This document shows positions 1-64,000 of a stretch of DNA of 64,000 nt, piece after piece (position 1 is the stretch's first letter; every line of letters starts with the position of its first letter). Position numbers and translations under genes: made by a program. This DNA is from Alphaproteobacteria bacterium. GTDB lineage: Bacteria > Pseudomonadota > Alphaproteobacteria > Sphingomonadales > Kordiimonadaceae. A model generated the notes under the pieces. That model ran no database searches, had not been told where the DNA came from, and saw nothing but the letters and a program-made list of their open reading frames with translations. The DNA lies in assembly GCA_006226495.1 (NCBI GenBank), contig SBGU01000056.1:124001-188000 (forward strand), in the 5' to 3' direction.

Positions 1-898
1 CGGGCGCCACCAGGAACTTCAGGCCCAGGGCCTCAAGGCCGGCGGCCAGGCTTTTATGCATGGCGGCATGGCGGCCCCAGGCGGCTTCCAGCCCTTCCTC
101 GAACAGCATGACCAGCGATTCATGCAGGCCATAGAGCGCGTTCACGGGGGCGGTGTGATGGTAACTGCGCCCCCCCGCACCGTCCCAGTAGGCCATGACC
201 AGCGACAGGTCGAGGAACCAACTGTTGACCGGGCTGGTGCGGGCCCGAACACGCTCGAGCGCACGTTCCGAAAAGGACACCGGCGACAGGCCGGGCGTGC
301 ACGAGAGGCACTTTTGCGAGCCCGTATAAACCGCATCCACGCCCCATTCGTCAATCAGCACCGGCACGCCACCCACGCTGGTGACCGCGTCCATGATGGT
401 CAGGCAATCATGTTTCTGCGCCACGGCACACAGCGCCGCCGCGTCCGCCAGCACACCCGTCGAGGTTTCGGCATGCACAAACGCCAGGATGCTGGCTTCC
501 GGGTGCGCGGTCAGGGTGGCGTCCACCACCGCAGGGTCGGGCGCCTTGCCCCATTCCACATCGATCAGGATGGCGGTGCCGCCCGCGCGCACGACATTTT
601 CGCGCATGCGTTCGCCGAACACGCCGTTCTTGACCACCACCACGGTGTCGCCTTCTTCGATCAGGTTCACGAAGCAGGTTTCCATGCCTGCAGAACCGGG
701 GGCGGACACCGGGAAGGTCAGGCGGTTTTCGGTTTTGAACAGGGCCTTCAGGCCCGCCTTCACCTCTTCCATCATACCCTGGAAGGCGGGATCGAGGTGA
801 CCGAGGGTCGGGCGTGCCATGGCGGCCAGTACCCGTTCATGCACATCGGATGGGCCGGGGCCCATCAGGGTGCGCAGGGGCGGATGAAAGGATTGCAT
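1..898 (-). CDS. Class V aminotransferase (serine-pyruvate / alanine-glyoxylate type), partial
   Basis: The reading frame is open from an ATG at 898 to the window edge, so about 299 N-terminal residues are present and the C-terminus is missing. The start follows a GGAG Shine-Dalgarno nine bases upstream. Near the N-terminus it has the MGPGPS motif typical of this PLP-dependent family, and a GSQKCLS motif carries the likely Schiff-base lysine, K196. Family members move an amino group between serine or alanine and glyoxylate or pyruvate in the cytosol. It lies 115 bp downstream of the PepSY gene on the same strand, so co-transcription is possible but not shown. The family call is firm; substrate preference cannot be read from the fragment. 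Confidence 0.88.
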   Translation of the reverse strand, partial: MQSFHPPLRTLMGPGPSDVHERVLAAMARPTLGHLDPAFQGMMEEVKAGLKALFKTENRLTFPVSAPGSAGMETCFVNLIEEGDTVVVVKNGVFGERMRENVVRAGGTAILIDVEWGKAPDPAVVDATLTAHPEASILAFVHAETSTGVLADAAALCAVAQKHDCLTIMDAVTSVGGVPVLIDEWGVDAVYTGSQKCLSCTPGLSPVSFSERALERVRARTSPVNSWFLDLSLVMAYWDGAGGRSYHHTAPVNALYGLHESLVMLFEEGLEAAWGRHAAMHKSLAAGLEALGLKFLVAP

Positions 899-923
899 CG
901 TCGTCTCCGGCGGTAGAAAAAAT

Positions 924-967
924 TGCCAATTCAAATGGGTTGAACAGCAGATATAGGGCAATTGGCA
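924..967. promoter_or_regulatory. Inverted repeat upstream of the aminotransferase (possible operator)
   Basis: TGCCAATT at 924-931 is mirrored by AATTGGCA at 960-967, an exact 8-bp inverted repeat with a 28-bp gap. It sits 26-69 bp upstream of the aminotransferase ATG. Position suggests an operator, but no regulator gene is adjacent and chance cannot be excluded. Confidence 0.3.
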
Positions 968-1013
968 GGAAAATAAACGCAAACTGTGAAAGTTTGGCTT
1001 ATCGGACCGCGAT

Positions 1014-2045
1014 TCATACCCTTGGCCTGCGCGGCCGCGCCCGCCGCCAGAAGGCCAGGAAGCCCATGGCGGACAGATAGATCGTGCCAAACCCGGTCAG
1101 CACCACGATGGCCAGCCACAATGCGCCCCCCACCTTGCCCGCATGTACGGGATAAACCGCGTCCGAGATACGGTGGCCCATGCCGCCCTTCGTGGCATCA
1201 TAGACCACGGCACCGTCCGGCCCGACCGTGACGGTCGAGCGGCCCTTGGGCAGCCATTCGTCCTGCATGCGCAGCCGCATTGACATCCTGGCGGGGCTGT
1301 AGATGCTGGCTTCCGCGCCCGGCAGGCGTTCCGCCGCCAATTCGAACAGGCGTTCAGGGCCGCCGGCGCCGGCTTCGGCCTGCTGTGTGGGTTGCGCACC
1401 GCCAAAAAGCGCGGCCAGGCCAGCGCGCACAGGCCCGGAATAAATGAGCACCGTGCCGGTGACAACGGTGACCAGCAGCAGGGGAGCCAGCAGGATGCCC
1501 ATGGTGGCATGCGCCCCCCGGTGCGCCGCGGATGAACCGCCCCGCGCTTTCAGAAGCGACAGCCGGAACCCGCGCCGCCACGGCCACCAGAGGTAAAGCC
1601 CGGACAGGACCGAAAATATCGCCGCCAGACCCAGAAGCCCGATGATCTGCTTGCCGGTGTCGCCAAGCGCCAGATAATGATGGATATCGAACAGAAACTG
1701 CAGGCTGGCATCCGCCGCCATGGGGTCATGGATCGGCACCAGCGTCTCGGCATCCAGCAGTTGCTGGCTTTTGTCGACCAGATACACACGGTAGGCATTC
1801 ATGCCATCTGTCGGCAACTGGATGGACCGAAGCCCCTGGTTCGCATAAGCCGCCTCGATGGCCCCGAGCTTCGCCCCCTGCTCCGCAGGTGACAATTGTA
1901 CCACCGGCCTATCCAGCCCCGGCAAAAGAAGCCGGAGCAGATTGTCTTCAAAGGCAAGGATGGTGCCGGTCGACGCCATCACCAGCATATAGAGGGCGCC
2001 CACGACCCCTATGATCTGGTGAATGCGTCTGAGCCCACGGCGCAT
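1014..2045 (-). CDS. PepSY-associated transmembrane protein
   Basis: The 343-aa product starts at the ATG at 2045, nine bases after GGGGAAG; a GTG at 2054 is in frame but overlaps that ribosome site. It has the layout of the PepSY_TM family. An N-terminal helix (about residues 10-35) is followed by a periplasmic stretch, a central pair of helices around residues 140-210, a second periplasmic part, and a last helix before a basic tail (RRARPRRPRV). Family members often accompany TonB-dependent receptors and some are thought to act in ferric-siderophore reduction or uptake. Here the gene begins 25 bp after the receptor stop codon on the same strand, so the two almost certainly form an operon. 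Confidence 0.85.
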   Translation of the reverse strand: MRRGLRRIHQIIGVVGALYMLVMASTGTILAFEDNLLRLLLPGLDRPVVQLSPAEQGAKLGAIEAAYANQGLRSIQLPTDGMNAYRVYLVDKSQQLLDAETLVPIHDPMAADASLQFLFDIHHYLALGDTGKQIIGLLGLAAIFSVLSGLYLWWPWRRGFRLSLLKARGGSSAAHRGAHATMGILLAPLLLVTVVTGTVLIYSGPVRAGLAALFGGAQPTQQAEAGAGGPERLFELAAERLPGAEASIYSPARMSMRLRMQDEWLPKGRSTVTVGPDGAVVYDATKGGMGHRISDAVYPVHAGKVGGALWLAIVVLTGFGTIYLSAMGFLAFWRRARPRRPRV

Positions 2046-2070
2046 GACCGGCACCTTCCCCGAAACCGCC

Positions 2071-4221
2071 TTAGAAGTTGGTCTGGTACGACAGGGTGAT
2101 GGCCCGGCCGCGGCCCGCGAAATAGCGGTCGTTCAAGGTGGTGCCCGCCTGCGAATAATAGGTGATATATTGTTTGTCGAACAGGTTCTGCACCCCAAGC
2201 TGGAAGCTGCCTTCCTCGATCTTGTAGCCGATCACCAGATCCACGACATCATAGCCCTGGAATTCCGCGGCCAGCGCATCGGCAGCGTTGGTGAAATCGC
2301 GGTCGAACAGATGCGCAAGCTGCAGGCGCGCCGACAGGTCGCCAGCCGAGAAAGCGGCATACAGGTTCAGCCGGTTCGGGCCGATATTCACGGCATCCAG
2401 GTCGGCATCCAGTTCGCCGTCGCCGTCCGTGTCCACCCGGCCCTTCTGGACCGACAGGTTGGCACCGACATCAAGGCCTTCGAACAGCATGGCCTCAAGC
2501 GTGGCTTCAAAACCGCGGATGCGGGTTTTTTCGCGCTGCACCCTGAGGATGCCGTCCGTGTCGGCCACATACCGTGCGCCTTCGCTGGATGAGGACTGGA
2601 AGATGCTGGCCTGGCCATGGAAGCGGCCCAGGGTGAAGCTGGTGCCCAGTTCGATATTGTCGGCCTTGATGGGCGACAGGTCAAACAGGTCATCCACCGA
2701 AACGCCGGGCTGGTTGATGCCGCGCAGCACCCGGCCGACATCGGCCATGGTGAAACCTTCGGAATAGGAACTGTAGACGGTCCAGCCATCCTGAATTTCC
2801 GCCACGATGCCGGCGTTCACGATCAGGTCGCTGTAGGACGGGCTGCCGCCTGTGACCGTCAGCACCTGATAGTCGCTGGACGCGCGGTTGCCGGCCAGGG
2901 TCTGGTAATCGTCCACCTTCAGGGTGGCGTTTTCATAGCGCACACCACCCGACAGGGTGATCATGCCACCCAGCGGCAGTTCAGCCTGCACAAACGGCGC
3001 GATGTTTTCATATTTGGTTTCCGGCACCCAGTTGCGGTCCGTGAAGATCAGGCGCTGGAAGGTTTTGTCCTTCAGGTAATCAACCCCGGTGAACAGGTTC
3101 ACGGCTGTGCCGGCAAAACCATGTTTGTCCCAGCCCAGGCGCGCGCCATATTTTTCGCTGTTGTTTTCCGACTGGTCGAACAGGGTGCCCACGGGTGCGA
3201 TGGCCGGGTCCTGGAAGGTGCCGAAGGTGCCGCCGCCGAAGCTGGAGCGGAAATCCTGCGAATAAAGCTGGAACGACAGGGTGCCGCCCGCAACCGCCCG
3301 GTTGGTATAATCGAACGAGATGGTGGTCACGTCGTTGGTGCCGGGTTCACCCTCGGGCGCACCTTCCTGTGCCATGGCCGGCGTGCCGGTGGTGCGGTTG
3401 CCGGCCAGGGTGCTGTAATCGCCGTCACCCGCCAGTTTGAAATCATTGACCATCAGTTGGATGCGCTGATCTTCGGTAGGTTCGAAGCCCAGTTTCACAA
3501 AAAAGTCGCGCTGTTCGCTGTCGGCCAGGTCGCCCTGGGTGGCGTCCACGCCGATGGCGTCGCCGTTGCCATCATAGAACAGGCCGCGCTTGTGATAGCT
3601 GACCGATGCCAGATAATCGAAACGGCCGATTTTCTGGCCGGCATAGACGGCGGCGCGATATTCGAAGCTGTCGCTGTCCAAATTGTCGGCGGTGGTGATG
3701 CCGACGCGGGAACCGATTTTCAGATCGCCGCTGTCATCGGCCTTTTTGGTCACGAAATTGATGATGCCGCCGGTGGCCCCCAGGCCCTGGATTGCGTTGG
3801 CGCCGTGGATCACCTCGATGCGGTCAACCACCGCCAGGTCGATGGTATAACCGTCGCGCGAGCCATCGCGCAGCGGGTTCGACTGCGGCACACCGTCGAT
3901 CAGGTACAAGGGGCTGCGGCCCCGGAAACTTTCGCCAAAACCGCTCAGTTTCTGGCGGCTGGGCGAAAAGCCGGGCACCAGATTGCCCAGAAGGCCGGAA
4001 ATGTCGGTGGCGATGGAAATCTGCTCGTCGATATCCTCGGGGCTGACAACCGAAACCATGTTCGGGATCGCGCTCACCGGCTTTTGAGTGCGGGTTGCGG
4101 ATACGATCAGTTCCTCGACCTCGCCGTCCGCGGGCGCGGCTTCGGCAAAGGCGGGGGCGGCAAGCGGCATCAGGCTTGCGCCAGCCAGGAACGACAGAAG
4201 AAGGCGTTTGTTCAGCACCAT
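2071..4221 (-). CDS. TonB-dependent outer-membrane receptor
   Basis: The 716-aa receptor starts at the ATG at 4221, preceded by GGAGGA; an upstream in-frame start at 4260 would add 13 basic residues and spoil the signal peptide. The N-terminus (MVLNKRLLLSFLAGASLM...AFA) is a signal peptide. EELIVSATRTQKP is the TonB box and start of the plug, which includes LIDGVPQSNPLRDGSRDGYTIDL and RIEVIHGANAIQGLGATGGIINF. The remainder is a 22-strand-type barrel ending in a terminal Phe (NQTNF), the usual outer-membrane assembly signal. The PepSY partner downstream favours a metal-chelate substrate, but the ligand is unknown. Confidence 0.93.
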   Translation of the reverse strand: MVLNKRLLLSFLAGASLMPLAAPAFAEAAPADGEVEELIVSATRTQKPVSAIPNMVSVVSPEDIDEQISIATDISGLLGNLVPGFSPSRQKLSGFGESFRGRSPLYLIDGVPQSNPLRDGSRDGYTIDLAVVDRIEVIHGANAIQGLGATGGIINFVTKKADDSGDLKIGSRVGITTADNLDSDSFEYRAAVYAGQKIGRFDYLASVSYHKRGLFYDGNGDAIGVDATQGDLADSEQRDFFVKLGFEPTEDQRIQLMVNDFKLAGDGDYSTLAGNRTTGTPAMAQEGAPEGEPGTNDVTTISFDYTNRAVAGGTLSFQLYSQDFRSSFGGGTFGTFQDPAIAPVGTLFDQSENNSEKYGARLGWDKHGFAGTAVNLFTGVDYLKDKTFQRLIFTDRNWVPETKYENIAPFVQAELPLGGMITLSGGVRYENATLKVDDYQTLAGNRASSDYQVLTVTGGSPSYSDLIVNAGIVAEIQDGWTVYSSYSEGFTMADVGRVLRGINQPGVSVDDLFDLSPIKADNIELGTSFTLGRFHGQASIFQSSSSEGARYVADTDGILRVQREKTRIRGFEATLEAMLFEGLDVGANLSVQKGRVDTDGDGELDADLDAVNIGPNRLNLYAAFSAGDLSARLQLAHLFDRDFTNAADALAAEFQGYDVVDLVIGYKIEEGSFQLGVQNLFDKQYITYYSQAGTTLNDRYFAGRGRAITLSYQTNF

Positions 4222-4291
4222 GGGGATAGTCCTCCGAACCTTATATCGGCGCGCGGGCATGCGCGGCCGTTGTTATGACTTGGTGCCCGGA

Positions 4292-4320
4292 GCTATAATA
4301 AGACTGATTTTCAGTTTCAA
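4292..4320 (-). promoter_or_regulatory. Candidate sigma-70 promoter of the TonB receptor-PepSY operon
   Basis: On the minus strand, TTGAAA (4320-4315) is followed after exactly 17 bp by TATAGC (4297-4292), giving a 70-nt leader before the receptor ATG. The spacer holds CTGAAAATCAG, an imperfect palindrome that might be a regulator site. This is motif reading only. Confidence 0.45.
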
Positions 4321-4387
4321 GAAAAATGCAACTCACTCGCAGAAGCGTGACGAGCTGTCGCAGGGGATTGGTGTTGGATGCAGCGCC

Positions 4388-4529
4388 CTCCATTCTGCCC
4401 TTCGACAGGCTCAGGGCGAGCGGTATTTTCCTTCTCGATCAAACCCTTGAAGAAACAGGAACGATGCAAAGGCACCACACGTGCCGTCCCCTTCCGTTCG
4501 CCCTGAGCCTGTCGAAGGGCAGGATGCAG
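4388..4529. repeat. 36-bp inverted repeat pair (dispersed-repeat or MITE-like)
   Basis: The arm at 4494-4529 and the reverse complement of 4388-4423 match at 33 of 36 positions around the core GCCCTGAGCCTGTCGAAGGG. The arms are separated by 70 bp. The core resembles a sequence often seen scattered between genes in alphaproteobacterial genomes. The right arm ends 4 bp from the arylesterase stop codon, so on the minus strand the element lies exactly between two transcription units. No coding sequence is apparent inside. Confidence 0.75.
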
Positions 4530-4533
4530 GGCA

Positions 4534-5619
4534 CTATTGGTCCCGTTGGCAATCCAGGATGCGGGGGTCGAACACGCTGCCGATCAGGAACCCGCCGTCG
4601 CCGTAAGGTACCGCGACGCTGGCGCCAGAGATCGGGTCGCCGTCGTTCAGATACAGGCTTTCGGGTGCCCCGAATTTTTCGCCGTCGAACGGCACCCGGT
4701 AGATTTCGGAAGGCGAGCGTTTGCTGCCATCCTTGGCGTGGGCGAGGAAGGCGAACAGCTTGGGATGCGCGGCAATCCACAGGCTGCCGTCTGCCGCGAC
4801 GGTGATATTGTCGAGCCCGCTTTCCAGTTTCACCGAGGCGATTTCTGCAAGCCCGCCATCGGCGCCAACAGCATAGGCGATGAGGCGGTGGCCCGTGGTT
4901 TCGCTGACAAAAAGAGTCTTGCCGTCGCCGCTCAGGGCAACACCGTTGGCGTAGGTCAGGCCGTCCAGCACCTGGTGCGCCTTGTCGCCCACGGGGGCCG
5001 CGACCCCGGCGCGCGCCAGGCGAAGCCAGGTTTCGGCCATGCGGCCCAGGTTCGAGGTGCTGCCCCGGTCGACCGAGGCATAGAAGCTTTCGGGGCCGGT
5101 GGCGGCCACGTCATTCATGCTGAAATTCTCGTTTGGCATGAAGGACTTGCGGTACTGAAGGCCGGTTTCCGTAATGTCGAAAATCTCGATCTGGCTCGTG
5201 ACACTGCCCGCCTCCAGGCGGCCGTCCGCTTCGTTCGGGTGGTTGACCACAAACAGCCGGTCGGGGCTTTCGTCCGGGCTTTCATAAAGGCTGGCGCCGT
5301 GCGGATGGAACGGCCAGTTGATAGCATAAGGCAAAGCCACCGGCGGCGCGTAACTGCCTGCCCTGTATAGATAAATTCGCCCGCCCGGACCATGGCCGGT
5401 GGCGGCCCAGAGGCGGCGTTCATCGCCGATCAGGTAGGCGATGCCAGCCGAATCGAGCACGATATCCTCGATGCCGGCCACGCCTTCGATGGCGGTGCAT
5501 GTGCCGGCAAAATGGGGCTGGATATCGCGGAAAACCCCGGCGCCGGAGGCGGTGTCGAGCACATAGGCACCCAGAAAAGTGGCGACGAGAAGCCCGCCGA
5601 TGATTGCCTTTTTGGCCAT
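4534..5619 (-). CDS. Paraoxonase/arylesterase-like six-bladed beta-propeller, exported or membrane-anchored
   Basis: The 361-aa product starts at the ATG at 5619 after GGGAGGGGG; upstream in-frame starts up to 5760 lack a good ribosome site. An N-terminal hydrophobic segment (AIIGGLLVATFLGAYVL) is a signal peptide or anchor. The body has repeated propeller strands, with GVAGIEDIVLDSAG, NWPFHPHGASLYE, TYANGVALSGDGKTLFVSET and LDNITVAADGSLWIAAHP in order. These match paraoxonase 1 / strictosidine-synthase-like enzymes, which bind calcium in the propeller centre and hydrolyse lactones or aryl esters. The conserved C-terminal cysteine is present (RILDCQRDQ), and its partner in GTCTAIEG could form the PON disulfide. 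The substrate is unknown. It is a single-gene unit. Confidence 0.78.
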   Translation of the reverse strand: MAKKAIIGGLLVATFLGAYVLDTASGAGVFRDIQPHFAGTCTAIEGVAGIEDIVLDSAGIAYLIGDERRLWAATGHGPGGRIYLYRAGSYAPPVALPYAINWPFHPHGASLYESPDESPDRLFVVNHPNEADGRLEAGSVTSQIEIFDITETGLQYRKSFMPNENFSMNDVAATGPESFYASVDRGSTSNLGRMAETWLRLARAGVAAPVGDKAHQVLDGLTYANGVALSGDGKTLFVSETTGHRLIAYAVGADGGLAEIASVKLESGLDNITVAADGSLWIAAHPKLFAFLAHAKDGSKRSPSEIYRVPFDGEKFGAPESLYLNDGDPISGASVAVPYGDGGFLIGSVFDPRILDCQRDQ

Positions 5620-5910
5620 GATTTCCCCCTCCCGAACCTGTTGCATCTGCAACATAATGGCGCCAGAATGCAACAAAATGCCCCCATTGCGCCCCCGTTT
5701 GCGCCCGCATCGCACCCGTGCCGCAAGTGTGCCCACGGATCGGGCACAAGTCATGATCAAAATTGATGCATTGGCGTTATTTACGGCAGTGCGCGCAATG
5801 TCTTTGTCACAATTGCCATTGTTTTTGAAATTTTTTGCACCTCCCTGCCCGGCGCCCCCTTGCCAAAGATGGCCGCATGTTATCTGATGGCCGCATCAAG
5901 GGGACAGAGT
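5620..5910. other. Divergent intergenic region, arylesterase / ATP-grasp operon
   Basis: These 291 bp contain no convincing gene. The perfect palindrome GTTGCA-TC-TGCAAC lies at 5640-5653, 21 bp upstream of the arylesterase ATG. A second GTTGCA-like stretch lies about 20 bp further away. The right half is AT-richer and presumably carries the ATP-grasp operon promoter, but no clear -35/-10 pair could be chosen. Confidence 0.4.
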
Positions 5911-7323
5911 GTGACGCCATTCAATGAAATGATGGCCGGCGACGACGATGCCCGGCCGCCCTATGAAAAATATTATGACTGGTTTTCGGCACAAGATCCG
6001 AAACGACTGGCCGCAAAATCCAGAGACGCCGAAAAGATCTTCCGCCGCACCGGCATCACCTTCGCCGTTTATGGCGCCAAGGAAGCCGCCGAGCGTTTGA
6101 TCCCGTTCGATATTATCCCGCGCATCATTTCCGCCAAGGAATGGCGCCGGCTTGAACAGGGCATCGAACAAAGGGTTGTGGCGCTGAATGCGTTCCTGGA
6201 CGACATTTACCACAAGCAGGAAATCGTGAAGGCCGGGCGCATGCCGCGCGACCTGATCGCCAAAAACGAGGCCTTCCTGCCCCAGATGATCGGTGTGCGC
6301 CCGCCGGGCAATGTCTATACCCATATCATCGGCATCGATATCGTGCGCACCGGCGAAGACCAGTTTTATGTGCTGGAGGACAATGCCCGCACGCCGTCCG
6401 GCGTTTCCTACATGCTGGAAAACCGGGAAACCATGATGCAGATGTTCCCGGAACTGTTCAGCAAGAACCGGGTGCGCCCGGTCGAAAACTATCCCGCGCT
6501 GTTGCGCAAAAGCCTGTCGGCGGCGGCGCCGCAGGGCTGCAATGGCACACCCACTGTGGCGGTCTTGACCCCCGGCATCTATAATTCCGCCTATTATGAA
6601 CATGCGTTCCTGGCCGACCAGATGGGCGTTGAACTGGTGGAAGGGTCCGACCTTCGGGTCGTGGACGGCCGGGTGGCCATGCGCACCACACAGGGCTACA
6701 AGGCCATCGATGTGCTGTACCGCCGCGTCGATGACGATTATCTGGACCCCCTGACCTTCAAGCCGGACAGCGCGCTGGGTGTGCCCGGCATCATGGATGT
6801 GTACCGCGCGGGCCGCATCACCATCGCGAACGCACCGGGCACCGGCATCGCCGACGACAAGGCCATCTACAGCTATATGCCCGAGATTGTGGAGTTCTAC
6901 ACCGGCCGCAAGCCGATCCTGGAAAATGTGCCCACCTGGCGCTGTTCGGAGGCCGACAGCCTCGCGTATGTGCTGGACAATCTGGAAGACCTTGTGGTCA
7001 AGGAAGTGCACGGCTCCGGCGGCTACGGCATGCTGGTGGGCCCGACCAGCACCAAAAAGGAACGCGCCGAGTTCGCGAAAAAGCTGGCGGCCCGGCCCGG
7101 CAACTATATCGCGCAACCGACCCTGTCCTTGTCGACCGTGCCCATTTTTGTGAAGAAGGGCATCGCGCCCCGGCACGTTGACCTGCGCCCCTTTGTGCTG
7201 GTGTCCGACAAGATCAACATCATCCCCGGCGGGCTGACACGGGTGGCGCTGAAGGAAGGCTCGCTGGTGGTGAACTCAAGCCAGGGCGGCGGCACCAAAG
7301 ACACCTGGGTTCTGGAGGACTGA
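5911..7323 (+). CDS. Circularly permuted ATP-grasp protein of the Anbu operon
   Basis: This is a 470-aa member of the circularly permuted ATP-grasp family (COG2308). I prefer the GTG at 5911, which follows AAGGGG by a good spacing; an in-frame ATG at 5887 lacks a ribosome site. Diagnostic stretches are YVLEDNARTPSGVSYMLENR, DVLYRRVDDDYLDP, ANAPGTGIADDKAIYSYMP and LVVKEVHGSGGYGMLVGP, the last resembling the ATP-grasp phosphate-binding loop. ATP-grasp enzymes join a carboxylate to an amine using ATP, and this branch is predicted to make a peptide-like bond. The substrate is unknown. It is the first of four tightly spaced plus-strand genes; the next start codon lies one base after its stop. Confidence 0.9.
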   Translation: MTPFNEMMAGDDDARPPYEKYYDWFSAQDPKRLAAKSRDAEKIFRRTGITFAVYGAKEAAERLIPFDIIPRIISAKEWRRLEQGIEQRVVALNAFLDDIYHKQEIVKAGRMPRDLIAKNEAFLPQMIGVRPPGNVYTHIIGIDIVRTGEDQFYVLEDNARTPSGVSYMLENRETMMQMFPELFSKNRVRPVENYPALLRKSLSAAAPQGCNGTPTVAVLTPGIYNSAYYEHAFLADQMGVELVEGSDLRVVDGRVAMRTTQGYKAIDVLYRRVDDDYLDPLTFKPDSALGVPGIMDVYRAGRITIANAPGTGIADDKAIYSYMPEIVEFYTGRKPILENVPTWRCSEADSLAYVLDNLEDLVVKEVHGSGGYGMLVGPTSTKKERAEFAKKLAARPGNYIAQPTLSLSTVPIFVKKGIAPRHVDLRPFVLVSDKINIIPGGLTRVALKEGSLVVNSSQGGGTKDTWVLED

Positions 7324-7324
7324 T

Positions 7325-8263
7325 ATGCTCGGCAGAACCGCAAACGGCCTGTTCTGGATGTTCCGCTATATCGAGCGGGCTGAAAATATCGCGCGGCTGG
7401 TGGATGCCGGCCTCAGGATGTCGCTGACCCGGTCGGGCGACGCGGACGATGAATGGACATCGGTTCTCTGTAGCGCCGGGGTGGCCGACGGTTACAAGGC
7501 ACGGCACGAGGCGGTGACCGAAGCCCACGCGGTGGATTTCCTGCTGCGCGACACCGAAAACCCGTCGAGCGTGATGTCGGTGGTGCAATCCGCCCGCGAC
7601 AATGCCCGCATGGTGCGCACGGCCCTGACCCGCGAGGCCTGGGAAGCCACCAACGAACTGTGGATGGACATGAAAAGCATGCTGGCCAAACCGGTCAGGG
7701 GCGAAAACCTGCCGGACCTCTTGGGGGCCATCAAACGCCAGACCGCCCTGATCCGCGGCGCGTTCCATGGCACCATGCTGAGGAACGAGATTTTCGATTT
7801 CGCCCGGGTTGGCACCTTCATCGAACGGGCCGACAACACGGCGCGCATTCTGGACGTGAAATATTATGTGCTGTTGCCGTCGGTGTCCTATGTCGGCTCG
7901 TCGCTTGACAACGTGCAGTGGGAATCGATCCTCAGGTCTGTGTCGGCGCACCGGTCCTACCGCTGGGTTTATGAAGCCGAATACCAGCCGACCAATATTG
8001 CCGATTACCTGATTTTGAACGCGCGCATGCCGCGGTCGCTGGCCTATTGTTACCGCAAGATCGGCGACAGCCTTGAAAGCCTGGCGCGCGACTATGGCGA
8101 AAGCCATATGGCACACCTGACCGCCACCAAAACCCTGGCGCGGCTGGAAGGCCGCGACATTGCCGACATTTTTGATGAGGGCCTGCATGAATTCCTGGTC
8201 GGCTTCATCATCCAGAACAACAAGCTGGGCAGCGAAATCGCGGAGGCATACAGGTTCTACTGA
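7325..8263 (+). CDS. Alpha-E domain protein of the Anbu operon
   Basis: This 312-aa protein is nearly all alpha-helical, with the MLGRTANGLFWMFRYIERAENIARLVDAG opening typical of the alpha-E family (COG2307). IERADNTARILDVKYYVLLP and NARMPRSLAYC are further conserved blocks. No catalytic motif is obvious, and the family has no established biochemical activity. It begins one base after the ATP-grasp stop and its TGA overlaps the next ATG, which implies translational coupling. Its constant pairing with the ATP-grasp protein in other genomes suggests a complex (inference). Confidence 0.9.
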   Translation: MLGRTANGLFWMFRYIERAENIARLVDAGLRMSLTRSGDADDEWTSVLCSAGVADGYKARHEAVTEAHAVDFLLRDTENPSSVMSVVQSARDNARMVRTALTREAWEATNELWMDMKSMLAKPVRGENLPDLLGAIKRQTALIRGAFHGTMLRNEIFDFARVGTFIERADNTARILDVKYYVLLPSVSYVGSSLDNVQWESILRSVSAHRSYRWVYEAEYQPTNIADYLILNARMPRSLAYCYRKIGDSLESLARDYGESHMAHLTATKTLARLEGRDIADIFDEGLHEFLVGFIIQNNKLGSEIAEAYRFY

Positions 8264-9057
8264 TGCGACTGAAGGTAACCCACAAGACCGAATATAAATA
8301 TGATGCACCCTTGCATTATGCCCTGCAGCGCCTGCGCCTGACCCCCAAATCCTGCGCCCTGCAGAAGGTGCTGAAATGGCAGACGGCCCTTGATGGTGCC
8401 GATCATGAGGTCAGTTTCGAAGATCATTTCGGTAACGTAACAGAGCTTATAAGCTGCCATGGTGAAAGCCATGTTATCCGCATCATTGCCTCGGGCGAGG
8501 TGGAAACCGAAGACAAGGCCGGGGTCGTTGGCCCGCACACGGGGTTTGTGCCGCTGTGGCTTTATGCCTGCGAAACCGCGCTGACCACCCCGGGCAAGGG
8601 CATCCGCCAACTGGTACGCCAGGTGGCGGACGGTGAACCCATTCCGCAGCTTCATGACCTGATGGCCCAGATCCGCGACGCGGTCAGTTACCAGATCGGC
8701 ACCACCCATGCCGCCACCACCGCTGAGGAAGCCCTGGCGCATGGCGAAGGTGTGTGCCAGGACCATAGCCATCTGTTCATCACCGGGGCCCGGCTTCTGG
8801 GTTTCCCGGCCCGGTACGTGAGCGGGTACCTGATGATGGACGACCGGGTCGAACAGGCCGCCAGCCATGCCTGGGCCGAAGCCCATGTCGACGGCCTTGG
8901 CTGGGTGGGTTTTGATGTGTCGAACGGCCTGTCGCCGGACGAACGCTATGTGCGGGTGGCCACCGGCCTTGATTATGCCGATGCCGCGCCGATTTCCGGC
9001 ATCCGCATGGGCAGCTCTGAAGAAACACTTGCCGTTTCCATCAGGGTCGAGCAGTAA
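8263..9057 (+). CDS. Transglutaminase-like cysteine peptidase of the Anbu operon
   Basis: This 264-aa protein has the N-terminal beta region (MRLKVTHKTEYKYDAPLHYALQRLRLTP) characteristic of bacterial transglutaminase-like proteins (COG1305). The catalytic core follows: the nucleophile Cys in HGEGVCQDHSHLF, the His in SHAWAEAHVDGLGWVGFDVSNG, and the Asp in the latter motif. Such folds usually hydrolyse or exchange amide bonds. The start overlaps the stop of the alpha-E gene by one base. In this operon it may cleave or transfer the product of the ATP-grasp enzyme (inference). No signal peptide is seen, so it is probably cytosolic. Confidence 0.92.
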   Translation: MRLKVTHKTEYKYDAPLHYALQRLRLTPKSCALQKVLKWQTALDGADHEVSFEDHFGNVTELISCHGESHVIRIIASGEVETEDKAGVVGPHTGFVPLWLYACETALTTPGKGIRQLVRQVADGEPIPQLHDLMAQIRDAVSYQIGTTHAATTAEEALAHGEGVCQDHSHLFITGARLLGFPARYVSGYLMMDDRVEQAASHAWAEAHVDGLGWVGFDVSNGLSPDERYVRVATGLDYADAAPISGIRMGSSEETLAVSIRVEQ

Positions 9058-9088
9058 TTAGGGGCAGTCAGACCGGACCTTTTTATTC

Positions 9089-9826
9089 ATGACCTATTGT
9101 GTTGGCCTTCGCCTCAATCGCGGCCTTGTTTTCATGTCAGATACCCGCACCAACGCGGGCGTCGACAATATCTCCACCTTCCGCAAGATGTATAGCTGGG
9201 TCAAACCCGGCGAACGGGCGCTGACCCTGCTGTCGGCCGGCAACCTGGCCACGACGCAGGCCGTGGTCGGCATGCTGGAGGAACATTCGAAGGCGGCGGA
9301 CGAACGCAACCCGTCGATCCTCGAGACACCGTCCATGTTCCAGACCGCGCGGCTGGTGGGCGACACGGTCAAGGAAGTGATCCGCATGGCAGCGGAAGGC
9401 GGGCAAAAGGGCGAAAGCACCTTTGGCGCCACCTTCATCCTGGGTGGCCAGATCAAGGGTGGCGCCACGCGCCTGTTCTTGATTTACCCCGAAGGCAATT
9501 TCATCGAAGCCACCCGCGACACGCCGTTTTTCCAGATCGGCGAACATAAATATGGCAAGCCCATCATCGTGCGCGCCTACGACCCGGACATGAGCTTCGA
9601 GGAAGCGGCCAAACTGCTGTTGGTATCGTTCGACAGCACCTTGCGCTCGAACCTGTCGGTCGGCCTGCCACTTGACATGCAATTCTATGAAGACGGCAGC
9701 CTGAAACAGGGTTTTGAACGCCGGATCGACCAGAACGACCCCTACTATCGCACCATTTCCGACAGTTGGTCGGATGCGCTGAAAACCGCGTTCGCCAGCC
9801 TGCCGCCCTTCGACCCCAGAGCCTGA
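9089..9826 (+). CDS. Anbu, proteasome-like N-terminal nucleophile peptidase
   Basis: This 245-aa protein begins MTYCVGLRLNRGLVFMSDTRTN, the signature of Anbu (ancestral beta-subunit, COG3484), a relative of HslV and proteasome beta subunits. After removal of Met1 the exposed Thr is the expected nucleophile; the SDTRTN segment corresponds to the catalytic Asp region and a Lys is expected near residue 30-35 (FRKMYSW). It sits 31 bp after the transglutaminase gene with only a weak ribosome site, completing the conserved four-gene operon. Family members assemble into rings or open helical oligomers; natural substrates are not established. The stop codon lies within a short tandem repeat. Confidence 0.92.
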   Translation: MTYCVGLRLNRGLVFMSDTRTNAGVDNISTFRKMYSWVKPGERALTLLSAGNLATTQAVVGMLEEHSKAADERNPSILETPSMFQTARLVGDTVKEVIRMAAEGGQKGESTFGATFILGGQIKGGATRLFLIYPEGNFIEATRDTPFFQIGEHKYGKPIIVRAYDPDMSFEEAAKLLLVSFDSTLRSNLSVGLPLDMQFYEDGSLKQGFERRIDQNDPYYRTISDSWSDALKTAFASLPPFDPRA

Positions 9827-9863
9827 GTCTGGGGCTGAGTCCGGGCCTGAATCCGGGCCTGAG
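9822..9863. repeat. 12-bp tandem repeat overlapping the Anbu stop codon
   Basis: About three and a half imperfect 12-bp units (consensus CCTGAGTCCGGG) run from the last codons of Anbu into the intergenic gap. Each unit carries a TGA in the Anbu reading frame, so the stop is effectively repeated four times. It looks like a local slippage expansion. Confidence 0.6.
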
Positions 9864-9894
9864 CGGCAGGCAGTTCATTGTCTGACCCGAGACC

Positions 9895-11340
9895 TCAGCC
9901 CTTCGGCGGAGCCAGGTCCGGCAGCGCGATGGTGATGACCGTCTTTTCCGGCGCTTTGCCTTCCATGAAACGGTTGATGGCGTCCTGCACCTCGGGGCTG
10001 GTCATGTAAAGATTATGCCCGGCGTTTTCGACCGTGATGGTGGTCACCTTCCTGATGCCGGCCACGGCTTCATGCTGGCTTTCGATATAGGTGCGCCCGT
10101 CCAGGGTGCCGCTGAACAGCAGGGTCGGCACATCCGAATAAGGCCCGTCGCGGAACGCATCACCCAGATCGAGCGCGGGCGCGATGCCGTCATAATGATA
10201 GCTGAAATTCAGCCAGTCCTTCAGAAGCGCGCTTTTGGCCTCAGCCGCCACCTGCGCCTTTTTGGCCGCCGTCATGCCGGAGGCAATGTCGGTCAGGGTC
10301 GACATGGCATCCAGGGTGATGGGGCGGCCGGGCGTGATGTAGGCGCCCAGCTTTTCCTCGAACGGGGCGGTGATGCCATGGTCCATGGCAAAATACATGG
10401 CCAGCAGCATGGCGGCAGAACGCGGGTCGGCCACAAGGCCCGATGCCATCTGCTGCATGTCCCGGCGCTGCCACAACAGATCGGCGGTGCTGCCGTCTTT
10501 CATTTTCAGATGCAGCATCACAGGGTTTGCCTCCAGCTTCGCATGCACCCGGCGCATCATGGCCTTGATGTCACCATACGCCGCCCTGGCTGCGGGCTGG
10601 CTGTCCACCGCCTGTTGCAGCCGGTCGAAATAGGCATCGGTGCGGGCGGGCAGCTTGACGGTCTGGTCCAGCCCCTCGGCGCTTGACAGCACCACCCGGT
10701 CGATATGCGCGCCCATTTCCTTCATGGCGGCAAACGCCAGATGGCTGCCGTAGGAAATGCCCCACAGCACCAGCCTGTCCGCGCCCAGATGCTGCCGCAG
10801 CGCATCGATATCGCGCGCGTTTTCAACCGTGTTGTAACCGGCGATATCCACGCCTTCGGCTTTCCAGAAATCGAGGCATTCGCGCAGTGCGGCCTGTTGC
10901 AGGGCCACATAGGTTTCATCGCTGACGGCTTCGGTCGCCGGCACGGTTTCGTGGGACCGGCATTCGGGCAAAATGTCGGACGCACCGGTGCCGCGCTGGT
11001 CCAGCGCGATCACGTCACCGTAAGCGCGCATCGCCATGAACATGCCATAGCGCCGGTATTTGGCGGTCATGATGCCCGAGCCGCCGGGGCCACCGGCCAG
11101 ATAGACGATGGGCGGGCCCTTTTTTTCGCCCGTGGCCGGGAAGCGCACATATTTGACCGGGATCAGGCGGCTGTCGGGGTTGGCGCGGTTTTCCGGCACC
11201 ATCAGGCTGCCGGCATAGGCTTCGGTCGATTGGCCGTCGCCGGTGGTGAAGGTGATCTTTTCCTCAGCCGGTGCGGCCAGTGCCGACTGGCCCAGAAACA
11301 GGCTGCCGGCGATCAGGGAAAAGGCGATGCGTTTTTTCAT
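9895..11340 (-). CDS. Exported alpha/beta-hydrolase, tripeptidyl/prolyl aminopeptidase-like (S33)
   Basis: The 481-aa product starts at the ATG at 11340 after GAGGAT; a further in-frame start at 11376 would precede the signal peptide by 12 residues. MKKRIAFSLIAGSLFLGQSALA is a classic Sec signal. The oxyanion motif GGPGGSG comes next, then DQRGTGAS and the nucleophile elbow GISYGS (S196). The C-terminal TAP-like part LLFSGTLDGRTYIESQ supplies the acid and ENAGHNLY the His. Such enzymes release N-terminal amino acids or tripeptides in the periplasm. It is a single-gene unit, divergent from the LytTR regulator. Confidence 0.85.
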   Translation of the reverse strand: MKKRIAFSLIAGSLFLGQSALAAPAEEKITFTTGDGQSTEAYAGSLMVPENRANPDSRLIPVKYVRFPATGEKKGPPIVYLAGGPGGSGIMTAKYRRYGMFMAMRAYGDVIALDQRGTGASDILPECRSHETVPATEAVSDETYVALQQAALRECLDFWKAEGVDIAGYNTVENARDIDALRQHLGADRLVLWGISYGSHLAFAAMKEMGAHIDRVVLSSAEGLDQTVKLPARTDAYFDRLQQAVDSQPAARAAYGDIKAMMRRVHAKLEANPVMLHLKMKDGSTADLLWQRRDMQQMASGLVADPRSAAMLLAMYFAMDHGITAPFEEKLGAYITPGRPITLDAMSTLTDIASGMTAAKKAQVAAEAKSALLKDWLNFSYHYDGIAPALDLGDAFRDGPYSDVPTLLFSGTLDGRTYIESQHEAVAGIRKVTTITVENAGHNLYMTSPEVQDAINRFMEGKAPEKTVITIALPDLAPPKG

Positions 11341-11408
11341 TCTATCCTCGCTGTCGTGATTGCGTATCCCCACCACTTAGGGACAAAGGCCAGTTATTTC
11401 ATGCTGTT

Positions 11409-11446
11409 GTCTGCAAACGGCAGTGCCCGGTCTGCAAACGGCATTG
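11409..11446. promoter_or_regulatory. LytTR-type direct repeat (predicted operator)
   Basis: GTCTGCAAACGGCA occurs exactly at 11409-11422 and 11430-11443, a period of 21 bp. On the minus strand each copy reads as GCCGTTTGC, close to the LytTR-family half-site, in which two 9-bp sites are separated by 12 bp (also 21 bp centre to centre). The repeats lie directly upstream of a membrane LytTR regulator, ending next to a TTGTGT that could be its -35 box. Confidence 0.6.
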
Positions 11447-11471
11447 TGTTCACCTGCGCGGGTGATAGGCT
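11444..11471 (+). promoter_or_regulatory. Weak candidate promoter of the LytTR gene
   Basis: TTGTGT at 11444-11449 and TAGGCT at 11466-11471 are spaced by 16 bp, right after the direct repeats. If correct, transcription starts almost at the ATG (11481), implying a leaderless or very short-leader mRNA; no clear Shine-Dalgarno is visible there. The -10 match is poor. Confidence 0.25.
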
Positions 11472-11480
11472 GCCGGCATC

Positions 11481-12974
11481 ATGACACGACATTTTTTATG
11501 GCTGATCCTTGCCCTGATGGCCGCCCTGCCCGCCCGTGCCGATGTCGCCCCGGCGGACTTCGGCACGGTCACGGTCTGTGAAGGGCTGCCGGCAGGCACG
11601 GTGCCGACGTTCGAGGAAGCCGCTTGCCGCACCGTACCGGGCTGGCAGGCTTCGCCGCACCACCGCATGCTGTGGGTGCGCACCACGATCGACCTGCCCG
11701 CCAACATGCTGGCATCGGGCACACCGCTTGCCCTTTATGTATCCGGCAAGGCGGCGGGGCGTTTCTATATCGGCGGCAATCTGGTGGGCGAAAACGGTGT
11801 GCCGGGGCCGGATGCCACCCACGAAACACCGGGCCGCATGGACGTGGCCTTCCCGCTTGAAAAAGCTGCCCTGAAGCCGGGCCTGAACGATTTTGTGCTG
11901 CTGCTGTCGGGCCAGCACAGCCACCTGGACCTGGTGGCCCCGCTGCATTTTATCGGCATCGCGCCCTATACGGACCCGACGGCGCGCATCCTGAAAGCTT
12001 ACCTGCCCAGCCTGCTGCCTTTTGGTGTCCTGGTGGCCGGTGCCCTGTATTTCGGCATTCTGGCCGTGGTGCGGCGCGCCCGCGGGCGGTTGCTGCTGGT
12101 GCCCATGGTGGCCCTGTTCGCCGCCGGGCAACTGCTGGCCGAAGTGTCGCGCGGGCTGGTGGCCTATGAATACCCGTTCCATGATATCCGGCTGGTGCTG
12201 ATCCTTGTGTGTGCGCTGGCGGCAGGGGCGTGCCTGCTCCTGCATGTGCTGGACCGGTTTGTGCCGCGCCACCGGCTGCTTGTCGGCCTGGCCGCCTTCC
12301 TTGCCGCCTGGGAACCGGTGGTCACCGCCCATGGCTTCGACGGCAAATCCTTTTTTGCGCTGGCCGCACCTGCGGGGGTGGGGGCGCTTGTCGCCCTTGC
12401 CGCCGCCGTCCGGCGCGAGGCCAAGGCCGGCCGCTATGCCCTCGTGCTGGCCGTCTTCACCATCGCCGCCTGGCAGGTGCAGGAAGCGTTTCTGGACATC
12501 TATTATTATTATGTGGTGGCGGCGCTGATGCTGTTCCTGTTCGCGGAACAGGTGCGCCTGCATATGGAAGACCGGCGCATCCGCGCCGCCGAACGCGCCC
12601 GCGCCGACCGGCTGCAACAGATACTGGACGAACGGGCCGAACGCCACGCGCCGGGCAGCATCCGGGTCACCGGCGCCGGCAAGGTGGACCTGGTGCCGAC
12701 CGACCAACTGCAATATTGCAAGGGCGCGCGGGATTATGTCGAACTGGTGCTGGCGGACGGCACAAGCCACCTGCACGGTGGCAGCATGGCGGACCTGGAG
12801 GCCGACCTGCCGGGCACCTTCCTGCGGGTGCACCGGTCCTATATCGTGAACACGGGGTTCATCCAGTCGCTGGAACGCGACAGCGGTGGCTCGGGCATCC
12901 TGCGCCTGACCACGGGTACCGACGTGCCGGTCAGCCGCCGCATCATGCCGGCGGTCCGCAAGGCGCTCGTTTAA
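11481..12974 (+). CDS. Membrane-bound LytTR-family transcription regulator
   Basis: The 497-aa protein has four parts. A signal peptide (MTRHFLWLILALMAALPARA) leads into a periplasmic beta domain, roughly residues 22-165, with FYIGGNLVGENGVPGP and FPLEKAALKPGLNDFVLLLSG, resembling the 7TMR-DISM extracellular sensor. About seven hydrophobic segments follow to around residue 360. After a short helical linker comes a C-terminal LytTR DNA-binding domain (about 395-497): the CKGARDYVELVLADG strand, FLRVHRSYIVNTGFI and the closing PVSRRIMPAVRKALV. No receiver or kinase domain is present, so the sensor and DNA-binding parts are one chain and the protein should bind DNA from the membrane. The direct repeat just upstream is a plausible target. 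Confidence 0.88.
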   Translation: MTRHFLWLILALMAALPARADVAPADFGTVTVCEGLPAGTVPTFEEAACRTVPGWQASPHHRMLWVRTTIDLPANMLASGTPLALYVSGKAAGRFYIGGNLVGENGVPGPDATHETPGRMDVAFPLEKAALKPGLNDFVLLLSGQHSHLDLVAPLHFIGIAPYTDPTARILKAYLPSLLPFGVLVAGALYFGILAVVRRARGRLLLVPMVALFAAGQLLAEVSRGLVAYEYPFHDIRLVLILVCALAAGACLLLHVLDRFVPRHRLLVGLAAFLAAWEPVVTAHGFDGKSFFALAAPAGVGALVALAAAVRREAKAGRYALVLAVFTIAAWQVQEAFLDIYYYYVVAALMLFLFAEQVRLHMEDRRIRAAERARADRLQQILDERAERHAPGSIRVTGAGKVDLVPTDQLQYCKGARDYVELVLADGTSHLHGGSMADLEADLPGTFLRVHRSYIVNTGFIQSLERDSGGSGILRLTTGTDVPVSRRIMPAVRKALV

Positions 12975-13085
12975 GCCACTCTTTTTTGCGGTTTCGCCAT
13001 GGCTGCCCATTTCAAGCGCCGGCCAAAACGCCTATGGTCGTGCCACCGCGCACAGGCGCGGGTCTGCCAGCGAGGAGCCACACAC

Positions 13086-13673
13086 ATGTTGAAAATTTAC
13101 GGTGAAGAGATTTCCGGCAACTGCCTGAAGGCCAAATATGTCGCCGACCTGCAGGGCCATTCCTATGAATGGGTGAATATGGATATCCTGCACGGCGCCA
13201 GCCGCACGCCCGAATTCCTGGCCAAGAACCCGCAAGGGCAGGTGCCTATTTTGGAACTGGCAGACGGGCGGGTGATCGCGCAATCGAACGCCATCATGCG
13301 CTATCTGGCCTATGGCAGCGGCCTGATCCCGGACGACCTGTATCTGGAAGCCAAGATGGACGAATGGCTGTTCTGGGAACAATATAGCCACGAACCCTAT
13401 ATCGCCGTGAACCGCTTCCAGATGAAATATCTGGGCAAAACCGCCGACCAGTTGGAACCCTGGCGCGTGGAGCGTGGCAACGCCGCCCTCGACCTGATGG
13501 AACGGGAGCTTGAAGGCCGGGACTGGCTGGTGAAAGGCGCGCGTTTCAGCCTCGCCGATATCGCGCTTCTGGCCTATACCCAGTTCGCGCATGAAGGCGG
13601 CTTCAGCCTGGACACACGCCCGAACGTGGCCGCCTGGGTGAAACGCTGCCACACACGGCTGGGCATTTCCTGA
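13086..13673 (+). CDS. Glutathione S-transferase family protein
   Basis: The 195-aa protein starts at the ATG at 13086 after GAGGAG; longer in-frame starts back to 12999 lack ribosome sites. The N-terminal thioredoxin-fold half has MLKIYGEEISGNCLKAKYV, with FLAKNPQGQVPILEL containing the cis-proline, and VIAQSNAIMRYLA, the gamma-glutamyl-binding Q/S-N-A-I motif. The helical C-terminal half includes FSLADIALLAYTQFA, the conserved N-capping box. Such enzymes conjugate or reduce electrophiles with glutathione; the substrate is unknown. It lies 65 bp ahead of the KefB-like antiporter in the same direction; glutathione-gated K+ efflux and GST proximity is suggestive but not proof of a link. Confidence 0.9.
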   Translation: MLKIYGEEISGNCLKAKYVADLQGHSYEWVNMDILHGASRTPEFLAKNPQGQVPILELADGRVIAQSNAIMRYLAYGSGLIPDDLYLEAKMDEWLFWEQYSHEPYIAVNRFQMKYLGKTADQLEPWRVERGNAALDLMERELEGRDWLVKGARFSLADIALLAYTQFAHEGGFSLDTRPNVAAWVKRCHTRLGIS

Positions 13674-13738
13674 AAGCCTTGCATCGTGGCATGGCAGGCG
13701 CCAAAATCGGGGAAGTCCCCGCCAATACCGGAGCCGCC

Positions 13739-15439
13739 ATGCCCCACGATACCAGCCTTATCGATATCCTGACCCTGATGGCGGTGGCCATCGGGGCCGC
13801 CACCCTGTTCAGCCGGCTGGGCCTGGGCGCCATCCTGGGATACCTGGTCGCGGGCGCGGTCATCGGCCCCTGGGGCCTGAAGCTGGTCACCAACCCCGAA
13901 AGCATCGCGCACCTGGGCGAATTCGGCGTGGTGTTCCTTCTGTTCCTGATCGGGATCGAACTCAAGCCGTCGCGCCTGTGGGTGATGCGCAAACAGGTGT
14001 TCGGCCTTGGCAGCCTGCAACTGGTGCTGACCGGCCTGGTGCTGACCGGGCTTGCCCATATGGGCCTTGGCCTTGCTACCGGCCCCGCCATCGTGGCGGG
14101 TTTCGGCCTTGCCTTGTCCTCCACCGCCTTCGGGCTGCAACTGATGGCCGCCAAGGGGCAGCTTGCCACCCAGTGGGGCCGCGCCAGTTTTTCGATCCTT
14201 CTGCTGCAGGATCTGGCCGTGGTGCCCTTGCTGGCGCTTGTCGCCGCGCTGGGCGAGGGGCAGTTCACCCTGTCGGCGTCCGTGGGCCTTGCGTTCCTGG
14301 AAACCCTGGCCGTGGTCGCGGGCGCCCTGATTGCCGGGCGTTTCCTGATCAACCCGTTGTTTCGCATGGTGGCAACGGTCAAGATACCGGAGATTTTCAC
14401 CGGCACCGCGCTTCTCCTGGTGCTGGGTTTCGGCTGGCTGATGGAAGCCGCGGGGCTGTCGATGGCCATGGGCGCCTTCATGGCCGGCATCCTTCTGGCC
14501 GACAGCGAATACCGCCATCAGGTGGAAATCGACATCCAGCCGTTCCGCGGCCTGCTCCTGGGCCTGTTTTTCATGTCGGTGGGCATGGGCATCAATATCG
14601 GTGCGCTGGCATCGCAGACCGGGCTGATCCTGGGCATGCTGGCCCTGCTGCTTCTGATCAAGGCTGCCGTGATCATCAGCGTACTGCGTGTGGGCGGGCT
14701 CGGCCTGCCGGAAGGCATCCGTGCCGGGCTGTTGCTGGCGCAGGCTGGCGAATTCGGTTTTGTGCTGTTTGCGGTGGCGGTGGCCGAAGGCGTGCTGCCC
14801 ACGGCCCTTTCGGAAGCCTTGGTGTCCGTCATCGCGCTCAGCATGGCGGTGACGCCCCTGATGGTCATGGCGTCCGATTTCCTGGCCGGGCGCATGGCGC
14901 CGGTGCCCAAGCGGGCCGACAGCACAGTCGACACGCGCGAGGAATGCCCGAGCCGGGTGCTGGTGGCCGGGTTCGGGCGCGTTGGCGAAACCGTGGCCCA
15001 TATGCTGAAGGCGCTGGATGTGCCCTTCACCGCCATCGACCTGGACCCCGTGAATGTGGAACGCGCCAAAGCCCTTGGTTTCGACGCCTATTATGGCGAC
15101 GCCAGCCGCGCCGATATCCTGAAAGCCGTGGGGGCGGGCAGCGCCTGTTTGCTGGTGTTGACCATGGCGAGCCCGAAGGCAGTGGAACGCACGCTTGTGG
15201 CCGCGCGCCGCCAGTTCCCGCACATGGCCGTGCATGCCCGCGCGCATGATATCAAGGGCGCCAACAGCCTGATGGCGGCAGGCGCCGCGCACACCGTGCC
15301 CGAAACCCTGGAAGCCAGCCTGCAGATGGCAGCCGGTGCGGCGCGCGCCACCGGGGCCGAGGCAGGGCATGTGGCAACCCTTCTGGACGAACTGCGCGCC
15401 ACGGGCTATCGCGCCCTGGGGACCGGTGCGACAGGCTGA
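13739..15439 (+). CDS. KefB/KefC-type monovalent cation:proton antiporter with RCK domain
   Basis: The 566-aa inner-membrane protein starts at the ATG at 13739 after GGAG. The first two thirds form a CPA2 Na+/H+ exchanger domain with roughly 12 helices, including LGYLVAGAVIGPWGL, GFGLALSSTAFGLQL and GLLLAQAGEFGFVLFA. From about residue 405 a TrkA_N/RCK domain begins with VLVAGFGRVGETVAHML (the Rossmann GxGxxG), then AIDLDPVNVERA and YGDASRADILKAVGA. This is the architecture of glutathione-regulated K+ efflux systems that acidify the cytosol during electrophile stress. The upstream GST and the absence of a kefF-like partner here are worth noting; the flavodoxin-fold oxidoreductase at 48971 is far away. 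Confidence 0.9.
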   Translation: MPHDTSLIDILTLMAVAIGAATLFSRLGLGAILGYLVAGAVIGPWGLKLVTNPESIAHLGEFGVVFLLFLIGIELKPSRLWVMRKQVFGLGSLQLVLTGLVLTGLAHMGLGLATGPAIVAGFGLALSSTAFGLQLMAAKGQLATQWGRASFSILLLQDLAVVPLLALVAALGEGQFTLSASVGLAFLETLAVVAGALIAGRFLINPLFRMVATVKIPEIFTGTALLLVLGFGWLMEAAGLSMAMGAFMAGILLADSEYRHQVEIDIQPFRGLLLGLFFMSVGMGINIGALASQTGLILGMLALLLLIKAAVIISVLRVGGLGLPEGIRAGLLLAQAGEFGFVLFAVAVAEGVLPTALSEALVSVIALSMAVTPLMVMASDFLAGRMAPVPKRADSTVDTREECPSRVLVAGFGRVGETVAHMLKALDVPFTAIDLDPVNVERAKALGFDAYYGDASRADILKAVGAGSACLLVLTMASPKAVERTLVAARRQFPHMAVHARAHDIKGANSLMAAGAAHTVPETLEASLQMAAGAARATGAEAGHVATLLDELRATGYRALGTGATG

Positions 15440-15543
15440 CAAACGCCAAAGCCATTGCGGCCACCGGGGCGATATGTTAGCGGCCTTTATTGGGAAGCCC
15501 CGCAGGACCAGGGACCGGCGGGCAGGGAAAAGGTCAGTTTTCT

Positions 15544-16929
15544 ATGGCGGGACAAAAGCCGTCCGAAGCCCGTTGGGCCGGATTTCTGGGGTATGGCTCG
15601 GGTGATTTTGCCCTGAACCTGTTCTGGCAGGGCACCGGTTTTTACCTGTTCTATTTCTATACCAATGTCATGGGCATCCAGGGCACGCTCGTTGGCACCA
15701 TCTTCCTTCTGGGCAGCATCTGGGACGCGGTGTCGGACCCGATGATGGGCTATATCGCCGAACGCACCAACACGCGCTGGGGATCGTACCGTCCCTATCT
15801 CCTGTTTGGTGCCATCCCGCTCGCGCTGTCGTTCCTCTTGTTGTTCCTGCCGGTGCATTTTGACGGGCAGGCCGCGCAGGTGGCGTACCTTCTGGCCATG
15901 CTGTTGTTGTTCCGCACCTGTTATACCGTGGTGTCGATCCCCTATTCCGCCTTGGGCGCGCGGGTGACGCGGGATTCCGACATGCGCACCCGGCTCGCGG
16001 GTGTGCGCATGTATTGCGGTTTCCTGGGCGGCATTTTCATCAGCACCTTCGCCAAATGGCTGCAGGAAAACTTCCCCGACAGCGAAGCCTTCAGCCTGAT
16101 GGGCGCGGGCGCGGGTGTGGTATCGGTCCTTGTGCTGGTGGTCTGTTTCAAGCTGACCCGCGAACGGCACACCAGTTTCGACGATATCCCGCTGCCGGCC
16201 AACGCGGGCGACGTGCTGCGCTCGGTCGCGTCCAACCGGCCGTTCCTGATGCTGATCGGCGGCATTGCGCTGGTGACCGTGGCCAACACCGTCGTTGGCC
16301 AGACCATGCTCTATTATTTCGAATATCACCTGGGCGACCGCAACCCCGGCAACACCGCGATCATGATCATGATGATCGCGCCCATGGTGACCATCCCCAT
16401 GTGGTCGGCCGCGGCGCTGAAGTTCGGCAAACGCAATTCCTGGATCGCGGGCAGCCTGATCGCCTCCCTTGGTTTGCTGCTGCTCTATGCTGATGAAAGC
16501 GGGTCCACCACCCTGGCGCTCGTGGAGGTCAGCATCCTGACCCTGGGCCTCAGCGCCTATGCGGTTTTGTTCTGGAGCATGCTGCCCGACACCATCGAAT
16601 ATGGCGAACACCAGAGCGCGATCCGCAACGAAAGTTTCCTGATCGGGCTTGCCTCCAGCTTCCAGAAAATCTCGATCGGGCTGTCGGCCTTCGCGCTTGG
16701 GCTTCTCCTTGACTATATCGGCTATGACCCGGCCATCAAGCAGTCGGAAAGCACGCTTGAGGGCATCAAGGCGATTTTTGCCATCATTCCCGGCTCGGCG
16801 CTGATGCTGTCGGCGGCGATGATTCTCTATTATCCGATTTCCGCACGCCTGCATGGCCAGATTGTTGCGGCCATCCGCAGCCGTGCCGGTGAAAGCCCGG
16901 ATCAAACTGTCGATCAATCCGCAGAATAA
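15544..16929 (+). CDS. GPH-family (MelB-like) sodium:sugar symporter, MFS superfamily
   Basis: The 461-aa protein starts at the ATG at 15544; an in-frame start at 15490 would add 18 polar residues. It has about 12 membrane helices. The opening GYGSGDFALNLFWQGTGFYLFYFYTNVMG and GSIWDAVSDPMMGYIAERTNTRWGSYRPYLL carry the Asp and Arg/Lys pattern of the glycoside-pentoside-hexuronide symporters; EYGEHQSAIRNESFL is the conserved block in the second half. It would import a sugar or glycoside with Na+ or H+. No sugar-catabolic gene lies next to it, so the substrate is open. Confidence 0.88.
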   Translation: MAGQKPSEARWAGFLGYGSGDFALNLFWQGTGFYLFYFYTNVMGIQGTLVGTIFLLGSIWDAVSDPMMGYIAERTNTRWGSYRPYLLFGAIPLALSFLLLFLPVHFDGQAAQVAYLLAMLLLFRTCYTVVSIPYSALGARVTRDSDMRTRLAGVRMYCGFLGGIFISTFAKWLQENFPDSEAFSLMGAGAGVVSVLVLVVCFKLTRERHTSFDDIPLPANAGDVLRSVASNRPFLMLIGGIALVTVANTVVGQTMLYYFEYHLGDRNPGNTAIMIMMIAPMVTIPMWSAAALKFGKRNSWIAGSLIASLGLLLLYADESGSTTLALVEVSILTLGLSAYAVLFWSMLPDTIEYGEHQSAIRNESFLIGLASSFQKISIGLSAFALGLLLDYIGYDPAIKQSESTLEGIKAIFAIIPGSALMLSAAMILYYPISARLHGQIVAAIRSRAGESPDQTVDQSAE

Positions 16930-16944
16930 GCCCAAACATGACCC

Positions 16945-16970
16945 CTGCGACAGAATGTCGCAGTTTGAAT
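16945..16970 (+). terminator. Intrinsic terminator after the GPH symporter
   Basis: CTGCGACA (16945-16952) pairs perfectly with TGTCGCAG (16956-16963) around a GAA loop, followed by TTTGAATTTTT. It lies 16 bp after the symporter stop codon. Confidence 0.75.
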
Positions 16971-17187
16971 TTTTGGCCCATACGCGCAAACGAAGAAGAT
17001 TATTTTTCCAAGAGCGCCAGATTTAGGCAAAAACTGGAATATTTTTTCAAGATGCCCGGACATGAATAATAACTACTCTCAAAAATTAGATTAATTGCCG
17101 GTGACTTCTTTATAGGGCCGTGATATCAGACCCCGCTACCCGGCCGGCCTGCTTCGATACAGGCATGGCCAGTAACCGGAGTAAGAC

Positions 17188-18003
17188 ATGACAAACGTGC
17201 AAACCAACCTTGAAGTCCGCCAGCCCGTATCCGCCACCGGCCCGACCTACGAGACCGTTTTGTCGGTCCATCACTGGACAGAATCCCTGTTTTCCTTCCG
17301 GATCAGCCGTCCGGCGGGTTTCCGCTTTCGTTCCGGCGAATTTATCATGCTGGGGCTTGAGGGCGAAAAGAAGCCGCTGATGCGCGCCTATTCGATCGCC
17401 AGCCCGAGCTGGGACGACCAGCTCGAGTTTTTCTCGATCAAGGTGCAGGACGGTCCCCTGACCTCGCGCCTGCAGAAAATCCAGCCGGGCGATACCGTGC
17501 TTCTGGGCCGCAAGCCCGTAGGCACCCTGGTGCTGGATGCCCTGACCCCGGGTGAAAACCTTTACCTCTTGTCGACCGGCACCGGCTTTGCGCCGTTTGC
17601 CAGCGTGATCCGCGACCCGGAAACCTATGAAAAATTCAACCGCGTGATCGTGACCCACACCTGCCGCGAAGTGGCCGAACTGGCCTACAGCAAGGATATT
17701 GTGGACCACACGATCAACCATGAATTCCTGGGTGAACTGGTCGAAGGCAAACTGAGCTATTTCGAAAGCGCCACGCGCGAACCCTATTTCCGCCATGGCC
17801 GTATCACCACGCTCATTGAAAATGGCCAACTGTTCGAAACCGTCGGCCTGCCGGCATTCGACCCGGCGCGCGACCGTGTGATGATCTGTGGTTCGACCGC
17901 CATGCTGAACGACACCAAGGCCCTGTGCGAAAAATTCGGCCTGACCGAAGGCTCGAACGCCAAGCCGGCCGAATATGTCTATGAAAAAGCGTTTGTGGGC
18001 TGA
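17188..18003 (+). CDS. fpr: Ferredoxin--NADP(+) reductase
   Basis: The 271-aa protein matches bacterial subclass-I ferredoxin/flavodoxin-NADP reductases. RAYSIASPSWDDQLEFFSI is the FAD-binding RxYS block, LLSTGTGFAPFASVIRDPETY binds the NADP pyrophosphate, and VMICGSTAMLNDTKALCE is the nicotinamide-side motif. The C-terminus YVYEKAFVG is typical of this subclass and positions over the flavin. It transfers electrons between NADPH and ferredoxin or flavodoxin in the cytosol, often for oxidative-stress or iron-sulfur needs. The ATG follows GGAGTAAG. The 258-bp upstream region is AT-rich with no clear operator. It is a single-gene unit closed by a strong terminator. Confidence 0.93.
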   Translation: MTNVQTNLEVRQPVSATGPTYETVLSVHHWTESLFSFRISRPAGFRFRSGEFIMLGLEGEKKPLMRAYSIASPSWDDQLEFFSIKVQDGPLTSRLQKIQPGDTVLLGRKPVGTLVLDALTPGENLYLLSTGTGFAPFASVIRDPETYEKFNRVIVTHTCREVAELAYSKDIVDHTINHEFLGELVEGKLSYFESATREPYFRHGRITTLIENGQLFETVGLPAFDPARDRVMICGSTAMLNDTKALCEKFGLTEGSNAKPAEYVYEKAFVG

Positions 18004-18028
18004 GGCCCGACGCCAGACCTGAATTTGA

Positions 18029-18053
18029 AAAGGGCGCCCCGGTGGCGCCCTTT
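18029..18053. terminator. Bidirectional terminator between fpr and yfcC
   Basis: AAAGGGCGCC (18029-18038) pairs perfectly with GGCGCCCTTT (18044-18053) over a 5-nt loop. Because the stem ends in A and T runs on either side it can stop both converging genes. Confidence 0.88.
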
Positions 18054-18058
18054 CTGTT

Positions 18059-19450
18059 TCAGAAGCGGATCATGACCGCGACGGTCAGAAGCACCATCGC
18101 CACCCCCGAAAACACCAGCCACAGCGGCAGGATGAAGCGCGCCCAGCGGGCCCAGCCGACCTCCGCCGTGGCGAGATAGGCCAGGAGCGTGCCGGACGTG
18201 GGCGTGATCATGTTCGTAAGCCCGTTGCCGAACAGGAACGCCAGCACGGTGGTTTGCGGTTCGACCCCCGAAAGCTGGCCGATGGGACCCAGGATCGGCA
18301 TGCTGACAGCCGCCTGGCCCGACGTGGAGGGGATCAGGAAATCCAGGAACAGTTGTGAGAAGAACATGCCCTGCGCGGCCACAATCGGCCCGCCGTCGCC
18401 CACAAGGCCGGTCAGGAAATTGACCACCGTATCCAGCACCTGGCCCTTCTGCAGCACTACGGAAACGGCGGTGGCGACCCCGATCAGCGCCGCGGCCATC
18501 AGCACCTTTTTCATGCCGCCCACAAACGCCTCTGCCGCCTTGTTGGCGCCCAGGCCGCTGAAGGCGGCCAGCAGCATCGAAAGCCCGATATAGAAGGCCG
18601 ACAGCGCCGTATGGTGCCAGTGCCAGCGGTTGGATGCATAGACAAGCACCGCGACCCCGGCCACAAGGCTGGTCAGCATCAGGGTGTGACTGAGCGACAG
18701 TTTTTCGCCGTGCATATCCGCACCCACGCGGGTGTCGACACCTTCACGTTTTATCATCATCAGCACAAAGGCAATGCCGATGGCCAGGAACACAAGGTAA
18801 AAACCGAACCGCACCCCCGCACCGCTGAAGACCGGCAGGCCCACAAGCGGCTGCGCGACAGTGAGCGGCAGCGGGTTGGTGACCGACGCCAGATAACCCA
18901 CCTTGGTGGCAACCGTAACGATGGCCAGGCCGATCAGGTTCGACATGCCCATGCGGTTGGCCATGGTGACCATCAGGGGGATGACCAGCAGATATTCGGA
19001 CGCCAGGCCAAGGAAGGTGCTGCCCGCCGAAAACACGATCATCAGCCCCGGCACCAGGAAATAGATTTCCCCGCGCACAAGGCCCAGAAGCCGCGCCAGC
19101 CCGGCATCGATGGCACCTGTGGTGGTCAATATCCCGAACATGCCGCCGATGATCAGCACCATGAAAATAAGCCCGGCGCTGCGTTCCAGCCCTTCGGGGA
19201 TCGCCATCAGGGTTTCGCTGAAGCTGACCGGATAGGCTACGCCGGGTGCGCGGTCGGTGCGGATGATATTGGCGGGCGACTTGTCTTTTTCGATGGTCTC
19301 GAAACTGCCGGGCACCACATGGCCATCCGCACGTTTGTAGGCGCCGGAATCGACAAAATAGGTCAGTGCCGCTGCCAGGAACAGGATGCCCAGCAGGATG
19401 ACGACCGGATTGCTGGTCTTGCGTTTTTCGGTGGTCGCAATGCTGGTCAT
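18059..19450 (-). CDS. YfcC-family C4-dicarboxylate/amino-acid-type anaerobic carrier
   Basis: The 463-aa inner-membrane protein has about 12 predicted helices and the features of the YfcC/DcuC-like family: NPVVILLGILFLAAALTYFVDSGAY near the start, IFMVLIIGGMFGILTTTGAIDAG, and FLIPSTSGQAAVSMPILGPIGQL, a re-entrant S/T-S-G-Q motif. FGNGLTNMITPTSGTLLAYLA is its counterpart in the second half. The family has been linked to basic amino acid, peptide or dicarboxylate transport; the exact substrate is uncertain. Its ATG overlaps the stop codon of the CocE hydrolase by 4 bp (19447-19450), so the two are translationally coupled. That suggests it takes up or exports what the hydrolase releases. Confidence 0.87.
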   Translation of the reverse strand: MTSIATTEKRKTSNPVVILLGILFLAAALTYFVDSGAYKRADGHVVPGSFETIEKDKSPANIIRTDRAPGVAYPVSFSETLMAIPEGLERSAGLIFMVLIIGGMFGILTTTGAIDAGLARLLGLVRGEIYFLVPGLMIVFSAGSTFLGLASEYLLVIPLMVTMANRMGMSNLIGLAIVTVATKVGYLASVTNPLPLTVAQPLVGLPVFSGAGVRFGFYLVFLAIGIAFVLMMIKREGVDTRVGADMHGEKLSLSHTLMLTSLVAGVAVLVYASNRWHWHHTALSAFYIGLSMLLAAFSGLGANKAAEAFVGGMKKVLMAAALIGVATAVSVVLQKGQVLDTVVNFLTGLVGDGGPIVAAQGMFFSQLFLDFLIPSTSGQAAVSMPILGPIGQLSGVEPQTTVLAFLFGNGLTNMITPTSGTLLAYLATAEVGWARWARFILPLWLVFSGVAMVLLTVAVMIRF

Positions 19451-21339
19451 GACACACCGCCTTTCAGGACCGAAAACCTGAGGCGCGACGGGTGCGCGGC
19501 ATCGGCATAAACCCGGTTGCGCGCGCGCACGGCGGTTTGCCAGACCCCTTCGGCTTCACCGGTGTTGGGGTTCAGGTCATAGTTCGGGAAATTGCTGCTT
19601 GCGATATCCAGCCTGATTTTATGGCCCTTCCTGAAAACATTGGCCGTGGCCGGCAGTTCAAGCGCGATCCGGTAGATGCGGCCCGGTTCCATCAGTTCCG
19701 GGTTCGACCAGCTATCCCGGTACCTGAGACGCAGGATAGCATCGCTGATATTCATGGCAAAGCCTTCGGGATTGTCGCGGCTGTGTGGATAGACATCCAC
19801 CAGCTTGGCGCAGAAATCGGTGTCGATACAGTCGGACGAAACCCACAGGTCGGCGACGATATTGCCGATTATGGTGACATCGGCATCCAGAGGCGCTGTC
19901 TCGAAACTCAGCACATCCGACCGGTCACCGAGCGCGCGACCGGGCTTGCTGCAGCCGAAGAAACGTTTGTCTTCCACCTGGTTGAAGGCGCCACCCACCA
20001 TCAGGGGCTCGCCGGACGTGACCGCGCCGCCGATTGTGGGCACAGGGTTCCGGGGGTCGTGTACATAATCGCGCCAGGCGCTGCGCACCTGCGGGCTGTG
20101 CCGCACCAGCGCGCCCTTATCGGCATCCAGGAACAATGCGGCGGCATCGAAAGCCGGGGCGGCCTCATCGGGCCAGTCGGCAAACTGGCGCCAGCGCCCG
20201 CCATGATGCAGCCGCCCGGACGGCAGCCGCGCGCCCGACCCGCCGCCCATAACAAACAGGCTGACCGGCTTTTTTTCATCGAACAGCGGGCTTGGCATGC
20301 CCTTCAGATAATGGTCGAACCAGGCCAGCCGGTACGCCAGATAATCCATGTCGAAATGCCGGTCGAACACCGCCTCGGGCCCGAAGTCGACATCGCCCGA
20401 GAAGGAAACCGAGCGCTGGCCGTGGGTCCAGGGTCCCATGGTCAGGAACACCGGCGCCTTGTGCGCATCGCGGAAGCCCTGATAGTTGGCGACCGAGGTG
20501 GCGACATAGGGGTCGTACCAACTGTTCAAAATCATCACCGGCACGTCGGGCATGGCGCCGTAACGCCCTTCCGCCGACAGGCCAAGGCGCTGCCAGTAGG
20601 GGCCATAGGTGCCGTTCTGCCACTGTTCGAACAGATAGGCTTCATATTCGGGCGCGGCCTTCAGGGGCGAATGGCCGGGCGACCAGGGCATGTCGCGGAA
20701 CCAGGCCGGCAGGTCCACGGCTTCAAGCGCCGCCTTGCGCACCGGGTCGGCCTTGGTTTCCGGGCTCAGGAGCGCATGTTTGTAGGCCCAGGTGACCTGT
20801 TTCAGCTCAAATGCACCGCCCCGGCGAATGCCGCCATGATAGGCGCTGGCGAAACCGCCGCTGTCCAGAAACATGGCCGCAAGGCCGGGCGGGTTCAGGC
20901 AGGCCGCCGAAATCTGGGTATGGGCACCATAAGACACGCCCATGGTGCCGATCTTGCCGTCGCACCAGGGCTGGGCCACGATCCAGGCCATGGTGTCGAA
21001 ACCGTCCTCGGCTTCGTTCAGATATTTGGAAAACACCCCTTCCGAACCATACCGCCCGCGCACATCCTGCATCACCACCGCATAGCCGTGCCGGGCGATG
21101 GCGCGCGCCACTTCGGTGCGGCGGCGCGGTTCCTGGTCGTCCGCCGTGCGTTCGGACCGGCTGGTATTTTCCTTGCCGTATGGGGTGCGTTCCAGGATCA
21201 CCGGCCACGGCCCCTGCCCGCCTGACGGCAGGTAGATGTCGGTCGCGAGCCGCACACCGTCGCGCATCGGCACCATCACGTCGGCAAGCACGGTCAGCGC
21301 CTCTGATACCGGATCGGCAATCTGGTTTTCGGTGTGCAT
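19447..21339 (-). CDS. CocE/NonD-type hydrolase (X-Pro dipeptidyl-peptidase S15 family)
   Basis: The 630-aa enzyme starts best at the ATG at 21339, eight bases after GGGGGA; alternatives lie at 21351 and 21390. The N-terminal alpha/beta-hydrolase domain has VMVPMRDGVRLATDIYLP, VILERTPYGKE and the nucleophile elbow GVSYGA (S136). The C-terminal part is the jelly-roll DUF/PepX_C domain (VDVYPHSRDNPEGFAMNISDAILRLRYRD). Members cleave esters such as cocaine or X-Pro peptides and N-acyl amides. No signal peptide is visible, so it is probably cytosolic. Context (TonB receptor upstream, carrier downstream) implies an uptake-and-cleavage pathway for a peptide or ester. Confidence 0.88.
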   Translation of the reverse strand: MHTENQIADPVSEALTVLADVMVPMRDGVRLATDIYLPSGGQGPWPVILERTPYGKENTSRSERTADDQEPRRRTEVARAIARHGYAVVMQDVRGRYGSEGVFSKYLNEAEDGFDTMAWIVAQPWCDGKIGTMGVSYGAHTQISAACLNPPGLAAMFLDSGGFASAYHGGIRRGGAFELKQVTWAYKHALLSPETKADPVRKAALEAVDLPAWFRDMPWSPGHSPLKAAPEYEAYLFEQWQNGTYGPYWQRLGLSAEGRYGAMPDVPVMILNSWYDPYVATSVANYQGFRDAHKAPVFLTMGPWTHGQRSVSFSGDVDFGPEAVFDRHFDMDYLAYRLAWFDHYLKGMPSPLFDEKKPVSLFVMGGGSGARLPSGRLHHGGRWRQFADWPDEAAPAFDAAALFLDADKGALVRHSPQVRSAWRDYVHDPRNPVPTIGGAVTSGEPLMVGGAFNQVEDKRFFGCSKPGRALGDRSDVLSFETAPLDADVTIIGNIVADLWVSSDCIDTDFCAKLVDVYPHSRDNPEGFAMNISDAILRLRYRDSWSNPELMEPGRIYRIALELPATANVFRKGHKIRLDIASSNFPNYDLNPNTGEAEGVWQTAVRARNRVYADAAHPSRLRFSVLKGGVS

Positions 21340-21458
21340 TCGGTCCCCCATCCTGCCGGTGATCTTATGCTTTGTTGCCGGCATGGTCATCGTTCACTTT
21401 ACGCATGGTACAAAAGGGGCCGGGCGCGGCTGACGGTCACGCCCGGCCAATGTTTCAT

Positions 21459-24155
21459 TCAGCCACCAAACCGGGCGCTGAGGCGCACATAGAAGAAGGC
21501 GCCCTTGGCGTTATAGGTGTTGATGTCGAAGTTGACGTTGGTGTTGACCAGCGACACCGGCGGCTGCTTGTCGAAGATGTTTTCAGCGCCCAAGGTCAGC
21601 GCAACATCGCTGTCCTGGAAACGGTAGGTGGCCGAAACATCATGGTACCACACAGCCGGGATATCGCCGGTCAGCGGATCGTCCGGCGCTTCGTCGGTCG
21701 AGCCGATCATGCGGGCGGCATAGGTGGCCGACCATTGACCGCTGTCCCAGCGGACCGAACCCCGGCTGCGCCATTTGGGAATGCTTTCCCGAAGCACGTC
21801 CGATGTGCCTTCCCGGTGCTGTACCGTGATCGAACCATCGTCGTTCACCAGTTCGTCCACATAGTCGGTGAGGTAGCTGGCATCCGCGAGGAAGGTGAAA
21901 TCACCATAGGATGTGCCGGTCACCTGATAGCGGGCGGTGAAATCCCAGCCTTCAACCGTGGTGGCGTTCAGGTTCACCGGACCGTCGAGGAGGTTCAGGA
22001 TTTCACCGTTCGACGCCCGGCTGATCAGCTCGCACTTCTCGCCGGTGTTGGCGCACAGGTCGAGAATACGCTGCGAGCCAAGGCTGGTGATCGTGTCCGA
22101 CACCTTGATGCGGTACCAGTCGACCGACAGCGAGAAACCGCTGAGTGCCGCGGGGGTGAATACGGCACCAAGCGAATAGTTGCGGGAGGTTTCAGGCTGA
22201 AGGTCGGGGTTGCCGCTGACGGTCGCCAGAACCTGGTTGCCGTTCTGTTCATACGTGGCGGGCACGCCGGCGCAACCGGGCAAACCTGCACCACCACCCG
22301 AGCAGGGGTCGTTGGCGACAAGGTTGGTTGCCCGCTCAGCCGGCGTGAATTCGAGGATCGAAGGCGCCCGGAAGCCCTCGGCATAGGTGGCACGCACCAG
22401 AAGGTCCTCGACCGGGCGCCAGCCCAGGCCCAGCTTCAGGTTGGTGGTGTCGCCAAAGGTGCTGTAGTGCGAATAACGGACCGCCGCATCCATGTTCAGG
22501 TCATGGATCATGGGCAGGTCTTTGAGAAGCGGCACATTGACCTCGGTATAAAACTCATACAGGTCATAATGCCCGCTCGAGGCATCGCGCGGCGCCGAGG
22601 TTGTGGTGCGGTAGCTGTTGAACTCAGGGTCCGCGTTCACATAGGAATCCGGGTTGTCGAACGCGCTTTCGCGGCGATATTCGAAGCCGGCCGCGAAGCC
22701 GATGGTGCCGGCAGGCGCCTCGAACAGGTCGCCGCTGATGTTTGCGGTGAAATCATGCTGGCGCGTGCCATGTTCGTCGTGGGCATCGTAGCGCAGGTAG
22801 TCGACCATTTCGTCCGTCAGCACACCCAGGTAATCGATGGGCACACAATTGTTGGCCACACAGCGGTCGTTGGGCCCGAGGCCCAGCGCCAGATGGTCCT
22901 GGTCAACCTGGTTGAGCGAGTCGAACGAGGAATCGTTCCGGCCATGGGAATAGAAGACATCCCACGACCAGCCGTTGGAAAACTCGCCGTCCAGCCCGGC
23001 GGCAAAACGCCAGGTTTCCACCTTCTGCAGGTTCACGCGCTGGCCCAGTTCGTCAAGCTGGCGGTCGAATTGCAGGCTGGAGGAAAAATCCTCGCCAAAC
23101 GGGTTATAGGGATGGTCGGCCAGCAAGACATAGCCTTCCGAACCGCGCACGCGCGGCGTAACCGGGGAAAACAACTGGTCGGACCGGCGGTTGTTATACA
23201 TGACCTCCGCCGTGAAATGCACCGCGTCCGACAACTGGTATTCGGCCTGCCCGAACAGGGCATAGCGGCGCAGCGGGCCGGTGACATAGGTATGGTCATA
23301 GATGTTGGTGCGGTCGTCGGGGTCGACAAAAGCACGGAAATCGTCAGGCGACGAACCATCGGTGCCGGCGATGCGGGTGATGCGGCCCCCGAGCGGCGAT
23401 CCGGAATAGCGGCCATAGGGCGACGTGGTCGACAGGCCATTGAGCGGCACCGCCGTCAGTTCCCGGTCCTCGGTATAGATTTCCTTCTGGTCGGTAAACA
23501 TGGCGGACACCATGACCGAGCCCTTGTCGAAGGTTTTGCCCCAGGTGGCGTCGAAGCTCATGGTTTCGCCGTCACCGCGGCTCGTGATGCCGCCATAACC
23601 GTTGACTTCGATACCGTCCATCTTGCGGGTATGGATATTCACCACACCGGCGATGGCATCGGCGCCATAAATGGCGGTGGCGCCGTCCTTCAGCACTTCG
23701 ACCCGGCCGATGATCGACTGCGGGATGGTGTTGAGGTCGACAAAGTCGCGGAAGCCGCGTGTGCCGGAACCCGCCACCCAGCGGTGGCCGTTCACCAGAA
23801 TGAGCGCACGGTTGGCGCCCAGGTTGCGCAGGTTCAGGCTGGATGTGCCGTGGCTGACACCGCCCGAACCGTTGGAGTTGAGGCTGAAGCCCACCCCCGG
23901 CAGTTCCTGCAGCATTTCGCCGGTGGACACCAGGCCCGTGGCGATCAGGTCGTCTTCGGACAGGGTGAAGATGGGGCTGTTGGCCACTTCGTCCTTGCGC
24001 TTGATGCGGGTACCGACGATGGCAACCTCTTCGATGGCGACATCTTCTGTCGCGGCTTCCTGTGCCAGGGCCGGCAGGCTGTAGCCGGTCGTCCCGAGGA
24101 ACGAACCCAGCATCAAGACCCCCAGTCCCGAATATCTGTGGTGTTTGTTGGACAT
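21459..24155 (-). CDS. TonB-dependent receptor (large, peptide/oligomer-type)
   Basis: The 898-aa receptor starts at the ATG at 24155, after GGAGG; an in-frame start at 24209 gives a poorly credible arginine-rich leader. MSNKHHRYSGLGVLMLGSFLGTTGYSLPALA is the signal peptide, IEEVAIVGTRIKR the TonB box, and MLQELPGVGFSLNSNG through RVEVLKDGATAIYGADAIAGVVNI the plug. The barrel ends with RFGG. The plug style (long receptor, VGTRIKR, GxxNLRNLGANRALILVNG) is that of receptors common in alphaproteobacteria and Xanthomonas-like groups that take up peptides, sugars or aromatics rather than siderophores. It precedes the CocE gene by 120 bp on the same strand. Confidence 0.93.
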   Translation of the reverse strand: MSNKHHRYSGLGVLMLGSFLGTTGYSLPALAQEAATEDVAIEEVAIVGTRIKRKDEVANSPIFTLSEDDLIATGLVSTGEMLQELPGVGFSLNSNGSGGVSHGTSSLNLRNLGANRALILVNGHRWVAGSGTRGFRDFVDLNTIPQSIIGRVEVLKDGATAIYGADAIAGVVNIHTRKMDGIEVNGYGGITSRGDGETMSFDATWGKTFDKGSVMVSAMFTDQKEIYTEDRELTAVPLNGLSTTSPYGRYSGSPLGGRITRIAGTDGSSPDDFRAFVDPDDRTNIYDHTYVTGPLRRYALFGQAEYQLSDAVHFTAEVMYNNRRSDQLFSPVTPRVRGSEGYVLLADHPYNPFGEDFSSSLQFDRQLDELGQRVNLQKVETWRFAAGLDGEFSNGWSWDVFYSHGRNDSSFDSLNQVDQDHLALGLGPNDRCVANNCVPIDYLGVLTDEMVDYLRYDAHDEHGTRQHDFTANISGDLFEAPAGTIGFAAGFEYRRESAFDNPDSYVNADPEFNSYRTTTSAPRDASSGHYDLYEFYTEVNVPLLKDLPMIHDLNMDAAVRYSHYSTFGDTTNLKLGLGWRPVEDLLVRATYAEGFRAPSILEFTPAERATNLVANDPCSGGGAGLPGCAGVPATYEQNGNQVLATVSGNPDLQPETSRNYSLGAVFTPAALSGFSLSVDWYRIKVSDTITSLGSQRILDLCANTGEKCELISRASNGEILNLLDGPVNLNATTVEGWDFTARYQVTGTSYGDFTFLADASYLTDYVDELVNDDGSITVQHREGTSDVLRESIPKWRSRGSVRWDSGQWSATYAARMIGSTDEAPDDPLTGDIPAVWYHDVSATYRFQDSDVALTLGAENIFDKQPPVSLVNTNVNFDINTYNAKGAFFYVRLSARFGG

Positions 24156-24309
24156 TTTGTTTTTTCCTCCCGGAGCATGGGCCCGGCGTCTGCGCCGTGG
24201 CTTCCTCAAGTCCTGGAAAGCCTAGGGGAGGGTTTCACCGGCATTCAATATCATGACATTTTTTCCCGGGCCCATTCCGGAAATGCATGGGATGCGCGGC
24301 ACAAAAAAA

Positions 24310-24328
24310 GCGCCCCACGAAGGGGCGC
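24310..24328 (-). terminator. Intrinsic terminator of the 115-aa gene
   Basis: Read on the minus strand, GCGCCCC (24328-24322) and GGGGCGC (24316-24310) form a 7-bp stem with a 5-nt loop, followed by a T7 run (24309-24303). It is about 35 bp past the stop of the 115-aa gene, separating that gene from the TonB receptor operon downstream. Confidence 0.85.
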
Positions 24329-24361
24329 CCAAGGGGGATTCCGATACTTGTTGCCGGCTGA

Positions 24362-24709
24362 TCATTGGGGATAGTCGGTGTGCGCGGGCACGGGGCGTTC
24401 GCAGATACTGTCGATCACAAAACCCTGCGCCCAGGGGTACATGGTCTTCAAAATACGGGCGAGCGCGATCTCGTCCGCGGCAGCCACCAGACTATGCTGC
24501 CCATCCGCCCAGCGGTCATTGAAGTATGGATGTTCCCTATTGTTTTTAAGGCAGGCGCGCACCTCGCGGTTATGGACCACCACCTCGAAAACCCTGAGTG
24601 CGGCGGCCTCCTGCCGGAAGCCGGCGGCGCGCAGTTCCTCGCGCAGGCCGTCTATGGCGGGGTCCGCGCGCGGCTGTTTGCGGGCAAAGCTGGTAACGGG
24701 CTGGGCCAT
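24362..24709 (-). CDS. Hypothetical protein, 115 aa, of unknown function
   Basis: I do not recognise this protein. It is soluble, mixed charge, with no signal peptide or membrane segment, and starts at the ATG at 24709 with only a weak ribosome site (GACGAGA). Conserved-looking segments are LREELRAAGFRQEAAALRVFEVVVHNREV and FNDRWADGQHSLVAAADEIALARILKTMYPWAQGFVIDSI. Codon use is like its neighbours and it has its own terminator, so I think it is real. A LysR-type palindrome lies 85-103 bp before its start, in the same position as the one before the LysR gene, so it is likely that regulator's target. Confidence 0.65.
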   Translation of the reverse strand: MAQPVTSFARKQPRADPAIDGLREELRAAGFRQEAAALRVFEVVVHNREVRACLKNNREHPYFNDRWADGQHSLVAAADEIALARILKTMYPWAQGFVIDSICERPVPAHTDYPQ

Positions 24710-24793
24710 GGTCTCGTCCGGGCGCTGTTTCAGGTGCGCGCACCCTGCCTATGCACGTCCGATCATGCAATATGATGAGGTTTTTTCAGATAT

Positions 24794-24812
24794 CCATTCC
24801 AAAGCGGAATGG
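24794..24812. promoter_or_regulatory. LysR-type operator palindrome upstream of the 115-aa gene
   Basis: CCATTCC-N5-GGAATGG is a perfect 7-5-7 palindrome containing T-N11-A, the core of LysR-family boxes. It is 2 bp beyond the LysR stop codon and 85-103 bp before the 115-aa start. A near-identical copy lies at 25796-25812. Confidence 0.65.
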
Positions 24813-24814
24813 TA

Positions 24815-25705
24815 TCAGGCGCCCGCGAAATAGGCCTTGCAGTGCGCGAGGAATGCCTGCGTCGCGCGTGACATCGGAATCTGGGACGAGGCCACAAAGG
24901 CATACTGATGTTCGATCGAGGGTTCGAATGGAATGAGGGAAACACCCAGCCCCTTGTAGGTGCGGGCCATCAGTTCATTGACAATGGCCACACCCACCCC
25001 CTGCGCCGCCAGCGCGCACGAGGCACCGATGGCATGGGTTTCGGCGCGCACATTCATGCGGGCATGGTTGTCGCGGAAGGCCTGTTGCACCGCGCGCTGG
25101 AACGCCCGGCCCTTGCCCAGCATCACCAGCGGTTCATTATGCAGGTCCTTCGGTGTCAGCACCTCGAATTTCTCAAACGCATGGCCGCGCTTGACCACAC
25201 ACACGGTCTGGCAATTGACCATGGGTTCGATCATCAGGTTCGAATGGGTGACCGGCAGTTTCAGGAAACCGCAGTCGACCGCGCGGCACACCGCCTGTTC
25301 GACAATGGTTTCATGGTTGCGGCTGTCGATGGTGAACTGGATGTCCGGATAGGCGCGCAGGAAGGTGGCCACCACTTCGGCCAGCACACCTTCGACGAAG
25401 CTGGGCGGCCCCACGACCCGAAGCTGGCCCTTGGACAGGTTCCTCAGGTCATCGGCCATCAATTGCACCCGGTCGAAGCTCGACAGCGCCAGATCGATTT
25501 CCTGGCACAGCTCCACAGCTTCGGGCAGCGCGATCAGCCGGCCCTTGTCACGGAAAAACAGTTCGAGGCCCAGTTCGTCCTCAAGCTGCGCCAACTGGCG
25601 CGACACGGCGGACTGGGTGAGGCCAAGGTTGCGCGCCGCATCGGTAACAGAACCCGTGCGCATGATCTCGCGGAAGCTTTCCAGATTCCTGATTTTCGGC
25701 CGCAT
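24815..25705 (-). CDS. LysR-family transcription regulator
   Basis: The 296-aa protein has a winged-helix DNA-binding domain in residues 5-65 (LESFREIMRTGSVTDAARNLGLTQSAVSRQLAQLEDELG, the LysR helix-turn-helix). A LysR substrate-binding domain follows to residue 296, with LRVVGPPSFVEGVL, the hinge-side VVATFLRAYPDIQFTI, and LAAQGVGVAIVNELMA. It probably senses a small metabolite and controls the nearby operons. Matching CATTCC-N5-GGAATG palindromes lie about 91-107 bp before its own start and before the 115-aa gene, which points to autoregulation and to a target. The start at 25705 has only a weak ribosome site. Confidence 0.92.
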   Translation of the reverse strand: MRPKIRNLESFREIMRTGSVTDAARNLGLTQSAVSRQLAQLEDELGLELFFRDKGRLIALPEAVELCQEIDLALSSFDRVQLMADDLRNLSKGQLRVVGPPSFVEGVLAEVVATFLRAYPDIQFTIDSRNHETIVEQAVCRAVDCGFLKLPVTHSNLMIEPMVNCQTVCVVKRGHAFEKFEVLTPKDLHNEPLVMLGKGRAFQRAVQQAFRDNHARMNVRAETHAIGASCALAAQGVGVAIVNELMARTYKGLGVSLIPFEPSIEHQYAFVASSQIPMSRATQAFLAHCKAYFAGA

Positions 25706-25795
25706 GGTGCCCGCATCCCGGCGCTGTTGGTACCCGGGCCAAGGGTAAGCCCGGTGCGTGGGTCATGCAAGGCCATTACCAAAAACGCATGCAGT

Positions 25796-25812
25796 CATTC
25801 CAGAATGGAATG
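25796..25812. promoter_or_regulatory. LysR-type operator palindrome upstream of lysR
   Basis: CATTCC-N5-GGAATG, a perfect 6-5-6 palindrome with the T-N11-A core, ends 91 bp before the LysR ATG. It is partly in the gap between this gene and the PepSY stop at 25816. The sequence and spacing repeat the operator at 24794-24812. Confidence 0.6.
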
Positions 25813-25815
25813 GGC

Positions 25816-27048
25816 CTAGATCTGCTGGAAGACGGCCAGGGTCGCGAGGCACAGGCCGACAAGGGTTGCCAGCATGGCCGCATAACCGAACCGGCCCATA
25901 CCCTGCCATGTGGCGCGCATAAAACCGGCAGTGCGCACCCCGGCCCGGTCCGCCGGCGCAATGCGCAGCCAGTAGATCACCACACCGCTGACCGCAAGGC
26001 CCGTGAGCACCAGCCCGAACAGGAACCAGATGAGCCGCACACCAAAACCGGCCCACTGGCCGAAATGCAGCGGGTCCGCCGCTTCGCTGATACGCTGGTG
26101 GACCGTATGGTCCTCGCCCCTGAAAACCTGCATCACGGCACCCGTGTCGGCATCCAGCCAAACGGAATTGGCGCGTTCGCGCACCAGCCAGGCATCGGCC
26201 TGACCCATCACCACCACACCGCCCGGTTTTTTGGGCGGGAAATAGACCGAGGTGATGCGCAAGTTCGGATAGGCCGCCTGTGCCGTGGCAACCAGCGTAT
26301 CAAGCGCCGCACCGTCCGGGTTGGCCGCTGCAATTGCGGCCTTGGGCCGGGGTGCAGGCCGCGCGTTGCCGCCGCCCCATTCGATCAGGTACCAAAGCCC
26401 GGTGATGCCGATGAGCCCAACGAACCACAGGCACCATAGCCCCGCGAACCTGTGCAGGTCGCCCGTGAAGCGCCGGCCTTCGCCCCGGCGCCCAGGCCGC
26501 CATTTCGGCAGCCGGAAAAAGCCGCGCCACCATTTTTTGTAAACCACAAAGGCGGTGATGAAGGACGCCAGCATGGGGATGGACAGGAAAGCGACAATGG
26601 GAATGCCGATACGGGTCGGCAGCATCAGGTGCCGGTGCAGTTCCCGGAACAGGCGTTGGGCGTTGAACCAGGAGGCAGTGTCCTGAACCTGGGCTGTTTC
26701 GGGGTTCATGTAAATGCGGAACCGCTCGCCGTTCGTATCCAGCACGATGGCTTCTGCCGCAAACCAGCCGCTATAGGGTGCGCTCAGGCGCTCGATGCGG
26801 GCGCCGGGCGCGGCAGCCTTGGCCGCGTCCATCAATTGCCCCCAGGAAGCGGACGGCGCACCGTCCGCACGGGTACTTTCCGGGTAGGCCCGAAGGCCGG
26901 GATCGATGAGCCAGTCAATCTCGTGCGACAGGGTCGCCAATGTGCCGGTCAAGAGGATGAAGCTCAGGAACAGGCTGAGCTTCAATCCCGCCCACTGGTG
27001 AACGATCCACCAGCGCGACCGACCCTTTTGTGCCCCCCGGCCTGCCAT
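25816..27048 (-). CDS. PepSY-domain iron-regulated-type membrane protein
   Basis: The 410-aa inner-membrane protein has four or more helices: WIVHQWAGLKLSLFLSFILLTGTLATL at residues 13-40, then a PepSY domain, IPIVAFLSIPMLASFITAFVVYKKWW, and FTGDLHRFAGLWCLWFVGLIGITGLWYLIEW. A last pair of helices closes the protein (LIWFLFGLVLTGLAVSGVVIYWLR, FGYAAMLATLVGLCLATLAVF). Conserved His residues (HQWAG, LHRHLM, LHRFAG) may bind haem or metal, as in related ferric-reductase-like proteins (inference). The start lies 6 bp after the receptor stop, so the pair forms an operon, the second such receptor-PepSY pair in the window. Confidence 0.87.
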   Translation of the reverse strand: MAGRGAQKGRSRWWIVHQWAGLKLSLFLSFILLTGTLATLSHEIDWLIDPGLRAYPESTRADGAPSASWGQLMDAAKAAAPGARIERLSAPYSGWFAAEAIVLDTNGERFRIYMNPETAQVQDTASWFNAQRLFRELHRHLMLPTRIGIPIVAFLSIPMLASFITAFVVYKKWWRGFFRLPKWRPGRRGEGRRFTGDLHRFAGLWCLWFVGLIGITGLWYLIEWGGGNARPAPRPKAAIAAANPDGAALDTLVATAQAAYPNLRITSVYFPPKKPGGVVVMGQADAWLVRERANSVWLDADTGAVMQVFRGEDHTVHQRISEAADPLHFGQWAGFGVRLIWFLFGLVLTGLAVSGVVIYWLRIAPADRAGVRTAGFMRATWQGMGRFGYAAMLATLVGLCLATLAVFQQI

Positions 27049-27054
27049 GCTGGC

Positions 27055-29184
27055 CTAAAGCTTCCAGCGCAGTTCGACAAAGGCCGTGCGCGGTTCACCC
27101 GGGAAGTGGCCATCGCGTTCGATGAAGCCCGAAGCCGCATATTCCTTGTCGAACAGGTTATCAATGCGCAACAGCACGCTGATATTGTCGTTAATCGGCT
27201 GGATCAGCGACGTATCGAATATGGTGTAGGCCTTCACGGTCTGACCGTCGATGCTCAGCCGCTTGGACACATACTCGGCACCAACGGCCACAGTGGTGCC
27301 GATGCCCGGCAACTGATAGCGGGTCCAGAGACCGGCCTGATGTTTGGGCGCATTCGCAAACCGGTCGCCAACCGCGTTGGTGAGCGACTGGCCCTCGACC
27401 GTGCCGGTGATGCGGGTGTCGTTATAGCCATAGTTGGCGGTCAGCACCCAGTCGCGCGTCAGGTCGGCGGAAATCTCGACCTCGAAGCCCTTGGCGGTGA
27501 CTTCACCGATGGGGGTCAGGTCGTCGACCCCGTCGGTCGCATTGCCGTTCGGGTCCGTCTGCAACATGTTCTGGCGCTTGATCTGATAGACCGCAAAATT
27601 GGCCTGGACGGCACCGTCCAGAAGCGCGGTCTTGATGCCTGCCTCCCACTGTTCCCCGGTCATCGGGTTGAAGGGCCCGCCGGCCAGCGGGTCCTGCGAC
27701 GAAACGCTTTGCGGCTCGAAACTTTGCGACCAGCTTGCATAGAGCGACACATCGTCCCTGAGCTTGAAGATCGGGCCGGCGCGGAAGGTCCAGTCGCCGT
27801 TCGAATAGTTTTCGCCCGAAACCAGGTCTTCGTCGTCGAAACGGTCGTACCGCACACCGCCGATCAGGATCAGGCGGTCGGTAACGGCAAACTGGTCCTG
27901 CAGATAAAAGCCATAGCGGGTGGAACGGGTGTTGGTGGAGCGGAGCGCATAACTGTCCAGGTCATACATGGACGCGCCCGAGGTGCCGTAAACCGGGTCC
28001 TCGAGGTCAAGCGGGGTCACATCGCCGCGCGGGACCGTGCGGCCCCAGAAAGTTGCATCCTCGCGGTACCAGTCGGCACCCACCAGGACCTTGTTCTTGT
28101 GGCCGGCAATCTCGCGGTCGAACGACGCGGTGCCCGAGAAGGTCAGGCCATCGGTTTCGCGTTCCTGGTCCCGAAGTTCCCTGAGCGAACTGTCGATCAG
28201 CCCGTCATTGTCGGTGTCCAGGAACCCGCGGGGTTCGTGATACTGCTGGCGTTCAAGCGCGGTGAAATAGCGCACGGCAACTTCGGTCGAGATGCCTTCA
28301 CCCGGTTCAGCCTGCAGGCGCGCCTGGTAGGTGGTGGCCTTGAGGTTCAGGAAATCGGTCGGTTCGTTGGCGTTCCAACTGATGTCGGCCAGGAAATTGC
28401 CTTCGTCATCCACCGGCACGCCGCGCAGGCGCGCGCCCTGCATCTTCTGGTCATAATGCGCCACCTGGGTGATCAGGCGGGCGGCCTCGCCCAGCTTGAA
28501 AGTCAGGCCACCATCCAGGATGGTCGACTTGTCATGTGTGTTGTTGCGGAAGGGCTTCATGTCCTCATACAGCGCGCCGGCGCGGCCCAGGATGGTGCCC
28601 GATTTGTTCAAGGGTCCGGAAATCTCGCCCGAGGCACCATAACGGTCGTAATTGCCCAGGGTCAGGTCAGCGCTGGCGGCCAGTTCTTCTGTCGGGGTTT
28701 TGGTGACATAGTTGATCAGGCCACCCGGCTCACCCGGACCATACAGCATGCCGGCGGGGCCTTTCAGCACTTCAACCCGTTCGATATTGAACAGCTTGGG
28801 CACCGAAAAGGCGATGAAGGGGTTGCCGCGCAGGCTGTCATAGAACACCTGGTCCTGCCGGAAACCCCGGAAGGTAACGCCCGAATAGCTGAAGGTCGTG
28901 ATGCCGGCGATGTTGCGGTAAAGGTCGGTCATGTCGCGCGCACCCTGGTCTTCGATCAGGGCTGCATTCAGAATGGTCACCGACTGCGGGATATCGAGCG
29001 GATCGTCCGCGCCGCGCACGACGCTAGTGGCACCGACCCGGTAAAGGGTCTGGGCCCGACCGGTAACCACGATTTCAGTGACCGTATCATCGTCGTCGCC
29101 GGCTTCGGCATGAGCGGGCAGTGCGGCCACCATCGCGGCGGCGCTGGCGGTGAAAAGACAAAAGGCTTTAAACGGAAATTTCAT
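27055..29184 (-). CDS. TonB-dependent siderophore receptor
   Basis: The 709-aa receptor has a signal peptide (MKFPFKAFCLFTASAAAMVAALPAHA), the TonB box TEIVVTGRAQTLYR, and a plug with DIPQSVTILNAALIEDQGARDMTDLYRNIAGIT. KGPAGMLYGPGEPGGLINYVTK is diagnostic of the FhuA/FpvA-type siderophore receptor subfamily. The barrel ends in FVELRWKL. It starts at 29184 after GGGAG. It would import a ferric hydroxamate or similar chelate. Iron-regulator-like palindromes lie just upstream, and the PepSY gene is downstream with a 6-bp gap. Confidence 0.93.
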   Translation of the reverse strand: MKFPFKAFCLFTASAAAMVAALPAHAEAGDDDDTVTEIVVTGRAQTLYRVGATSVVRGADDPLDIPQSVTILNAALIEDQGARDMTDLYRNIAGITTFSYSGVTFRGFRQDQVFYDSLRGNPFIAFSVPKLFNIERVEVLKGPAGMLYGPGEPGGLINYVTKTPTEELAASADLTLGNYDRYGASGEISGPLNKSGTILGRAGALYEDMKPFRNNTHDKSTILDGGLTFKLGEAARLITQVAHYDQKMQGARLRGVPVDDEGNFLADISWNANEPTDFLNLKATTYQARLQAEPGEGISTEVAVRYFTALERQQYHEPRGFLDTDNDGLIDSSLRELRDQERETDGLTFSGTASFDREIAGHKNKVLVGADWYREDATFWGRTVPRGDVTPLDLEDPVYGTSGASMYDLDSYALRSTNTRSTRYGFYLQDQFAVTDRLILIGGVRYDRFDDEDLVSGENYSNGDWTFRAGPIFKLRDDVSLYASWSQSFEPQSVSSQDPLAGGPFNPMTGEQWEAGIKTALLDGAVQANFAVYQIKRQNMLQTDPNGNATDGVDDLTPIGEVTAKGFEVEISADLTRDWVLTANYGYNDTRITGTVEGQSLTNAVGDRFANAPKHQAGLWTRYQLPGIGTTVAVGAEYVSKRLSIDGQTVKAYTIFDTSLIQPINDNISVLLRIDNLFDKEYAASGFIERDGHFPGEPRTAFVELRWKL

Positions 29185-29207
29185 TGGCTGGCTCCCTGTG
29201 CTGGGAA

Positions 29208-29260
29208 CCTGATAATGAGAATAAGTCTTACCATCAAGAAATAAATGCGAATGGTTCGCA
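29208..29260 (-). promoter_or_regulatory. Iron-regulator-like sites (Fur/Irr type)
   Basis: Upstream of the siderophore receptor, GATAATGAGAATAAG at 29210-29224 resembles the first half of a Fur box. TGCGAA-TGG-TTCGCA at 29246-29260 is a perfect 6-3-6 palindrome of the sort bound by alphaproteobacterial Fur/Irr-type proteins. Both are within 80 bp of the receptor start. Confidence 0.55.
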
Positions 29261-29459
29261 ACTTTTCGGATTGGGCTGCAACCTGCACCACAAATAAAAA
29301 CCCATGCGTGCTTTTATTGACCCACTCTACCTTATGATTGCATTTTATGCCGATTGCTCACAGATTTGTGCGCCGGCCCCGGTACACGACCTTGACCTCC
29401 GTCAAACGCTGGTGCCGCCGCGCGTGGCATGATCCCTTTGCACATTCGATGGGGGATAT

Positions 29460-32036
29460 ATGGCGACCGATGCACCTTCGCAGGACCATGCAAGTTATGC
29501 GCAGTTGCCGCCTGCGGCAGCCGCGCAATGTTTTCAGGTCGAACCCGCCCATGGGCTGACCATGACCCAGGTCGCGGACCGGCTTGAACTTTATGGCCCC
29601 AACAATCTTGGCGAACCCGAAACCCGGGCCGGGTTCGATATTCTGATCGACCAGTTCAGAAGCCTTTTGGCCCTGCTGCTGACCGGTGCTGCCGTGCTGT
29701 CGTTCCTGTTCGAGGATATGGCCGAAGGCATTGCCATCCTTGTGGTGCTGGCCATCAATGCCGCCATCGGCTTCTGGGCCGAAATGAAGGCCGAAACCTC
29801 GATGGCGGCGCTCAGGCAAATGGGGCGCACCACCAGCCGGGTCCGGCGCGAAGGCCGCGTAAACCAGATACCGGCCGACGATCTTGTGCCCGGCGACATC
29901 CTGCTTCTGGAAGCAGGCGACATTGTCACCGCCGATGTACGGCTTCTGGAAAGCGCGCGCCTGCAATGCGACGAATCGCTGCTGACCGGCGAATCCGTCC
30001 CGGTGGACAAGGACGCCACCCCGGGCCGCGCCGGCACCGCCGAGGCGGCCACCCTTGCCTTCAAAGGCACCGCCATCACGCGCGGGCACGCCACCGGGCT
30101 GGTGCTGGCAACCGGGCGCAGCACCCGGCTGGGTGAAATCGCCACCCTGGCCGACACGGCGGTCGCAAATGTTTCACCGCTGGAACGACGGCTGGCGAAA
30201 CTGTCGGAACAACTGCTTCTGGTGGTACTGGGCCTGATGGTGGTGCTGGCGGCCGGCGGCATCCTGGCCGGATACAACATGCTCGTGATGGTCAAGACCG
30301 CGATCGCTCTGGCGGTTGCGGCCATTCCCGAAGGCCTGCCGATTGTCGCGACCCTGGCGCTGGCGCGCGGCATGTGGAAACTGGCCGCCCGCAACGCGCT
30401 GATCGAACGCCTGTCTGCGGTCGAAACCCTGGGGTCGGTGACGGTGATCCTGACCGACAAGACCGGCACCCTGACTGAAAACCGCATGACCGTATCGGAA
30501 CTGCTGGCCCCGGATGGCACGGACCCGGCCCGCCTGTTGCGTGTTGCCGCCCTGTGCCACAGCGGGGGCGAACCGGACCAGATGGCCGACCCGATGGAAC
30601 GGGCGCTGGTGACCGCAGCGCAAAAAGCCGGGCAGGACAAGGCCACGTGCGAAGCCCGCCATCCCCGCCTTGGCGACGAGGCCTTCGACCCCCATGTGCG
30701 CATGATGGCCACCATCCATGCCGATGGCAGCCACTATCTGTTTGCGGTCAAGGGCGCGCCCGAAGCGGTGCTGGCGGCTGCCACCCGCATCGCGGCCCCC
30801 GGCGGCGACCAGCCCCTGACCGACGATGCCCGCGTCCGTTGGTTGGAAAAAGCCCAGGGGCTGGCGGCACAGGGCCTGCGTCTTATCGCAATTGCCGACA
30901 AGACCGCTGCCAGCGCCGCCGACAAACCGTATGACGGGCTGACCTTCCTGGGCCTTGTGGGGCTCGAGGACCCCCTGCGCGCCGACGCGGCCGCCGCTGT
31001 CCGCGCGGCACAGGGTGCCGGTGTGCGGGTCGTGATGGCGACCGGCGACAGCGCCGCCACCGCCGGTGCCATTGCGGCAGAGGCCGGCATTCATCAGGCA
31101 GGCGGCACGGTCATCGAAGGCTCTGCCTTCACTGGCGCCGCCCTGCCCGCCGACGACATTCTGGCCACCGGTGTTTTCGCGCGCATGAGCCCGAAGGAAA
31201 AACTGAAGCTGATCGAACTGCACCAGAAGGCGGGCGCCGTGGTTGCCATGACCGGCGACGGCGTGAACGACGCCCCGGCGCTCAGACAGGCGGATGTCGG
31301 CATTGCCATGGGGCTGCGTGGCACCGAGGTGGCCAAGGAAGCCGCCGCCATGATCCTGAAGGATGATGCCTTTGCCTCCATTGTGGCGGCGATCCAGCAG
31401 GGGCGCGTGATCTATGCCAACATCCGCACCTTCGTGATCTATCTGATGTCCTGCAACCTGAGCGAGGTCCTGGTGGTCACCCTGTGCCTGCTGGCGGGCC
31501 TGCCCCTGCCCTTGTTGCCGCTGCAGATCCTGTTCCTCAATCTGGTGACGGATGTGTTCCCTGCCCTCGCGCTCGGGTTCGGGCGGGGCGACAGGGACAT
31601 CCTGATGCGCCCGCCACGGCCGACCGGCGAATCGATGCTGCAGCGCCGGCACTGGCTTGCCATCACCGCCTATGCCGCGCTGATGACCGCATCGGTAACC
31701 GCCGCCTTTGCCTGGGCCAGCGCACGCGCGGGCATGGTGCCCGATTATGCCGGCACCGTAGCCTTCCTGTCGCTTGCCTTTGGCCAGCTTTGGCATGTGT
31801 TCAACATGCGCAGCCGCCGGACGCCGCTGTTCAACAACGGCATCGTGCGCAACCCTTTCATCTGGGTCGCTGAAGGCCTGTGCCTGTTGCTTCTTGCCGC
31901 GGCCATGAAGGTGCCGGCGCTGGCAGCGGTATTGTACCTTGCGCCTCTTGATGGTGCCGGCTGGGCCGTGGTGCTGGGCGCAAGCCTGATCCCGCTGGTG
32001 TTGGCGCAGGCCGCCAAGTCGGCCTTCAGGAAGTAG
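29460..32036 (+). CDS. Cation-transporting P-type ATPase (P2, calcium-pump-like)
   Basis: The 858-aa pump has all P-type landmarks in order: LLTGESVPVDKD (actuator TGES), AIPEGLPIVATLALARGMW (helix M4), DKTGTLTENRMTVSE (phosphorylated D333), KGAPEAVLAA (nucleotide domain), MATGDSAAT, and TGDGVNDAPALRQADVGIAMG at the hinge. M4 has the PEGLP motif and M6 NLVTDVFPALALG, matching Ca2+/cation P2A pumps (the N-x-x-T-D segment binds Ca2+). A SERCA-type N-terminal cation ATPase domain (LTMTQVADRLELYGPNNL) is present. It is a single-gene unit with ribosome site GGGGGAT. Ion specificity (Ca2+, Mg2+ or Mn2+) is not decided by sequence. Confidence 0.9.
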   Translation: MATDAPSQDHASYAQLPPAAAAQCFQVEPAHGLTMTQVADRLELYGPNNLGEPETRAGFDILIDQFRSLLALLLTGAAVLSFLFEDMAEGIAILVVLAINAAIGFWAEMKAETSMAALRQMGRTTSRVRREGRVNQIPADDLVPGDILLLEAGDIVTADVRLLESARLQCDESLLTGESVPVDKDATPGRAGTAEAATLAFKGTAITRGHATGLVLATGRSTRLGEIATLADTAVANVSPLERRLAKLSEQLLLVVLGLMVVLAAGGILAGYNMLVMVKTAIALAVAAIPEGLPIVATLALARGMWKLAARNALIERLSAVETLGSVTVILTDKTGTLTENRMTVSELLAPDGTDPARLLRVAALCHSGGEPDQMADPMERALVTAAQKAGQDKATCEARHPRLGDEAFDPHVRMMATIHADGSHYLFAVKGAPEAVLAAATRIAAPGGDQPLTDDARVRWLEKAQGLAAQGLRLIAIADKTAASAADKPYDGLTFLGLVGLEDPLRADAAAAVRAAQGAGVRVVMATGDSAATAGAIAAEAGIHQAGGTVIEGSAFTGAALPADDILATGVFARMSPKEKLKLIELHQKAGAVVAMTGDGVNDAPALRQADVGIAMGLRGTEVAKEAAAMILKDDAFASIVAAIQQGRVIYANIRTFVIYLMSCNLSEVLVVTLCLLAGLPLPLLPLQILFLNLVTDVFPALALGFGRGDRDILMRPPRPTGESMLQRRHWLAITAYAALMTASVTAAFAWASARAGMVPDYAGTVAFLSLAFGQLWHVFNMRSRRTPLFNNGIVRNPFIWVAEGLCLLLLAAAMKVPALAAVLYLAPLDGAGWAVVLGASLIPLVLAQAAKSAFRK

Positions 32037-32169
32037 AGCCAAACATGACCGGAATCGAGGCGGCGGCGCGCGCCGCCTTCGGGCAGCTCTAAAAAAAATC
32101 TGGCGGGACAGCCCCGTCTGGCCCTAGGTTTGATGCCCATGGAACAAGGACAGGGAGAGCCTGAGGCCA

Positions 32170-33720
32170 ATGCTGTTTCGTCATTTGCTGTTTATTGTTG
32201 CGCTCATGGGCCTCGTCCAGGCCGGACCTGCCCGCGCTGAACCAGGCGATGCCCATCTGCAGGAGGCGCTGGACGCCCTGCAGGAGGGCCGTTTTCGGGT
32301 TGCCGACGACCTGATCAACCAGTTGATAGCGGACACCCAGCCGACCCCGCCCTACCTGGTCTATTATTCCGCGCAAGCCGCATTCGGGCGCGGCCAATAC
32401 AGGCGCGCCAAAGGGCTGGTGAACGACTATCTGGGCCGCCCGCCAGCCGATCTTCTGTATGTGGATGAAGCAAAGGCCCTTGCGCTCAAGATCGAGGCTG
32501 CGCTGACCGCCTTTGCGACATCGGACCAGGCAGCCTTCGAATTTGCCCGCAAGCAGCACACGATCTTTGCCTATGCCGCCTACCGGGACCAGTATCCCGA
32601 CGGCGACAATATCGCGAACGCAGATACGTTCAGTTTCCAGCGTGCCAAGGAACTGAACATGGAAGCATCGTACCAGCGCTATGTCGCCTACTGGCCCGAA
32701 GGCCAATATGTGCGTGAAGCCACCCGCGCCGCAGACACCGCCTCGTTCCGGCAGGCGCGCCAGCAGAATACCATCATCAGTTACCAGACCTACCTGAGCG
32801 ACTATCCCGCCGGCCAGTTTGTCGACCAGGCCAGCCAGCGGCAGGAATCCCTGGCCTATTATGCCACAACGCGGGACGGGTCTGTTGCCGCCTTCAAGGC
32901 ATTTCTGGCGCAATATCCGAAAGGGGCCAACCGGGCCAATGCCCTGAAGGCGCTGGAAGCCGCCCAGAAGCTGGCGCCGCAGCGCGACCTGACCGGGCCG
33001 ACCGTCACCATCCAGGCCGGCATCCTGGCGCGCGGCAAACCCATGCCCAAAGCCGCATCACAGGCGGCACGGCTGGTTGAAATTCCGGGCCCCTTCATGG
33101 CCATGGCCTATGAAGTGACGTTCGACCAGTGGGATGCCTGCGTGGCCGATGGCGGCTGTGGCGGGTATCGCCCTGCCGACATGGGCTGGGGCCGCATCTC
33201 GCGCCCGGTCATCAATGTTGGCCGCACAGATGTGGACGGCTTCATCGCCTGGTTCAATGCCAAATGGAAAGCAGCGGGCGGCACCGGCCAGTGGCGGCTG
33301 CCCAGCGAAACCGAATGGACCTACATGGCGCGCGGCATGAATGCGCAGGTATCCATGCAACGGGCCACGCTTGAAAATGCGCGCGGCAACTGCGCGCAAT
33401 GTTCCGACAGTTCGGACCCGCAGGCCACCAACCCCGTCGGCGCGCTGGCTCCCAACAGCTTCGGCCTCTACGACATGCTGGGCAATGTGGGCGAATGGGT
33501 TGCAGACTGCTGGCTGGACAGCTTCATCAATGCACCGTCCGACGGCAGCCCCTGGATACAGGACGGTTGCGACACCGGCACCGTGCGCGGCGCCACCAAC
33601 AGCTCGACCCCCGTGTTTTTTGCCGTACAGGCGCGCCAGCCGGCCGATTGGGACCTGCGGTCCATGGCGGTCGGTTTCCGGTTGGTGATGTCCCTGCCGC
33701 CAGCGCCTAAAAAGAACTGA
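32170..33720 (+). CDS. Exported FGE-fold (SUMF1-like) protein with repeat N-terminus
   Basis: The 516-aa protein opens with a signal peptide (MLFRHLLFIVALMGLVQAGPARA). Residues about 30-270 form helical TPR-like repeats with similar AAYRDQYPDG / YVAYWPEGQYV / YLSDYPAGQFVDQA / FLAQYPKGANRANA motifs. The C-terminal formylglycine-generating-enzyme-like domain (about 290-510) has YEVTFDQWDACVADGG, WRLPSETEWTYMARG, NSFGLYDMLGNVGEWVADCW and AVGFRLVMS. The usual catalytic cysteine pair position is replaced by VRGATNSS, so it is probably a binding or structural version rather than an oxidase (inference). It is followed by a perfect terminator. The function is unknown; it may bind a periplasmic partner. 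Confidence 0.8.
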   Translation: MLFRHLLFIVALMGLVQAGPARAEPGDAHLQEALDALQEGRFRVADDLINQLIADTQPTPPYLVYYSAQAAFGRGQYRRAKGLVNDYLGRPPADLLYVDEAKALALKIEAALTAFATSDQAAFEFARKQHTIFAYAAYRDQYPDGDNIANADTFSFQRAKELNMEASYQRYVAYWPEGQYVREATRAADTASFRQARQQNTIISYQTYLSDYPAGQFVDQASQRQESLAYYATTRDGSVAAFKAFLAQYPKGANRANALKALEAAQKLAPQRDLTGPTVTIQAGILARGKPMPKAASQAARLVEIPGPFMAMAYEVTFDQWDACVADGGCGGYRPADMGWGRISRPVINVGRTDVDGFIAWFNAKWKAAGGTGQWRLPSETEWTYMARGMNAQVSMQRATLENARGNCAQCSDSSDPQATNPVGALAPNSFGLYDMLGNVGEWVADCWLDSFINAPSDGSPWIQDGCDTGTVRGATNSSTPVFFAVQARQPADWDLRSMAVGFRLVMSLPPAPKKN

Positions 33721-33731
33721 TACCAAAACAG

Positions 33732-33756
33732 AAACGGGGCCAAGACGGCCCCGTTT
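33732..33756. terminator. Bidirectional intrinsic terminator
   Basis: AAACGGGGCC (33732-33741) pairs with GGCCCCGTTT (33747-33756) around a 5-nt loop, a perfect 10-bp stem between the convergent SUMF1-like and symporter genes. It can serve either strand. Confidence 0.88.
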
Positions 33757-33780
33757 CCATTCCTGACCCTGCGCCTGTGG

Positions 33781-35556
33781 CTAGTGATCGCTGGCAGCGG
33801 CGGCGCCTGACGGCACGCGGATATCCTCGACCAGCGCCTGCACACTTTCAGGCGGTGGCGCGGTGAAGCGGGCCACAAGGGCCGCGATGCCGAAGTTGAT
33901 GAACATGCCCACCATGCCAATGCCTTCGGGCGAAATGCCGAACAGCCAGTTGGCGGCCACATTGTCTTCAGGCGCCACGAACTTGAACCAGGCGATATAG
34001 ACAAGGGTGAACACCAGGCCCGCCAGCATGCCGGCCATGGCCCCCTGTTTGTTCATGCGCTTCGAGAAAATGCCCATCATGATCGCGGGGAACAGCGACG
34101 CTGCGGCAAGACCGAAGGCAAAGGCCACCACCTGCGCCACAAAACCCGGCGGATGGATGCCCATGTACCCCGCGACCAATATGGCAATGGCCGCCGCGAT
34201 GCGCGCCGCCCGCAATTCCTGCCGATCCGAAATGTCGGGCATGAAGCTTTTCTTGAGAAGGTCGTGGCTGACCGCGGACGAGATGACCAGCAACAAACCG
34301 GCGGCGGTGGACAGGGCTGCGGCGAGGCCACCCGCGGCCACAAGCGCGATCACCCATGCCGGCAATTGCGCAATTTCAGGGTTCGCGAGCACCATGATGT
34401 CGCGGTCGACATAGACCTCGTTGCCGGTATCGGTCGTACCGTTGCTTAGCAGGCGTTCGCCGTTTTCGCCGCGCGCCGTGTCGTCAAACGCTGGCGCGCC
34501 CGCAAACGGCGGGCCGGGGCGGTACTGCACCTTGCCGTCGCCGTTTTTGTCGCGCCAGGCGACAAGACCGAGGTTTTCCCAGTTCTTGAACCATTCAGGC
34601 GTTTCCGCATAGGGCGTTTCGTTCACTTCCTGAATGAAATTCAGGCGTGCGAAAGCCCCCACGGCAGGCGCGGTCGTATACAGAAGGGCGATGAACACCA
34701 GCGCCCAACCGGCTGACGTGCGCGCGTCCGACGCCTTGGGCACGGTGAAGAAGCGCACAATCACATGCGGCAGGCCGGCAGTGCCGACCATCAGGGCGGC
34801 CGTGATGGCAAACACATCGATCACGGATTTGCTGCCGTCCGTATAGGCGGTAAAGCCAAGATCCACGAGCGCGCTGTCCAGCTTTTCCAGGACCGAAAGG
34901 CCGGACCCGTCCGCCACCGTGGCGCCAAGGCCAAGCTGCGGCACCGGATTGCCGGTAATCAACAGCGAAATGAAGATCGCGGGCACGGTATAGGCAAAGA
35001 TCAGCACACAATATTGTGCCACCTGGGTATAGGTGATGCCCTTCATGCCGCCGAGCACGGCATACAGGAACACAATGCCCATACCGATCACGACGCCGAG
35101 GTCGATATCCACTTCCAGGAAGCGGGAAAACACGATACCGACACCGCGCATCTGGCCCGCCACATAGGTGAAGGAAATGAAGATCAGGCACAGCACCGCC
35201 ACAAAACGGGCGGCGTCGGAATAATAGCGGTCGCCAATGAATTCCGGCACCGTGAACTTGCCGTATTTGCGCAGGTACGGCGCGAGAAGCAGCGCCAGCA
35301 GCACGTACCCCCCGGTCCAGCCCATCAGGTACACCGAACCGTCATAGCCCGAAAAGGCGATGATGCCGGCCATTGATATGAAAGAGGCCGCGCTCATCCA
35401 GTCGGCGGCGGTGGCCATGCCGTTCACCACCGGGTGCACGCCGCCACCGGCGACATAAAATTCCTTGGTGCTGGCCACCCGCGACCAGACGGCGATGCCG
35501 ATATACAGAAGGAACGAAAGCCCGACGAAAGTGTAGGTCAGCAATTGTGCGTCCAT
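33781..35556 (-). CDS. Sodium:solute symporter, VC_2705 subfamily (acetate/pyruvate-like)
   Basis: The 591-aa inner-membrane protein starts at the ATG at 35556 after GAGGGGG; an in-frame start at 35643 overlaps the upstream gene and lacks support. It has about 13 helices. Motifs are FYVAGGGVHPVVNGMATAADWMSAASFISMAG (the SSS signature), GDRYYSDAARF, YTQVAQYCVLIFAYTVPAIF and LSTAAGLLLVISSAVSHDLLK. The central soluble insert (KNWENLGLVAWRDKNGDGKVQYRPG) includes an EF-hand-like DKNGDGK loop. This subfamily is paired with a DUF4212 partner, here directly upstream. The likely substrates are short-chain monocarboxylates such as acetate, by family only. Confidence 0.9.
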   Translation of the reverse strand: MDAQLLTYTFVGLSFLLYIGIAVWSRVASTKEFYVAGGGVHPVVNGMATAADWMSAASFISMAGIIAFSGYDGSVYLMGWTGGYVLLALLLAPYLRKYGKFTVPEFIGDRYYSDAARFVAVLCLIFISFTYVAGQMRGVGIVFSRFLEVDIDLGVVIGMGIVFLYAVLGGMKGITYTQVAQYCVLIFAYTVPAIFISLLITGNPVPQLGLGATVADGSGLSVLEKLDSALVDLGFTAYTDGSKSVIDVFAITAALMVGTAGLPHVIVRFFTVPKASDARTSAGWALVFIALLYTTAPAVGAFARLNFIQEVNETPYAETPEWFKNWENLGLVAWRDKNGDGKVQYRPGPPFAGAPAFDDTARGENGERLLSNGTTDTGNEVYVDRDIMVLANPEIAQLPAWVIALVAAGGLAAALSTAAGLLLVISSAVSHDLLKKSFMPDISDRQELRAARIAAAIAILVAGYMGIHPPGFVAQVVAFAFGLAAASLFPAIMMGIFSKRMNKQGAMAGMLAGLVFTLVYIAWFKFVAPEDNVAANWLFGISPEGIGMVGMFINFGIAALVARFTAPPPESVQALVEDIRVPSGAAAASDH

Positions 35557-35566
35557 GTCTGCCCCC

Positions 35567-35872
35567 TCAGTCTTCGACGCCGAACTGGCGGTCAAGCCGG
35601 CGCATGCGCCGGGCATAGATGAAGATGAGCGCCACAAACACATAGATGGAGCCCTGCTGTGCGAACCAGAAGCCCAGCTTGAAGCCGAACAGGCTGAAAC
35701 CGTTCAGCCAGTCTTCGAGCAAGATGCCGAAACCAAAGGATACGATGAACCAGATGGCCAGCAGTTTGCCCAAAAGCGACAGGTTGGCGCGCCAGTAGGC
35801 GCGGCGCTGTTCGGCGGTGATGGATTGGCCGGTAGGGCCCTGGCCGTCTGGCCGGGCATTCAGGTCGGTCAT
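35567..35872 (-). CDS. DUF4212-family small subunit of the sodium:solute symporter
   Basis: This 101-aa protein has two membrane helices: LLGKLLAIWFIVSFGFGILL and LGFWFAQQGSIYVFVALIFIYARRM, with a short hydrophilic N-terminal tail. This is the size and layout of DUF4212 proteins that always precede VC_2705-type symporters. Ten bases separate its stop codon from the symporter start. It is probably an obligate partner of the carrier (inference). Confidence 0.9.
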   Translation of the reverse strand: MTDLNARPDGQGPTGQSITAEQRRAYWRANLSLLGKLLAIWFIVSFGFGILLEDWLNGFSLFGFKLGFWFAQQGSIYVFVALIFIYARRMRRLDRQFGVED

Positions 35873-36001
35873 GATTGATGCTCCCCCACATCTGAACCGT
35901 CAGATTTTCTTCCCGTTCGCCAGCAAACAGGATTATCGGGCAAAGCTCAAGCCCCGAGGGAATTTACCCCGGGTCAGACATTAACGATTTTGGGCAATGA
36001 A

Positions 36002-36077
36002 TGGTGGTCGGTATTGGGCTCGAACCAACGACCTCCCCGATGTCAACGGGACGCTCTACCAACTGAGCTAACCGACC
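36002..36077 (-). tRNA. tRNA-Val(GAC) with encoded CCA
   Basis: On the minus strand the sequence starts GGTCGGTTAGCTCAGTTGG and folds as a 76-nt cloverleaf. The acceptor GGTCGGT pairs with ACCGACC, the anticodon loop TTGACAT reads GAC (Val), and the T-arm has GGTTCGAGCC. The 3' CCA is encoded at 36004-36002. No integrase or 3'-end duplication is present, so it is not an attachment site here. Confidence 0.95.
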
Positions 36078-36252
36078 GTACCATTTCATGGATGCGGGCC
36101 CGCCTTGGCGGGACGGGCGTTGTTTACACTGACCACGCGGGCCGCGCAAGATTAAATTTGCGTCTTCGGCACGGGCGGCGGACAGGCCACAGGTCGGCCG
36201 CAAACGCATGACCAAGCCCGGTTTTCGCAACAAGGACGGTGACTTGCCCCCG

Positions 36253-36270
36253 GAAAGCCGCTAGGCTTTC
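36253..36270 (+). promoter_or_regulatory. Hairpin abutting the N-formylglutamate amidohydrolase start
   Basis: GAAAGCC (36253-36259) pairs perfectly with GGCTTTC (36264-36270) over a GCTA loop, ending 3 nt before the ATG at 36274. No other ribosome site is visible; the only purine-rich stretch (TAGG) is inside the hairpin. Translation control is possible but unproven. Confidence 0.4.
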
Positions 36271-36273
36271 AGC

Positions 36274-37200
36274 ATGAACCACAAGCCGCACAGCGCAGAC
36301 GAGGCCCCGCCGCCATTCCTGCACCACCCGCCCGCAGGTGCGCCGACCCCGTTCATCTTTGCCGTGCCGCACAGTGGCCGCTATTACCCGCCCTCGTTCC
36401 TCAGAAGCGCGAAGCTGGAGCTGAATACCCTTCGGCTGAGCGAAGATGCCTTTGTCGACAAGCTGTTCGAGCCGGTGCCCGCACTGGGCGCAACCCTTTT
36501 GGTGGCCACCCACGCGCGCTCGTACCTGGACCTGAACAGGGGCGCGACCGAACTGGATGCCGGCATGTTCAACCCGCCGCTTGATGCGCGGGAGCTGTAT
36601 GTCAGCCACCGGGTGAAGGCGGGCCTGGGCATGATCCCGAAACAGGTGGCAGAGGGCCTGAATATATATGACGGCCTGTTGCCGGCCCGCGAGGCCCTGG
36701 CCCGGGTCGAGGGTGTGCACCGCCCCTATCACGACAAGCTGCGGACGCTGCTGGACGCGCGCCGGCGCAGTTTCGGACGCGCCGTGCTGGTGGACTGCCA
36801 TTCCATGCCGTCCGACAGCGGCTTGCCGCAAAAGCGCCGGGGCCGCGCAGCATTGCCCGGCCCCGATATCGTGCTGGGCGACTGCTGGGGCACCGCCTGC
36901 GGGCGCGAACTTTCCGACATTGCCGAAGACATGCTGGTGCGTGCGGGTTTCAGCGTGCGGCGCAACGTGCCTTATGCGGGTGGTTATATCACCCAGCATT
37001 ATGGCAGCCCGGGTGCGGGCATCCATGCCCTGCAGATCGAGATCAACCGTGCCCTATATATGGACGAGGAAAAACTGCTGCCGCTGGACGGATTCGCAGA
37101 CGTCAGCGCGCGCCTGATGCAGTTTGCGACCAATTTTGTCCAGCATGCGCTCAGGTATTTCCCGACTGTGGGGGACGAACTGCCCCGGGCCGCAGAATAG
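36274..37200 (+). CDS. N-formylglutamate amidohydrolase family protein
   Basis: The 308-aa protein has the FGase domain: PFIFAVPHSGRYYPPSFL near residue 27, LLVATHARSYLDLNRGATELDAGMF, LVDCHSMPSDS, GYITQHYGSPGAGIHALQIEINRALYMDEE. The conserved H, D and E residues in these blocks form a zinc-dependent active site in the family. HutG-type members cleave N-formylglutamate to glutamate and formate in histidine degradation, but no other hut gene is nearby, so the substrate may be another N-acyl amino acid. A 7-bp hairpin lies right before the ATG. Confidence 0.88.
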   Translation: MNHKPHSADEAPPPFLHHPPAGAPTPFIFAVPHSGRYYPPSFLRSAKLELNTLRLSEDAFVDKLFEPVPALGATLLVATHARSYLDLNRGATELDAGMFNPPLDARELYVSHRVKAGLGMIPKQVAEGLNIYDGLLPAREALARVEGVHRPYHDKLRTLLDARRRSFGRAVLVDCHSMPSDSGLPQKRRGRAALPGPDIVLGDCWGTACGRELSDIAEDMLVRAGFSVRRNVPYAGGYITQHYGSPGAGIHALQIEINRALYMDEEKLLPLDGFADVSARLMQFATNFVQHALRYFPTVGDELPRAAE

Positions 37201-37237
37201 CGTTTCCACACGCACACCCGTCAACCGCCAGAATTTG

Positions 37238-37262
37238 AAAGCCCCGGATTTCCGGGCTTTTT
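37238..37262 (+). terminator. Intrinsic terminator after the amidohydrolase
   Basis: AAAGCCC (37238-37244) pairs with GGGCTTT (37254-37260), with extra inner G:C pairs, followed by T residues. It lies 38 bp after the stop codon. Confidence 0.85.
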
Positions 37263-37461
37263 GCCCTTGAAGAATGCCGTTTCAACAAATGTTGCAAACC
37301 GTATCGGCGGCTAATTCAATTGTGCTTATTTTGCCACAATAGTGAAACAAACTTGCAAAATTCACCATCCGCACCGCTTTTCGGCCTTCCCCTTCAAGAA
37401 GCTTCTGCCGCTATAGTGACCTTGCGTGGCCCCTATATCACTGGGGGGGTGGCTGCGCCTC

Positions 37462-37475
37462 ATTGATAAATCAAT
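37462..37475 (+). promoter_or_regulatory. Palindrome next to the TonB receptor ribosome site
   Basis: ATTGAT-AA-ATCAAT is a perfect 6-2-6 palindrome, five bases before the GGAGGG ribosome site of the receptor gene at 37491. Its position would allow an operator or an RNA hairpin affecting initiation. Confidence 0.3.
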
Positions 37476-37490
37476 CAAACGGAGGGTTTT

Positions 37491-40109
37491 ATGGCTAACA
37501 TAAAACACTCTCTCTGGGGCGCCTCATGCATTGCCATCGCAGCTACCACCACGACCGGTGTAGCTGCCCAGGAGAGTCAAGATACATCTGCAGCCGCTTC
37601 CATTGAGGAAGTTGTCGTAACCGGTTCGCGCCGTGCAGCGCGTTCAGCAGCAGACACGCCGGCACCTGTCGACGTGATTTCGGGGGACGATTTCGCCAAC
37701 CAGGGTACGGGTGACATGTCGGACATGCTCCGCACTGTCGTACCGTCCTATAACGTCAACGCGATGCCCATCAACGACGCGTCGACCCTTATCCGCCCGG
37801 CCAACCTGCGTGGCCTGGCGCCTGACCAGACCCTCGTTCTGCTGAACGGCAAGCGGCGCCACCGCGCTGCGGTCATCACCTTCCTGGGTGGCGGCCTGTC
37901 GGACGGCGCACAGGGCCCGGACATCGGCGTTATCCCGTCGATCGCGCTGAAGCGCGTTGAAGTGCTGCGCGATGGTGCATCCGCACAATATGGTTCCGAC
38001 GCCATTGCCGGCGTGATGAACTTCGTGCTGCGCGACGACAGCGAAGGCGGCAGCTTCCAGGCCAAATGGGGTAAAACCTACGACGGCGGCGGCACGCAGA
38101 AACAGCTTGCGGCCAACGTGGGCCTGCCTGTCACCGACGACGGTTTCATGAACATCAGCGCCGAATGGCGTGAAGCCAGCCCGACCAGCCGTTCTGTCCA
38201 GCGCGACGACGCTGCGGGCCTGATTGCCGGCGGCAACACCGACGTCAAGGACCCGGCCCAGGTCTGGGGTACGCCGGAAGTGCGGAACGACTGGAAAGCC
38301 TTCTTCAACTTCGGCATCCAGGCGACCGAAAAAGCCGAACTTTATGCCTTCGGCAACTATGCCGAGCGTGAAGTGGAAGGTGGCTTCTTCTACCGCAACC
38401 CCGATACCCGCGCCGGTGTGAACACCGCCGATGGCGGCGTGACCCGCCTTGTCGGCGACATGGACCCCTATGACGGCGTTACCTGCCCGGGCGGCATCAA
38501 CTTCGCCACCGGCGAGATCGACAACCCGCTGGTCATCGGCTCCGACACCGAAGCCGACATGATGGCGCAAATCGCTGCCGACCCGAACTGCTGGGTCTTC
38601 AACGAAATGTTCCCCGGTGGCTTCACGCCGCAATTTGGCGGCAACCTCAATGACGCGGCGATCGCGGTTGGTGTCCGCGGCGAGCTGGACAGCGGCCTGA
38701 TGTATGATGTCAGCGCCCATGTCGGCCGCAACCAGGCTGATTTCTTCATCCTGAACACGGTGAACCCGAGCCTGGGTTCTGCCACGCCGAACGATTTCGA
38801 CCTGGGTTCCTACATCCAGCTTGAAAAGAACTTCAACGCCGAAGTGTCCTACCCTGTTGAAATCGGCCTCTATTCGCCGCTCAACATCGCGGGTGGTTTC
38901 GAATGGCGTGAAGAACAGTTCGAAGCCCGCACCGGCCAGCCGGAATCCTTCGAAGCCGGCGTTCTTGCCGCACCGATCGATATCGACGGCCTCGGACCGA
39001 TGGACCCGATCTCGCAGGGCTTCGGCATCGGCGCCAACGGTTTCAACGGCTTCAGCCCGCAGGTTGCCGGTTCGTGGGACCGCACCAACATTGCCTTCTA
39101 TGTCGACATGGAAGCCGACGTGACCGAAAAACTGGTCCTGGGTGCAGCCCTGCGCTGGGAAGACTTCTCTGACTTTGGCTCGACCACCAATTTCAAGGTG
39201 TCCGGCCTCTATAAATTCAGCGATGCCTTCCGCCTGCGTTCGAGCTATTCGACCGGCTTCCGGGCACCGACCCCGGGCCAACAGCAGGTTGTGAACATCT
39301 CGACCGTGTTCGAGAATGTGGACGGCGTGCTTCAGCTTGCCCAGCGCGGCACGATCCCACCGACCAACCCGATCGCCCAGGCCAAAGGTGCGGAAGCACT
39401 GGGCCCAGAAAAATCGGACAACTTCTCGGTTGGTTTTGTGGCCGATGTTGGTGCAGTCAACGTCACCGTCGACTATTTCAACATCAAGCTGAAAGACCGG
39501 ATCACCCAGTCCGCTTCGCAAACCCTGACCGCACAGGAACGGTCTGACCTTCTGGCTTCCGGCATCACCTTTGCCGCAGACCTGCAGGCCTTCCGCTTCT
39601 ATGTGAACGACTTCGACACCAAAACCGAAGGTATCGACGTTGTGGCCACCATCCCGCTCGACCTGTTCGAGGATGGCACCACCCAGGTTGCGTTCGCCGG
39701 TAACTATACCAAAACCAAGGTAACGGATTTCGATCCGAACACCCTGGATAGCTGCCGTGTGCAACTGCTTGAAGAAAACCTGCCCAACTACCGCTTCAAC
39801 ACCACCTTCTCGCATGCGACCGACAAATGGCGCATGCTGGCCCGCGGTAACTATTATGGCAGCTATTTCGAAGCACACCTTGATGCCTGTGACCTGCCGA
39901 TCAACGCAGGTTCGGAAATCACCTTCGATGCGGAAATCGGTTACAACGTCATGGAGAACCTCGAAGTCTCCATCGGGGCCGAAAACCTGTTCAACAACTA
40001 CCCGGACGTGAACCCGTGGGGCGGTGTTGCAGGTGCCAAGTATCCGGTGACCTCGCCGATGGGCTTCAACGGCGGCTTCTATTACGTCCGCGCGCGCTAC
40101 AGCTTCTAA
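37491..40109 (+). CDS. TonB-dependent receptor (large, SusC-independent type)
   Basis: The 872-aa receptor starts at 37491 with ribosome site GGAGGG. MANIKHSLWGASCIAIAATTTTGVAA is the signal peptide, IEEVVVTGSRRAARS the TonB box, and MLRTVVPSYNVNAMPINDASTLIRPANLRGLAPDQTLVLLNGKRRH with RVEVLRDGASAQYGSDAIAGVMNFVLRDD the plug. The barrel ends in FYYVRARYSF. The NxR-rich TLVLLNGKRRHR and FLGGGLSDGAQGPDIGVIP segments are typical of alphaproteobacterial receptors of unknown or carbohydrate/aromatic ligands. It is monocistronic with a terminator. The ligand is unknown. Confidence 0.93.
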   Translation: MANIKHSLWGASCIAIAATTTTGVAAQESQDTSAAASIEEVVVTGSRRAARSAADTPAPVDVISGDDFANQGTGDMSDMLRTVVPSYNVNAMPINDASTLIRPANLRGLAPDQTLVLLNGKRRHRAAVITFLGGGLSDGAQGPDIGVIPSIALKRVEVLRDGASAQYGSDAIAGVMNFVLRDDSEGGSFQAKWGKTYDGGGTQKQLAANVGLPVTDDGFMNISAEWREASPTSRSVQRDDAAGLIAGGNTDVKDPAQVWGTPEVRNDWKAFFNFGIQATEKAELYAFGNYAEREVEGGFFYRNPDTRAGVNTADGGVTRLVGDMDPYDGVTCPGGINFATGEIDNPLVIGSDTEADMMAQIAADPNCWVFNEMFPGGFTPQFGGNLNDAAIAVGVRGELDSGLMYDVSAHVGRNQADFFILNTVNPSLGSATPNDFDLGSYIQLEKNFNAEVSYPVEIGLYSPLNIAGGFEWREEQFEARTGQPESFEAGVLAAPIDIDGLGPMDPISQGFGIGANGFNGFSPQVAGSWDRTNIAFYVDMEADVTEKLVLGAALRWEDFSDFGSTTNFKVSGLYKFSDAFRLRSSYSTGFRAPTPGQQQVVNISTVFENVDGVLQLAQRGTIPPTNPIAQAKGAEALGPEKSDNFSVGFVADVGAVNVTVDYFNIKLKDRITQSASQTLTAQERSDLLASGITFAADLQAFRFYVNDFDTKTEGIDVVATIPLDLFEDGTTQVAFAGNYTKTKVTDFDPNTLDSCRVQLLEENLPNYRFNTTFSHATDKWRMLARGNYYGSYFEAHLDACDLPINAGSEITFDAEIGYNVMENLEVSIGAENLFNNYPDVNPWGGVAGAKYPVTSPMGFNGGFYYVRARYSF

Positions 40110-40132
40110 GCCCGCGCAGGCACAATCATGGG

Positions 40133-40158
40133 AAGGGCGCTCCGCACGGGGCGCCCTT
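40133..40158 (+). terminator. Intrinsic terminator after the 872-aa receptor
   Basis: AAGGGCGC (40133-40140) pairs with GCGCCCTT (40151-40158) with a loop that can form extra CC/GG pairs, followed by TTG. It is 24 bp after the receptor stop codon. Confidence 0.78.
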
Positions 40159-40302
40159 TGTCATTCCGCCAGCCGCCGGCGTCCCGGTGCAAAAGTTGTT
40201 TCTTGCTCGAAACAAGCCGCAGGCTGCCAGCATTGTAACGGCAGCGCATTTCGGTACGGTCAACAAATGATCTGGCGGGCGGCCCGATACGATAGGCCCG
40301 GC

Positions 40303-40385
40303 ACAAAAAAAGAGGCCACGCAACAGCGTGGCCCAGGCTCAGGGAGGAAACGCCCACGGAGGGCATTAGCGGGGGCTACCCGCCA
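40303..40385 (-). ncRNA. Candidate small RNA with three hairpins
   Basis: On the minus strand a sigma-70-like promoter is followed by about 83 nt that fold into three successive stems: GCGGG/CCCGC (40383-40379 with 40373-40369), GCCC/GGGC (40364-40361 with 40355-40352) and the terminator stem GGCCACGC/GCGTGGCC (40333-40326 with 40321-40314), ending in T7. Between the second and third stems lies GTTTCCTCCCTGAGCC (40351-40336), single-stranded and complementary to a Shine-Dalgarno core, as in anti-SD small RNAs of alphaproteobacteria. No minus-strand gene lies upstream that this terminator could serve. There is no ribosome site plus start codon for a credible peptide. The match to a known family was not tested. 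Confidence 0.6.
40314..40333 (-). terminator. Intrinsic terminator of the candidate small RNA
   Basis: The 8-bp stem GGCCACGC/GCGTGGCC around TGTT (minus strand) is followed by CTC and T7 (40311-40305). With T residues on the minus strand and nothing coding upstream, it must belong to an unannotated transcript. Confidence 0.8.
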
Positions 40386-40391
40386 ATTACT

Positions 40392-40420
40392 AAGATAAAA
40401 GCTTCGGACCCAAATTCCAA
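40392..40420 (-). promoter_or_regulatory. Promoter of the candidate small RNA
   Basis: On the minus strand, TTGGAA (40420-40415) and TATCTT (40397-40392) have exactly 17 bp between them. A start about seven bases later (near 40385) yields a transcript that begins just before the first hairpin. Confidence 0.5.
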
Positions 40421-40450
40421 GTGCAGCATAGGTCACGAAACGTTGAAAAA

Positions 40451-40470
40451 GACTTAAAAGCACTTAAGTC
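40451..40470. repeat. Palindrome upstream of the small-RNA promoter
   Basis: GACTTAA (40451-40457) is mirrored by TTAAGTC (40464-40470) with a 6-nt loop, a perfect 7-6-7 palindrome. It lies 31 bp upstream of the small-RNA -35 box and could control that RNA or the LpxH-like gene on the other side. Confidence 0.4.
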
Positions 40471-40635
40471 ACTCGTACATATACAAATTTTCTGCAACAC
40501 TTTAGGACGATATTCGCGCATAAGTGTAATTTTTCTGCCCCGCAAGCGCGAATCATACTGTTGCCCAAAAGCGACTCATCAAACTTTTTTTGCTGTCAAA
40601 AAAAAGTCACGCGGGCGCAATGCCTTTGTCACGTC

Positions 40636-40655
40636 GGCGGGCGAAAATGCCCGCC
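40636..40655 (+). promoter_or_regulatory. GC-rich hairpin ending exactly at the LpxH-like start codon
   Basis: GGCGGGC (40636-40642) pairs with GCCCGCC (40649-40655) across GAAAAT; the next base begins the ATG at 40656. No Shine-Dalgarno lies closer, so the hairpin may shape start-site choice, and an alternative ATG at 40647 is inside the loop/stem. Confidence 0.4.
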
Positions 40656-41660
40656 ATGAAAACAGATTTTGCACAATCCGCGATTTCCTCCCTCCCCGGC
40701 TTTGACGGTGACGCTGTTGCGCACCTGTCCGGCCGGGGCCCGTTGTTCAAAGAGGCCGGCCCGGAGCCGTTTCGAGCGCCGGACATGGGCCGACCCGACA
40801 ACCCGGGTGCCCATGAATTTTCGGTCAAACATAAAAAAGCGCGTCATTATCGCGCTGTTTTTATATCCGACACACACCTGGGCACGCGCGCGGCACGGGT
40901 CGACCTGCTGCTGGATTTCCTGAAGTCCGTCAGTTGCGACCAGTTGTTCCTAGTGGGCGACATTATCGACGGCTGGGCGATCAAGCGGTCCTGGTACTGG
41001 GACACGGATCATAACGACGTCATCCGGCGTGTGCTGAAGATGGCCAAGCACGGCACCAGGGTCATCTATATCCCCGGCAACCATGACGAAGGACTGCGCG
41101 GCTTCGAAGGCCACAATATGGCCGGGGTCGAACTGGTGCCGGACATGGTCTATACGGCCGCAAACGGCAAACGATACTGGATACTGCACGGCGACCAGTT
41201 TGATGGGGTCGTGAAATATGCCAAGTGGCTCGCCCATGTCGGCGACCGCGCCTATATGCTCCTGATCAAGCTGAACACCATGGTGAACTGGGTGCGGCGC
41301 AAGCTGGGCTACAGCTACTGGTCCCTGTCGGCTTATCTGAAGCACAAGGTAAAGAACGCGGTTGAATATATCGGTCGCTTCGAGGAAGCCGTGGCCGCCG
41401 AAGCCGCCCGCCGCGGCATCGACGGTGTGATCTGCGGCCACATCCACCATGCGGAGCGCCGCTTCTTCGGCGGCATCGAATATATGAACGACGGTGACTG
41501 GGTCGAAAGCTGCACAGCCCTTGTGGAGCATGACGACGGCCGGTTCGAGATCATCTACTGGGCCGACGAGGTTGCCGCCCGCACCGCCAGCAAGGGCAAA
41601 CCGGGCAAACGCGGGCGCAAGGCCGCGGGCGACACACCCGTGCCCGTGGCGGCGGAATAG
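40656..41660 (+). CDS. LpxH-like UDP-2,3-diacylglucosamine diphosphatase family phosphoesterase
   Basis: The 334-aa protein is a calcineurin-fold metallophosphoesterase: the DxH motif in FISDTHLG, GDIIDGWAIKRSWYWD, GNHDEGL and the His-rich HGDQFDG and GHIHHAERR all fit the two-metal site. It resembles the COG2908 family (LpxH/LpxI-like, lipid A pathway or glycolipid phosphatase). The first 60 residues are a non-conserved extension, so the true start is uncertain: 40656 is chosen for its position after the hairpin, with 40647 and 40782 as alternatives. The stop is 15 bp before the glycosyltransferase, and the pair likely makes or trims a cell-envelope glycolipid (inference). Confidence 0.8.
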   Translation: MKTDFAQSAISSLPGFDGDAVAHLSGRGPLFKEAGPEPFRAPDMGRPDNPGAHEFSVKHKKARHYRAVFISDTHLGTRAARVDLLLDFLKSVSCDQLFLVGDIIDGWAIKRSWYWDTDHNDVIRRVLKMAKHGTRVIYIPGNHDEGLRGFEGHNMAGVELVPDMVYTAANGKRYWILHGDQFDGVVKYAKWLAHVGDRAYMLLIKLNTMVNWVRRKLGYSYWSLSAYLKHKVKNAVEYIGRFEEAVAAEAARRGIDGVICGHIHHAERRFFGGIEYMNDGDWVESCTALVEHDDGRFEIIYWADEVAARTASKGKPGKRGRKAAGDTPVPVAAE

Positions 41661-41662
41661 GA

Positions 41663-41674
41663 CCGGGCGCCCGG
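41663..41674 (+). promoter_or_regulatory. GC palindrome ending exactly at the glycosyltransferase start
   Basis: CCGGGC (41663-41668) and GCCCGG (41669-41674) form a perfect 12-bp palindrome, with the ATG starting at 41675. It repeats the pattern of a GC-rich symmetry directly in front of a start codon seen for the upstream gene. Confidence 0.3.
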
Positions 41675-42760
41675 ATGCTGCAGGAAAAACGGCTTCGCAT
41701 CTGCATCATCACCGATGCCTGGCATCCCCAGGTAAACGGTGTGGTGCGCACGCTCGACACGCTCAGGCGTGAACTCAGGCAACAGGGCCATCGGGTCTAT
41801 ATGCTGACGCCGAAGCTGTTCAGCACCCTGCCCTGCCCGACCTATCCCGAAATCCGCCTCAGCATGAATGCGCGCCGCCGTACCGCCGCCATCCTGGACC
41901 GCTGGCAGGTGGATGCCATCCATATCGCAACCGAAGGGCCGCTGGGCTGGGCCGGCAGGCGCTGGTGCCTGAAACATGGCCGGCCGTTCACAACCGCCTA
42001 CCACACCGCCTTCCCGGAATATATCGAAGCGCGCTTTCCCCTGAAGGCCGACTGGCTGTACCCGCTGTTCCGCCGTTTCCATGCCCCCAGCAAGGGTGTG
42101 CTGGTGGCCACACAAACCGTGCGCGAACTGCTGGCCAGCAAGGGTTTCCGCAACATCGTGAACTGGACCCGCGGGGTCGATACCAAACAGTTCAGCCCCA
42201 TGGAAGGGGCCAGCCACGATTTCCCGCGCCCGATCCAGCTTTATGTTGGCCGGGTCGCTGTTGAAAAGAACATCGAGGCCTTCCTGAAAAGCAAGGTGCC
42301 GGGGACCAAGGTTGTGGTCGGCGACGGCCCCGCGCTCAAAAGACTGCAGGCGCAATATCCGGACGCCAAATTCCTCGGCCCCAGGTTCGGGACCGAACTG
42401 GCCCAAGCCTATGCCGCAGCCGATGTTTTTGTCTTTCCCAGCATGACCGATACCTTCGGCCTGGTGATGATCGAGGCCCTGGCCTGCGGCACGCCTGTTG
42501 CCGCCTACCCGGTGCAGGGACCGCTCGATGTGCTGGGCGCCGATGGCACCGGCCCGTTCGAGGATTGGTCCACACCCGTGGCGGCTCTCGATACCGACCT
42601 TGAAGCCGCGATTGGCCAGGCGCTCACCCTTGACCGCACGGCCTGCGCCGAATTTGCCCGGCGCTATAGCTGGCAGGCGGTTGCCGAACAGTTCCTTGCG
42701 GCCCTGGCCGCGGAACCGCAGGCAGGCCACCAGCCGGTCAGTGGCCAGGCGCCGGCCTGA
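41675..42760 (+). CDS. GT4-family glycosyltransferase
   Basis: The 361-aa enzyme has the GT-B fold of GT4 transferases. RICIITDAWHPQVNGVVRTLDTLRREL is the first Rossmann domain, HIATEGPLGWAGRRWC and TTAYHTAFPEY the acceptor side, and FPRPIQLYVGRVAVEKNIEAFLKS the second domain start. FPSMTDTFGLVMIEALACGTPVAAYPVQGPLDVL is the E-x7-E nucleotide-sugar site. It resembles transferases that add sugar to diacylglycerol or phosphatidyl-inositol. Being in an operon with an LpxH-like phosphatase implies a glycolipid or lipid A-related product. Its last 23 bp overlap the end of the convergent membrane-protein gene. Confidence 0.88.
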   Translation: MLQEKRLRICIITDAWHPQVNGVVRTLDTLRRELRQQGHRVYMLTPKLFSTLPCPTYPEIRLSMNARRRTAAILDRWQVDAIHIATEGPLGWAGRRWCLKHGRPFTTAYHTAFPEYIEARFPLKADWLYPLFRRFHAPSKGVLVATQTVRELLASKGFRNIVNWTRGVDTKQFSPMEGASHDFPRPIQLYVGRVAVEKNIEAFLKSKVPGTKVVVGDGPALKRLQAQYPDAKFLGPRFGTELAQAYAAADVFVFPSMTDTFGLVMIEALACGTPVAAYPVQGPLDVLGADGTGPFEDWSTPVAALDTDLEAAIGQALTLDRTACAEFARRYSWQAVAEQFLAALAAEPQAGHQPVSGQAPA

Positions 42761-43586
42761 CCTCCATCACACGCGGGCCGGGCGCCGATGTGCGAATGAC
42801 GGCAAAATCCTTGATATTCGGGCAACTGTGGAAGAAGGCAATCGCGCTCACGCAGCCCCACAGCGCCACCATCAGGTAGGAAAAAGCGACCTCGACAAGG
42901 TGCGCCAGGATATAGGCCAATGCCGACACGGTCCCGCCGCCTGCCTGCCCTGCTGCCGCCAGAGCCATGGCAAGGCCGTCGACCAACAGCATGCCACCCG
43001 CACTCAGGCCCAGCATCAGGGCCAGGAGGCGCACAAACGGCAGGGTCGCACCGCGGGTCATTTGCCAGGAATCGAAAAGCCCGGCGTGGGGATGGCCAAC
43101 AGCCGACGCCGGCATGATCAGCCACACGCGCGCGATCAGCGGGCTCGCCACCAGGACCGCCAGCACCGCATAATAGAACAGCGACAAGCCATCCGCGCCG
43201 GACATGGCGAGACCGGCCAGCGTCTCGACCAGTTTGCCCGCCAGATAGGCGATAATGGCGACAAGGCACAGGCGCCATTGGAACGACAGCAGCCGCCTGA
43301 GCGCGTGGCCGACGTCGATCACCCTGCCGTCCACACCCACAAAGCTGTCCTCCGACGGTGCCATGCCCTTGGGCCCGCGCAGGAACCGGCGCACCCAGAA
43401 AAACGCCACATAGGAACTGATATAAAGCAGGATCAGGGTTGCCGCCAGCGGACGCGCACCTTCAGCGTCGGCCAGCAGAACAACCAGAAGCATTACAGCC
43501 GATGGCCAGATGCATGCCCTAAGGACCAGATTTTTTCGATGCCACAGAAAATTTGTGGCTGTCGCGACTATGCGTCCCGCGCTCAT
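42738..43586 (-). CDS. Unknown multi-pass membrane protein
   Basis: I do not recognise this family. The 282-aa product has about six hydrophobic segments (LVLRACIWPSAVMLLVVLLA, ATLILLYISSYVAFFWVRRFL, LCLVAIIAYLAGKLVETLAGLA, LFYYAVLAVLVASPLIARVWLIM, LALMLGLSAGGMLLVDGLAMALAAA, LIYILAH.. to FSYLMVALWGCVSAIAFF), and basic loops. The start is either the ATG at 43586 or a GTG at 43592 with ribosome site GAGGGGG. Its tail overlaps the glycosyltransferase end. A strong CtrA-type box lies about 50 bp upstream, in its own orientation, so its transcription is probably cell-cycle linked (inference). Confidence 0.65.
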   Translation of the reverse strand: MSAGRIVATATNFLWHRKNLVLRACIWPSAVMLLVVLLADAEGARPLAATLILLYISSYVAFFWVRRFLRGPKGMAPSEDSFVGVDGRVIDVGHALRRLLSFQWRLCLVAIIAYLAGKLVETLAGLAMSGADGLSLFYYAVLAVLVASPLIARVWLIMPASAVGHPHAGLFDSWQMTRGATLPFVRLLALMLGLSAGGMLLVDGLAMALAAAGQAGGGTVSALAYILAHLVEVAFSYLMVALWGCVSAIAFFHSCPNIKDFAVIRTSAPGPRVMEVRPAPGH

Positions 43587-43637
43587 GTGCACGTTCGCCC
43601 CCTCTCGCAGAAATTATTAAAGACCCCGATACTCGAT

Positions 43638-43656
43638 ATGGTTAACAAATCGTTAA
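43638..43656 (-). promoter_or_regulatory. CtrA-type binding site upstream of the unknown membrane protein
   Basis: On the minus strand the sequence reads TTAA-N7-TTAACCAT (43656-43638), matching both the full CtrA consensus TTAA-N7-TTAAC and the TTAACCAT half-site. It lies about 50 bp before the membrane-protein start, in the position for a -35-overlapping activator site; TAATAAT about 20 bp downstream could be the -10. Confidence 0.65.
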
Positions 43657-43869
43657 GATTTTACCCGATTCCTTGGTGTTGAGCAACTTCAAGGTGCCGT
43701 CCCATGCGGTACCCGGCCTTGTGGACGCCGCCGACCGCTTCTGCCCCAACCCGGAATTGCGGTTTTTGACCTGCGTCTGACGCATATCTGTCATATGCGG
43801 CGGTCGGCCCGGTTTTCCTTGCCCCGAGGCCCCCCAGCGCGTATAAGGCGCGCAAATCTTTGGTTTCCA

Positions 43870-43902
43870 GGCCCCGGACAATAAAATCCGAGGGCCTTTT
43901 TT
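43870..43902 (+). terminator. Terminator-like hairpin in the typA leader (possible attenuator)
   Basis: GGCCCCGGA (43870-43878) pairs with TCCGAGGGCC (43887-43896) with one bulged A, followed by T6 (43897-43902). The typA ATG begins 13 bp later at 43916. No plus-strand gene upstream needs a terminator, so this is probably a conditional terminator regulating typA. A GAGGCCCC stretch upstream could pair alternatively with the 3' arm, but I did not fold it. Confidence 0.55.
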
Positions 43903-43915
43903 GAGTTAAGGGCCC

Positions 43916-45754
43916 ATGAGCAAGAATATCCGCAATATCGCCATCATCGCACACGTCGACCATGGCAAGACCACCCTGGTGGACAACCTGTTCCGCCAGT
44001 CCGGCACCCTGCGCGACAACCAGCGCGTGGCTGAACGCGCCATGGACTCGGGCGACCTGGAACGCGAGCGCGGCATTACCATTCTGGCGAAATGCACCAG
44101 CGTGATGTGGAAAGATACCCGCATCAATATCGTCGACACCCCCGGCCACGCCGACTTCGGCGGTGAAGTGGAACGTATCCTGTCGATGGTGGATGGTGTG
44201 GTGCTTCTGGTGGATGCGGCTGAAGGCCCGATGCCGCAAACCAAGTTCGTGACCATGAAAGCCCTGGCCCTTGGCCTCAGGCCGATCGTTGTGGTGAACA
44301 AGGTCGACAAGCCGGACGCCGACCCCGACCAGGCCACCGATTCCTGCTTCGACCTGTTCGTGGCGCTGGAAGCCAACGAAGACCAGCTCGATTTCCCGAT
44401 CCTGTATGCGTCGGGCCGTGACGGCTGGTGCGTCAGGAACCTGGACGACCCGCGCGAAAACCTGCATCCGCTATTTGAAACCGTGCTTGAGCATGTGCCC
44501 GCGCCCGAACCCGTGCGCACGGGTGCTGCGGAGAAGCCCTTCTCGATGCTGGTATCCATGCTGGACCGCGACAACTTCCTCGGTCGTGTGCTGACCGGCC
44601 GTGTGCAAACCGGCACCGTGAAAGTGGGCGACCCGATCCACGCGCTGCGCCGCGGCGGCAAGGTTGTCGAAACCGGCCGTATCACCAAGCTGCTGTCATT
44701 CCGTGGCCTTGAGCGTGTGCCGGTCGAGAACGCCGAAGCCGGTGATATCATCGCCATCGCCGGCCTGCAGGATGCCACGGTTGCCGACACCATCGCCGTG
44801 CCGGAAGTGACCGTGCCGCTGACCGCGATCCCGGTTGACCCGCCGACCCTGGCCATGACCTTCTCGGTGAACGACAGCCCGCTGGCGGGCCGCGAAGGCA
44901 AGCATGTCACCAGCCGCGTGATCCGCGACCGCCTGGAGCGCGAAGCCGAAGGCAACGTGGCCATCCGTATCACCGAAACCGAAAACAAGGACGCTTTCGA
45001 GGTTGCCGGCCGCGGCGAACTTCAGCTTGGTGTCCTGATCGAGACCATGCGCCGCGAAGGTTTCGAGCTGGCGATCAGCCGCCCGCGCGTGCTGTTCAAG
45101 CTGGACGAAAACTGCAAGAAGCTCGAGCCGTATGAAACCGTGCAGATCGACGTGGACGCCGAACACCAGGGTGTGGTGGTCGAAAAAATGTCGCTGCGCA
45201 AGGCCGAACTCAGGGGCATGGCGCCTTCGGGCGGCGGCAAGGTACGCCTGACCTTCGACGCGCCGGCCCGTGGCCTGATCGGCTATCATGGTGAATTCCT
45301 GACCGATACCCGCGGTACCGGCATCATGAGCCGCCTGTACGACCGTTACGACGCTTACAAGGGCCCGATCGCCGGCCGCCAGCGCGGTGTGCTGATCGCC
45401 ACCGACGCCGGCAAGGCCGTGCCTTATGCGCTGTGGAACCTTGAAGAGCGCGGCACCATCATGATCGAGCCGGGTGACGAATGTTACGAAGGCATGATCA
45501 TCGGCGAACACAGCCGCGACAACGACCTGGATGTGAACGTGCAGCGCGCCAAGCAACTGACCAACATCCGTGCCGCCGGCAAGGACGAAGCCGTGCGCCT
45601 GACCACGCCGAAGAAACTGCCGCTTGAAGAAGCACTGGCCTATATCAACGACGACGAACTGGTCGAGGTAACGCCGGAAAGCATCCGCCTGAGGAAACGC
45701 TTCCTGAAGCCGCACGAGCGCAAGCGTGCGGTCAAGGACGCCGCCGCCGAATAA
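43916..45754 (+). CDS. typA: TypA/BipA ribosome-associated GTPase
   Basis: The 612-aa GTPase has a G1 loop [10 protein letters not shown] at residues 10-18, the switch [12 protein letters not shown] and [16 protein letters not shown] (G3), [11 protein letters not shown] (G4), then EF-G-like domains with [21 protein letters not shown]. The C-terminal BipA domain has MRSEGKVRLTF-like [23 protein letters not shown] and ends [21 protein letters not shown]. The domain order is that of BipA, which acts on ribosomes under stress and low temperature. AAGG before the ATG is a modest ribosome site. The terminator-like leader hairpin right before it suggests transcription attenuation. Confidence 0.95.
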
Positions 45755-45768
45755 GGCACCGAAACAGC

Positions 45769-45800
45769 AAAACCCGGTATCCAGCCAGATGCCGGGTTTT
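45769..45800 (+). terminator. Intrinsic terminator after typA
   Basis: AAAACCCGG (45769-45777) pairs with CCGGGTTTT (45792-45800), with a 14-nt loop, 14 bp past the typA stop codon. Confidence 0.85.
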
Positions 45801-45854
45801 CTATTTCGGTAATGGCCCGGCGCCTGTATATAGACGGCAATCGCCTTAAATTTT

Positions 45855-45874
45855 AACATCCTGATAAGGATGTT
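45855..45874 (+). promoter_or_regulatory. Inverted repeat upstream of the GGCT-like gene
   Basis: AACATCC (45855-45861) and GGATGTT (45868-45874) are perfect inverse copies around TGATAA. It lies 60-79 bp before the next start codon, fitting an operator; it lacks a U-run and is a weak terminator candidate. Confidence 0.35.
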
Positions 45875-45933
45875 TGCACTAAGCTCGCCAAAGAGGGCAA
45901 TCAAGACCCCTCGCAGGGAAAGGAAGCGTTTAG

Positions 45934-46371
45934 ATGGCCGCACGCAAGGTCCAGGTGTTTTTCTACGGGTCGTACATGAGCCTGAACGTGCTTGAAGCTG
46001 CGGGCCTGAAACGCCGTCCCTTTGCGCCGGCCTCGATCCAGGGCTTCGAACTGTCGATCCAGCCGTTCGCCAACCTTGTGGAATCCGGCGACGGCGTGGT
46101 GTACGGCATCCTCGCCAACCTGACCCATGCCGAGCTGGACCTGCTTTATGGCCCTGACGCAGAGCGCCTGGCCGGCCACAGCTACCTGCCCGAAGCCGTG
46201 CTGGTGCACACCCGCGGCGGCAAGATCGTGCCGGCCACGGTTTACATCTGCCACGACATGGAACGCGCGCTTTCGACCCAGGACTATGTGGACGGCATGC
46301 TGAAAACCGCGCGCGACTATGGCTTCCCGCGCTGGTACCAGGAAAATATCAGCGCCTTCCGCCCGGCCTGA
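45934..46371 (+). CDS. Gamma-glutamylcyclotransferase-like (AIG2/GGCT fold) protein
   Basis: The 145-aa protein begins with VFFYGSYMSLNVLEAAGL, corresponding to the YGSNL motif that binds the gamma-glutamyl group in GGCT-type enzymes. VYGILANLTHAELDLLYGPDAERLAG follows in the fold order of AIG2-like proteins. The conserved glutamate is expected in the latter segment. Members release 5-oxoproline from gamma-glutamyl substrates or act as binding proteins; the substrate here is not clear. It is monocistronic, with an inverted repeat in front and the convergent permease gene 5 bp beyond its stop. Confidence 0.78.
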   Translation: MAARKVQVFFYGSYMSLNVLEAAGLKRRPFAPASIQGFELSIQPFANLVESGDGVVYGILANLTHAELDLLYGPDAERLAGHSYLPEAVLVHTRGGKIVPATVYICHDMERALSTQDYVDGMLKTARDYGFPRWYQENISAFRPA

Positions 46372-46376
46372 CGACC

Positions 46377-48803
46377 CTATTCATGATGCAATACTGAAGC
46401 GGGTCTGATCGCCAGAATGCGGCGCACATGGCCAAGCAGAATAATGGCCGCCACCAGTAGCACAACAAGTAGCGCAATCCCATAGAAGGCCAGCGGCAGG
46501 TCCGCGCGGTCGCGCCCCGTTGTCGCCAACCATTCCTGCATAAGCCACCACGCGGGGACAAGTGCGGCCAGGCCACCAACACCAACCGGTGTCAGCATGC
46601 GCACAAGGAACAGGCGTGCGAGATGCCCCCGCCCCGCGCCCAGCACACGCCTGAGCGCCAGTTCGCGGCGCCGCGTGGCCGCCCAGTGGCTGGCCATGCC
46701 ATACAGGCCCGCAAGACACAGCAGGGCGCAAAGCCCGGCCATGGTGGCAACCGCGCGACCAACGTTGATATGTTTGCGCTGGGCTTCCTCGAACCGGTCA
46801 GCGAGGGTCTCAAGTTTCGCTTCATCGTTCGGGAATGCTGTGTGCCATGCGGCAAGTATGTCGGCCTGAACCCGGTCCTGGGCACCGTCCGTCAGGACCA
46901 TCATGTCGATAACATTGACCGCGGACATCGGGTCGAATGAAACAATCATCGGCGCCGCCATCCGGAAGCGCGAATCCTCGACCTGGCCGAGGACCGCCGC
47001 AATGCGGTATTCTCGCTGTTCGACCGTGCCATCCGTGTTCGTCTGTTCCTGCAGCAGAACGGCGCCGATGGCTTCTTCCGGGCTTTCGAACCCGAAAGCC
47101 CGCATAGCTTTTGGGGTCAGGCCAATCATATGCTCGCGCCCGCGCCAATCTTCCTGCATCTGGGCTAACGGTTTGATTTCCAGAACATCCAGATAATCGG
47201 GCCCGACAATGCGGACTGCGACCTGAACCTTGTCGGGGCTGTTGTCCCGCCTGAGATTCATGATCCAGACCCCGCGTATGCTGAAAGGTGTGTGACCCGC
47301 CGCTGTGGCCGCACTGACCCCGGGGATGGCCCGGACCGTCTCCAGAAAGCTGCCAAGGAAAAGTGCCTTGCCTTCGGCCGATGGCGCCTCAATAAACATC
47401 ACGCCCGCTGTTCTGAAGCCACGATCCTTGGTCAACAGATAATGAACCTGCCAGGCGATCTGGCCCGCCGCGACCAGCGCGCCGACCACGGCAAATGCCT
47501 GCAACCCCAGGAACAGACTGCGCCCTATGCCGCGCCGACCAGTCACAGAACCGGACATCGACCGCAGCACATTTTGCGGACGTATTTTCGCGGCGCGGAC
47601 AGCCAGCATCACAGCCCCAAGGGCACCGACCAGCAAGGCCAAGGCCGCGAATATCATCAGAAGGATTTCACGGCCTTCGACCCAAATCGGGATCGGGTTC
47701 TTGACCAGTTCGGCGACCGTCGGTTCAAGGTCGGTTGCAAGCAACAGACCGAAAGCAAAGGCAGCCAGGCTGAGTAAAATGCCGTCTGTCATCGCGGCGC
47801 AAATCAGATGACGGCGCGAAGCCCCCACAACCCGCCGAATGGCCATTTCCTTCAAACGACCGCCGTTGATGGCCGACAACAGATTGGCTGCGTTGAACCA
47901 GGCCACCAGCAGCAAGACACCGGCGATGGTAGCCAGAATATTCAACATGCCGCCATCCGTCGGCGGTTTCATGGCGGAGAAGGTACGGGTGTGATATTGC
48001 AGCCCCTTCACCGGTTCAATACCCGACGAGAAGGACAGGTCCCTGTCCGTCGGTATGGCTGCGCTCATGTCCCGTTCGAACCGCGCGACAAAGTCGGAGC
48101 CGTAGCTGCCGGGCGCCAGGACCAGATATGTATGGGCCATGCCCCAATAGTCATACCCCCGCCCCAACAGTTCACGCATCAAACCGTCGTTCCATGGTAC
48201 GATGGCTTCGAATGCCAGATGCGAATTTGGCGGGATATCCTCAACCACGGCGCCGACCCTGTAGGGCAGGCTTTTCTCGCCAACCTGCAAAGTCAGGGTG
48301 CGGCCAAGCGCAGGGCTCGCAAAAAGCCTTTCCGCCTGCCGGCGCGTCAGGATCAGGCTGTTGTTGTCAGCCAGGGCACTCGCGAGGCTGCCTTCGATTT
48401 CGTCCAGCGGAAACAGGTCTGCAAAAGACGCATCAGCAAAGGCAATATCCAGCGGCATGCTGGCGCCACCTATGGTCACCGTCGCGGCTTCCTTGACCAA
48501 TCGCAGGCTTGCGGTCACTTCCGGGAACAGGCTGCGCGCCCGTTCCGCAACCATGACATGGCTTCGGCTGGTGCGCCCGAACACCCCTTGGCGGCCAAGC
48601 GCGCGTGGCTGTTCATTCACCCGATACAGATTTTCCACGCCTGGCAGCCAGGCATCCGACCGGACGCCATCATGCACATACAGGGTGGCCAGAAGCGCAA
48701 CCGCATAGGCGGCAGACATGCCGAAGAAGGCGCATGCAACGCCAAAAAAATGTCGCCGCCACAGCCGGAGCGACGCGTAGAGATAGCTGAGATATTGCCC
48801 CAT
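46377..48803 (-). CDS. MacB/FtsX-like permease without ATPase (paralogue 1)
   Basis: The 808-aa protein has an N-terminal helix after LYASLRLWRRHFFGVACAFFGMSAAYAVALLATLYV and a MacB-type periplasmic core. A group of three helices with FtsX features follows (LLSAINGGRLKEMAIRRVVGASRRHLICAAMTDGILLSLAAFAFGLLLATDL), then a second periplasmic domain and a C-terminal FtsX domain ending HVRRILAIRPASVLHHE. So it is two tandem FtsX halves with no Walker motif. It resembles the ABC-exporter permeases that act as mechanotransmission or signalling proteins. It pairs in sequence with the gene at 49555; an oxidoreductase separates them. The start follows GGAGGGGGGAGGAAT. Confidence 0.85.
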   Translation of the reverse strand: MGQYLSYLYASLRLWRRHFFGVACAFFGMSAAYAVALLATLYVHDGVRSDAWLPGVENLYRVNEQPRALGRQGVFGRTSRSHVMVAERARSLFPEVTASLRLVKEAATVTIGGASMPLDIAFADASFADLFPLDEIEGSLASALADNNSLILTRRQAERLFASPALGRTLTLQVGEKSLPYRVGAVVEDIPPNSHLAFEAIVPWNDGLMRELLGRGYDYWGMAHTYLVLAPGSYGSDFVARFERDMSAAIPTDRDLSFSSGIEPVKGLQYHTRTFSAMKPPTDGGMLNILATIAGVLLLVAWFNAANLLSAINGGRLKEMAIRRVVGASRRHLICAAMTDGILLSLAAFAFGLLLATDLEPTVAELVKNPIPIWVEGREILLMIFAALALLVGALGAVMLAVRAAKIRPQNVLRSMSGSVTGRRGIGRSLFLGLQAFAVVGALVAAGQIAWQVHYLLTKDRGFRTAGVMFIEAPSAEGKALFLGSFLETVRAIPGVSAATAAGHTPFSIRGVWIMNLRRDNSPDKVQVAVRIVGPDYLDVLEIKPLAQMQEDWRGREHMIGLTPKAMRAFGFESPEEAIGAVLLQEQTNTDGTVEQREYRIAAVLGQVEDSRFRMAAPMIVSFDPMSAVNVIDMMVLTDGAQDRVQADILAAWHTAFPNDEAKLETLADRFEEAQRKHINVGRAVATMAGLCALLCLAGLYGMASHWAATRRRELALRRVLGAGRGHLARLFLVRMLTPVGVGGLAALVPAWWLMQEWLATTGRDRADLPLAFYGIALLVVLLVAAIILLGHVRRILAIRPASVLHHE

Positions 48804-48970
48804 ATTCCTCCCCCCTCCCGAGAACAGGAAAGGTTATGGTATATCAATACACATCTCAGGCAAGACTAAAATACACCCAGTGGTTACATTGCACACTTGA
48901 CCACTGTCAAAGACCGATGGGCCATGCTGCGCCATTCTGCAGGCTGGGACAGTTTCAGGGTGGTTCATTG

Positions 48971-49552
48971 ATGAAAAAGATCGTTATCCTGCAAGGGCAT
49001 CCGGACGATGGTGCAAAGCATCTTTGCCATGCGCTGGCTGACGCCTACCGGGCCGGGGCAGAGGCAGCCGGGCATCAGGTGAGTGTGATCGACGTGGCGG
49101 CGCTCGACTTTCCGCTCCTGCGCAGCAAGGAGGAATGGGAAAATATGCCGGCCCCCGACGTCCTTCTGCCAGCCCAGGCCGCCCTTCTGGAGGCCGACCA
49201 TATCGCGATATTCTTTCCGCTGTGGCTGGGGTCCCTGCCGGCGCGGCTGAAGGGTTTTTTCGAACAGGTGTTCCGCCCGGCCATGGCCGGCGGCAAAACC
49301 GACCTGCAAAGCTGGGGCAAGCTGATGCGGGGCTGTTCCGTGCGCATTTTTGTAACCATGGGCATGCCGGCCATTGCCTTCCGGCTTTTTTTCCTGTCGC
49401 ACGGCATCCGGTTCTTTGAACGCAATGTGCTGCGCTTTACGGGCTGCGGGCCCATCCGTCGCAGCCTGGTCGGCAATGTCGAGGGCCTGGGCGAGCGTGG
49501 TTGCCGTGCCTGGCTCGATAAGGCACGCAGCCTTGGTGAAAAGGGTCTCTAG
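48971..49552 (+). CDS. Flavodoxin-fold NAD(P)H-dependent oxidoreductase (KefF/MdaB-like)
   Basis: The 193-aa protein starts at the ATG at 48971; an in-frame start at 48836 would add 45 poorly folded residues. ILQGHPDDGAKHLCHALADAYRAGA is the FMN-phosphate loop, HIAIFFPLWLGSLPARLKGFFEQVFRPAMAGGKTD the second flavin site, and IFVTMGMPAIAFR completes the fold. It would reduce quinones or similar acceptors with NAD(P)H, possibly as an electrophile defence. It starts 168 bp from the divergent permease paralogue and ends 2 bp from the other paralogue, so it sits exactly between them. Confidence 0.85.
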   Translation: MKKIVILQGHPDDGAKHLCHALADAYRAGAEAAGHQVSVIDVAALDFPLLRSKEEWENMPAPDVLLPAQAALLEADHIAIFFPLWLGSLPARLKGFFEQVFRPAMAGGKTDLQSWGKLMRGCSVRIFVTMGMPAIAFRLFFLSHGIRFFERNVLRFTGCGPIRRSLVGNVEGLGERGCRAWLDKARSLGEKGL

Positions 49553-49554
49553 CC

Positions 49555-51993
49555 CTATTCGTGATAGAGCACCGACGCGGGCCTGAGGCGCAGGATGCGC
49601 CGGATATGACCGACGAGCAGGCCGGCGGCAATCAGGACCACCAGCACCACGGCAAGGCCGTAGAGGGCAAGCGGCAGGGGCGCCTGTTCGCGCATCCGGG
49701 TCAGCCATTCCTGCATCAACAGCCACACAGGTACCAGCGACACCAGGCCGCCCGCCAGCACAGGCAACAGCATTTTCACCAGGAACAGGCGGGCAATGTC
49801 GCGCCCGCCAGCGCCCAGCACGCGCCTGAGCGCCAGTTCGCGCCGCCGGGTGGTCGCCCAGTGGCTGGCCATGCCATAGAGGCCGGCGAGGCACAAGACC
49901 GCGCAGCAGGCGGAGACAAATCCAATGGCCTTGGCCATATTGACATTGTTCTTCTGGGTGCCGGCCACCCGTTCGCGCAGCCATTCAAGGGTCAGTTCGT
50001 CGTCCGGGAAGCTGGCGTGCCAGGCTGCGGAAATGGCGTCGGTTACCGGTTGCTGATCCCCATCGACGATGATCAGCATGTCCTGTACCGCCTGGTTGTC
50101 GAAGCTGGCCAGATAATAGACCATGGGTTCGTCGACACTGTAGGACGTGTCGGTCACATTTTCGGTGACCGCAACAATGCGGTAGCTGAAGCCAGGCGTG
50201 TCGCCTTCGACTTCCTTGCCATCTTCAGGCCTGTTGTCCGCGAAAAGCAGTTGGCCGAGCGCGGCTTCGGGGCTGGCGAACCCGAAAGCCTTGAGGCTGG
50301 AGCGCGGCAGCGCCACGATGGCCGTGCGCTCGTGCCAGTCGCTGTCGTCCAGCCGGGCGACAACCTTGATGTCAAGCGCATCGATATAGTCCGGCCCCAC
50401 AGGACGCATCCAGACCGGCTGGGTCAGCGGCATGTCGGTGGTGCGCAGGCTGGACATCCACACCCCGTTCGGGAAAGGGGAATGGCCGCTGGCGCTGGCG
50501 CGCGCCACCCCGGGGATCGCTTTTACCTGCTCGAGAAAACTGCCCTGGAACAGGGCCAGCCGTTCGCGGGCCGGCGCGGTCACCATCAGCACGCCATCCA
50601 TGCGAAAGCCCCGGTCGCGGGTGACATAATCATGCACCTGATACAGGATTTGCGCGGCACCGATGATCGTACCAACCACCGCCATGGCCTGCATCGCCAC
50701 CAGCACCTGCCGGAACAGGTTGCGGCTGGAAACAATGCTGTTCTGGGTGCCGTGCAACAGGTCCTGCGGTTTCAGCCGGGCCGCGCGTGCGGCCAGGAAG
50801 AACGCGCCCAAAAGCCCGATGCAGGCGGCGACAAGAAGCCCCCACAACAACAGCGGCAGGCGTTCCGGCACCAGCACCGGGATCGGGACGCCACCAAGGT
50901 CGGACGCCACCGACTGCAGGTCCGATGCCAGCAGGATACCAAGGCCGTAAGCCAGCGCGACAAGCATGATGCTTTCAAACAGGAAGGCCCCCGCCAGATG
51001 CAGACGCCCGGCCCCGAGGATGCGGCGCACCGCCACCTCGCGCAGGCGCAACAGGTTCAACGCCGTAAAAAGGCTGATCGAATTCATGCAGGCGGCCAGC
51101 AGCAACACACCAGCGAGGATGAGCAGGGACAGCAACAGGGTGCCGTCTGCTTTCGGGCGCTGGGCATTGGCACTTTTCGAGAAAAAGCGGGCACCGAGCA
51201 CGGGCTCGATCCCGATATCGAAGCTGGAACCGGTCATGAAACCCGGTGGCAGGGAGGCGGTCATGACCTTGTTGAAACGTTCGGCAAAACTGTCGCTGTA
51301 GGCGCCCGGTGCCAGCCGCACAAAAATGAAGACAGAACCAAAGGCATTGCCGTCGTCCGTTGCCGCCATGATCCCCTCGTCCCAGGGGACCAGCGCGTCA
51401 ATTTCCAACTGCGAATTCAGCGGCGTGTTCTCGATCACCGCGCCCACGCGATAGCTGTAGGTCTTGTCGCCAAACGCCAGGTCGAGTGTACGCCTCAGCG
51501 CATCACCCGCAAACAGGCGTTCCGCCTGCCGCCGGGTCAGCACAATGCTGCGCGGGTCCCTGAGGGCGGCAGCCACATTGCCGGCCAGCAAGGGGTGTGG
51601 CGCCAATTCGGCAAAACTGGGGTCGGTGAACTGGACCTCAAGGCTGAAGCTGTTGCCGTCCACCATCGCGGTCGCGGTCATATCCTTCAGGCGCAGGGTC
51701 TCTTCGACCTCGCTGAAGTTGGGCTGAATGCGTGGTGCCAGTTCGCCATGCACCCGCGCCCAGCGCCCGAACATGCTGGGCTGGCCGTTGATATACATCT
51801 GTTCATTCAGCCGGTACAGCCGCTCCACATTCGGCATCCAGGAATCGGACCGCATGGTGTCGTAGCTGTAGAAAAGCGCGATCGTGGCGACGGCAAAAGC
51901 CACGGCAAGGCCGGCAAGCGCAATGAAAACACCAATGAAATGACGGCGCCACAGCCTGAGCGACGCACGGAAAAAACTGAAATAATGCCCCAT
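49555..51993 (-). CDS. MacB/FtsX-like permease without ATPase (paralogue 2)
   Basis: The 812-aa protein is a clear relative of the gene at 46377. It has the same opening (MGHYFSFFRASLRLWRRHFIGVFIALAGLAVAFAVATIALFYSYD), the same first FtsX block (LFTALNLLRLREVAVRRILGAGRLHLAGAFLFESI), and the same end (HIRRILRLRPASVLYHE). The periplasmic domains differ more. No Walker motif or ATPase gene is seen nearby. Its start follows GGGGGG. Duplication with divergence suggests two related pumps or sensors for different substrates (inference). Confidence 0.86.
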   Translation of the reverse strand: MGHYFSFFRASLRLWRRHFIGVFIALAGLAVAFAVATIALFYSYDTMRSDSWMPNVERLYRLNEQMYINGQPSMFGRWARVHGELAPRIQPNFSEVEETLRLKDMTATAMVDGNSFSLEVQFTDPSFAELAPHPLLAGNVAAALRDPRSIVLTRRQAERLFAGDALRRTLDLAFGDKTYSYRVGAVIENTPLNSQLEIDALVPWDEGIMAATDDGNAFGSVFIFVRLAPGAYSDSFAERFNKVMTASLPPGFMTGSSFDIGIEPVLGARFFSKSANAQRPKADGTLLLSLLILAGVLLLAACMNSISLFTALNLLRLREVAVRRILGAGRLHLAGAFLFESIMLVALAYGLGILLASDLQSVASDLGGVPIPVLVPERLPLLLWGLLVAACIGLLGAFFLAARAARLKPQDLLHGTQNSIVSSRNLFRQVLVAMQAMAVVGTIIGAAQILYQVHDYVTRDRGFRMDGVLMVTAPARERLALFQGSFLEQVKAIPGVARASASGHSPFPNGVWMSSLRTTDMPLTQPVWMRPVGPDYIDALDIKVVARLDDSDWHERTAIVALPRSSLKAFGFASPEAALGQLLFADNRPEDGKEVEGDTPGFSYRIVAVTENVTDTSYSVDEPMVYYLASFDNQAVQDMLIIVDGDQQPVTDAISAAWHASFPDDELTLEWLRERVAGTQKNNVNMAKAIGFVSACCAVLCLAGLYGMASHWATTRRRELALRRVLGAGGRDIARLFLVKMLLPVLAGGLVSLVPVWLLMQEWLTRMREQAPLPLALYGLAVVLVVLIAAGLLVGHIRRILRLRPASVLYHE

Positions 51994-52181
51994 ATATCCC
52001 CCCGGAAATGGTGCATTCCATGATCACCATCCCTGCAGCCATGGCAAGCATGAAATGCAGCCATAGGTGATGGTGCCGTTTACCGGCGCGGAAATCCTTG
52101 AATCCTTGCCCGTGTGCCCCCATGTCAAATTTATACGAGGCTGCGCAAAAGCGGCCCGGCAGCGAGGAAAAGGAGGAAGCC

Positions 52182-52391
52182 ATGCGTCTTCTGCTGGCAC
52201 TTATCGTACCACCCCTGGTCTTTTTCACCATATGGCGCCCGTTCCAGGGCCTGTTCTGCCTGTTCCTGTGGGCCACCATCATCGGCTGGCCGGTTGCGGC
52301 AATCTGGGCCGTTTATGCCCTGAGCCAGTACCGGAACGACGAAATGCGGCGCGAGTTCGATGACGACCGCCGCTATGGCCGCTATTACTGA
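52182..52391 (+). CDS. Small Pmp3/YqaE-like membrane protein
   Basis: The 69-aa protein (ATG at 52182 with AGGAGGAAG) has two hydrophobic segments: LLLALIVPPLVFFTIW and LFCLFLWATIIGWPVAAIWAVYAL, with a charged tail DEMRREFDDDRRYGRYY. This is the arrangement of the Pmp3/UPF0057 family, stress-induced proteins that modulate membrane potential. The tail is longer and more charged than usual, so the call is a family-level guess. It is closely followed by the GlsB-type gene. Confidence 0.65.
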   Translation: MRLLLALIVPPLVFFTIWRPFQGLFCLFLWATIIGWPVAAIWAVYALSQYRNDEMRREFDDDRRYGRYY

Positions 52392-52408
52392 GACGGGGGA
52401 GAAAAACA

Positions 52409-52660
52409 ATGCTCTGGACAATTCTTGTCGGTGCGCTGGTCGGATGGCTGGCGGGCCAGATCGTCCGTGGCCGTGGTTACGGCATTTTCGGCAATATCCT
52501 GATCGGCCTGGTTGGCGGCCTGATCGGCGGTTTCCTGTTCGGGCTGCTGGGCCTGGGGCCCACGGGCCTGATCGGCGACCTGATTGCCGGCACCGTGGGG
52601 GCCGTGCTTCTGGTGCTGTTCCTGTTTGGGGCCGGGCCGCGCCGTTTCCGGCGCTACTGA
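52409..52660 (+). CDS. GlsB/YeaQ/YmgE-family stress-response membrane protein
   Basis: The 83-aa protein has glycine-rich helices: WTILVGALVGWLAGQIVRGRGYGIFGNILIGLVGGLIGGFLFGLLGL and LIGDLIAGTVGAVLLVLFLFGAG, the pattern of transglycosylase-associated / YeaQ proteins. It lies 17 bp after the Pmp3-like gene and forms an operon with it, a pairing that fits general stress response. Confidence 0.85.
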   Translation: MLWTILVGALVGWLAGQIVRGRGYGIFGNILIGLVGGLIGGFLFGLLGLGPTGLIGDLIAGTVGAVLLVLFLFGAGPRRFRRY

Positions 52661-52663
52661 ACC

Positions 52664-53785
52664 TCAGGCAAAACGCGCGGGGTCATAGATCGCGGACTTG
52701 ACCCCGTGGGCGACCAGTTCGGCGGGCAGCGGCTCGCCGAGAATGAGGCTCGCGGCCAAAAGCGACCAGGCCGGCGAGGTCTGGATGCCGTAACCGCCCT
52801 GGCCCACATTCCAGAAAAAGGCCGGCTGGTCTGGCGCGAAGCCGATCACCGGCGCCCGGTCCGGCGCGAAGGTGCGCAGACCCGCCCACTTGCTGTCCAG
52901 CCGGTCAACGGTAGCGCCGCTTGTGCGTTCAAAATGGTCGACCGCGATGGCGATATCTTCCATTTCGGGCTGCGCGTCTGTGGGCGCGCTGGGTGTTTCG
53001 TCGGCCGGCGAGATCAGGTATCCCTCGCCTTCCGGCTTGAAATAGAAAGCTTCGCCGACATCGATGACCACAGGACCATGCCGGTCGAACGGCAGGCCTT
53101 TGGGATTGGGTATCGTAACGATCGTGCGGCGGAGCGGCTGCAGCCCCACAGGGCGCACCCCGGCGCGCACGGCGATATCGTCCCCCCAGGCACCGGCACA
53201 GTTGATCAGCACCCGGGCGGTCAGGTCCCCGGTGCGGGTTTTGACGTGCCAGATGCCGTCTTCATGGCGGGCGGATTCGATACCGGCTTCCAGCAGCACT
53301 TTGGCGCCATGCGCCTTCGCCGCTTTCAGGTAGCCCTGATGCAGGGCCGCGACATCCAGGTTCGAACAATCGGGATCGTCGATGCCGCCCGCGATTTCCG
53401 TGCCCAGGAGATAAGGCGCACGCGCACGCACGACATCGGCCGGCAGTTCCTTCACCGCCGGCAACGCCTTCATGTCTTCAAGCGCGGCATCAGCCTCGGC
53501 CCGCTGGTCGGGCCGGAAAATATGGATGGCCCCCAACGGGCCCTGCAGCGGCACTTCGGTAAAGCCCGCAGGCGGCGCCCTGAAAAAAGCCTTGGACGCG
53601 GTGGTCAGCGGCTGCAGCTTCGGCCCGCCATAGGTTTCGGCATAGAAGGCCGCCGAACGCCCGGTTGTGTGGTAACCTGCCTGCGCCTCCATATCGAGGA
53701 TGACGACCTGCCCCTTCGGCGCCAGCCGGTAAGCAAGCCCGGCGCCGGCGATGCCGGCCCCCACGATCAGAAATTCCGCGTCCAT
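52664..53785 (-). CDS. FAD-dependent oxidase of the DAO family
   Basis: The 373-aa enzyme has the N-terminal Rossmann FAD motif FLIVGAGIAGAGLAYRLAPKGQVVILD (GxGxxG), then TGRSAAFYAETYGG, INCAGAWGDDIAVRAG and the C-terminal FFWNVGQGGYGIQTSPAWSLLAASLILG, which closes the FAD site. It resembles glycine, sarcosine or D-amino-acid-type oxidases and dehydrogenases. It converges with the GlsB gene, with 3 bp between stop codons. The substrate is unknown. Confidence 0.9.
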   Translation of the reverse strand: MDAEFLIVGAGIAGAGLAYRLAPKGQVVILDMEAQAGYHTTGRSAAFYAETYGGPKLQPLTTASKAFFRAPPAGFTEVPLQGPLGAIHIFRPDQRAEADAALEDMKALPAVKELPADVVRARAPYLLGTEIAGGIDDPDCSNLDVAALHQGYLKAAKAHGAKVLLEAGIESARHEDGIWHVKTRTGDLTARVLINCAGAWGDDIAVRAGVRPVGLQPLRRTIVTIPNPKGLPFDRHGPVVIDVGEAFYFKPEGEGYLISPADETPSAPTDAQPEMEDIAIAVDHFERTSGATVDRLDSKWAGLRTFAPDRAPVIGFAPDQPAFFWNVGQGGYGIQTSPAWSLLAASLILGEPLPAELVAHGVKSAIYDPARFA

Positions 53786-53894
53786 AATGATACTTCTCGT
53801 TGCCGAAGACCGGCAATTTGTGGTCTAAAGTGCGGGCTTTTACAAGCCGTCCGAACAAATATCCTATCACTCTAGGTAAGATGAGGAAGCGCCC

Positions 53895-54689
53895 GTGTCC
53901 ACCCCGCTGAGCCCCGAGCAAATTACCGAACTCACCCGCTTTGCCTGTCGGCTTGCCGATGCCGCAGCCGAGGTGACCCTGGGCTATTTCAAGAAGCCGG
54001 TGAATGTGATCGACAAGGCCGACGGCGCCCGTTTCGACCCGGTGACCGCCGCCGACCGCGGCGCCGAGGAGGCGATTCGCGCCCTCATCGAGGCCGAATA
54101 CCCGGACCATGCCATTTTTGGCGAGGAGTTTGGCCGCAAACAGACCGGCAGCCCGTTCGAATGGATTCTGGACCCGGTGGACGGCACCCGCGCCTTCATC
54201 TCGGGCCTGCCGGTGTGGGGTACCCTGATCGCGCTTTACCATGAAGGTGAACCGCTGATCGGTGTCATCGACCAGCCCTACCTGCGCGAACGTTACCTGG
54301 GCTGGCCCGGCGGCGCCACATTGAACGGCGAACCGATCCGCACCCGCGCCTGTGCAGATGTTGCATCTGCAACAATTTCCACGACCGACCCGGCACTGTT
54401 CAACGCCGCCGAACGTCCCAAATTCGACGCGCTGCTGGCCGAAAGCCGCCTGGTGCGGTACGGCCTGGATTGTTACGCCTATGCCGTCATGTCGGCCGGC
54501 CATATGGATGTGGTGCTGGAAGCCGGACTGAAACCCTATGACATGGCGGCGCTGATCCCGGTGATCCGCGGTGCGGGCGGCGTGGCCACCGCCTGGAGCG
54601 GCAAGGCACCGGGCAGTTGCGAACGCGGCAGCCTGCTGGCAGTGGGCGACCCGGCGCTGTTCAGCGCCGTGCAGTCATTTCTCGCCTGA
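53895..54689 (+). CDS. hisN: Histidinol-phosphatase, inositol-monophosphatase-like
   Basis: The 264-aa enzyme begins with GTG at 53895, after GAGGAAG. It has the IMPase metal sites: GEEFG (Glu), WILDPVDGTRAFISGLPVWGT (DPVDGT), and DVVLEAGLKPYDMAALIPVIRGAGG (the distal Asp). The HisN branch of this family dephosphorylates histidinol phosphate in histidine biosynthesis. Lack of other his genes here leaves an inositol-phosphate or other sugar-phosphate substrate possible. Its last 15 bp overlap the convergent hydrolase gene. Confidence 0.85.
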   Translation: MSTPLSPEQITELTRFACRLADAAAEVTLGYFKKPVNVIDKADGARFDPVTAADRGAEEAIRALIEAEYPDHAIFGEEFGRKQTGSPFEWILDPVDGTRAFISGLPVWGTLIALYHEGEPLIGVIDQPYLRERYLGWPGGATLNGEPIRTRACADVASATISTTDPALFNAAERPKFDALLAESRLVRYGLDCYAYAVMSAGHMDVVLEAGLKPYDMAALIPVIRGAGGVATAWSGKAPGSCERGSLLAVGDPALFSAVQSFLA

Positions 54690-55721
54690 CAGAACGGCCG
54701 TCGCCGCCGGCGCAGGCAGTGCCTCTTCCGCAAATACCGGTCGGTGTTCCAGGTCCATGAAGGTGGCAATCGCATCCCAGACCTGGGCGCGCATGGCGTC
54801 TGTTTCCTTCAGGATTTCGTGCATCGACCCCTTGATGACCACCAGCCGGCCATGGGGCAGACGGTTCGCAAAGGCCGTTTGCGCCTTGTTGTCGACGATC
54901 TTGTCCTCTTCGGCCTGCAACATCAGGAGCGGTGTCTCGATCGCCTCGGCGAACCCCGGCGCATTCAGCTTGTCGCACGACACAAGCGCTTCCCACAGCC
55001 ATTTGTAGGTAGCGCCGCCAACGGCCAACCGCTTGTCCTTGTTCTGGATGAAAAAATCCTCGTCGCAGAAACGTTCGTCATCGTGGGTCAGCTTCTTGCG
55101 CCAGCCCCAGCGGCCTTCCTTGAAGGCGGTATGACCGGGAATATAGGCCGCGCCTAGCCCGAGGCGCCGCATCAGCCATGGCAGGCCATAGGCAACGGCG
55201 TTCGGCAGGCCGCCCGTGAAGATGCGGACCATGGGCGCCACGGTGATGGCGGCATCGGCATAGCCCGGATGGTCATGCAGGAAGCGGAGGATCACATGGC
55301 TGCCCGCTGAATGACCCATCAGGATGAAAGGCCGGGGCATCTTGTTCACCAGCTTCAGGTCGAAGAAGCTTTTGACATCCGTCAGGTGCGTATCAAACGA
55401 TTGCACATAATGTTTGTCCCGGTTGGGGTGCGGGCGGAAGGACATGCCCTGGCCACGCAGATCCATGGCCGCACAGGCAAACCCGAGCGCATTGAAGACA
55501 TGCACATCTTCAAGGAACTTTTCGATGAATTCGGTGCGGCCGGGCAGGAAGATCACTGTGCCCTTGGGTTCCAGAACCTTGCTGGCCGGAAAGCGCGCGA
55601 ACCTGAGCTGTTCGCCGTCTTCGGCCTTGAAATAGTTGAAAACCGCGTCTTCGGGGGCCGTCCGCCTTTGCGCCTTTGCCTGTTGAAGCAATGCCGCGCC
55701 TGGCAGCTTACTATCGGTCAC
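54675..55721 (-). CDS. Lysophospholipase/monoacylglycerol-lipase-like alpha/beta hydrolase
   Basis: The 348-aa protein starts with GTG at 55721, after GGGAGGG. VIFLPGRTEFIEKFLEDVHVF carries the oxyanion region, AMDLRGQGMS follows, and the nucleophile elbow is GHSAGS (S138). The acid and His lie in LLMLQAEEDKIVDN and VVIKGSMHEILKE. It fits the Hydrolase_4 family (PldB-like), cleaving acyl chains from lysophospholipids or glycerides. No signal peptide is obvious, so it is likely cytosolic or membrane-associated. Confidence 0.87.
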   Translation of the reverse strand: MTDSKLPGAALLQQAKAQRRTAPEDAVFNYFKAEDGEQLRFARFPASKVLEPKGTVIFLPGRTEFIEKFLEDVHVFNALGFACAAMDLRGQGMSFRPHPNRDKHYVQSFDTHLTDVKSFFDLKLVNKMPRPFILMGHSAGSHVILRFLHDHPGYADAAITVAPMVRIFTGGLPNAVAYGLPWLMRRLGLGAAYIPGHTAFKEGRWGWRKKLTHDDERFCDEDFFIQNKDKRLAVGGATYKWLWEALVSCDKLNAPGFAEAIETPLLMLQAEEDKIVDNKAQTAFANRLPHGRLVVIKGSMHEILKETDAMRAQVWDAIATFMDLEHRPVFAEEALPAPAATAVLSGEK

Positions 55722-55755
55722 GCCATACCCTCCCTGCCTGTCTTGACCCTTTATA

Positions 55756-56214
55756 TCAGGTCTTCGGAATTTCTTCCGTTATGAATCCTTTCGACTCCCC
55801 TCTTAAACGGATGCCATCTGAGTCCGTGCCTGGCAAGAGCTGATTGATCGGCAGGATGGGCGTATAGGTATATTCGACCTCAACCGTAACAAGTTTTGTC
55901 TGGTCTTCGGGGTCCACGGGCGCGGTTACGATGATCGCAATCAGGTTCTCAGGGTCGAGACCAAGCAGGTTGTCGCGCGCTTTGGTCTGCACCTGGTCTA
56001 CTGTTGCGTCGTAATGTACAAGCGCATAGCGAGTGGCTTCTTCCGCCGCGTGAATTATGACACCCTGGGTGTAGGCAATGCGGGCGACCTCGGCCAGCAG
56101 CACCACAGACCCCAGGTAAATCGGAAATGTCAGCGCAAATTCGACCGCCGTGGCGCCGCCTTCTTCACGCCGGACGCGGCCAAAAAGCCGTTTTATGGCC
56201 CGAAGTGCGCTCAA
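55756..56214 (-). CDS. TadE-like pilus assembly protein
   Basis: The 152-aa protein has the TadE pattern: a basic start, EEGGATAVEFALTFPIYLGSVVLLAEVARIAYTQG (a pilin-type hydrophobic segment), and a periplasmic part with the TadE helix. It is minor-pilin-like and feeds the Tad pilus. It overlaps the preceding TadE gene by 4 bp (ATGA at 56211-56214), so the two are coupled. Confidence 0.88.
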   Translation of the reverse strand: MSALRAIKRLFGRVRREEGGATAVEFALTFPIYLGSVVLLAEVARIAYTQGVIIHAAEEATRYALVHYDATVDQVQTKARDNLLGLDPENLIAIIVTAPVDPEDQTKLVTVEVEYTYTPILPINQLLPGTDSDGIRLRGESKGFITEEIPKT

Positions 56215-56687
56215 TTGAGTCGCACCACGGTGCGTTCCGACAGGTTCAATCCGTCCGAGAGCCCCGGATACGGGAACATCAGATTATAGGTTTCGGCGAT
56301 TTTGATCTCGAGATAGGCGCCGCGCAGGCTGCCATCGTCGCAGGTCAGGTCCTCGCCGCCGGTGCCGGTGCAATTGATGGTGCTGCCGTCCGGGCAGGCG
56401 CAGAACAGGATAGCCGAAACCTGGCGGCCCGAACCTTCCTGTTCGGTCGGCGCCGCCGTGTTGACGGCACTGATGATGGCCGAAAAATCACCATCCACCG
56501 GCTTGCGCACCAGGGCATATTGCATGCCGGCCCGTGCCGCGTTGGCCAGTTGCAGGTTGCGGGCATAGGCCAGGCCGAAATCCAGCACCCCGATGGCCAT
56601 GAAGCAGATCAGCGTCATGATCATGGCGGTTTCCACGGTCACGGAGCCCTGCCTGTCGCCTGTCAGTTTCTTGAGAAGGGTCTTCAT
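56211..56687 (-). CDS. TadE-like pilus assembly protein (second)
   Basis: The 158-aa protein starts at the ATG at 56687, 4 bp after the TadG-like stop; an in-frame start at 56729 would overlap that gene. It has GSVTVETAMIMTLICFMAIGVLDFGLAYARNLQLANAARAGMQYALV, a pilin-type helix with a GSVTVETA cleavage-like region. Its periplasmic portion contains three cysteines (FCACPDG, NCTG and TCDDG), which could form disulfides, unusual for TadE. It lies in a three-gene operon with a TadG-like gene upstream. Confidence 0.82.
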   Translation of the reverse strand: MKTLLKKLTGDRQGSVTVETAMIMTLICFMAIGVLDFGLAYARNLQLANAARAGMQYALVRKPVDGDFSAIISAVNTAAPTEQEGSGRQVSAILFCACPDGSTINCTGTGGEDLTCDDGSLRGAYLEIKIAETYNLMFPYPGLSDGLNLSERTVVRLN

Positions 56688-56691
56688 CTGC

Positions 56692-57966
56692 CTATTCCAC
56701 CAACTGGATACGGATCTGCGGGCTGACATCCATATTCAGGCTTTCGCAGATGCTGTCGTCATTGCCGACAATGCTGCTGCCGGTGAATTTCACGGTGGCG
56801 CCAAAAATCTGCATGCAGGACGGATCGCTTTCCGCCCCGCCTGAAAACAGGATGTCGTTTGAGGGGAAATAAAGCACACCGTCGAACAGAAGGTCCGCGC
56901 CGCCCAGGAATTTCGCCAGCGAATCACGGTAGCTCGCCTTCGGGTCCTGATAGAACAGAATGCCTTCATAGGCACCGCTTGTCGGGGCCGTCAGGTCGGC
57001 GACCGAACCCCCGTTGATGACCACCGTGCCAACCGCGCCGGCCGTATCGCCGGTCAGGATGAAGGTGACGCCTTCGCCATAGAAACCGGCGCCCGAGTTG
57101 GCAACAAAATCGCCGCCATCGATCACATATGTACCCGGTTCAAAGGTTACGTTGCTGCCCTTGACCGTGATATCGCCGCAGTAGCGGCCCGGGGTCAGCA
57201 CGGCATCATCATTTGCGGTGGTCTTGCCCGTGACATCGCATCCCGAAATCGGCGGGATATCCAGGCTTTCATAGGGGTCCACCGTCGGTTCGGCGAAGGT
57301 TTGCAGCGGGCTGTTGGTGGTCAGGGACGCCGAGCCTGACACTTCGATATCGCCCACGGCCATGGCCGGGTCTGCCGTCAGGCTTGCATGCCCGCCAACA
57401 TAGATGGATTCGTCACTGGTGCTGTTGGATGCCACGCCACATTCGGCGATCACCTCGGCGGTGCCCGAAAATTCGAGCGCGCGGTCGGCGGTTTCATCAA
57501 GGGCGACGATACATTGGGTCCCGATTACCAGGGTGCCGGCCACGGCCCGTGCCCCCACCTTCACCGCAAAATCCTTGCCCGTGGCGCCATAGAAGGCGGA
57601 CAGGAAATAGAGCACGGCCTGGCGGTTCACGACGACCTCCATGAAGCCGTTGCGGCCCGCATAGGCCCCGCTTGTGGGGGGTGACGAGAAGGACAAAGTG
57701 TAGGTTTCGGTGTTCATGCCATATTTGCTGAGGAACGATTGCACCTGTGCCGACAGGGCATCATCGTCGAAATAATGGCTGGTGTGGACCGCCTCGATGG
57801 CGGCCATGTCCGTTAGGTTTTGCACGTCGCGACGATGCATGTACCAGGTGGTGACATCGAGGCCGAGCCCCGAGAATCCGAGAATCATGGGAAACATGAC
57901 GGCCGTAACCGCCAACATGCCTGCATCTTCGTCTCGAACGAGCCTTTTTATCAACGGGCCAATCAT
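56692..57966 (-). CDS. TadG-like pilus assembly protein (DUF2134 type, no vWA)
   Basis: The 424-aa protein has the TadG opening LVRDEDAGMLAVTAVMFPMILGFSGLGLDVTTWYMHRRDVQNLTDMAAIEAVHTSHYFDD, followed by a large periplasmic part with repetitive beta-like segments (TYVIDGGDFVANSGAGFYGEGVTFILTGDTAGAVGTVVINGGS). There is no recognisable von Willebrand A domain, unlike the TadG at 58265. The ATG at 57966 follows AGGTGAG. It starts a three-gene minus-strand operon with the two TadE genes. It probably scaffolds the pilus machinery. Confidence 0.85.
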   Translation of the reverse strand: MIGPLIKRLVRDEDAGMLAVTAVMFPMILGFSGLGLDVTTWYMHRRDVQNLTDMAAIEAVHTSHYFDDDALSAQVQSFLSKYGMNTETYTLSFSSPPTSGAYAGRNGFMEVVVNRQAVLYFLSAFYGATGKDFAVKVGARAVAGTLVIGTQCIVALDETADRALEFSGTAEVIAECGVASNSTSDESIYVGGHASLTADPAMAVGDIEVSGSASLTTNSPLQTFAEPTVDPYESLDIPPISGCDVTGKTTANDDAVLTPGRYCGDITVKGSNVTFEPGTYVIDGGDFVANSGAGFYGEGVTFILTGDTAGAVGTVVINGGSVADLTAPTSGAYEGILFYQDPKASYRDSLAKFLGGADLLFDGVLYFPSNDILFSGGAESDPSCMQIFGATVKFTGSSIVGNDDSICESLNMDVSPQIRIQLVE

Positions 57967-58264
57967 GGGCGACTCACCTGTTGCTGACCTTGTTTAATTT
58001 GCCTGAAACTTCAGTTTAGCGAAAATTCCTTACCCAGCCGTTCACGAATTCCCGGAATTTTAGGCAAAAATTCTACACGCACCCCGAGTATTGGGCTGCA
58101 ATTTTTTCAACCGGATCAAGGATGTGACCTTCGCGGCCTGCCGCAGCAGGCCGCCGCTAAGCGCCTGTTTTAATTAAAACTGTCTGCGTTCCTTTACCGG
58201 ATGCTGAGAACTGCTGTTGCATAATGGCCGGGTTCCAGAAACAGAAAATCAGGCGCGGAACAGA
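57967..58264. other. Divergent promoter region between the TadG-type operons
   Basis: The 298-bp gap holds a perfect 9-bp hairpin, GCGGCCTGC-CGCA-GCAGGCCGC (58133-58154), and the 14-bp palindrome GTTTTAATTAAAAC (58167-58180). The hairpin has no U-run, so it is more likely regulatory than a terminator. No gene is evident. Confidence 0.5.
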
Positions 58265-59746
58265 ATGATGACAAAGAAGCAGAATGAACGGCTGTTGCGG
58301 CTTCTTCGCCGCTTCAGGGATGATAGCCGGGGCAGCATGCTGCCCATCGTGGCTGCCAGCATGCTGGCGCTGACGGGTGCGGCCGGTGTCGCCATTGATG
58401 GCGCGCGCATGTTCTATGTAAAGGATGTGCTGCAGAAATCGCTGGACAGCGCCGGGCTGGCCGCAGGTCACGCCATGGAAATCACCGATATGGAGGGCGA
58501 TGCGGAGGAGTTCTTCGCCGCAAACATCGCTGCGGCGGGCCTGACACCCGGCTCAACCAACATGCAGGTCGTCATCAGCGACGACAACAAGCTCATCACC
58601 CTGAATGCCAGCGCCACCGTGGCCGCCACTTTCATGAGCCTGTTCGGCTTTGACGAGATTACCATCACCGCAAGCACCGAAGTCAGCCGCGAGACCCGCG
58701 GCATGGAACTGGTGCTGGTGATGGACAATACGGGTTCCATGCGCCACGACAGCAAGATCGGCACCATGAAAACCGCCGCCAAGAACCTGGTGGAGGCTGT
58801 GTATGGCGACAATGAAACCAATACCAACCTTTGGGTGGGTGTTGTGCCCTATATCACCCAGGTCAATGCCGGCAATTCGACCCTGACATACAACTGGCTG
58901 TCGGACGCCGGCAAGACCAAGGTGAACAATGCCTATCTGAATACAAGCTGGAAAGGCTGTCTCGAAGCCCGCGACAGCGGCGAGGACCAGACCGACACAC
59001 CCCCAAGTCTTGCACCGTTCGAACCCTATTTCTGGGAAGATACCGACTATTATTACTGGGATTACAGCAAGAAAAAAGGCTACTACAAAGTCTTCGAAGA
59101 CAATGACTGGATCGACGACAACAATGGCAACAAGGTAACCATTGTTGAAGGCAACGTAAGCGGCGCTCTTGGGCCCAACCGGGGCTGCGGCCCGCAGATC
59201 ACGCCTCTGGTGGCCGAAAAATCCACCGTCAAGGCCGCGATAGAGGAAATGGAACCCTGGAGCTTCGGCGGCACGGCTGCGAACCTCGGCCTCGTGTGGG
59301 GCTGGCGGGTCATCAGCCCCAACTGGCGCGGCCAGTGGACCGGCAGTCCCTCGACCCTGCCGCTCGATTATGATGAACCTTTCATGGACAAGATCATCGT
59401 GATCCTGACCGACGGGGTGAATGAATTCATATCCCAGGATGATGAACTGGGCGGATCGGACTATACCGCCTATGGCCGGATTTCCGATTTCGGCTTCTCG
59501 AGCATCAGCAGCGCACGCGACGAACTGGACGACAGGTTCGATGCCACGTGCCAGAATATCAAGGATGCCGGGGTTATTATCTATACCATCACCTTCGGGT
59601 CGACCCCCGACGCCGACACACAGGCCGCCTATGCCGCCTGTGCGACCAAATCGGCCTTCTATTTCCACGCCCCCACGGCAGACTCGCTGAACGATGCCTT
59701 TGATACTATCGGTCGGCAACTGTCGAACCTGAGACTGTCGAAATGA
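58265..59746 (+). CDS. TadG-like pilus assembly protein with vWA domain
   Basis: The 493-aa protein starts at 58265, or equally the adjacent ATG at 58268. The N-terminus has RGSMLPIVAASMLALTGAAGVAIDGARMFYVKDVLQKSLDSAGLAAGHA, the TadG membrane segment. A von Willebrand A domain begins at MELVLVMDNTGSM (MIDAS D-x-T-x-S), with FMDKIIVILTDGVNEF and TCQNIKDAGVIIYTITFGSTPDADTQA. A long insert (about 220-330, YYYWDYSKKKGYYKVF) interrupts the vWA. It is the first gene of a plus-strand Tad operon. Confidence 0.88.
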   Translation: MMTKKQNERLLRLLRRFRDDSRGSMLPIVAASMLALTGAAGVAIDGARMFYVKDVLQKSLDSAGLAAGHAMEITDMEGDAEEFFAANIAAAGLTPGSTNMQVVISDDNKLITLNASATVAATFMSLFGFDEITITASTEVSRETRGMELVLVMDNTGSMRHDSKIGTMKTAAKNLVEAVYGDNETNTNLWVGVVPYITQVNAGNSTLTYNWLSDAGKTKVNNAYLNTSWKGCLEARDSGEDQTDTPPSLAPFEPYFWEDTDYYYWDYSKKKGYYKVFEDNDWIDDNNGNKVTIVEGNVSGALGPNRGCGPQITPLVAEKSTVKAAIEEMEPWSFGGTAANLGLVWGWRVISPNWRGQWTGSPSTLPLDYDEPFMDKIIVILTDGVNEFISQDDELGGSDYTAYGRISDFGFSSISSARDELDDRFDATCQNIKDAGVIIYTITFGSTPDADTQAAYAACATKSAFYFHAPTADSLNDAFDTIGRQLSNLRLSK

Positions 59747-60318
59747 TCGCACGCCCCTGCAAACGCCGGTCACTTTGGCGACGCTTCAGGCGCAACGACG
59801 CCGGGGCCACCGTGGTTGAATTCGCCATTGGCCTGCCGGTGGTCCTCAGTCTCGTGGTCGGCATCCTGGAGATCTCCAACTATTTTTTCCTGTCGGCCGC
59901 GATCGAGAATGCGGTGCTGCGCGCCTCGCGTTTTGGCATCACCGGCGCAACCGATGACGGCACCACCCGCGCCGACCAGGTGCGCGCCATCATTGAGGAA
60001 TATACCTTCGGCCGGGTCGATATGGACAAGGTGCAGATCGAAACCCTGGTCTATGAACAGTTCGCCGACATCGGCGAGCCCGAACCCTACACCGACAGCA
60101 ACGACAGCGGCAGCTACGAGGAAGGCGAACCCTTTTCGGACGTGAACGGCAACGGTGTGTGGGACGACGACATGGCCACCGCCGGCCTCGGCAATTCGGG
60201 CGATATCGTGCTCTACCGGGTCAGCTATGCGGCCCCCAGCCTTACGGGCGTGCTGGACTGGGCCAGTGAAAGCATCAATCTCACCGCAACGGTGGCTGTG
60301 CGCAATGAACCCTATTGA
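59743..60318 (+). CDS. TadE-like pilus assembly protein
   Basis: The 191-aa protein overlaps the TadG gene end by 4 bp (59743-59746) and has the TadE segment NDAGATVVEFAIGLPVVLSLVVGILEISNYFFLSAAIENAVLRASRFG, then a periplasmic domain. An acidic central stretch (DSNDSGSYEEGEPFSDVNGNGVWDDD) resembles a calcium-binding dockerin-like loop. It is the second gene of the operon. Confidence 0.86.
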   Translation: MIARPCKRRSLWRRFRRNDAGATVVEFAIGLPVVLSLVVGILEISNYFFLSAAIENAVLRASRFGITGATDDGTTRADQVRAIIEEYTFGRVDMDKVQIETLVYEQFADIGEPEPYTDSNDSGSYEEGEPFSDVNGNGVWDDDMATAGLGNSGDIVLYRVSYAAPSLTGVLDWASESINLTATVAVRNEPY

Positions 60319-60862
60319 ACGCCATATCCAGCGCCTGCGCCACGACGAACGCGGCGCCATCCTGACCGAGCTCGCGCTGTCGATCCCGCTGTTCGTGATC
60401 CTGATCACCGGCGTGGTGGAAGCCGCGAACTATCTGCTTCTGAACCTGAAACTGCAGCACACGGTGGTGGCCATTTCCGACCTCGTCACGCGCGACGAGG
60501 ATATATCGGAACAGGTGATGGCCGATATCTTCCAGGCCGTGCCGCAGATCATGTCGCCTTACCCGGCTGAAAGCAGCGCCACCACCATCGTGACCGCAAT
60601 CAGCCAGACCGAGGATATCCCGCCAACCGTCTATTGGCAGCGTCGCAGCGGCACGCTGACAGTGACCAGCGACTTTGGTGTCGAGGATGATCCCGCCGAC
60701 CTGCCGGATGGCCTGACCCTGAGGGACGATGAAACCATCCTGGCAACTGAAATCTATTATGCCTATGAACCGCTGATCTATGATTTCCTGCCCGCGGCCA
60801 CCCTGCGCAAGGTGGCCTATTTCCGGCCACGTATCGGCGCCCTGCAGGAAATGAAAGACTAG
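60305..60862 (+). CDS. TadE-like pilus assembly protein
   Basis: The 185-aa protein starts at the ATG at 60305, overlapping the preceding gene by 14 bp, which implies coupling; a longer in-frame start at 60155 is out of the other gene's reading frame and unlikely. It has HDERGAILTELALSIPLFVILITGVVEAANYLLLNLKLQHTVVAISDLV, the pilin-type N-terminal helix, and a moderately acidic periplasmic part. It closes the plus-strand TadG/TadE operon. Confidence 0.85.
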   Translation: MNPIERHIQRLRHDERGAILTELALSIPLFVILITGVVEAANYLLLNLKLQHTVVAISDLVTRDEDISEQVMADIFQAVPQIMSPYPAESSATTIVTAISQTEDIPPTVYWQRRSGTLTVTSDFGVEDDPADLPDGLTLRDDETILATEIYYAYEPLIYDFLPAATLRKVAYFRPRIGALQEMKD

Positions 60863-61400
60863 GTCCTGCCCGCCGTGCCCTGAACGGCAATCAACCCCAA
60901 GACAAACTGAAGAACAGCGCAACAGCCGTGCTGTTGCTGCCCTGCATAGGACCATGGCCGCCAGTCCAGCGGGCCAGAATTCGCGGTCTATACTGACACG
61001 CCGGAGTCGGGCTCCTGAAGACTCACCCCCGGGATGGGCCGCAATACCGGTAAAAAACTGAGTCGATTCCATGCCTTGCACGGAAAAAGACGCCAATTTT
61101 TTAGGAATTTTCGAAATGAACAGGGTTAAACACGCATTAACTTTCTGCAGTTGAAGACAAATATTCGTCGACTTTCCACCCCGAAAAGCCGCAAAAACCG
61201 GTCCCGTTGCAGCCAGCACCATTGCAAATTGACCCGCTTTTTCAAGAGTTTGCGAAATAGCTTAAAATTTTAGGAAAGCTTGGCGCTATTTTTACTTTAA
61301 GTCATTGTAGTACAAAGGATTTTTTCCCTTGCCATTAACTATTTATTTATTCCTCCCGTACTAAAAAGGGTCATCCAAACTTGGCAGTCGGAGAAAAACC
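60863..61400. other. Intergenic region upstream of flp
   Basis: These 538 bp hold no convincing gene. Features seen are a CtrA-type box at 61126-61141, low-GC stretches towards 61390 and the flp ribosome site. Near the middle there is nothing recognisable. Confidence 0.6.
61126..61141 (+). promoter_or_regulatory. CtrA-type binding site upstream of flp
   Basis: TTAA-ACACGCA-TTAAC (61126-61141) is a perfect match to the CtrA consensus TTAA-N7-TTAAC on the plus strand, 260 bp before flp. CtrA controls pilA transcription in Caulobacter, so the placement is meaningful. Confidence 0.62.
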
Positions 61401-61598
61401 ATGACGAAACTTCTGAACAAAATCCGCCGTAATGAAGAAGGCGCTACCGCCATCGAATACGGCCTGATCGCAGCCCTCGTTGCTATCGCCCTGATCACCG
61501 CTCTGCAGTCGCTCGAAGGCGGCCTGTCGGGTGTGTTTGAAGGCGCGGCCACCACGCTCGAGGACAACACGCCGACCAGCACCACCACCACTCCGTAA
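61401..61598 (+). CDS. flp: Flp/Fap-type pilin
   Basis: The 65-aa pilin has a basic leader MTKLLNKIRRNEEG followed by the Flp motif ATAIEYGLIAALVAIALITALQSL, with the cleavage after Gly14 and conserved Glu-Tyr. A serine/threonine-rich tail closes it (NTPTSTTTTP). It is the major subunit of the Tad pilus for surface attachment. The ribosome site is GGAG, and a strong terminator follows, so pilin mRNA is separate from cpaA downstream. Confidence 0.95.
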   Translation: MTKLLNKIRRNEEGATAIEYGLIAALVAIALITALQSLEGGLSGVFEGAATTLEDNTPTSTTTTP

Positions 61599-61626
61599 TC
61601 GGTGGCAGGTCGTACCTGGACAAAAG

Positions 61627-61662
61627 GCCGTCGGGGGGAAGGCACTTTCCGACGGCTTTTTT
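61627..61662 (+). terminator. Intrinsic terminator after flp
   Basis: GCCGTCGG (61627-61634) pairs with CCGACGGC (61649-61656) with a 14-nt loop, and T6 follows (61657-61662). It lies 28 bp past the flp stop codon and separates high-level pilin expression from the assembly genes. Confidence 0.9.
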
Positions 61663-61744
61663 AATCGAACCAGGACCGTACAGTTCCAGGCCTGCTGCTC
61701 AGGCAAAAGCACAGGCACCATTCAGGCAAACATTCAGGCACACC

Positions 61745-62248
61745 ATGCAACTGGCACCGATGGCAGAAACGGGGCTTTATGGGGCCGCAGCGGCGATACT
61801 GGCCGCTGCCGCCTGGCATGACCTTCAGGCGCGGCGCATTCCGAACCGCCTGAGCCTGGCCCTTGCCTGCCTCTTTATCCCTGTCGCCATTGTCCAGTTG
61901 TGGTCCGGCCTTCCGCCGGTTGCCGCACTTGTGTGGCCGCTTGTCATTGCCGCGGTCATGTTCATCGCCGGTCTGGGGCTTTTCAGCGCCGGCATGATGG
62001 GCGGCGGTGATGTGAAGCTTCTGGCAGCCATGGCGCTGCTCGCGGGGGCCGATCATATCGTGACCCTGGTGCTTTACACCGCCATCGCCGGCGGCTTTGT
62101 CGCGGTTGCAACCCTGGTCCATGCCCGCATGGCCACGGGGCGCGGCGAAATGCCCGGCGACCATGTTGGCAAAGTGCCCTACGGGGTGGCCATTGCCATC
62201 GGCGGGGGTTGGGTCTGTATCAGCCATATCGCCACGCTGCAAAGCTAA
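61745..62248 (+). CDS. cpaA: Prepilin peptidase CpaA (TadV)
   Basis: The 167-aa membrane protein has multiple helices and the A24 peptidase signatures AAAWHDLQARRIPNRLSLALA (first Asp) and MMGGGDVKLLAAMALLAG (second Asp in GGGDVK). It cleaves the leader of Flp pilin at the membrane. The upstream flp terminator implies its own promoter; short repeats (CATTCAGGCA) precede the start. Confidence 0.9.
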   Translation: MQLAPMAETGLYGAAAAILAAAAWHDLQARRIPNRLSLALACLFIPVAIVQLWSGLPPVAALVWPLVIAAVMFIAGLGLFSAGMMGGGDVKLLAAMALLAGADHIVTLVLYTAIAGGFVAVATLVHARMATGRGEMPGDHVGKVPYGVAIAIGGGWVCISHIATLQS

Positions 62249-62358
62249 GCGTGGTGAAGGAATCTTAACCCTTCTGCGCCACGATGCGCGGGTGGGGAGA
62301 TGGGCCAATATGCGGCCAGCCGGCGGATGTGCGGCCGCTTTGCACTCGGGAGGGGACC

Positions 62359-63261
62359 ATGAACCCCAGGACTATTCTACTTATCCTCGTCGCCGGGCTT
62401 GGTGTGCTCGCGGTCATGTTCCTGACCCGGACCTACCTGTCCGGCATGCAGCGCCAGGCACAACAGGTGCAGGTGACCGAAGCCCGTGTTTCGAACGAAA
62501 AGGTGCTGGTCGCCGCCCGGGACCTGCCGGCTGGCACGATCCTGAAGGCCGAGGATGTGAAATGGCAGCCCTGGCCCGAAGACGGCATGAATGAAGCCTA
62601 TTTCAGTGCAAAAGCCGACAAACTGGCCGATATGGCAGGCAAGGTACTGCGTGCCCCGGTGCGCGCCCAGGCGCCGGTCGTGCGCTCGGCCATCGTGGCA
62701 CCGGGTGACCGTGGTTTCCTGGCCGCCGCCCTGACCCCCGGCATGCGCGCCGTGGCTGTGAAGGTCTCGCCCGTAACCGGCATCAGCGGTTTCATCTTCA
62801 CCGGCGACCGGGTCGATGTGATCCTGACCCATGTGGTGGGCGAAAGCCGCGCCGGCAAACTGCCCATTTCCGAAACTGTGTTCCAGAATGTGCGGGTGCT
62901 GGCCCTCGACCAGCGTGCGACCGAGGCCGACAATCAGGCCAAATTGGCCAAGACCGTCACGCTCGAGGTTACCCCCAAGATGGCGGAAAAAATGGCCATG
63001 CTTGAAAATATCGGCACCCTGTCGCTCAGCTTGCGCAGCCTTGTGCACAATACCGAAGGCGAAGACATCGATGTCGCCAGCCCGCCCATCGACCGCACCA
63101 CCAGCGCCACCTTGGGTACCGAGATCAGCAGCTACCTGCCGTCCCTGGACCCGAGCGGCAAGACCGACCAGGTGATCGTGCGGCGCGGTTCCTCGACCGA
63201 CCAGGTCACGCTTGGCGAAGAATCCGGGGACAAACCGGGTAACAAAGGAGGCGACAAATGA
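62359..63261 (+). CDS. cpaB: CpaB (RcpC) pilus assembly protein
   Basis: The 300-aa protein starts at the ATG at 62359 with GGGAGGGG; an in-frame start at 62284 would add 25 residues without a good site. It has an N-terminal hydrophobic anchor (ILLILVAGLGVLAVMFL), a SAF-like domain (KVLVAARDLPAGTILKAEDVKWQPWP), and an RcpC-type domain (GMRAVAVKVSPVTGISGFIFTGDRVDVILTH). CpaB acts with the secretin. Its stop overlaps the next ATG (63258), so the genes are coupled. Confidence 0.92.
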   Translation: MNPRTILLILVAGLGVLAVMFLTRTYLSGMQRQAQQVQVTEARVSNEKVLVAARDLPAGTILKAEDVKWQPWPEDGMNEAYFSAKADKLADMAGKVLRAPVRAQAPVVRSAIVAPGDRGFLAAALTPGMRAVAVKVSPVTGISGFIFTGDRVDVILTHVVGESRAGKLPISETVFQNVRVLALDQRATEADNQAKLAKTVTLEVTPKMAEKMAMLENIGTLSLSLRSLVHNTEGEDIDVASPPIDRTTSATLGTEISSYLPSLDPSGKTDQVIVRRGSSTDQVTLGEESGDKPGNKGGDK

Positions 63262-64000
63262 GTGTGCGCCACAAACTTCTGGCCAGTGCGTGTCTGGCAA
63301 TCGGGTTGACGGTTTCGCCGGTCCATGCCGCCCAGGACAATCTCCTGGCCCGCTCGGGTGCCAGTGTGGTTGACCCCGGTGCGAACAACCTCCTCAGCCT
63401 CGAGGTCAGCAAGGGGACCCTGATCCGGCTGGACCGACCCGCGACCGAAGTGTTTGTCGCCAACCCCGAAGTGGCTGACGTGCAGGTGAAATCGCCCCGC
63501 GTGATCTATATCTTCGGCAAAGCGCCCGGCGAAACCAGCTTCTATGCCCTCGACAAGGACGATCAGACCATCTTCAGCACCAGCGTGCAGGTCACCCGCA
63601 ACGTGGCGGCGCTCAGGAATGCGCTCAGCCAGATGCTGCCGGGTGTGCCGGTCGAGGTCTCGACCCTGGGCCAGATGACCGTGCTTCAGGGCACCGTCAG
63701 CGCGCCGGATGAAGCCGCGTTGGCTGAAAATCTGGCGCGCTCTGTGCTTGGTACCGACAAGGTGCTGAACAGCCTGAACATCCTGCAGCCGACCCAGGTG
63801 AACCTGCGGGTGCGCATCGCCGAAGTGTCGCGCAGCGTGCTGAAGTCGCTGGGCGTGAGCTGGGAATCGCTTTATTCCGGCTCGACCATCGGTATCGGCA
63901 TCGCACAGGGCCGCGACGTGATCGACTTCATCGCCGACCCGGTCACCGGCCTGCCGGTGAAAAATTTCCTGATCCCGGGCGACGCGCCAACCCTGTTTGG
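63258..64000 (+). CDS. cpaC: CpaC-type pilus secretin (RcpA), partial
   Basis: About 247 codons are present, with the C-terminus beyond the window. The signal peptide MSVRHKLLASACLAIGLTVSPVHA precedes ANNLLSLEVSKGTLIRLDRPATEVFVANPEVADVQV (N-terminal secretin domain) and VPVEVSTLGQMTVLQGTVSAPDEAALAENLARSVLG (BON-like). INLNIL-type VNLRVRIAEVSRSVLKSLGVSWE marks the secretin domain start. It forms the outer-membrane channel of the Tad pilus. It overlaps cpaB by 4 bp. Confidence 0.93.
   Translation, partial: MSVRHKLLASACLAIGLTVSPVHAAQDNLLARSGASVVDPGANNLLSLEVSKGTLIRLDRPATEVFVANPEVADVQVKSPRVIYIFGKAPGETSFYALDKDDQTIFSTSVQVTRNVAALRNALSQMLPGVPVEVSTLGQMTVLQGTVSAPDEAALAENLARSVLGTDKVLNSLNILQPTQVNLRVRIAEVSRSVLKSLGVSWESLYSGSTIGIGIAQGRDVIDFIADPVTGLPVKNFLIPGDAPTLF

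Follow-up and report, generated by a model that had tools for sequence, protein, structure and literature searches.

The locus considered here raises the question of what is transcribed from the minus strand between two plus-strand genes of a Kordiimonadaceae genome, and of what the product would regulate. The locus lies in a window of 64,000 nucleotides, the whole stretch of DNA that was analyzed. An original prediction had read a promoter on this strand, then two hairpins, a single-stranded anti-Shine-Dalgarno stretch and, at the end, a terminator, and each of these parts was found as described. The same prediction regarded the locus as the clearest unexplained genetic element of the window. 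This is wrong, as the element is a catalogued member of the Rfam family RF00519, which has studied relatives (MmgR and SisA-D), and the RNA itself is ordinary. The minus-strand element is very probably a chromosomal αR8 small RNA (sRNA) with its own promoter, which, judged from sequence, would act as a SisA-like repressor of receptor genes.

The RF00519 covariance model (suhB, Makes More Granules Regulator) matches positions 40298-40371 of the minus strand with 58.9 bits (cut-off 41, E 1.4e-9 for the window), and the alignment takes in the entire model (positions 1-77 of 77), which establishes the family membership. This match and one tRNA are the two Rfam matches over the curated cut-offs in the window, and at E <= 0.001 it is the single RF00519 match in the host genome. 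Across 59 genomes, the host included, RF00519 was found at E <= 0.001 in 57 and over the cut-off in 52; some of the low-scoring rows are not true family members. All other Rfam families at the element stayed below their cut-offs. The identities SorY (29.2 bits, cut-off 111) and anti-hemB (25 bits, cut-off 49.5) were rejected, their bit scores being far under the curated values. According to PMC12559287 and PMC7143759, RF00519 is the αR8 family, whose experimentally studied members are MmgR and SisA-D. The family is defined by an internal single-stranded 10-mer, UUUCCUCCCU, which follows a weak hairpin, and its genes are usually linked to a gene for N-formylglutamate amidohydrolase (FGase) (PMC12559287).

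The predicted transcript of about 83 nt occupies positions 40303..40387 of the minus strand (ends approximate; from the RF00519 match and the fold). Read on this strand, the order is TTGGAA, 17 bases, TATCTT, two hairpins, TTTCCTCCCTGAGCC, a terminator stem of nine pairs and a run of seven T. The promoter (40392..40420) consists of the -35 element TTGGAA at 40420-40415, the 17-nt spacer and the -10 element TATCTT at 40397-40392. Hairpin 1 (40365..40387), seen in the fold and in the loci of relatives, lies mostly beyond the Rfam model, and hairpin 2 (40352..40364; GCCC-UCCGU-GGGC) agrees with the RF00519 consensus structure and the fold. The anti-Shine-Dalgarno seed at 40341..40350, UUUCCUCCCU, read as TTTCCTCCCT, is identical to the αR8 10-mer (PMC12559287). 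The intrinsic terminator (40305..40334) has its stem at 40334-40313, followed by C and by T7 at 40311-40305. The 83-nt sequence folds at -40 kcal/mol, compared with a mean of -27.8 for shuffled sequences (z -4.3; none of 200 shuffles equal), and the 10-mer is unpaired in the minimum-energy fold. The claim that no coding gene upstream on the minus strand needs a terminator holds, since both flanking genes are on the plus strand and no coding gene is seen running into the terminator.

Conservation was read from the locus of the window and those of 26 relatives, 27 in all. Eight RF00519 rows, none with the exact 10-mer, were left out when promoter, hairpins and alignment were counted: L082 and L096-L101 (from G004, G005, G006, G015 with two, G018 and G023) and a 39.5-bit match in G001. 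The seven weak matches of the first group were rejected as αR8 on the absence of the 10-mer. Three of them (L082, the first match of G015; L097 of G018; L099 of G005) stand after coding ends that resemble one another, with CTTCCCAAA ahead of a terminator. They are likely another 3'-end element because this coding end is common to them, perhaps a separate conserved RNA derived from 3' ends. In the 27 aligned loci the 10-mer is invariant (loci without it having been removed beforehand) and the terminator is kept. Hairpin 1 forms a stem of at least five pairs in 26 of the 27 loci despite its changing sequence, and in 24 of 27 no more than 10 of 200 shuffles fold equally well. It was folded sequence by sequence because MAFFT misaligns this variable part and RNAalifold draws no pairs there. 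On the alignment, RNAalifold supports the terminator, with both sides changed in two pairs and a small covariation term (-0.42); it draws neither hairpin 1 nor hairpin 2 and pairs part of the latter with the stretch behind the 10-mer.

A -10 element resembling TTATCTTA (at least 5 of 8 positions) is present in 26 of the 27 family loci. The three best columns of the -35 region in these 26 loci hold T in 26, G in 25 and A in 23, with a varying spacer; the -10 was chosen by best match and the -35 was not. Conservation in relatives beyond the terminator, the original prediction's own test, is thus seen in the 10-mer, hairpin 1, the promoter and the gene neighborhood.

Upstream of the promoter, a TTAA-N7-TCAA element (40443..40457, minus strand) recurs at a fixed position in relatives. 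It was found in 13 of the 27 loci, whereas shuffled sequences gave a mean of 0.13 and a maximum of 2; in 12 of the 13 it stands 58-59 bases from the -10. Among TTAA/TCAA spacings from 3 to 15, none besides N7 occurred more than once, and TTAA-N7-TTAA was present in none of the 27 loci. The spacing matches that of CtrA boxes, and the element is a possible response-regulator site. A motif TCA(A/C)...T(C/T)GT(G/T)A stands right behind it in 15 of the 27 loci.

The FGase gene of the window lies at 36274..37200 on the plus strand (PF05013, E 2e-70). Between it and the sRNA, and convergent with the latter, is a TonB-dependent receptor gene (37491..40109, plus strand; PF00593, PF07715), and beyond the sRNA follow a plus-strand phosphoesterase gene, its start taken at 40653, and a glycosyltransferase gene. 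The best RF00519 matches of 28 relatives (genus and family) include 26 with the 10-mer, and in 24 of these 26 loci FGase is within the fetched stretch. The remaining two are G028, cut by a contig end, and G010, with no FGase within about 6 kb. The FGase midpoint is at most about 700 bases from the sRNA in 16 of the 24 loci, and a receptor stands between FGase and sRNA, like in the window, in G004, G006 and G011. Among 27 named loci found with the FGase of the window, 16 carry TTCCTCCCT followed by a T-run within 5.5 kb of FGase; the other 11, some of them cut short, include five Ruegeria and two Amylibacter loci.

The neighboring receptor gene lacks the complement of the 10-mer. In its leader, the stretch ACGGAGGG could pair, by eye, with CCCUCCGU of hairpin 2; a duplex computation, made with the sRNA as a whole, is uninformative on this pairing. 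Behind the receptor stop, an inverted repeat (40133-40158) with a short T-run is not among the terminators of the scan. An exact complement of the 10-mer is located at 40684-40693 on the sRNA's own minus strand, about 330 bases upstream and antisense to the phosphoesterase start; such a complement beside the sRNA was seen in 2 of 30 loci only, L001 (host genome) and L013 (G011). The window holds four TonB-dependent receptor barrel matches: 2182-3441, 21576-23114, 27154-28404 (-) and 38808-39989 (+).

The host genome holds 10 copies of AGGGAGGAAA, the exact complement of the 10-mer, and two of the reversed string. The sRNA itself accounts for one copy, and the second sRNA candidate described below for another. 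Five stand shortly before start codons (FAD-dependent oxidoreductase, aldo/keto reductase, TonB-dependent receptor, FlbT and phytase), one precedes an apparent receptor start by about 150 bases, and two are inside or antisense to a gene. On reading these 10 complements, no sponge-type small RNA was recognized among them.

The pattern GGGAGGAA-N1..8-ATG gave 34 sites in the host genome and three when reversed, the reversed pattern being no matched Shine-Dalgarno control. All 34 seed sites open frames of at least 133 codons, stop included, and by Pfam 10 of the 34 genes encode TonB-dependent receptors. With 60 receptor genes in the genome, about 0.5 would be expected by chance (p 8e-12 to 1e-10, for an assumed 3500-4500 genes). 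Two predicted target sites lie in the window on the minus strand, namely GGGAGGAA...ATG of a TonB-dependent receptor gene (24153..24171; L126) and GGGAGGAATATG, which belongs to a gene whose product has an FtsX-like permease domain (48801..48812; L127).

Seed complementarity to receptor Shine-Dalgarno regions, a trait of the SisA type, is thus present in the host genome, and it is weaker in the two relatives G011 and G012. In G011, which has 32 seed sites, receptors stand behind four (Pfam was run on 25 of the frames, the remaining seven having at most 58 codons). This is an excess at p 0.001 (3400 genes and 50 receptors assumed), and at p 0.03 when compared with two other Shine-Dalgarno strings in the host genome (0 of 45 sites). 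In G012 the count is 1 of 14 (11 Pfam-tested, the remaining three of at most 14 codons; p 0.15 with 3600 genes assumed). The host genome and G011 have three predicted targets in common: a receptor, a protein like adenosine deaminase and a member of the sigma-70 family (same Pfam domains; N-termini alike by eye). An AMP-binding enzyme recurs in G011 and G012, as does a protein of the penicillin amidase family.

The closest known system is SisA of Caulobacter crescentus, with its siblings SisB-D, which resembles the host sRNA in the 10-mer after a weak hairpin, the terminator, the FGase neighbor and the receptor targets, the last predicted here. The SisA locus differs in that the host sRNA has a receptor gene between FGase and sRNA. 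In place of the four Sis siblings of Caulobacter, the host has a single RF00519 match at E <= 0.001, besides a seed-bearing candidate that is more distant. According to PMC12559287, SisA represses receptor mRNAs, and for one of them the pairing of the 10-mer with the leader was shown by compensatory mutations; carbon starvation induces the sponge RNA CrfA, which lifts this repression. MmgR of Sinorhizobium meliloti is like the host sRNA in its end-to-end RF00519 match, single copy, anti-Shine-Dalgarno motif and three stem-loops. NfeR1 (αr14), another alphaproteobacterial sRNA, carries an anti-Shine-Dalgarno motif, which it has in common with the host sRNA; no family besides RF00519 is over its cut-off at the element. 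For MmgR, promoter inputs by NtrC and AniA are reported, and NfeR1 is placed in αr14 (both PMC7143759). The original view of the element, an sRNA with an anti-Shine-Dalgarno stretch like those of other alphaproteobacteria, is supported by the RF00519 match and the family 10-mer.

A SisA-type mechanism is the best reading because the seed and the predicted target class are the same. Points against it are the lower receptor excess in G011 and G012, the missing seed complement in the neighboring receptor gene and the small covariation term. The αR8 sRNA would be made from its own promoter and end, after about 83 nt, at the intrinsic terminator. Its unpaired UUUCCUCCCU, together with Hfq, would pair with Shine-Dalgarno sequences of the GGGAGGAA type; pairing would block ribosome binding, and TonB-dependent receptors and other genes would be turned down. 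Most likely, then, the host αR8 turns down outer-membrane nutrient receptors.

Three other explanations were weighed against this reading. The one that would leave no gene at all, with the stretch being a terminator region in common with the convergent receptor gene or a set of chance hairpins, is extremely improbable. The terminator alone is unremarkable, as terminator-like hairpins are common locally (four such sites per 1.7 kb, compared with 2.4 in shuffles). A strict scan of the 1.7-kb stretch for E. coli-type promoters returned none, and the receptor's downstream inverted repeat, with its short T-run, is not listed as a terminator of its own. However, the T-run stands on the minus-strand side only, the 10-mer is conserved, promoter columns are conserved at a fixed spacing, and the element is above chance because of the RF00519 homology and the -35/-10 pair kept in 26 of the 27 aligned loci. 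Membership of the family with a main role in carbon storage, in which the sRNA would limit polyhydroxybutyrate (PHB) granules via phasins as has been proposed for MmgR, is improbable as well, to a lesser degree. Loss of MmgR is linked to more PHB and to the phasins PhaP1 and PhaP2 in Sinorhizobium (PMC7143759 and PMC12559287). The host genome, given as 96.8% complete, has no match to Phasin_2 (PF09361, one phasin family) at E <= 0.001, which makes the MmgR phasin link less likely here, and it is at receptor genes that the seed sites are over-represented.

More weight, while still unlikely, is given to the view that the receptor excess reflects a preference of receptor genes for strong Shine-Dalgarno sequences and that the targets of the sRNA are unrelated. 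GGGAGGAA is itself a strong Shine-Dalgarno sequence, and in G012 the receptor excess does not reach significance (1 of 14). Against this, two other strong Shine-Dalgarno strings stand before no receptor gene in a coordinate test, with 0 of 45 control sites (AGGAGGT 0 of 30, its 31 rows holding one site twice; AAGGAGGA 0 of 15). The same coordinate test yields 10 of 34 for the seed sites, equal to Pfam, and the difference from the controls is significant (Fisher p 9e-5); restricted to those AAGGAGGA sites that open a frame of at least 100 codons (none among 11; 14 sites were read), the p value is 0.09. A stricter first coordinate filter, superseded by Pfam and the looser test, gave 2 of 34 for the seed sites and none in either control. 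SisA also acts on receptor mRNAs in Caulobacter, as reported in PMC12559287. Repression of receptor genes by the host αR8 is accordingly kept as the preferred reading.

A second seed-bearing sRNA candidate (L065 / L180) is located on another contig of the host genome (G000:C53:1625-1714, plus strand), where AGGATTTCCTCCCTGAAC is followed by a terminator. It carries TTTCCTCCCTGAAC and a strong terminator and scores 18.8 bits with RF00519, below the cut-off. Among the 29 genomes searched (the host, 17 more from its genus and 11 from its order) it is present in the host and G011 only, with 84% identity over 62 bases, and its terminator stem has changes on both sides between the two. The candidate may be a young αR8 sibling or a convergent sRNA.

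No study of αR8 in Kordiimonadaceae was found in the literature searched, and the promoter, the neighborhood and the predicted receptor regulon are added here; this regulon and the TTAA-N7-TCAA element extend a known family modestly. In a broader scheme, put forward as a doubtful one, a CtrA-type response regulator bound at TTAA-N7-TCAA would control the αR8 of Kordiimonadaceae, this RNA would govern a wide set of TonB-dependent receptors, and the candidate on contig C53 would be a young sibling under independent control. If true, CtrA-type control of αR8 would link outer-membrane uptake to the cell cycle. If the regulon holds true, control of TonB-dependent receptors by αR8 would not be peculiar to Caulobacter.
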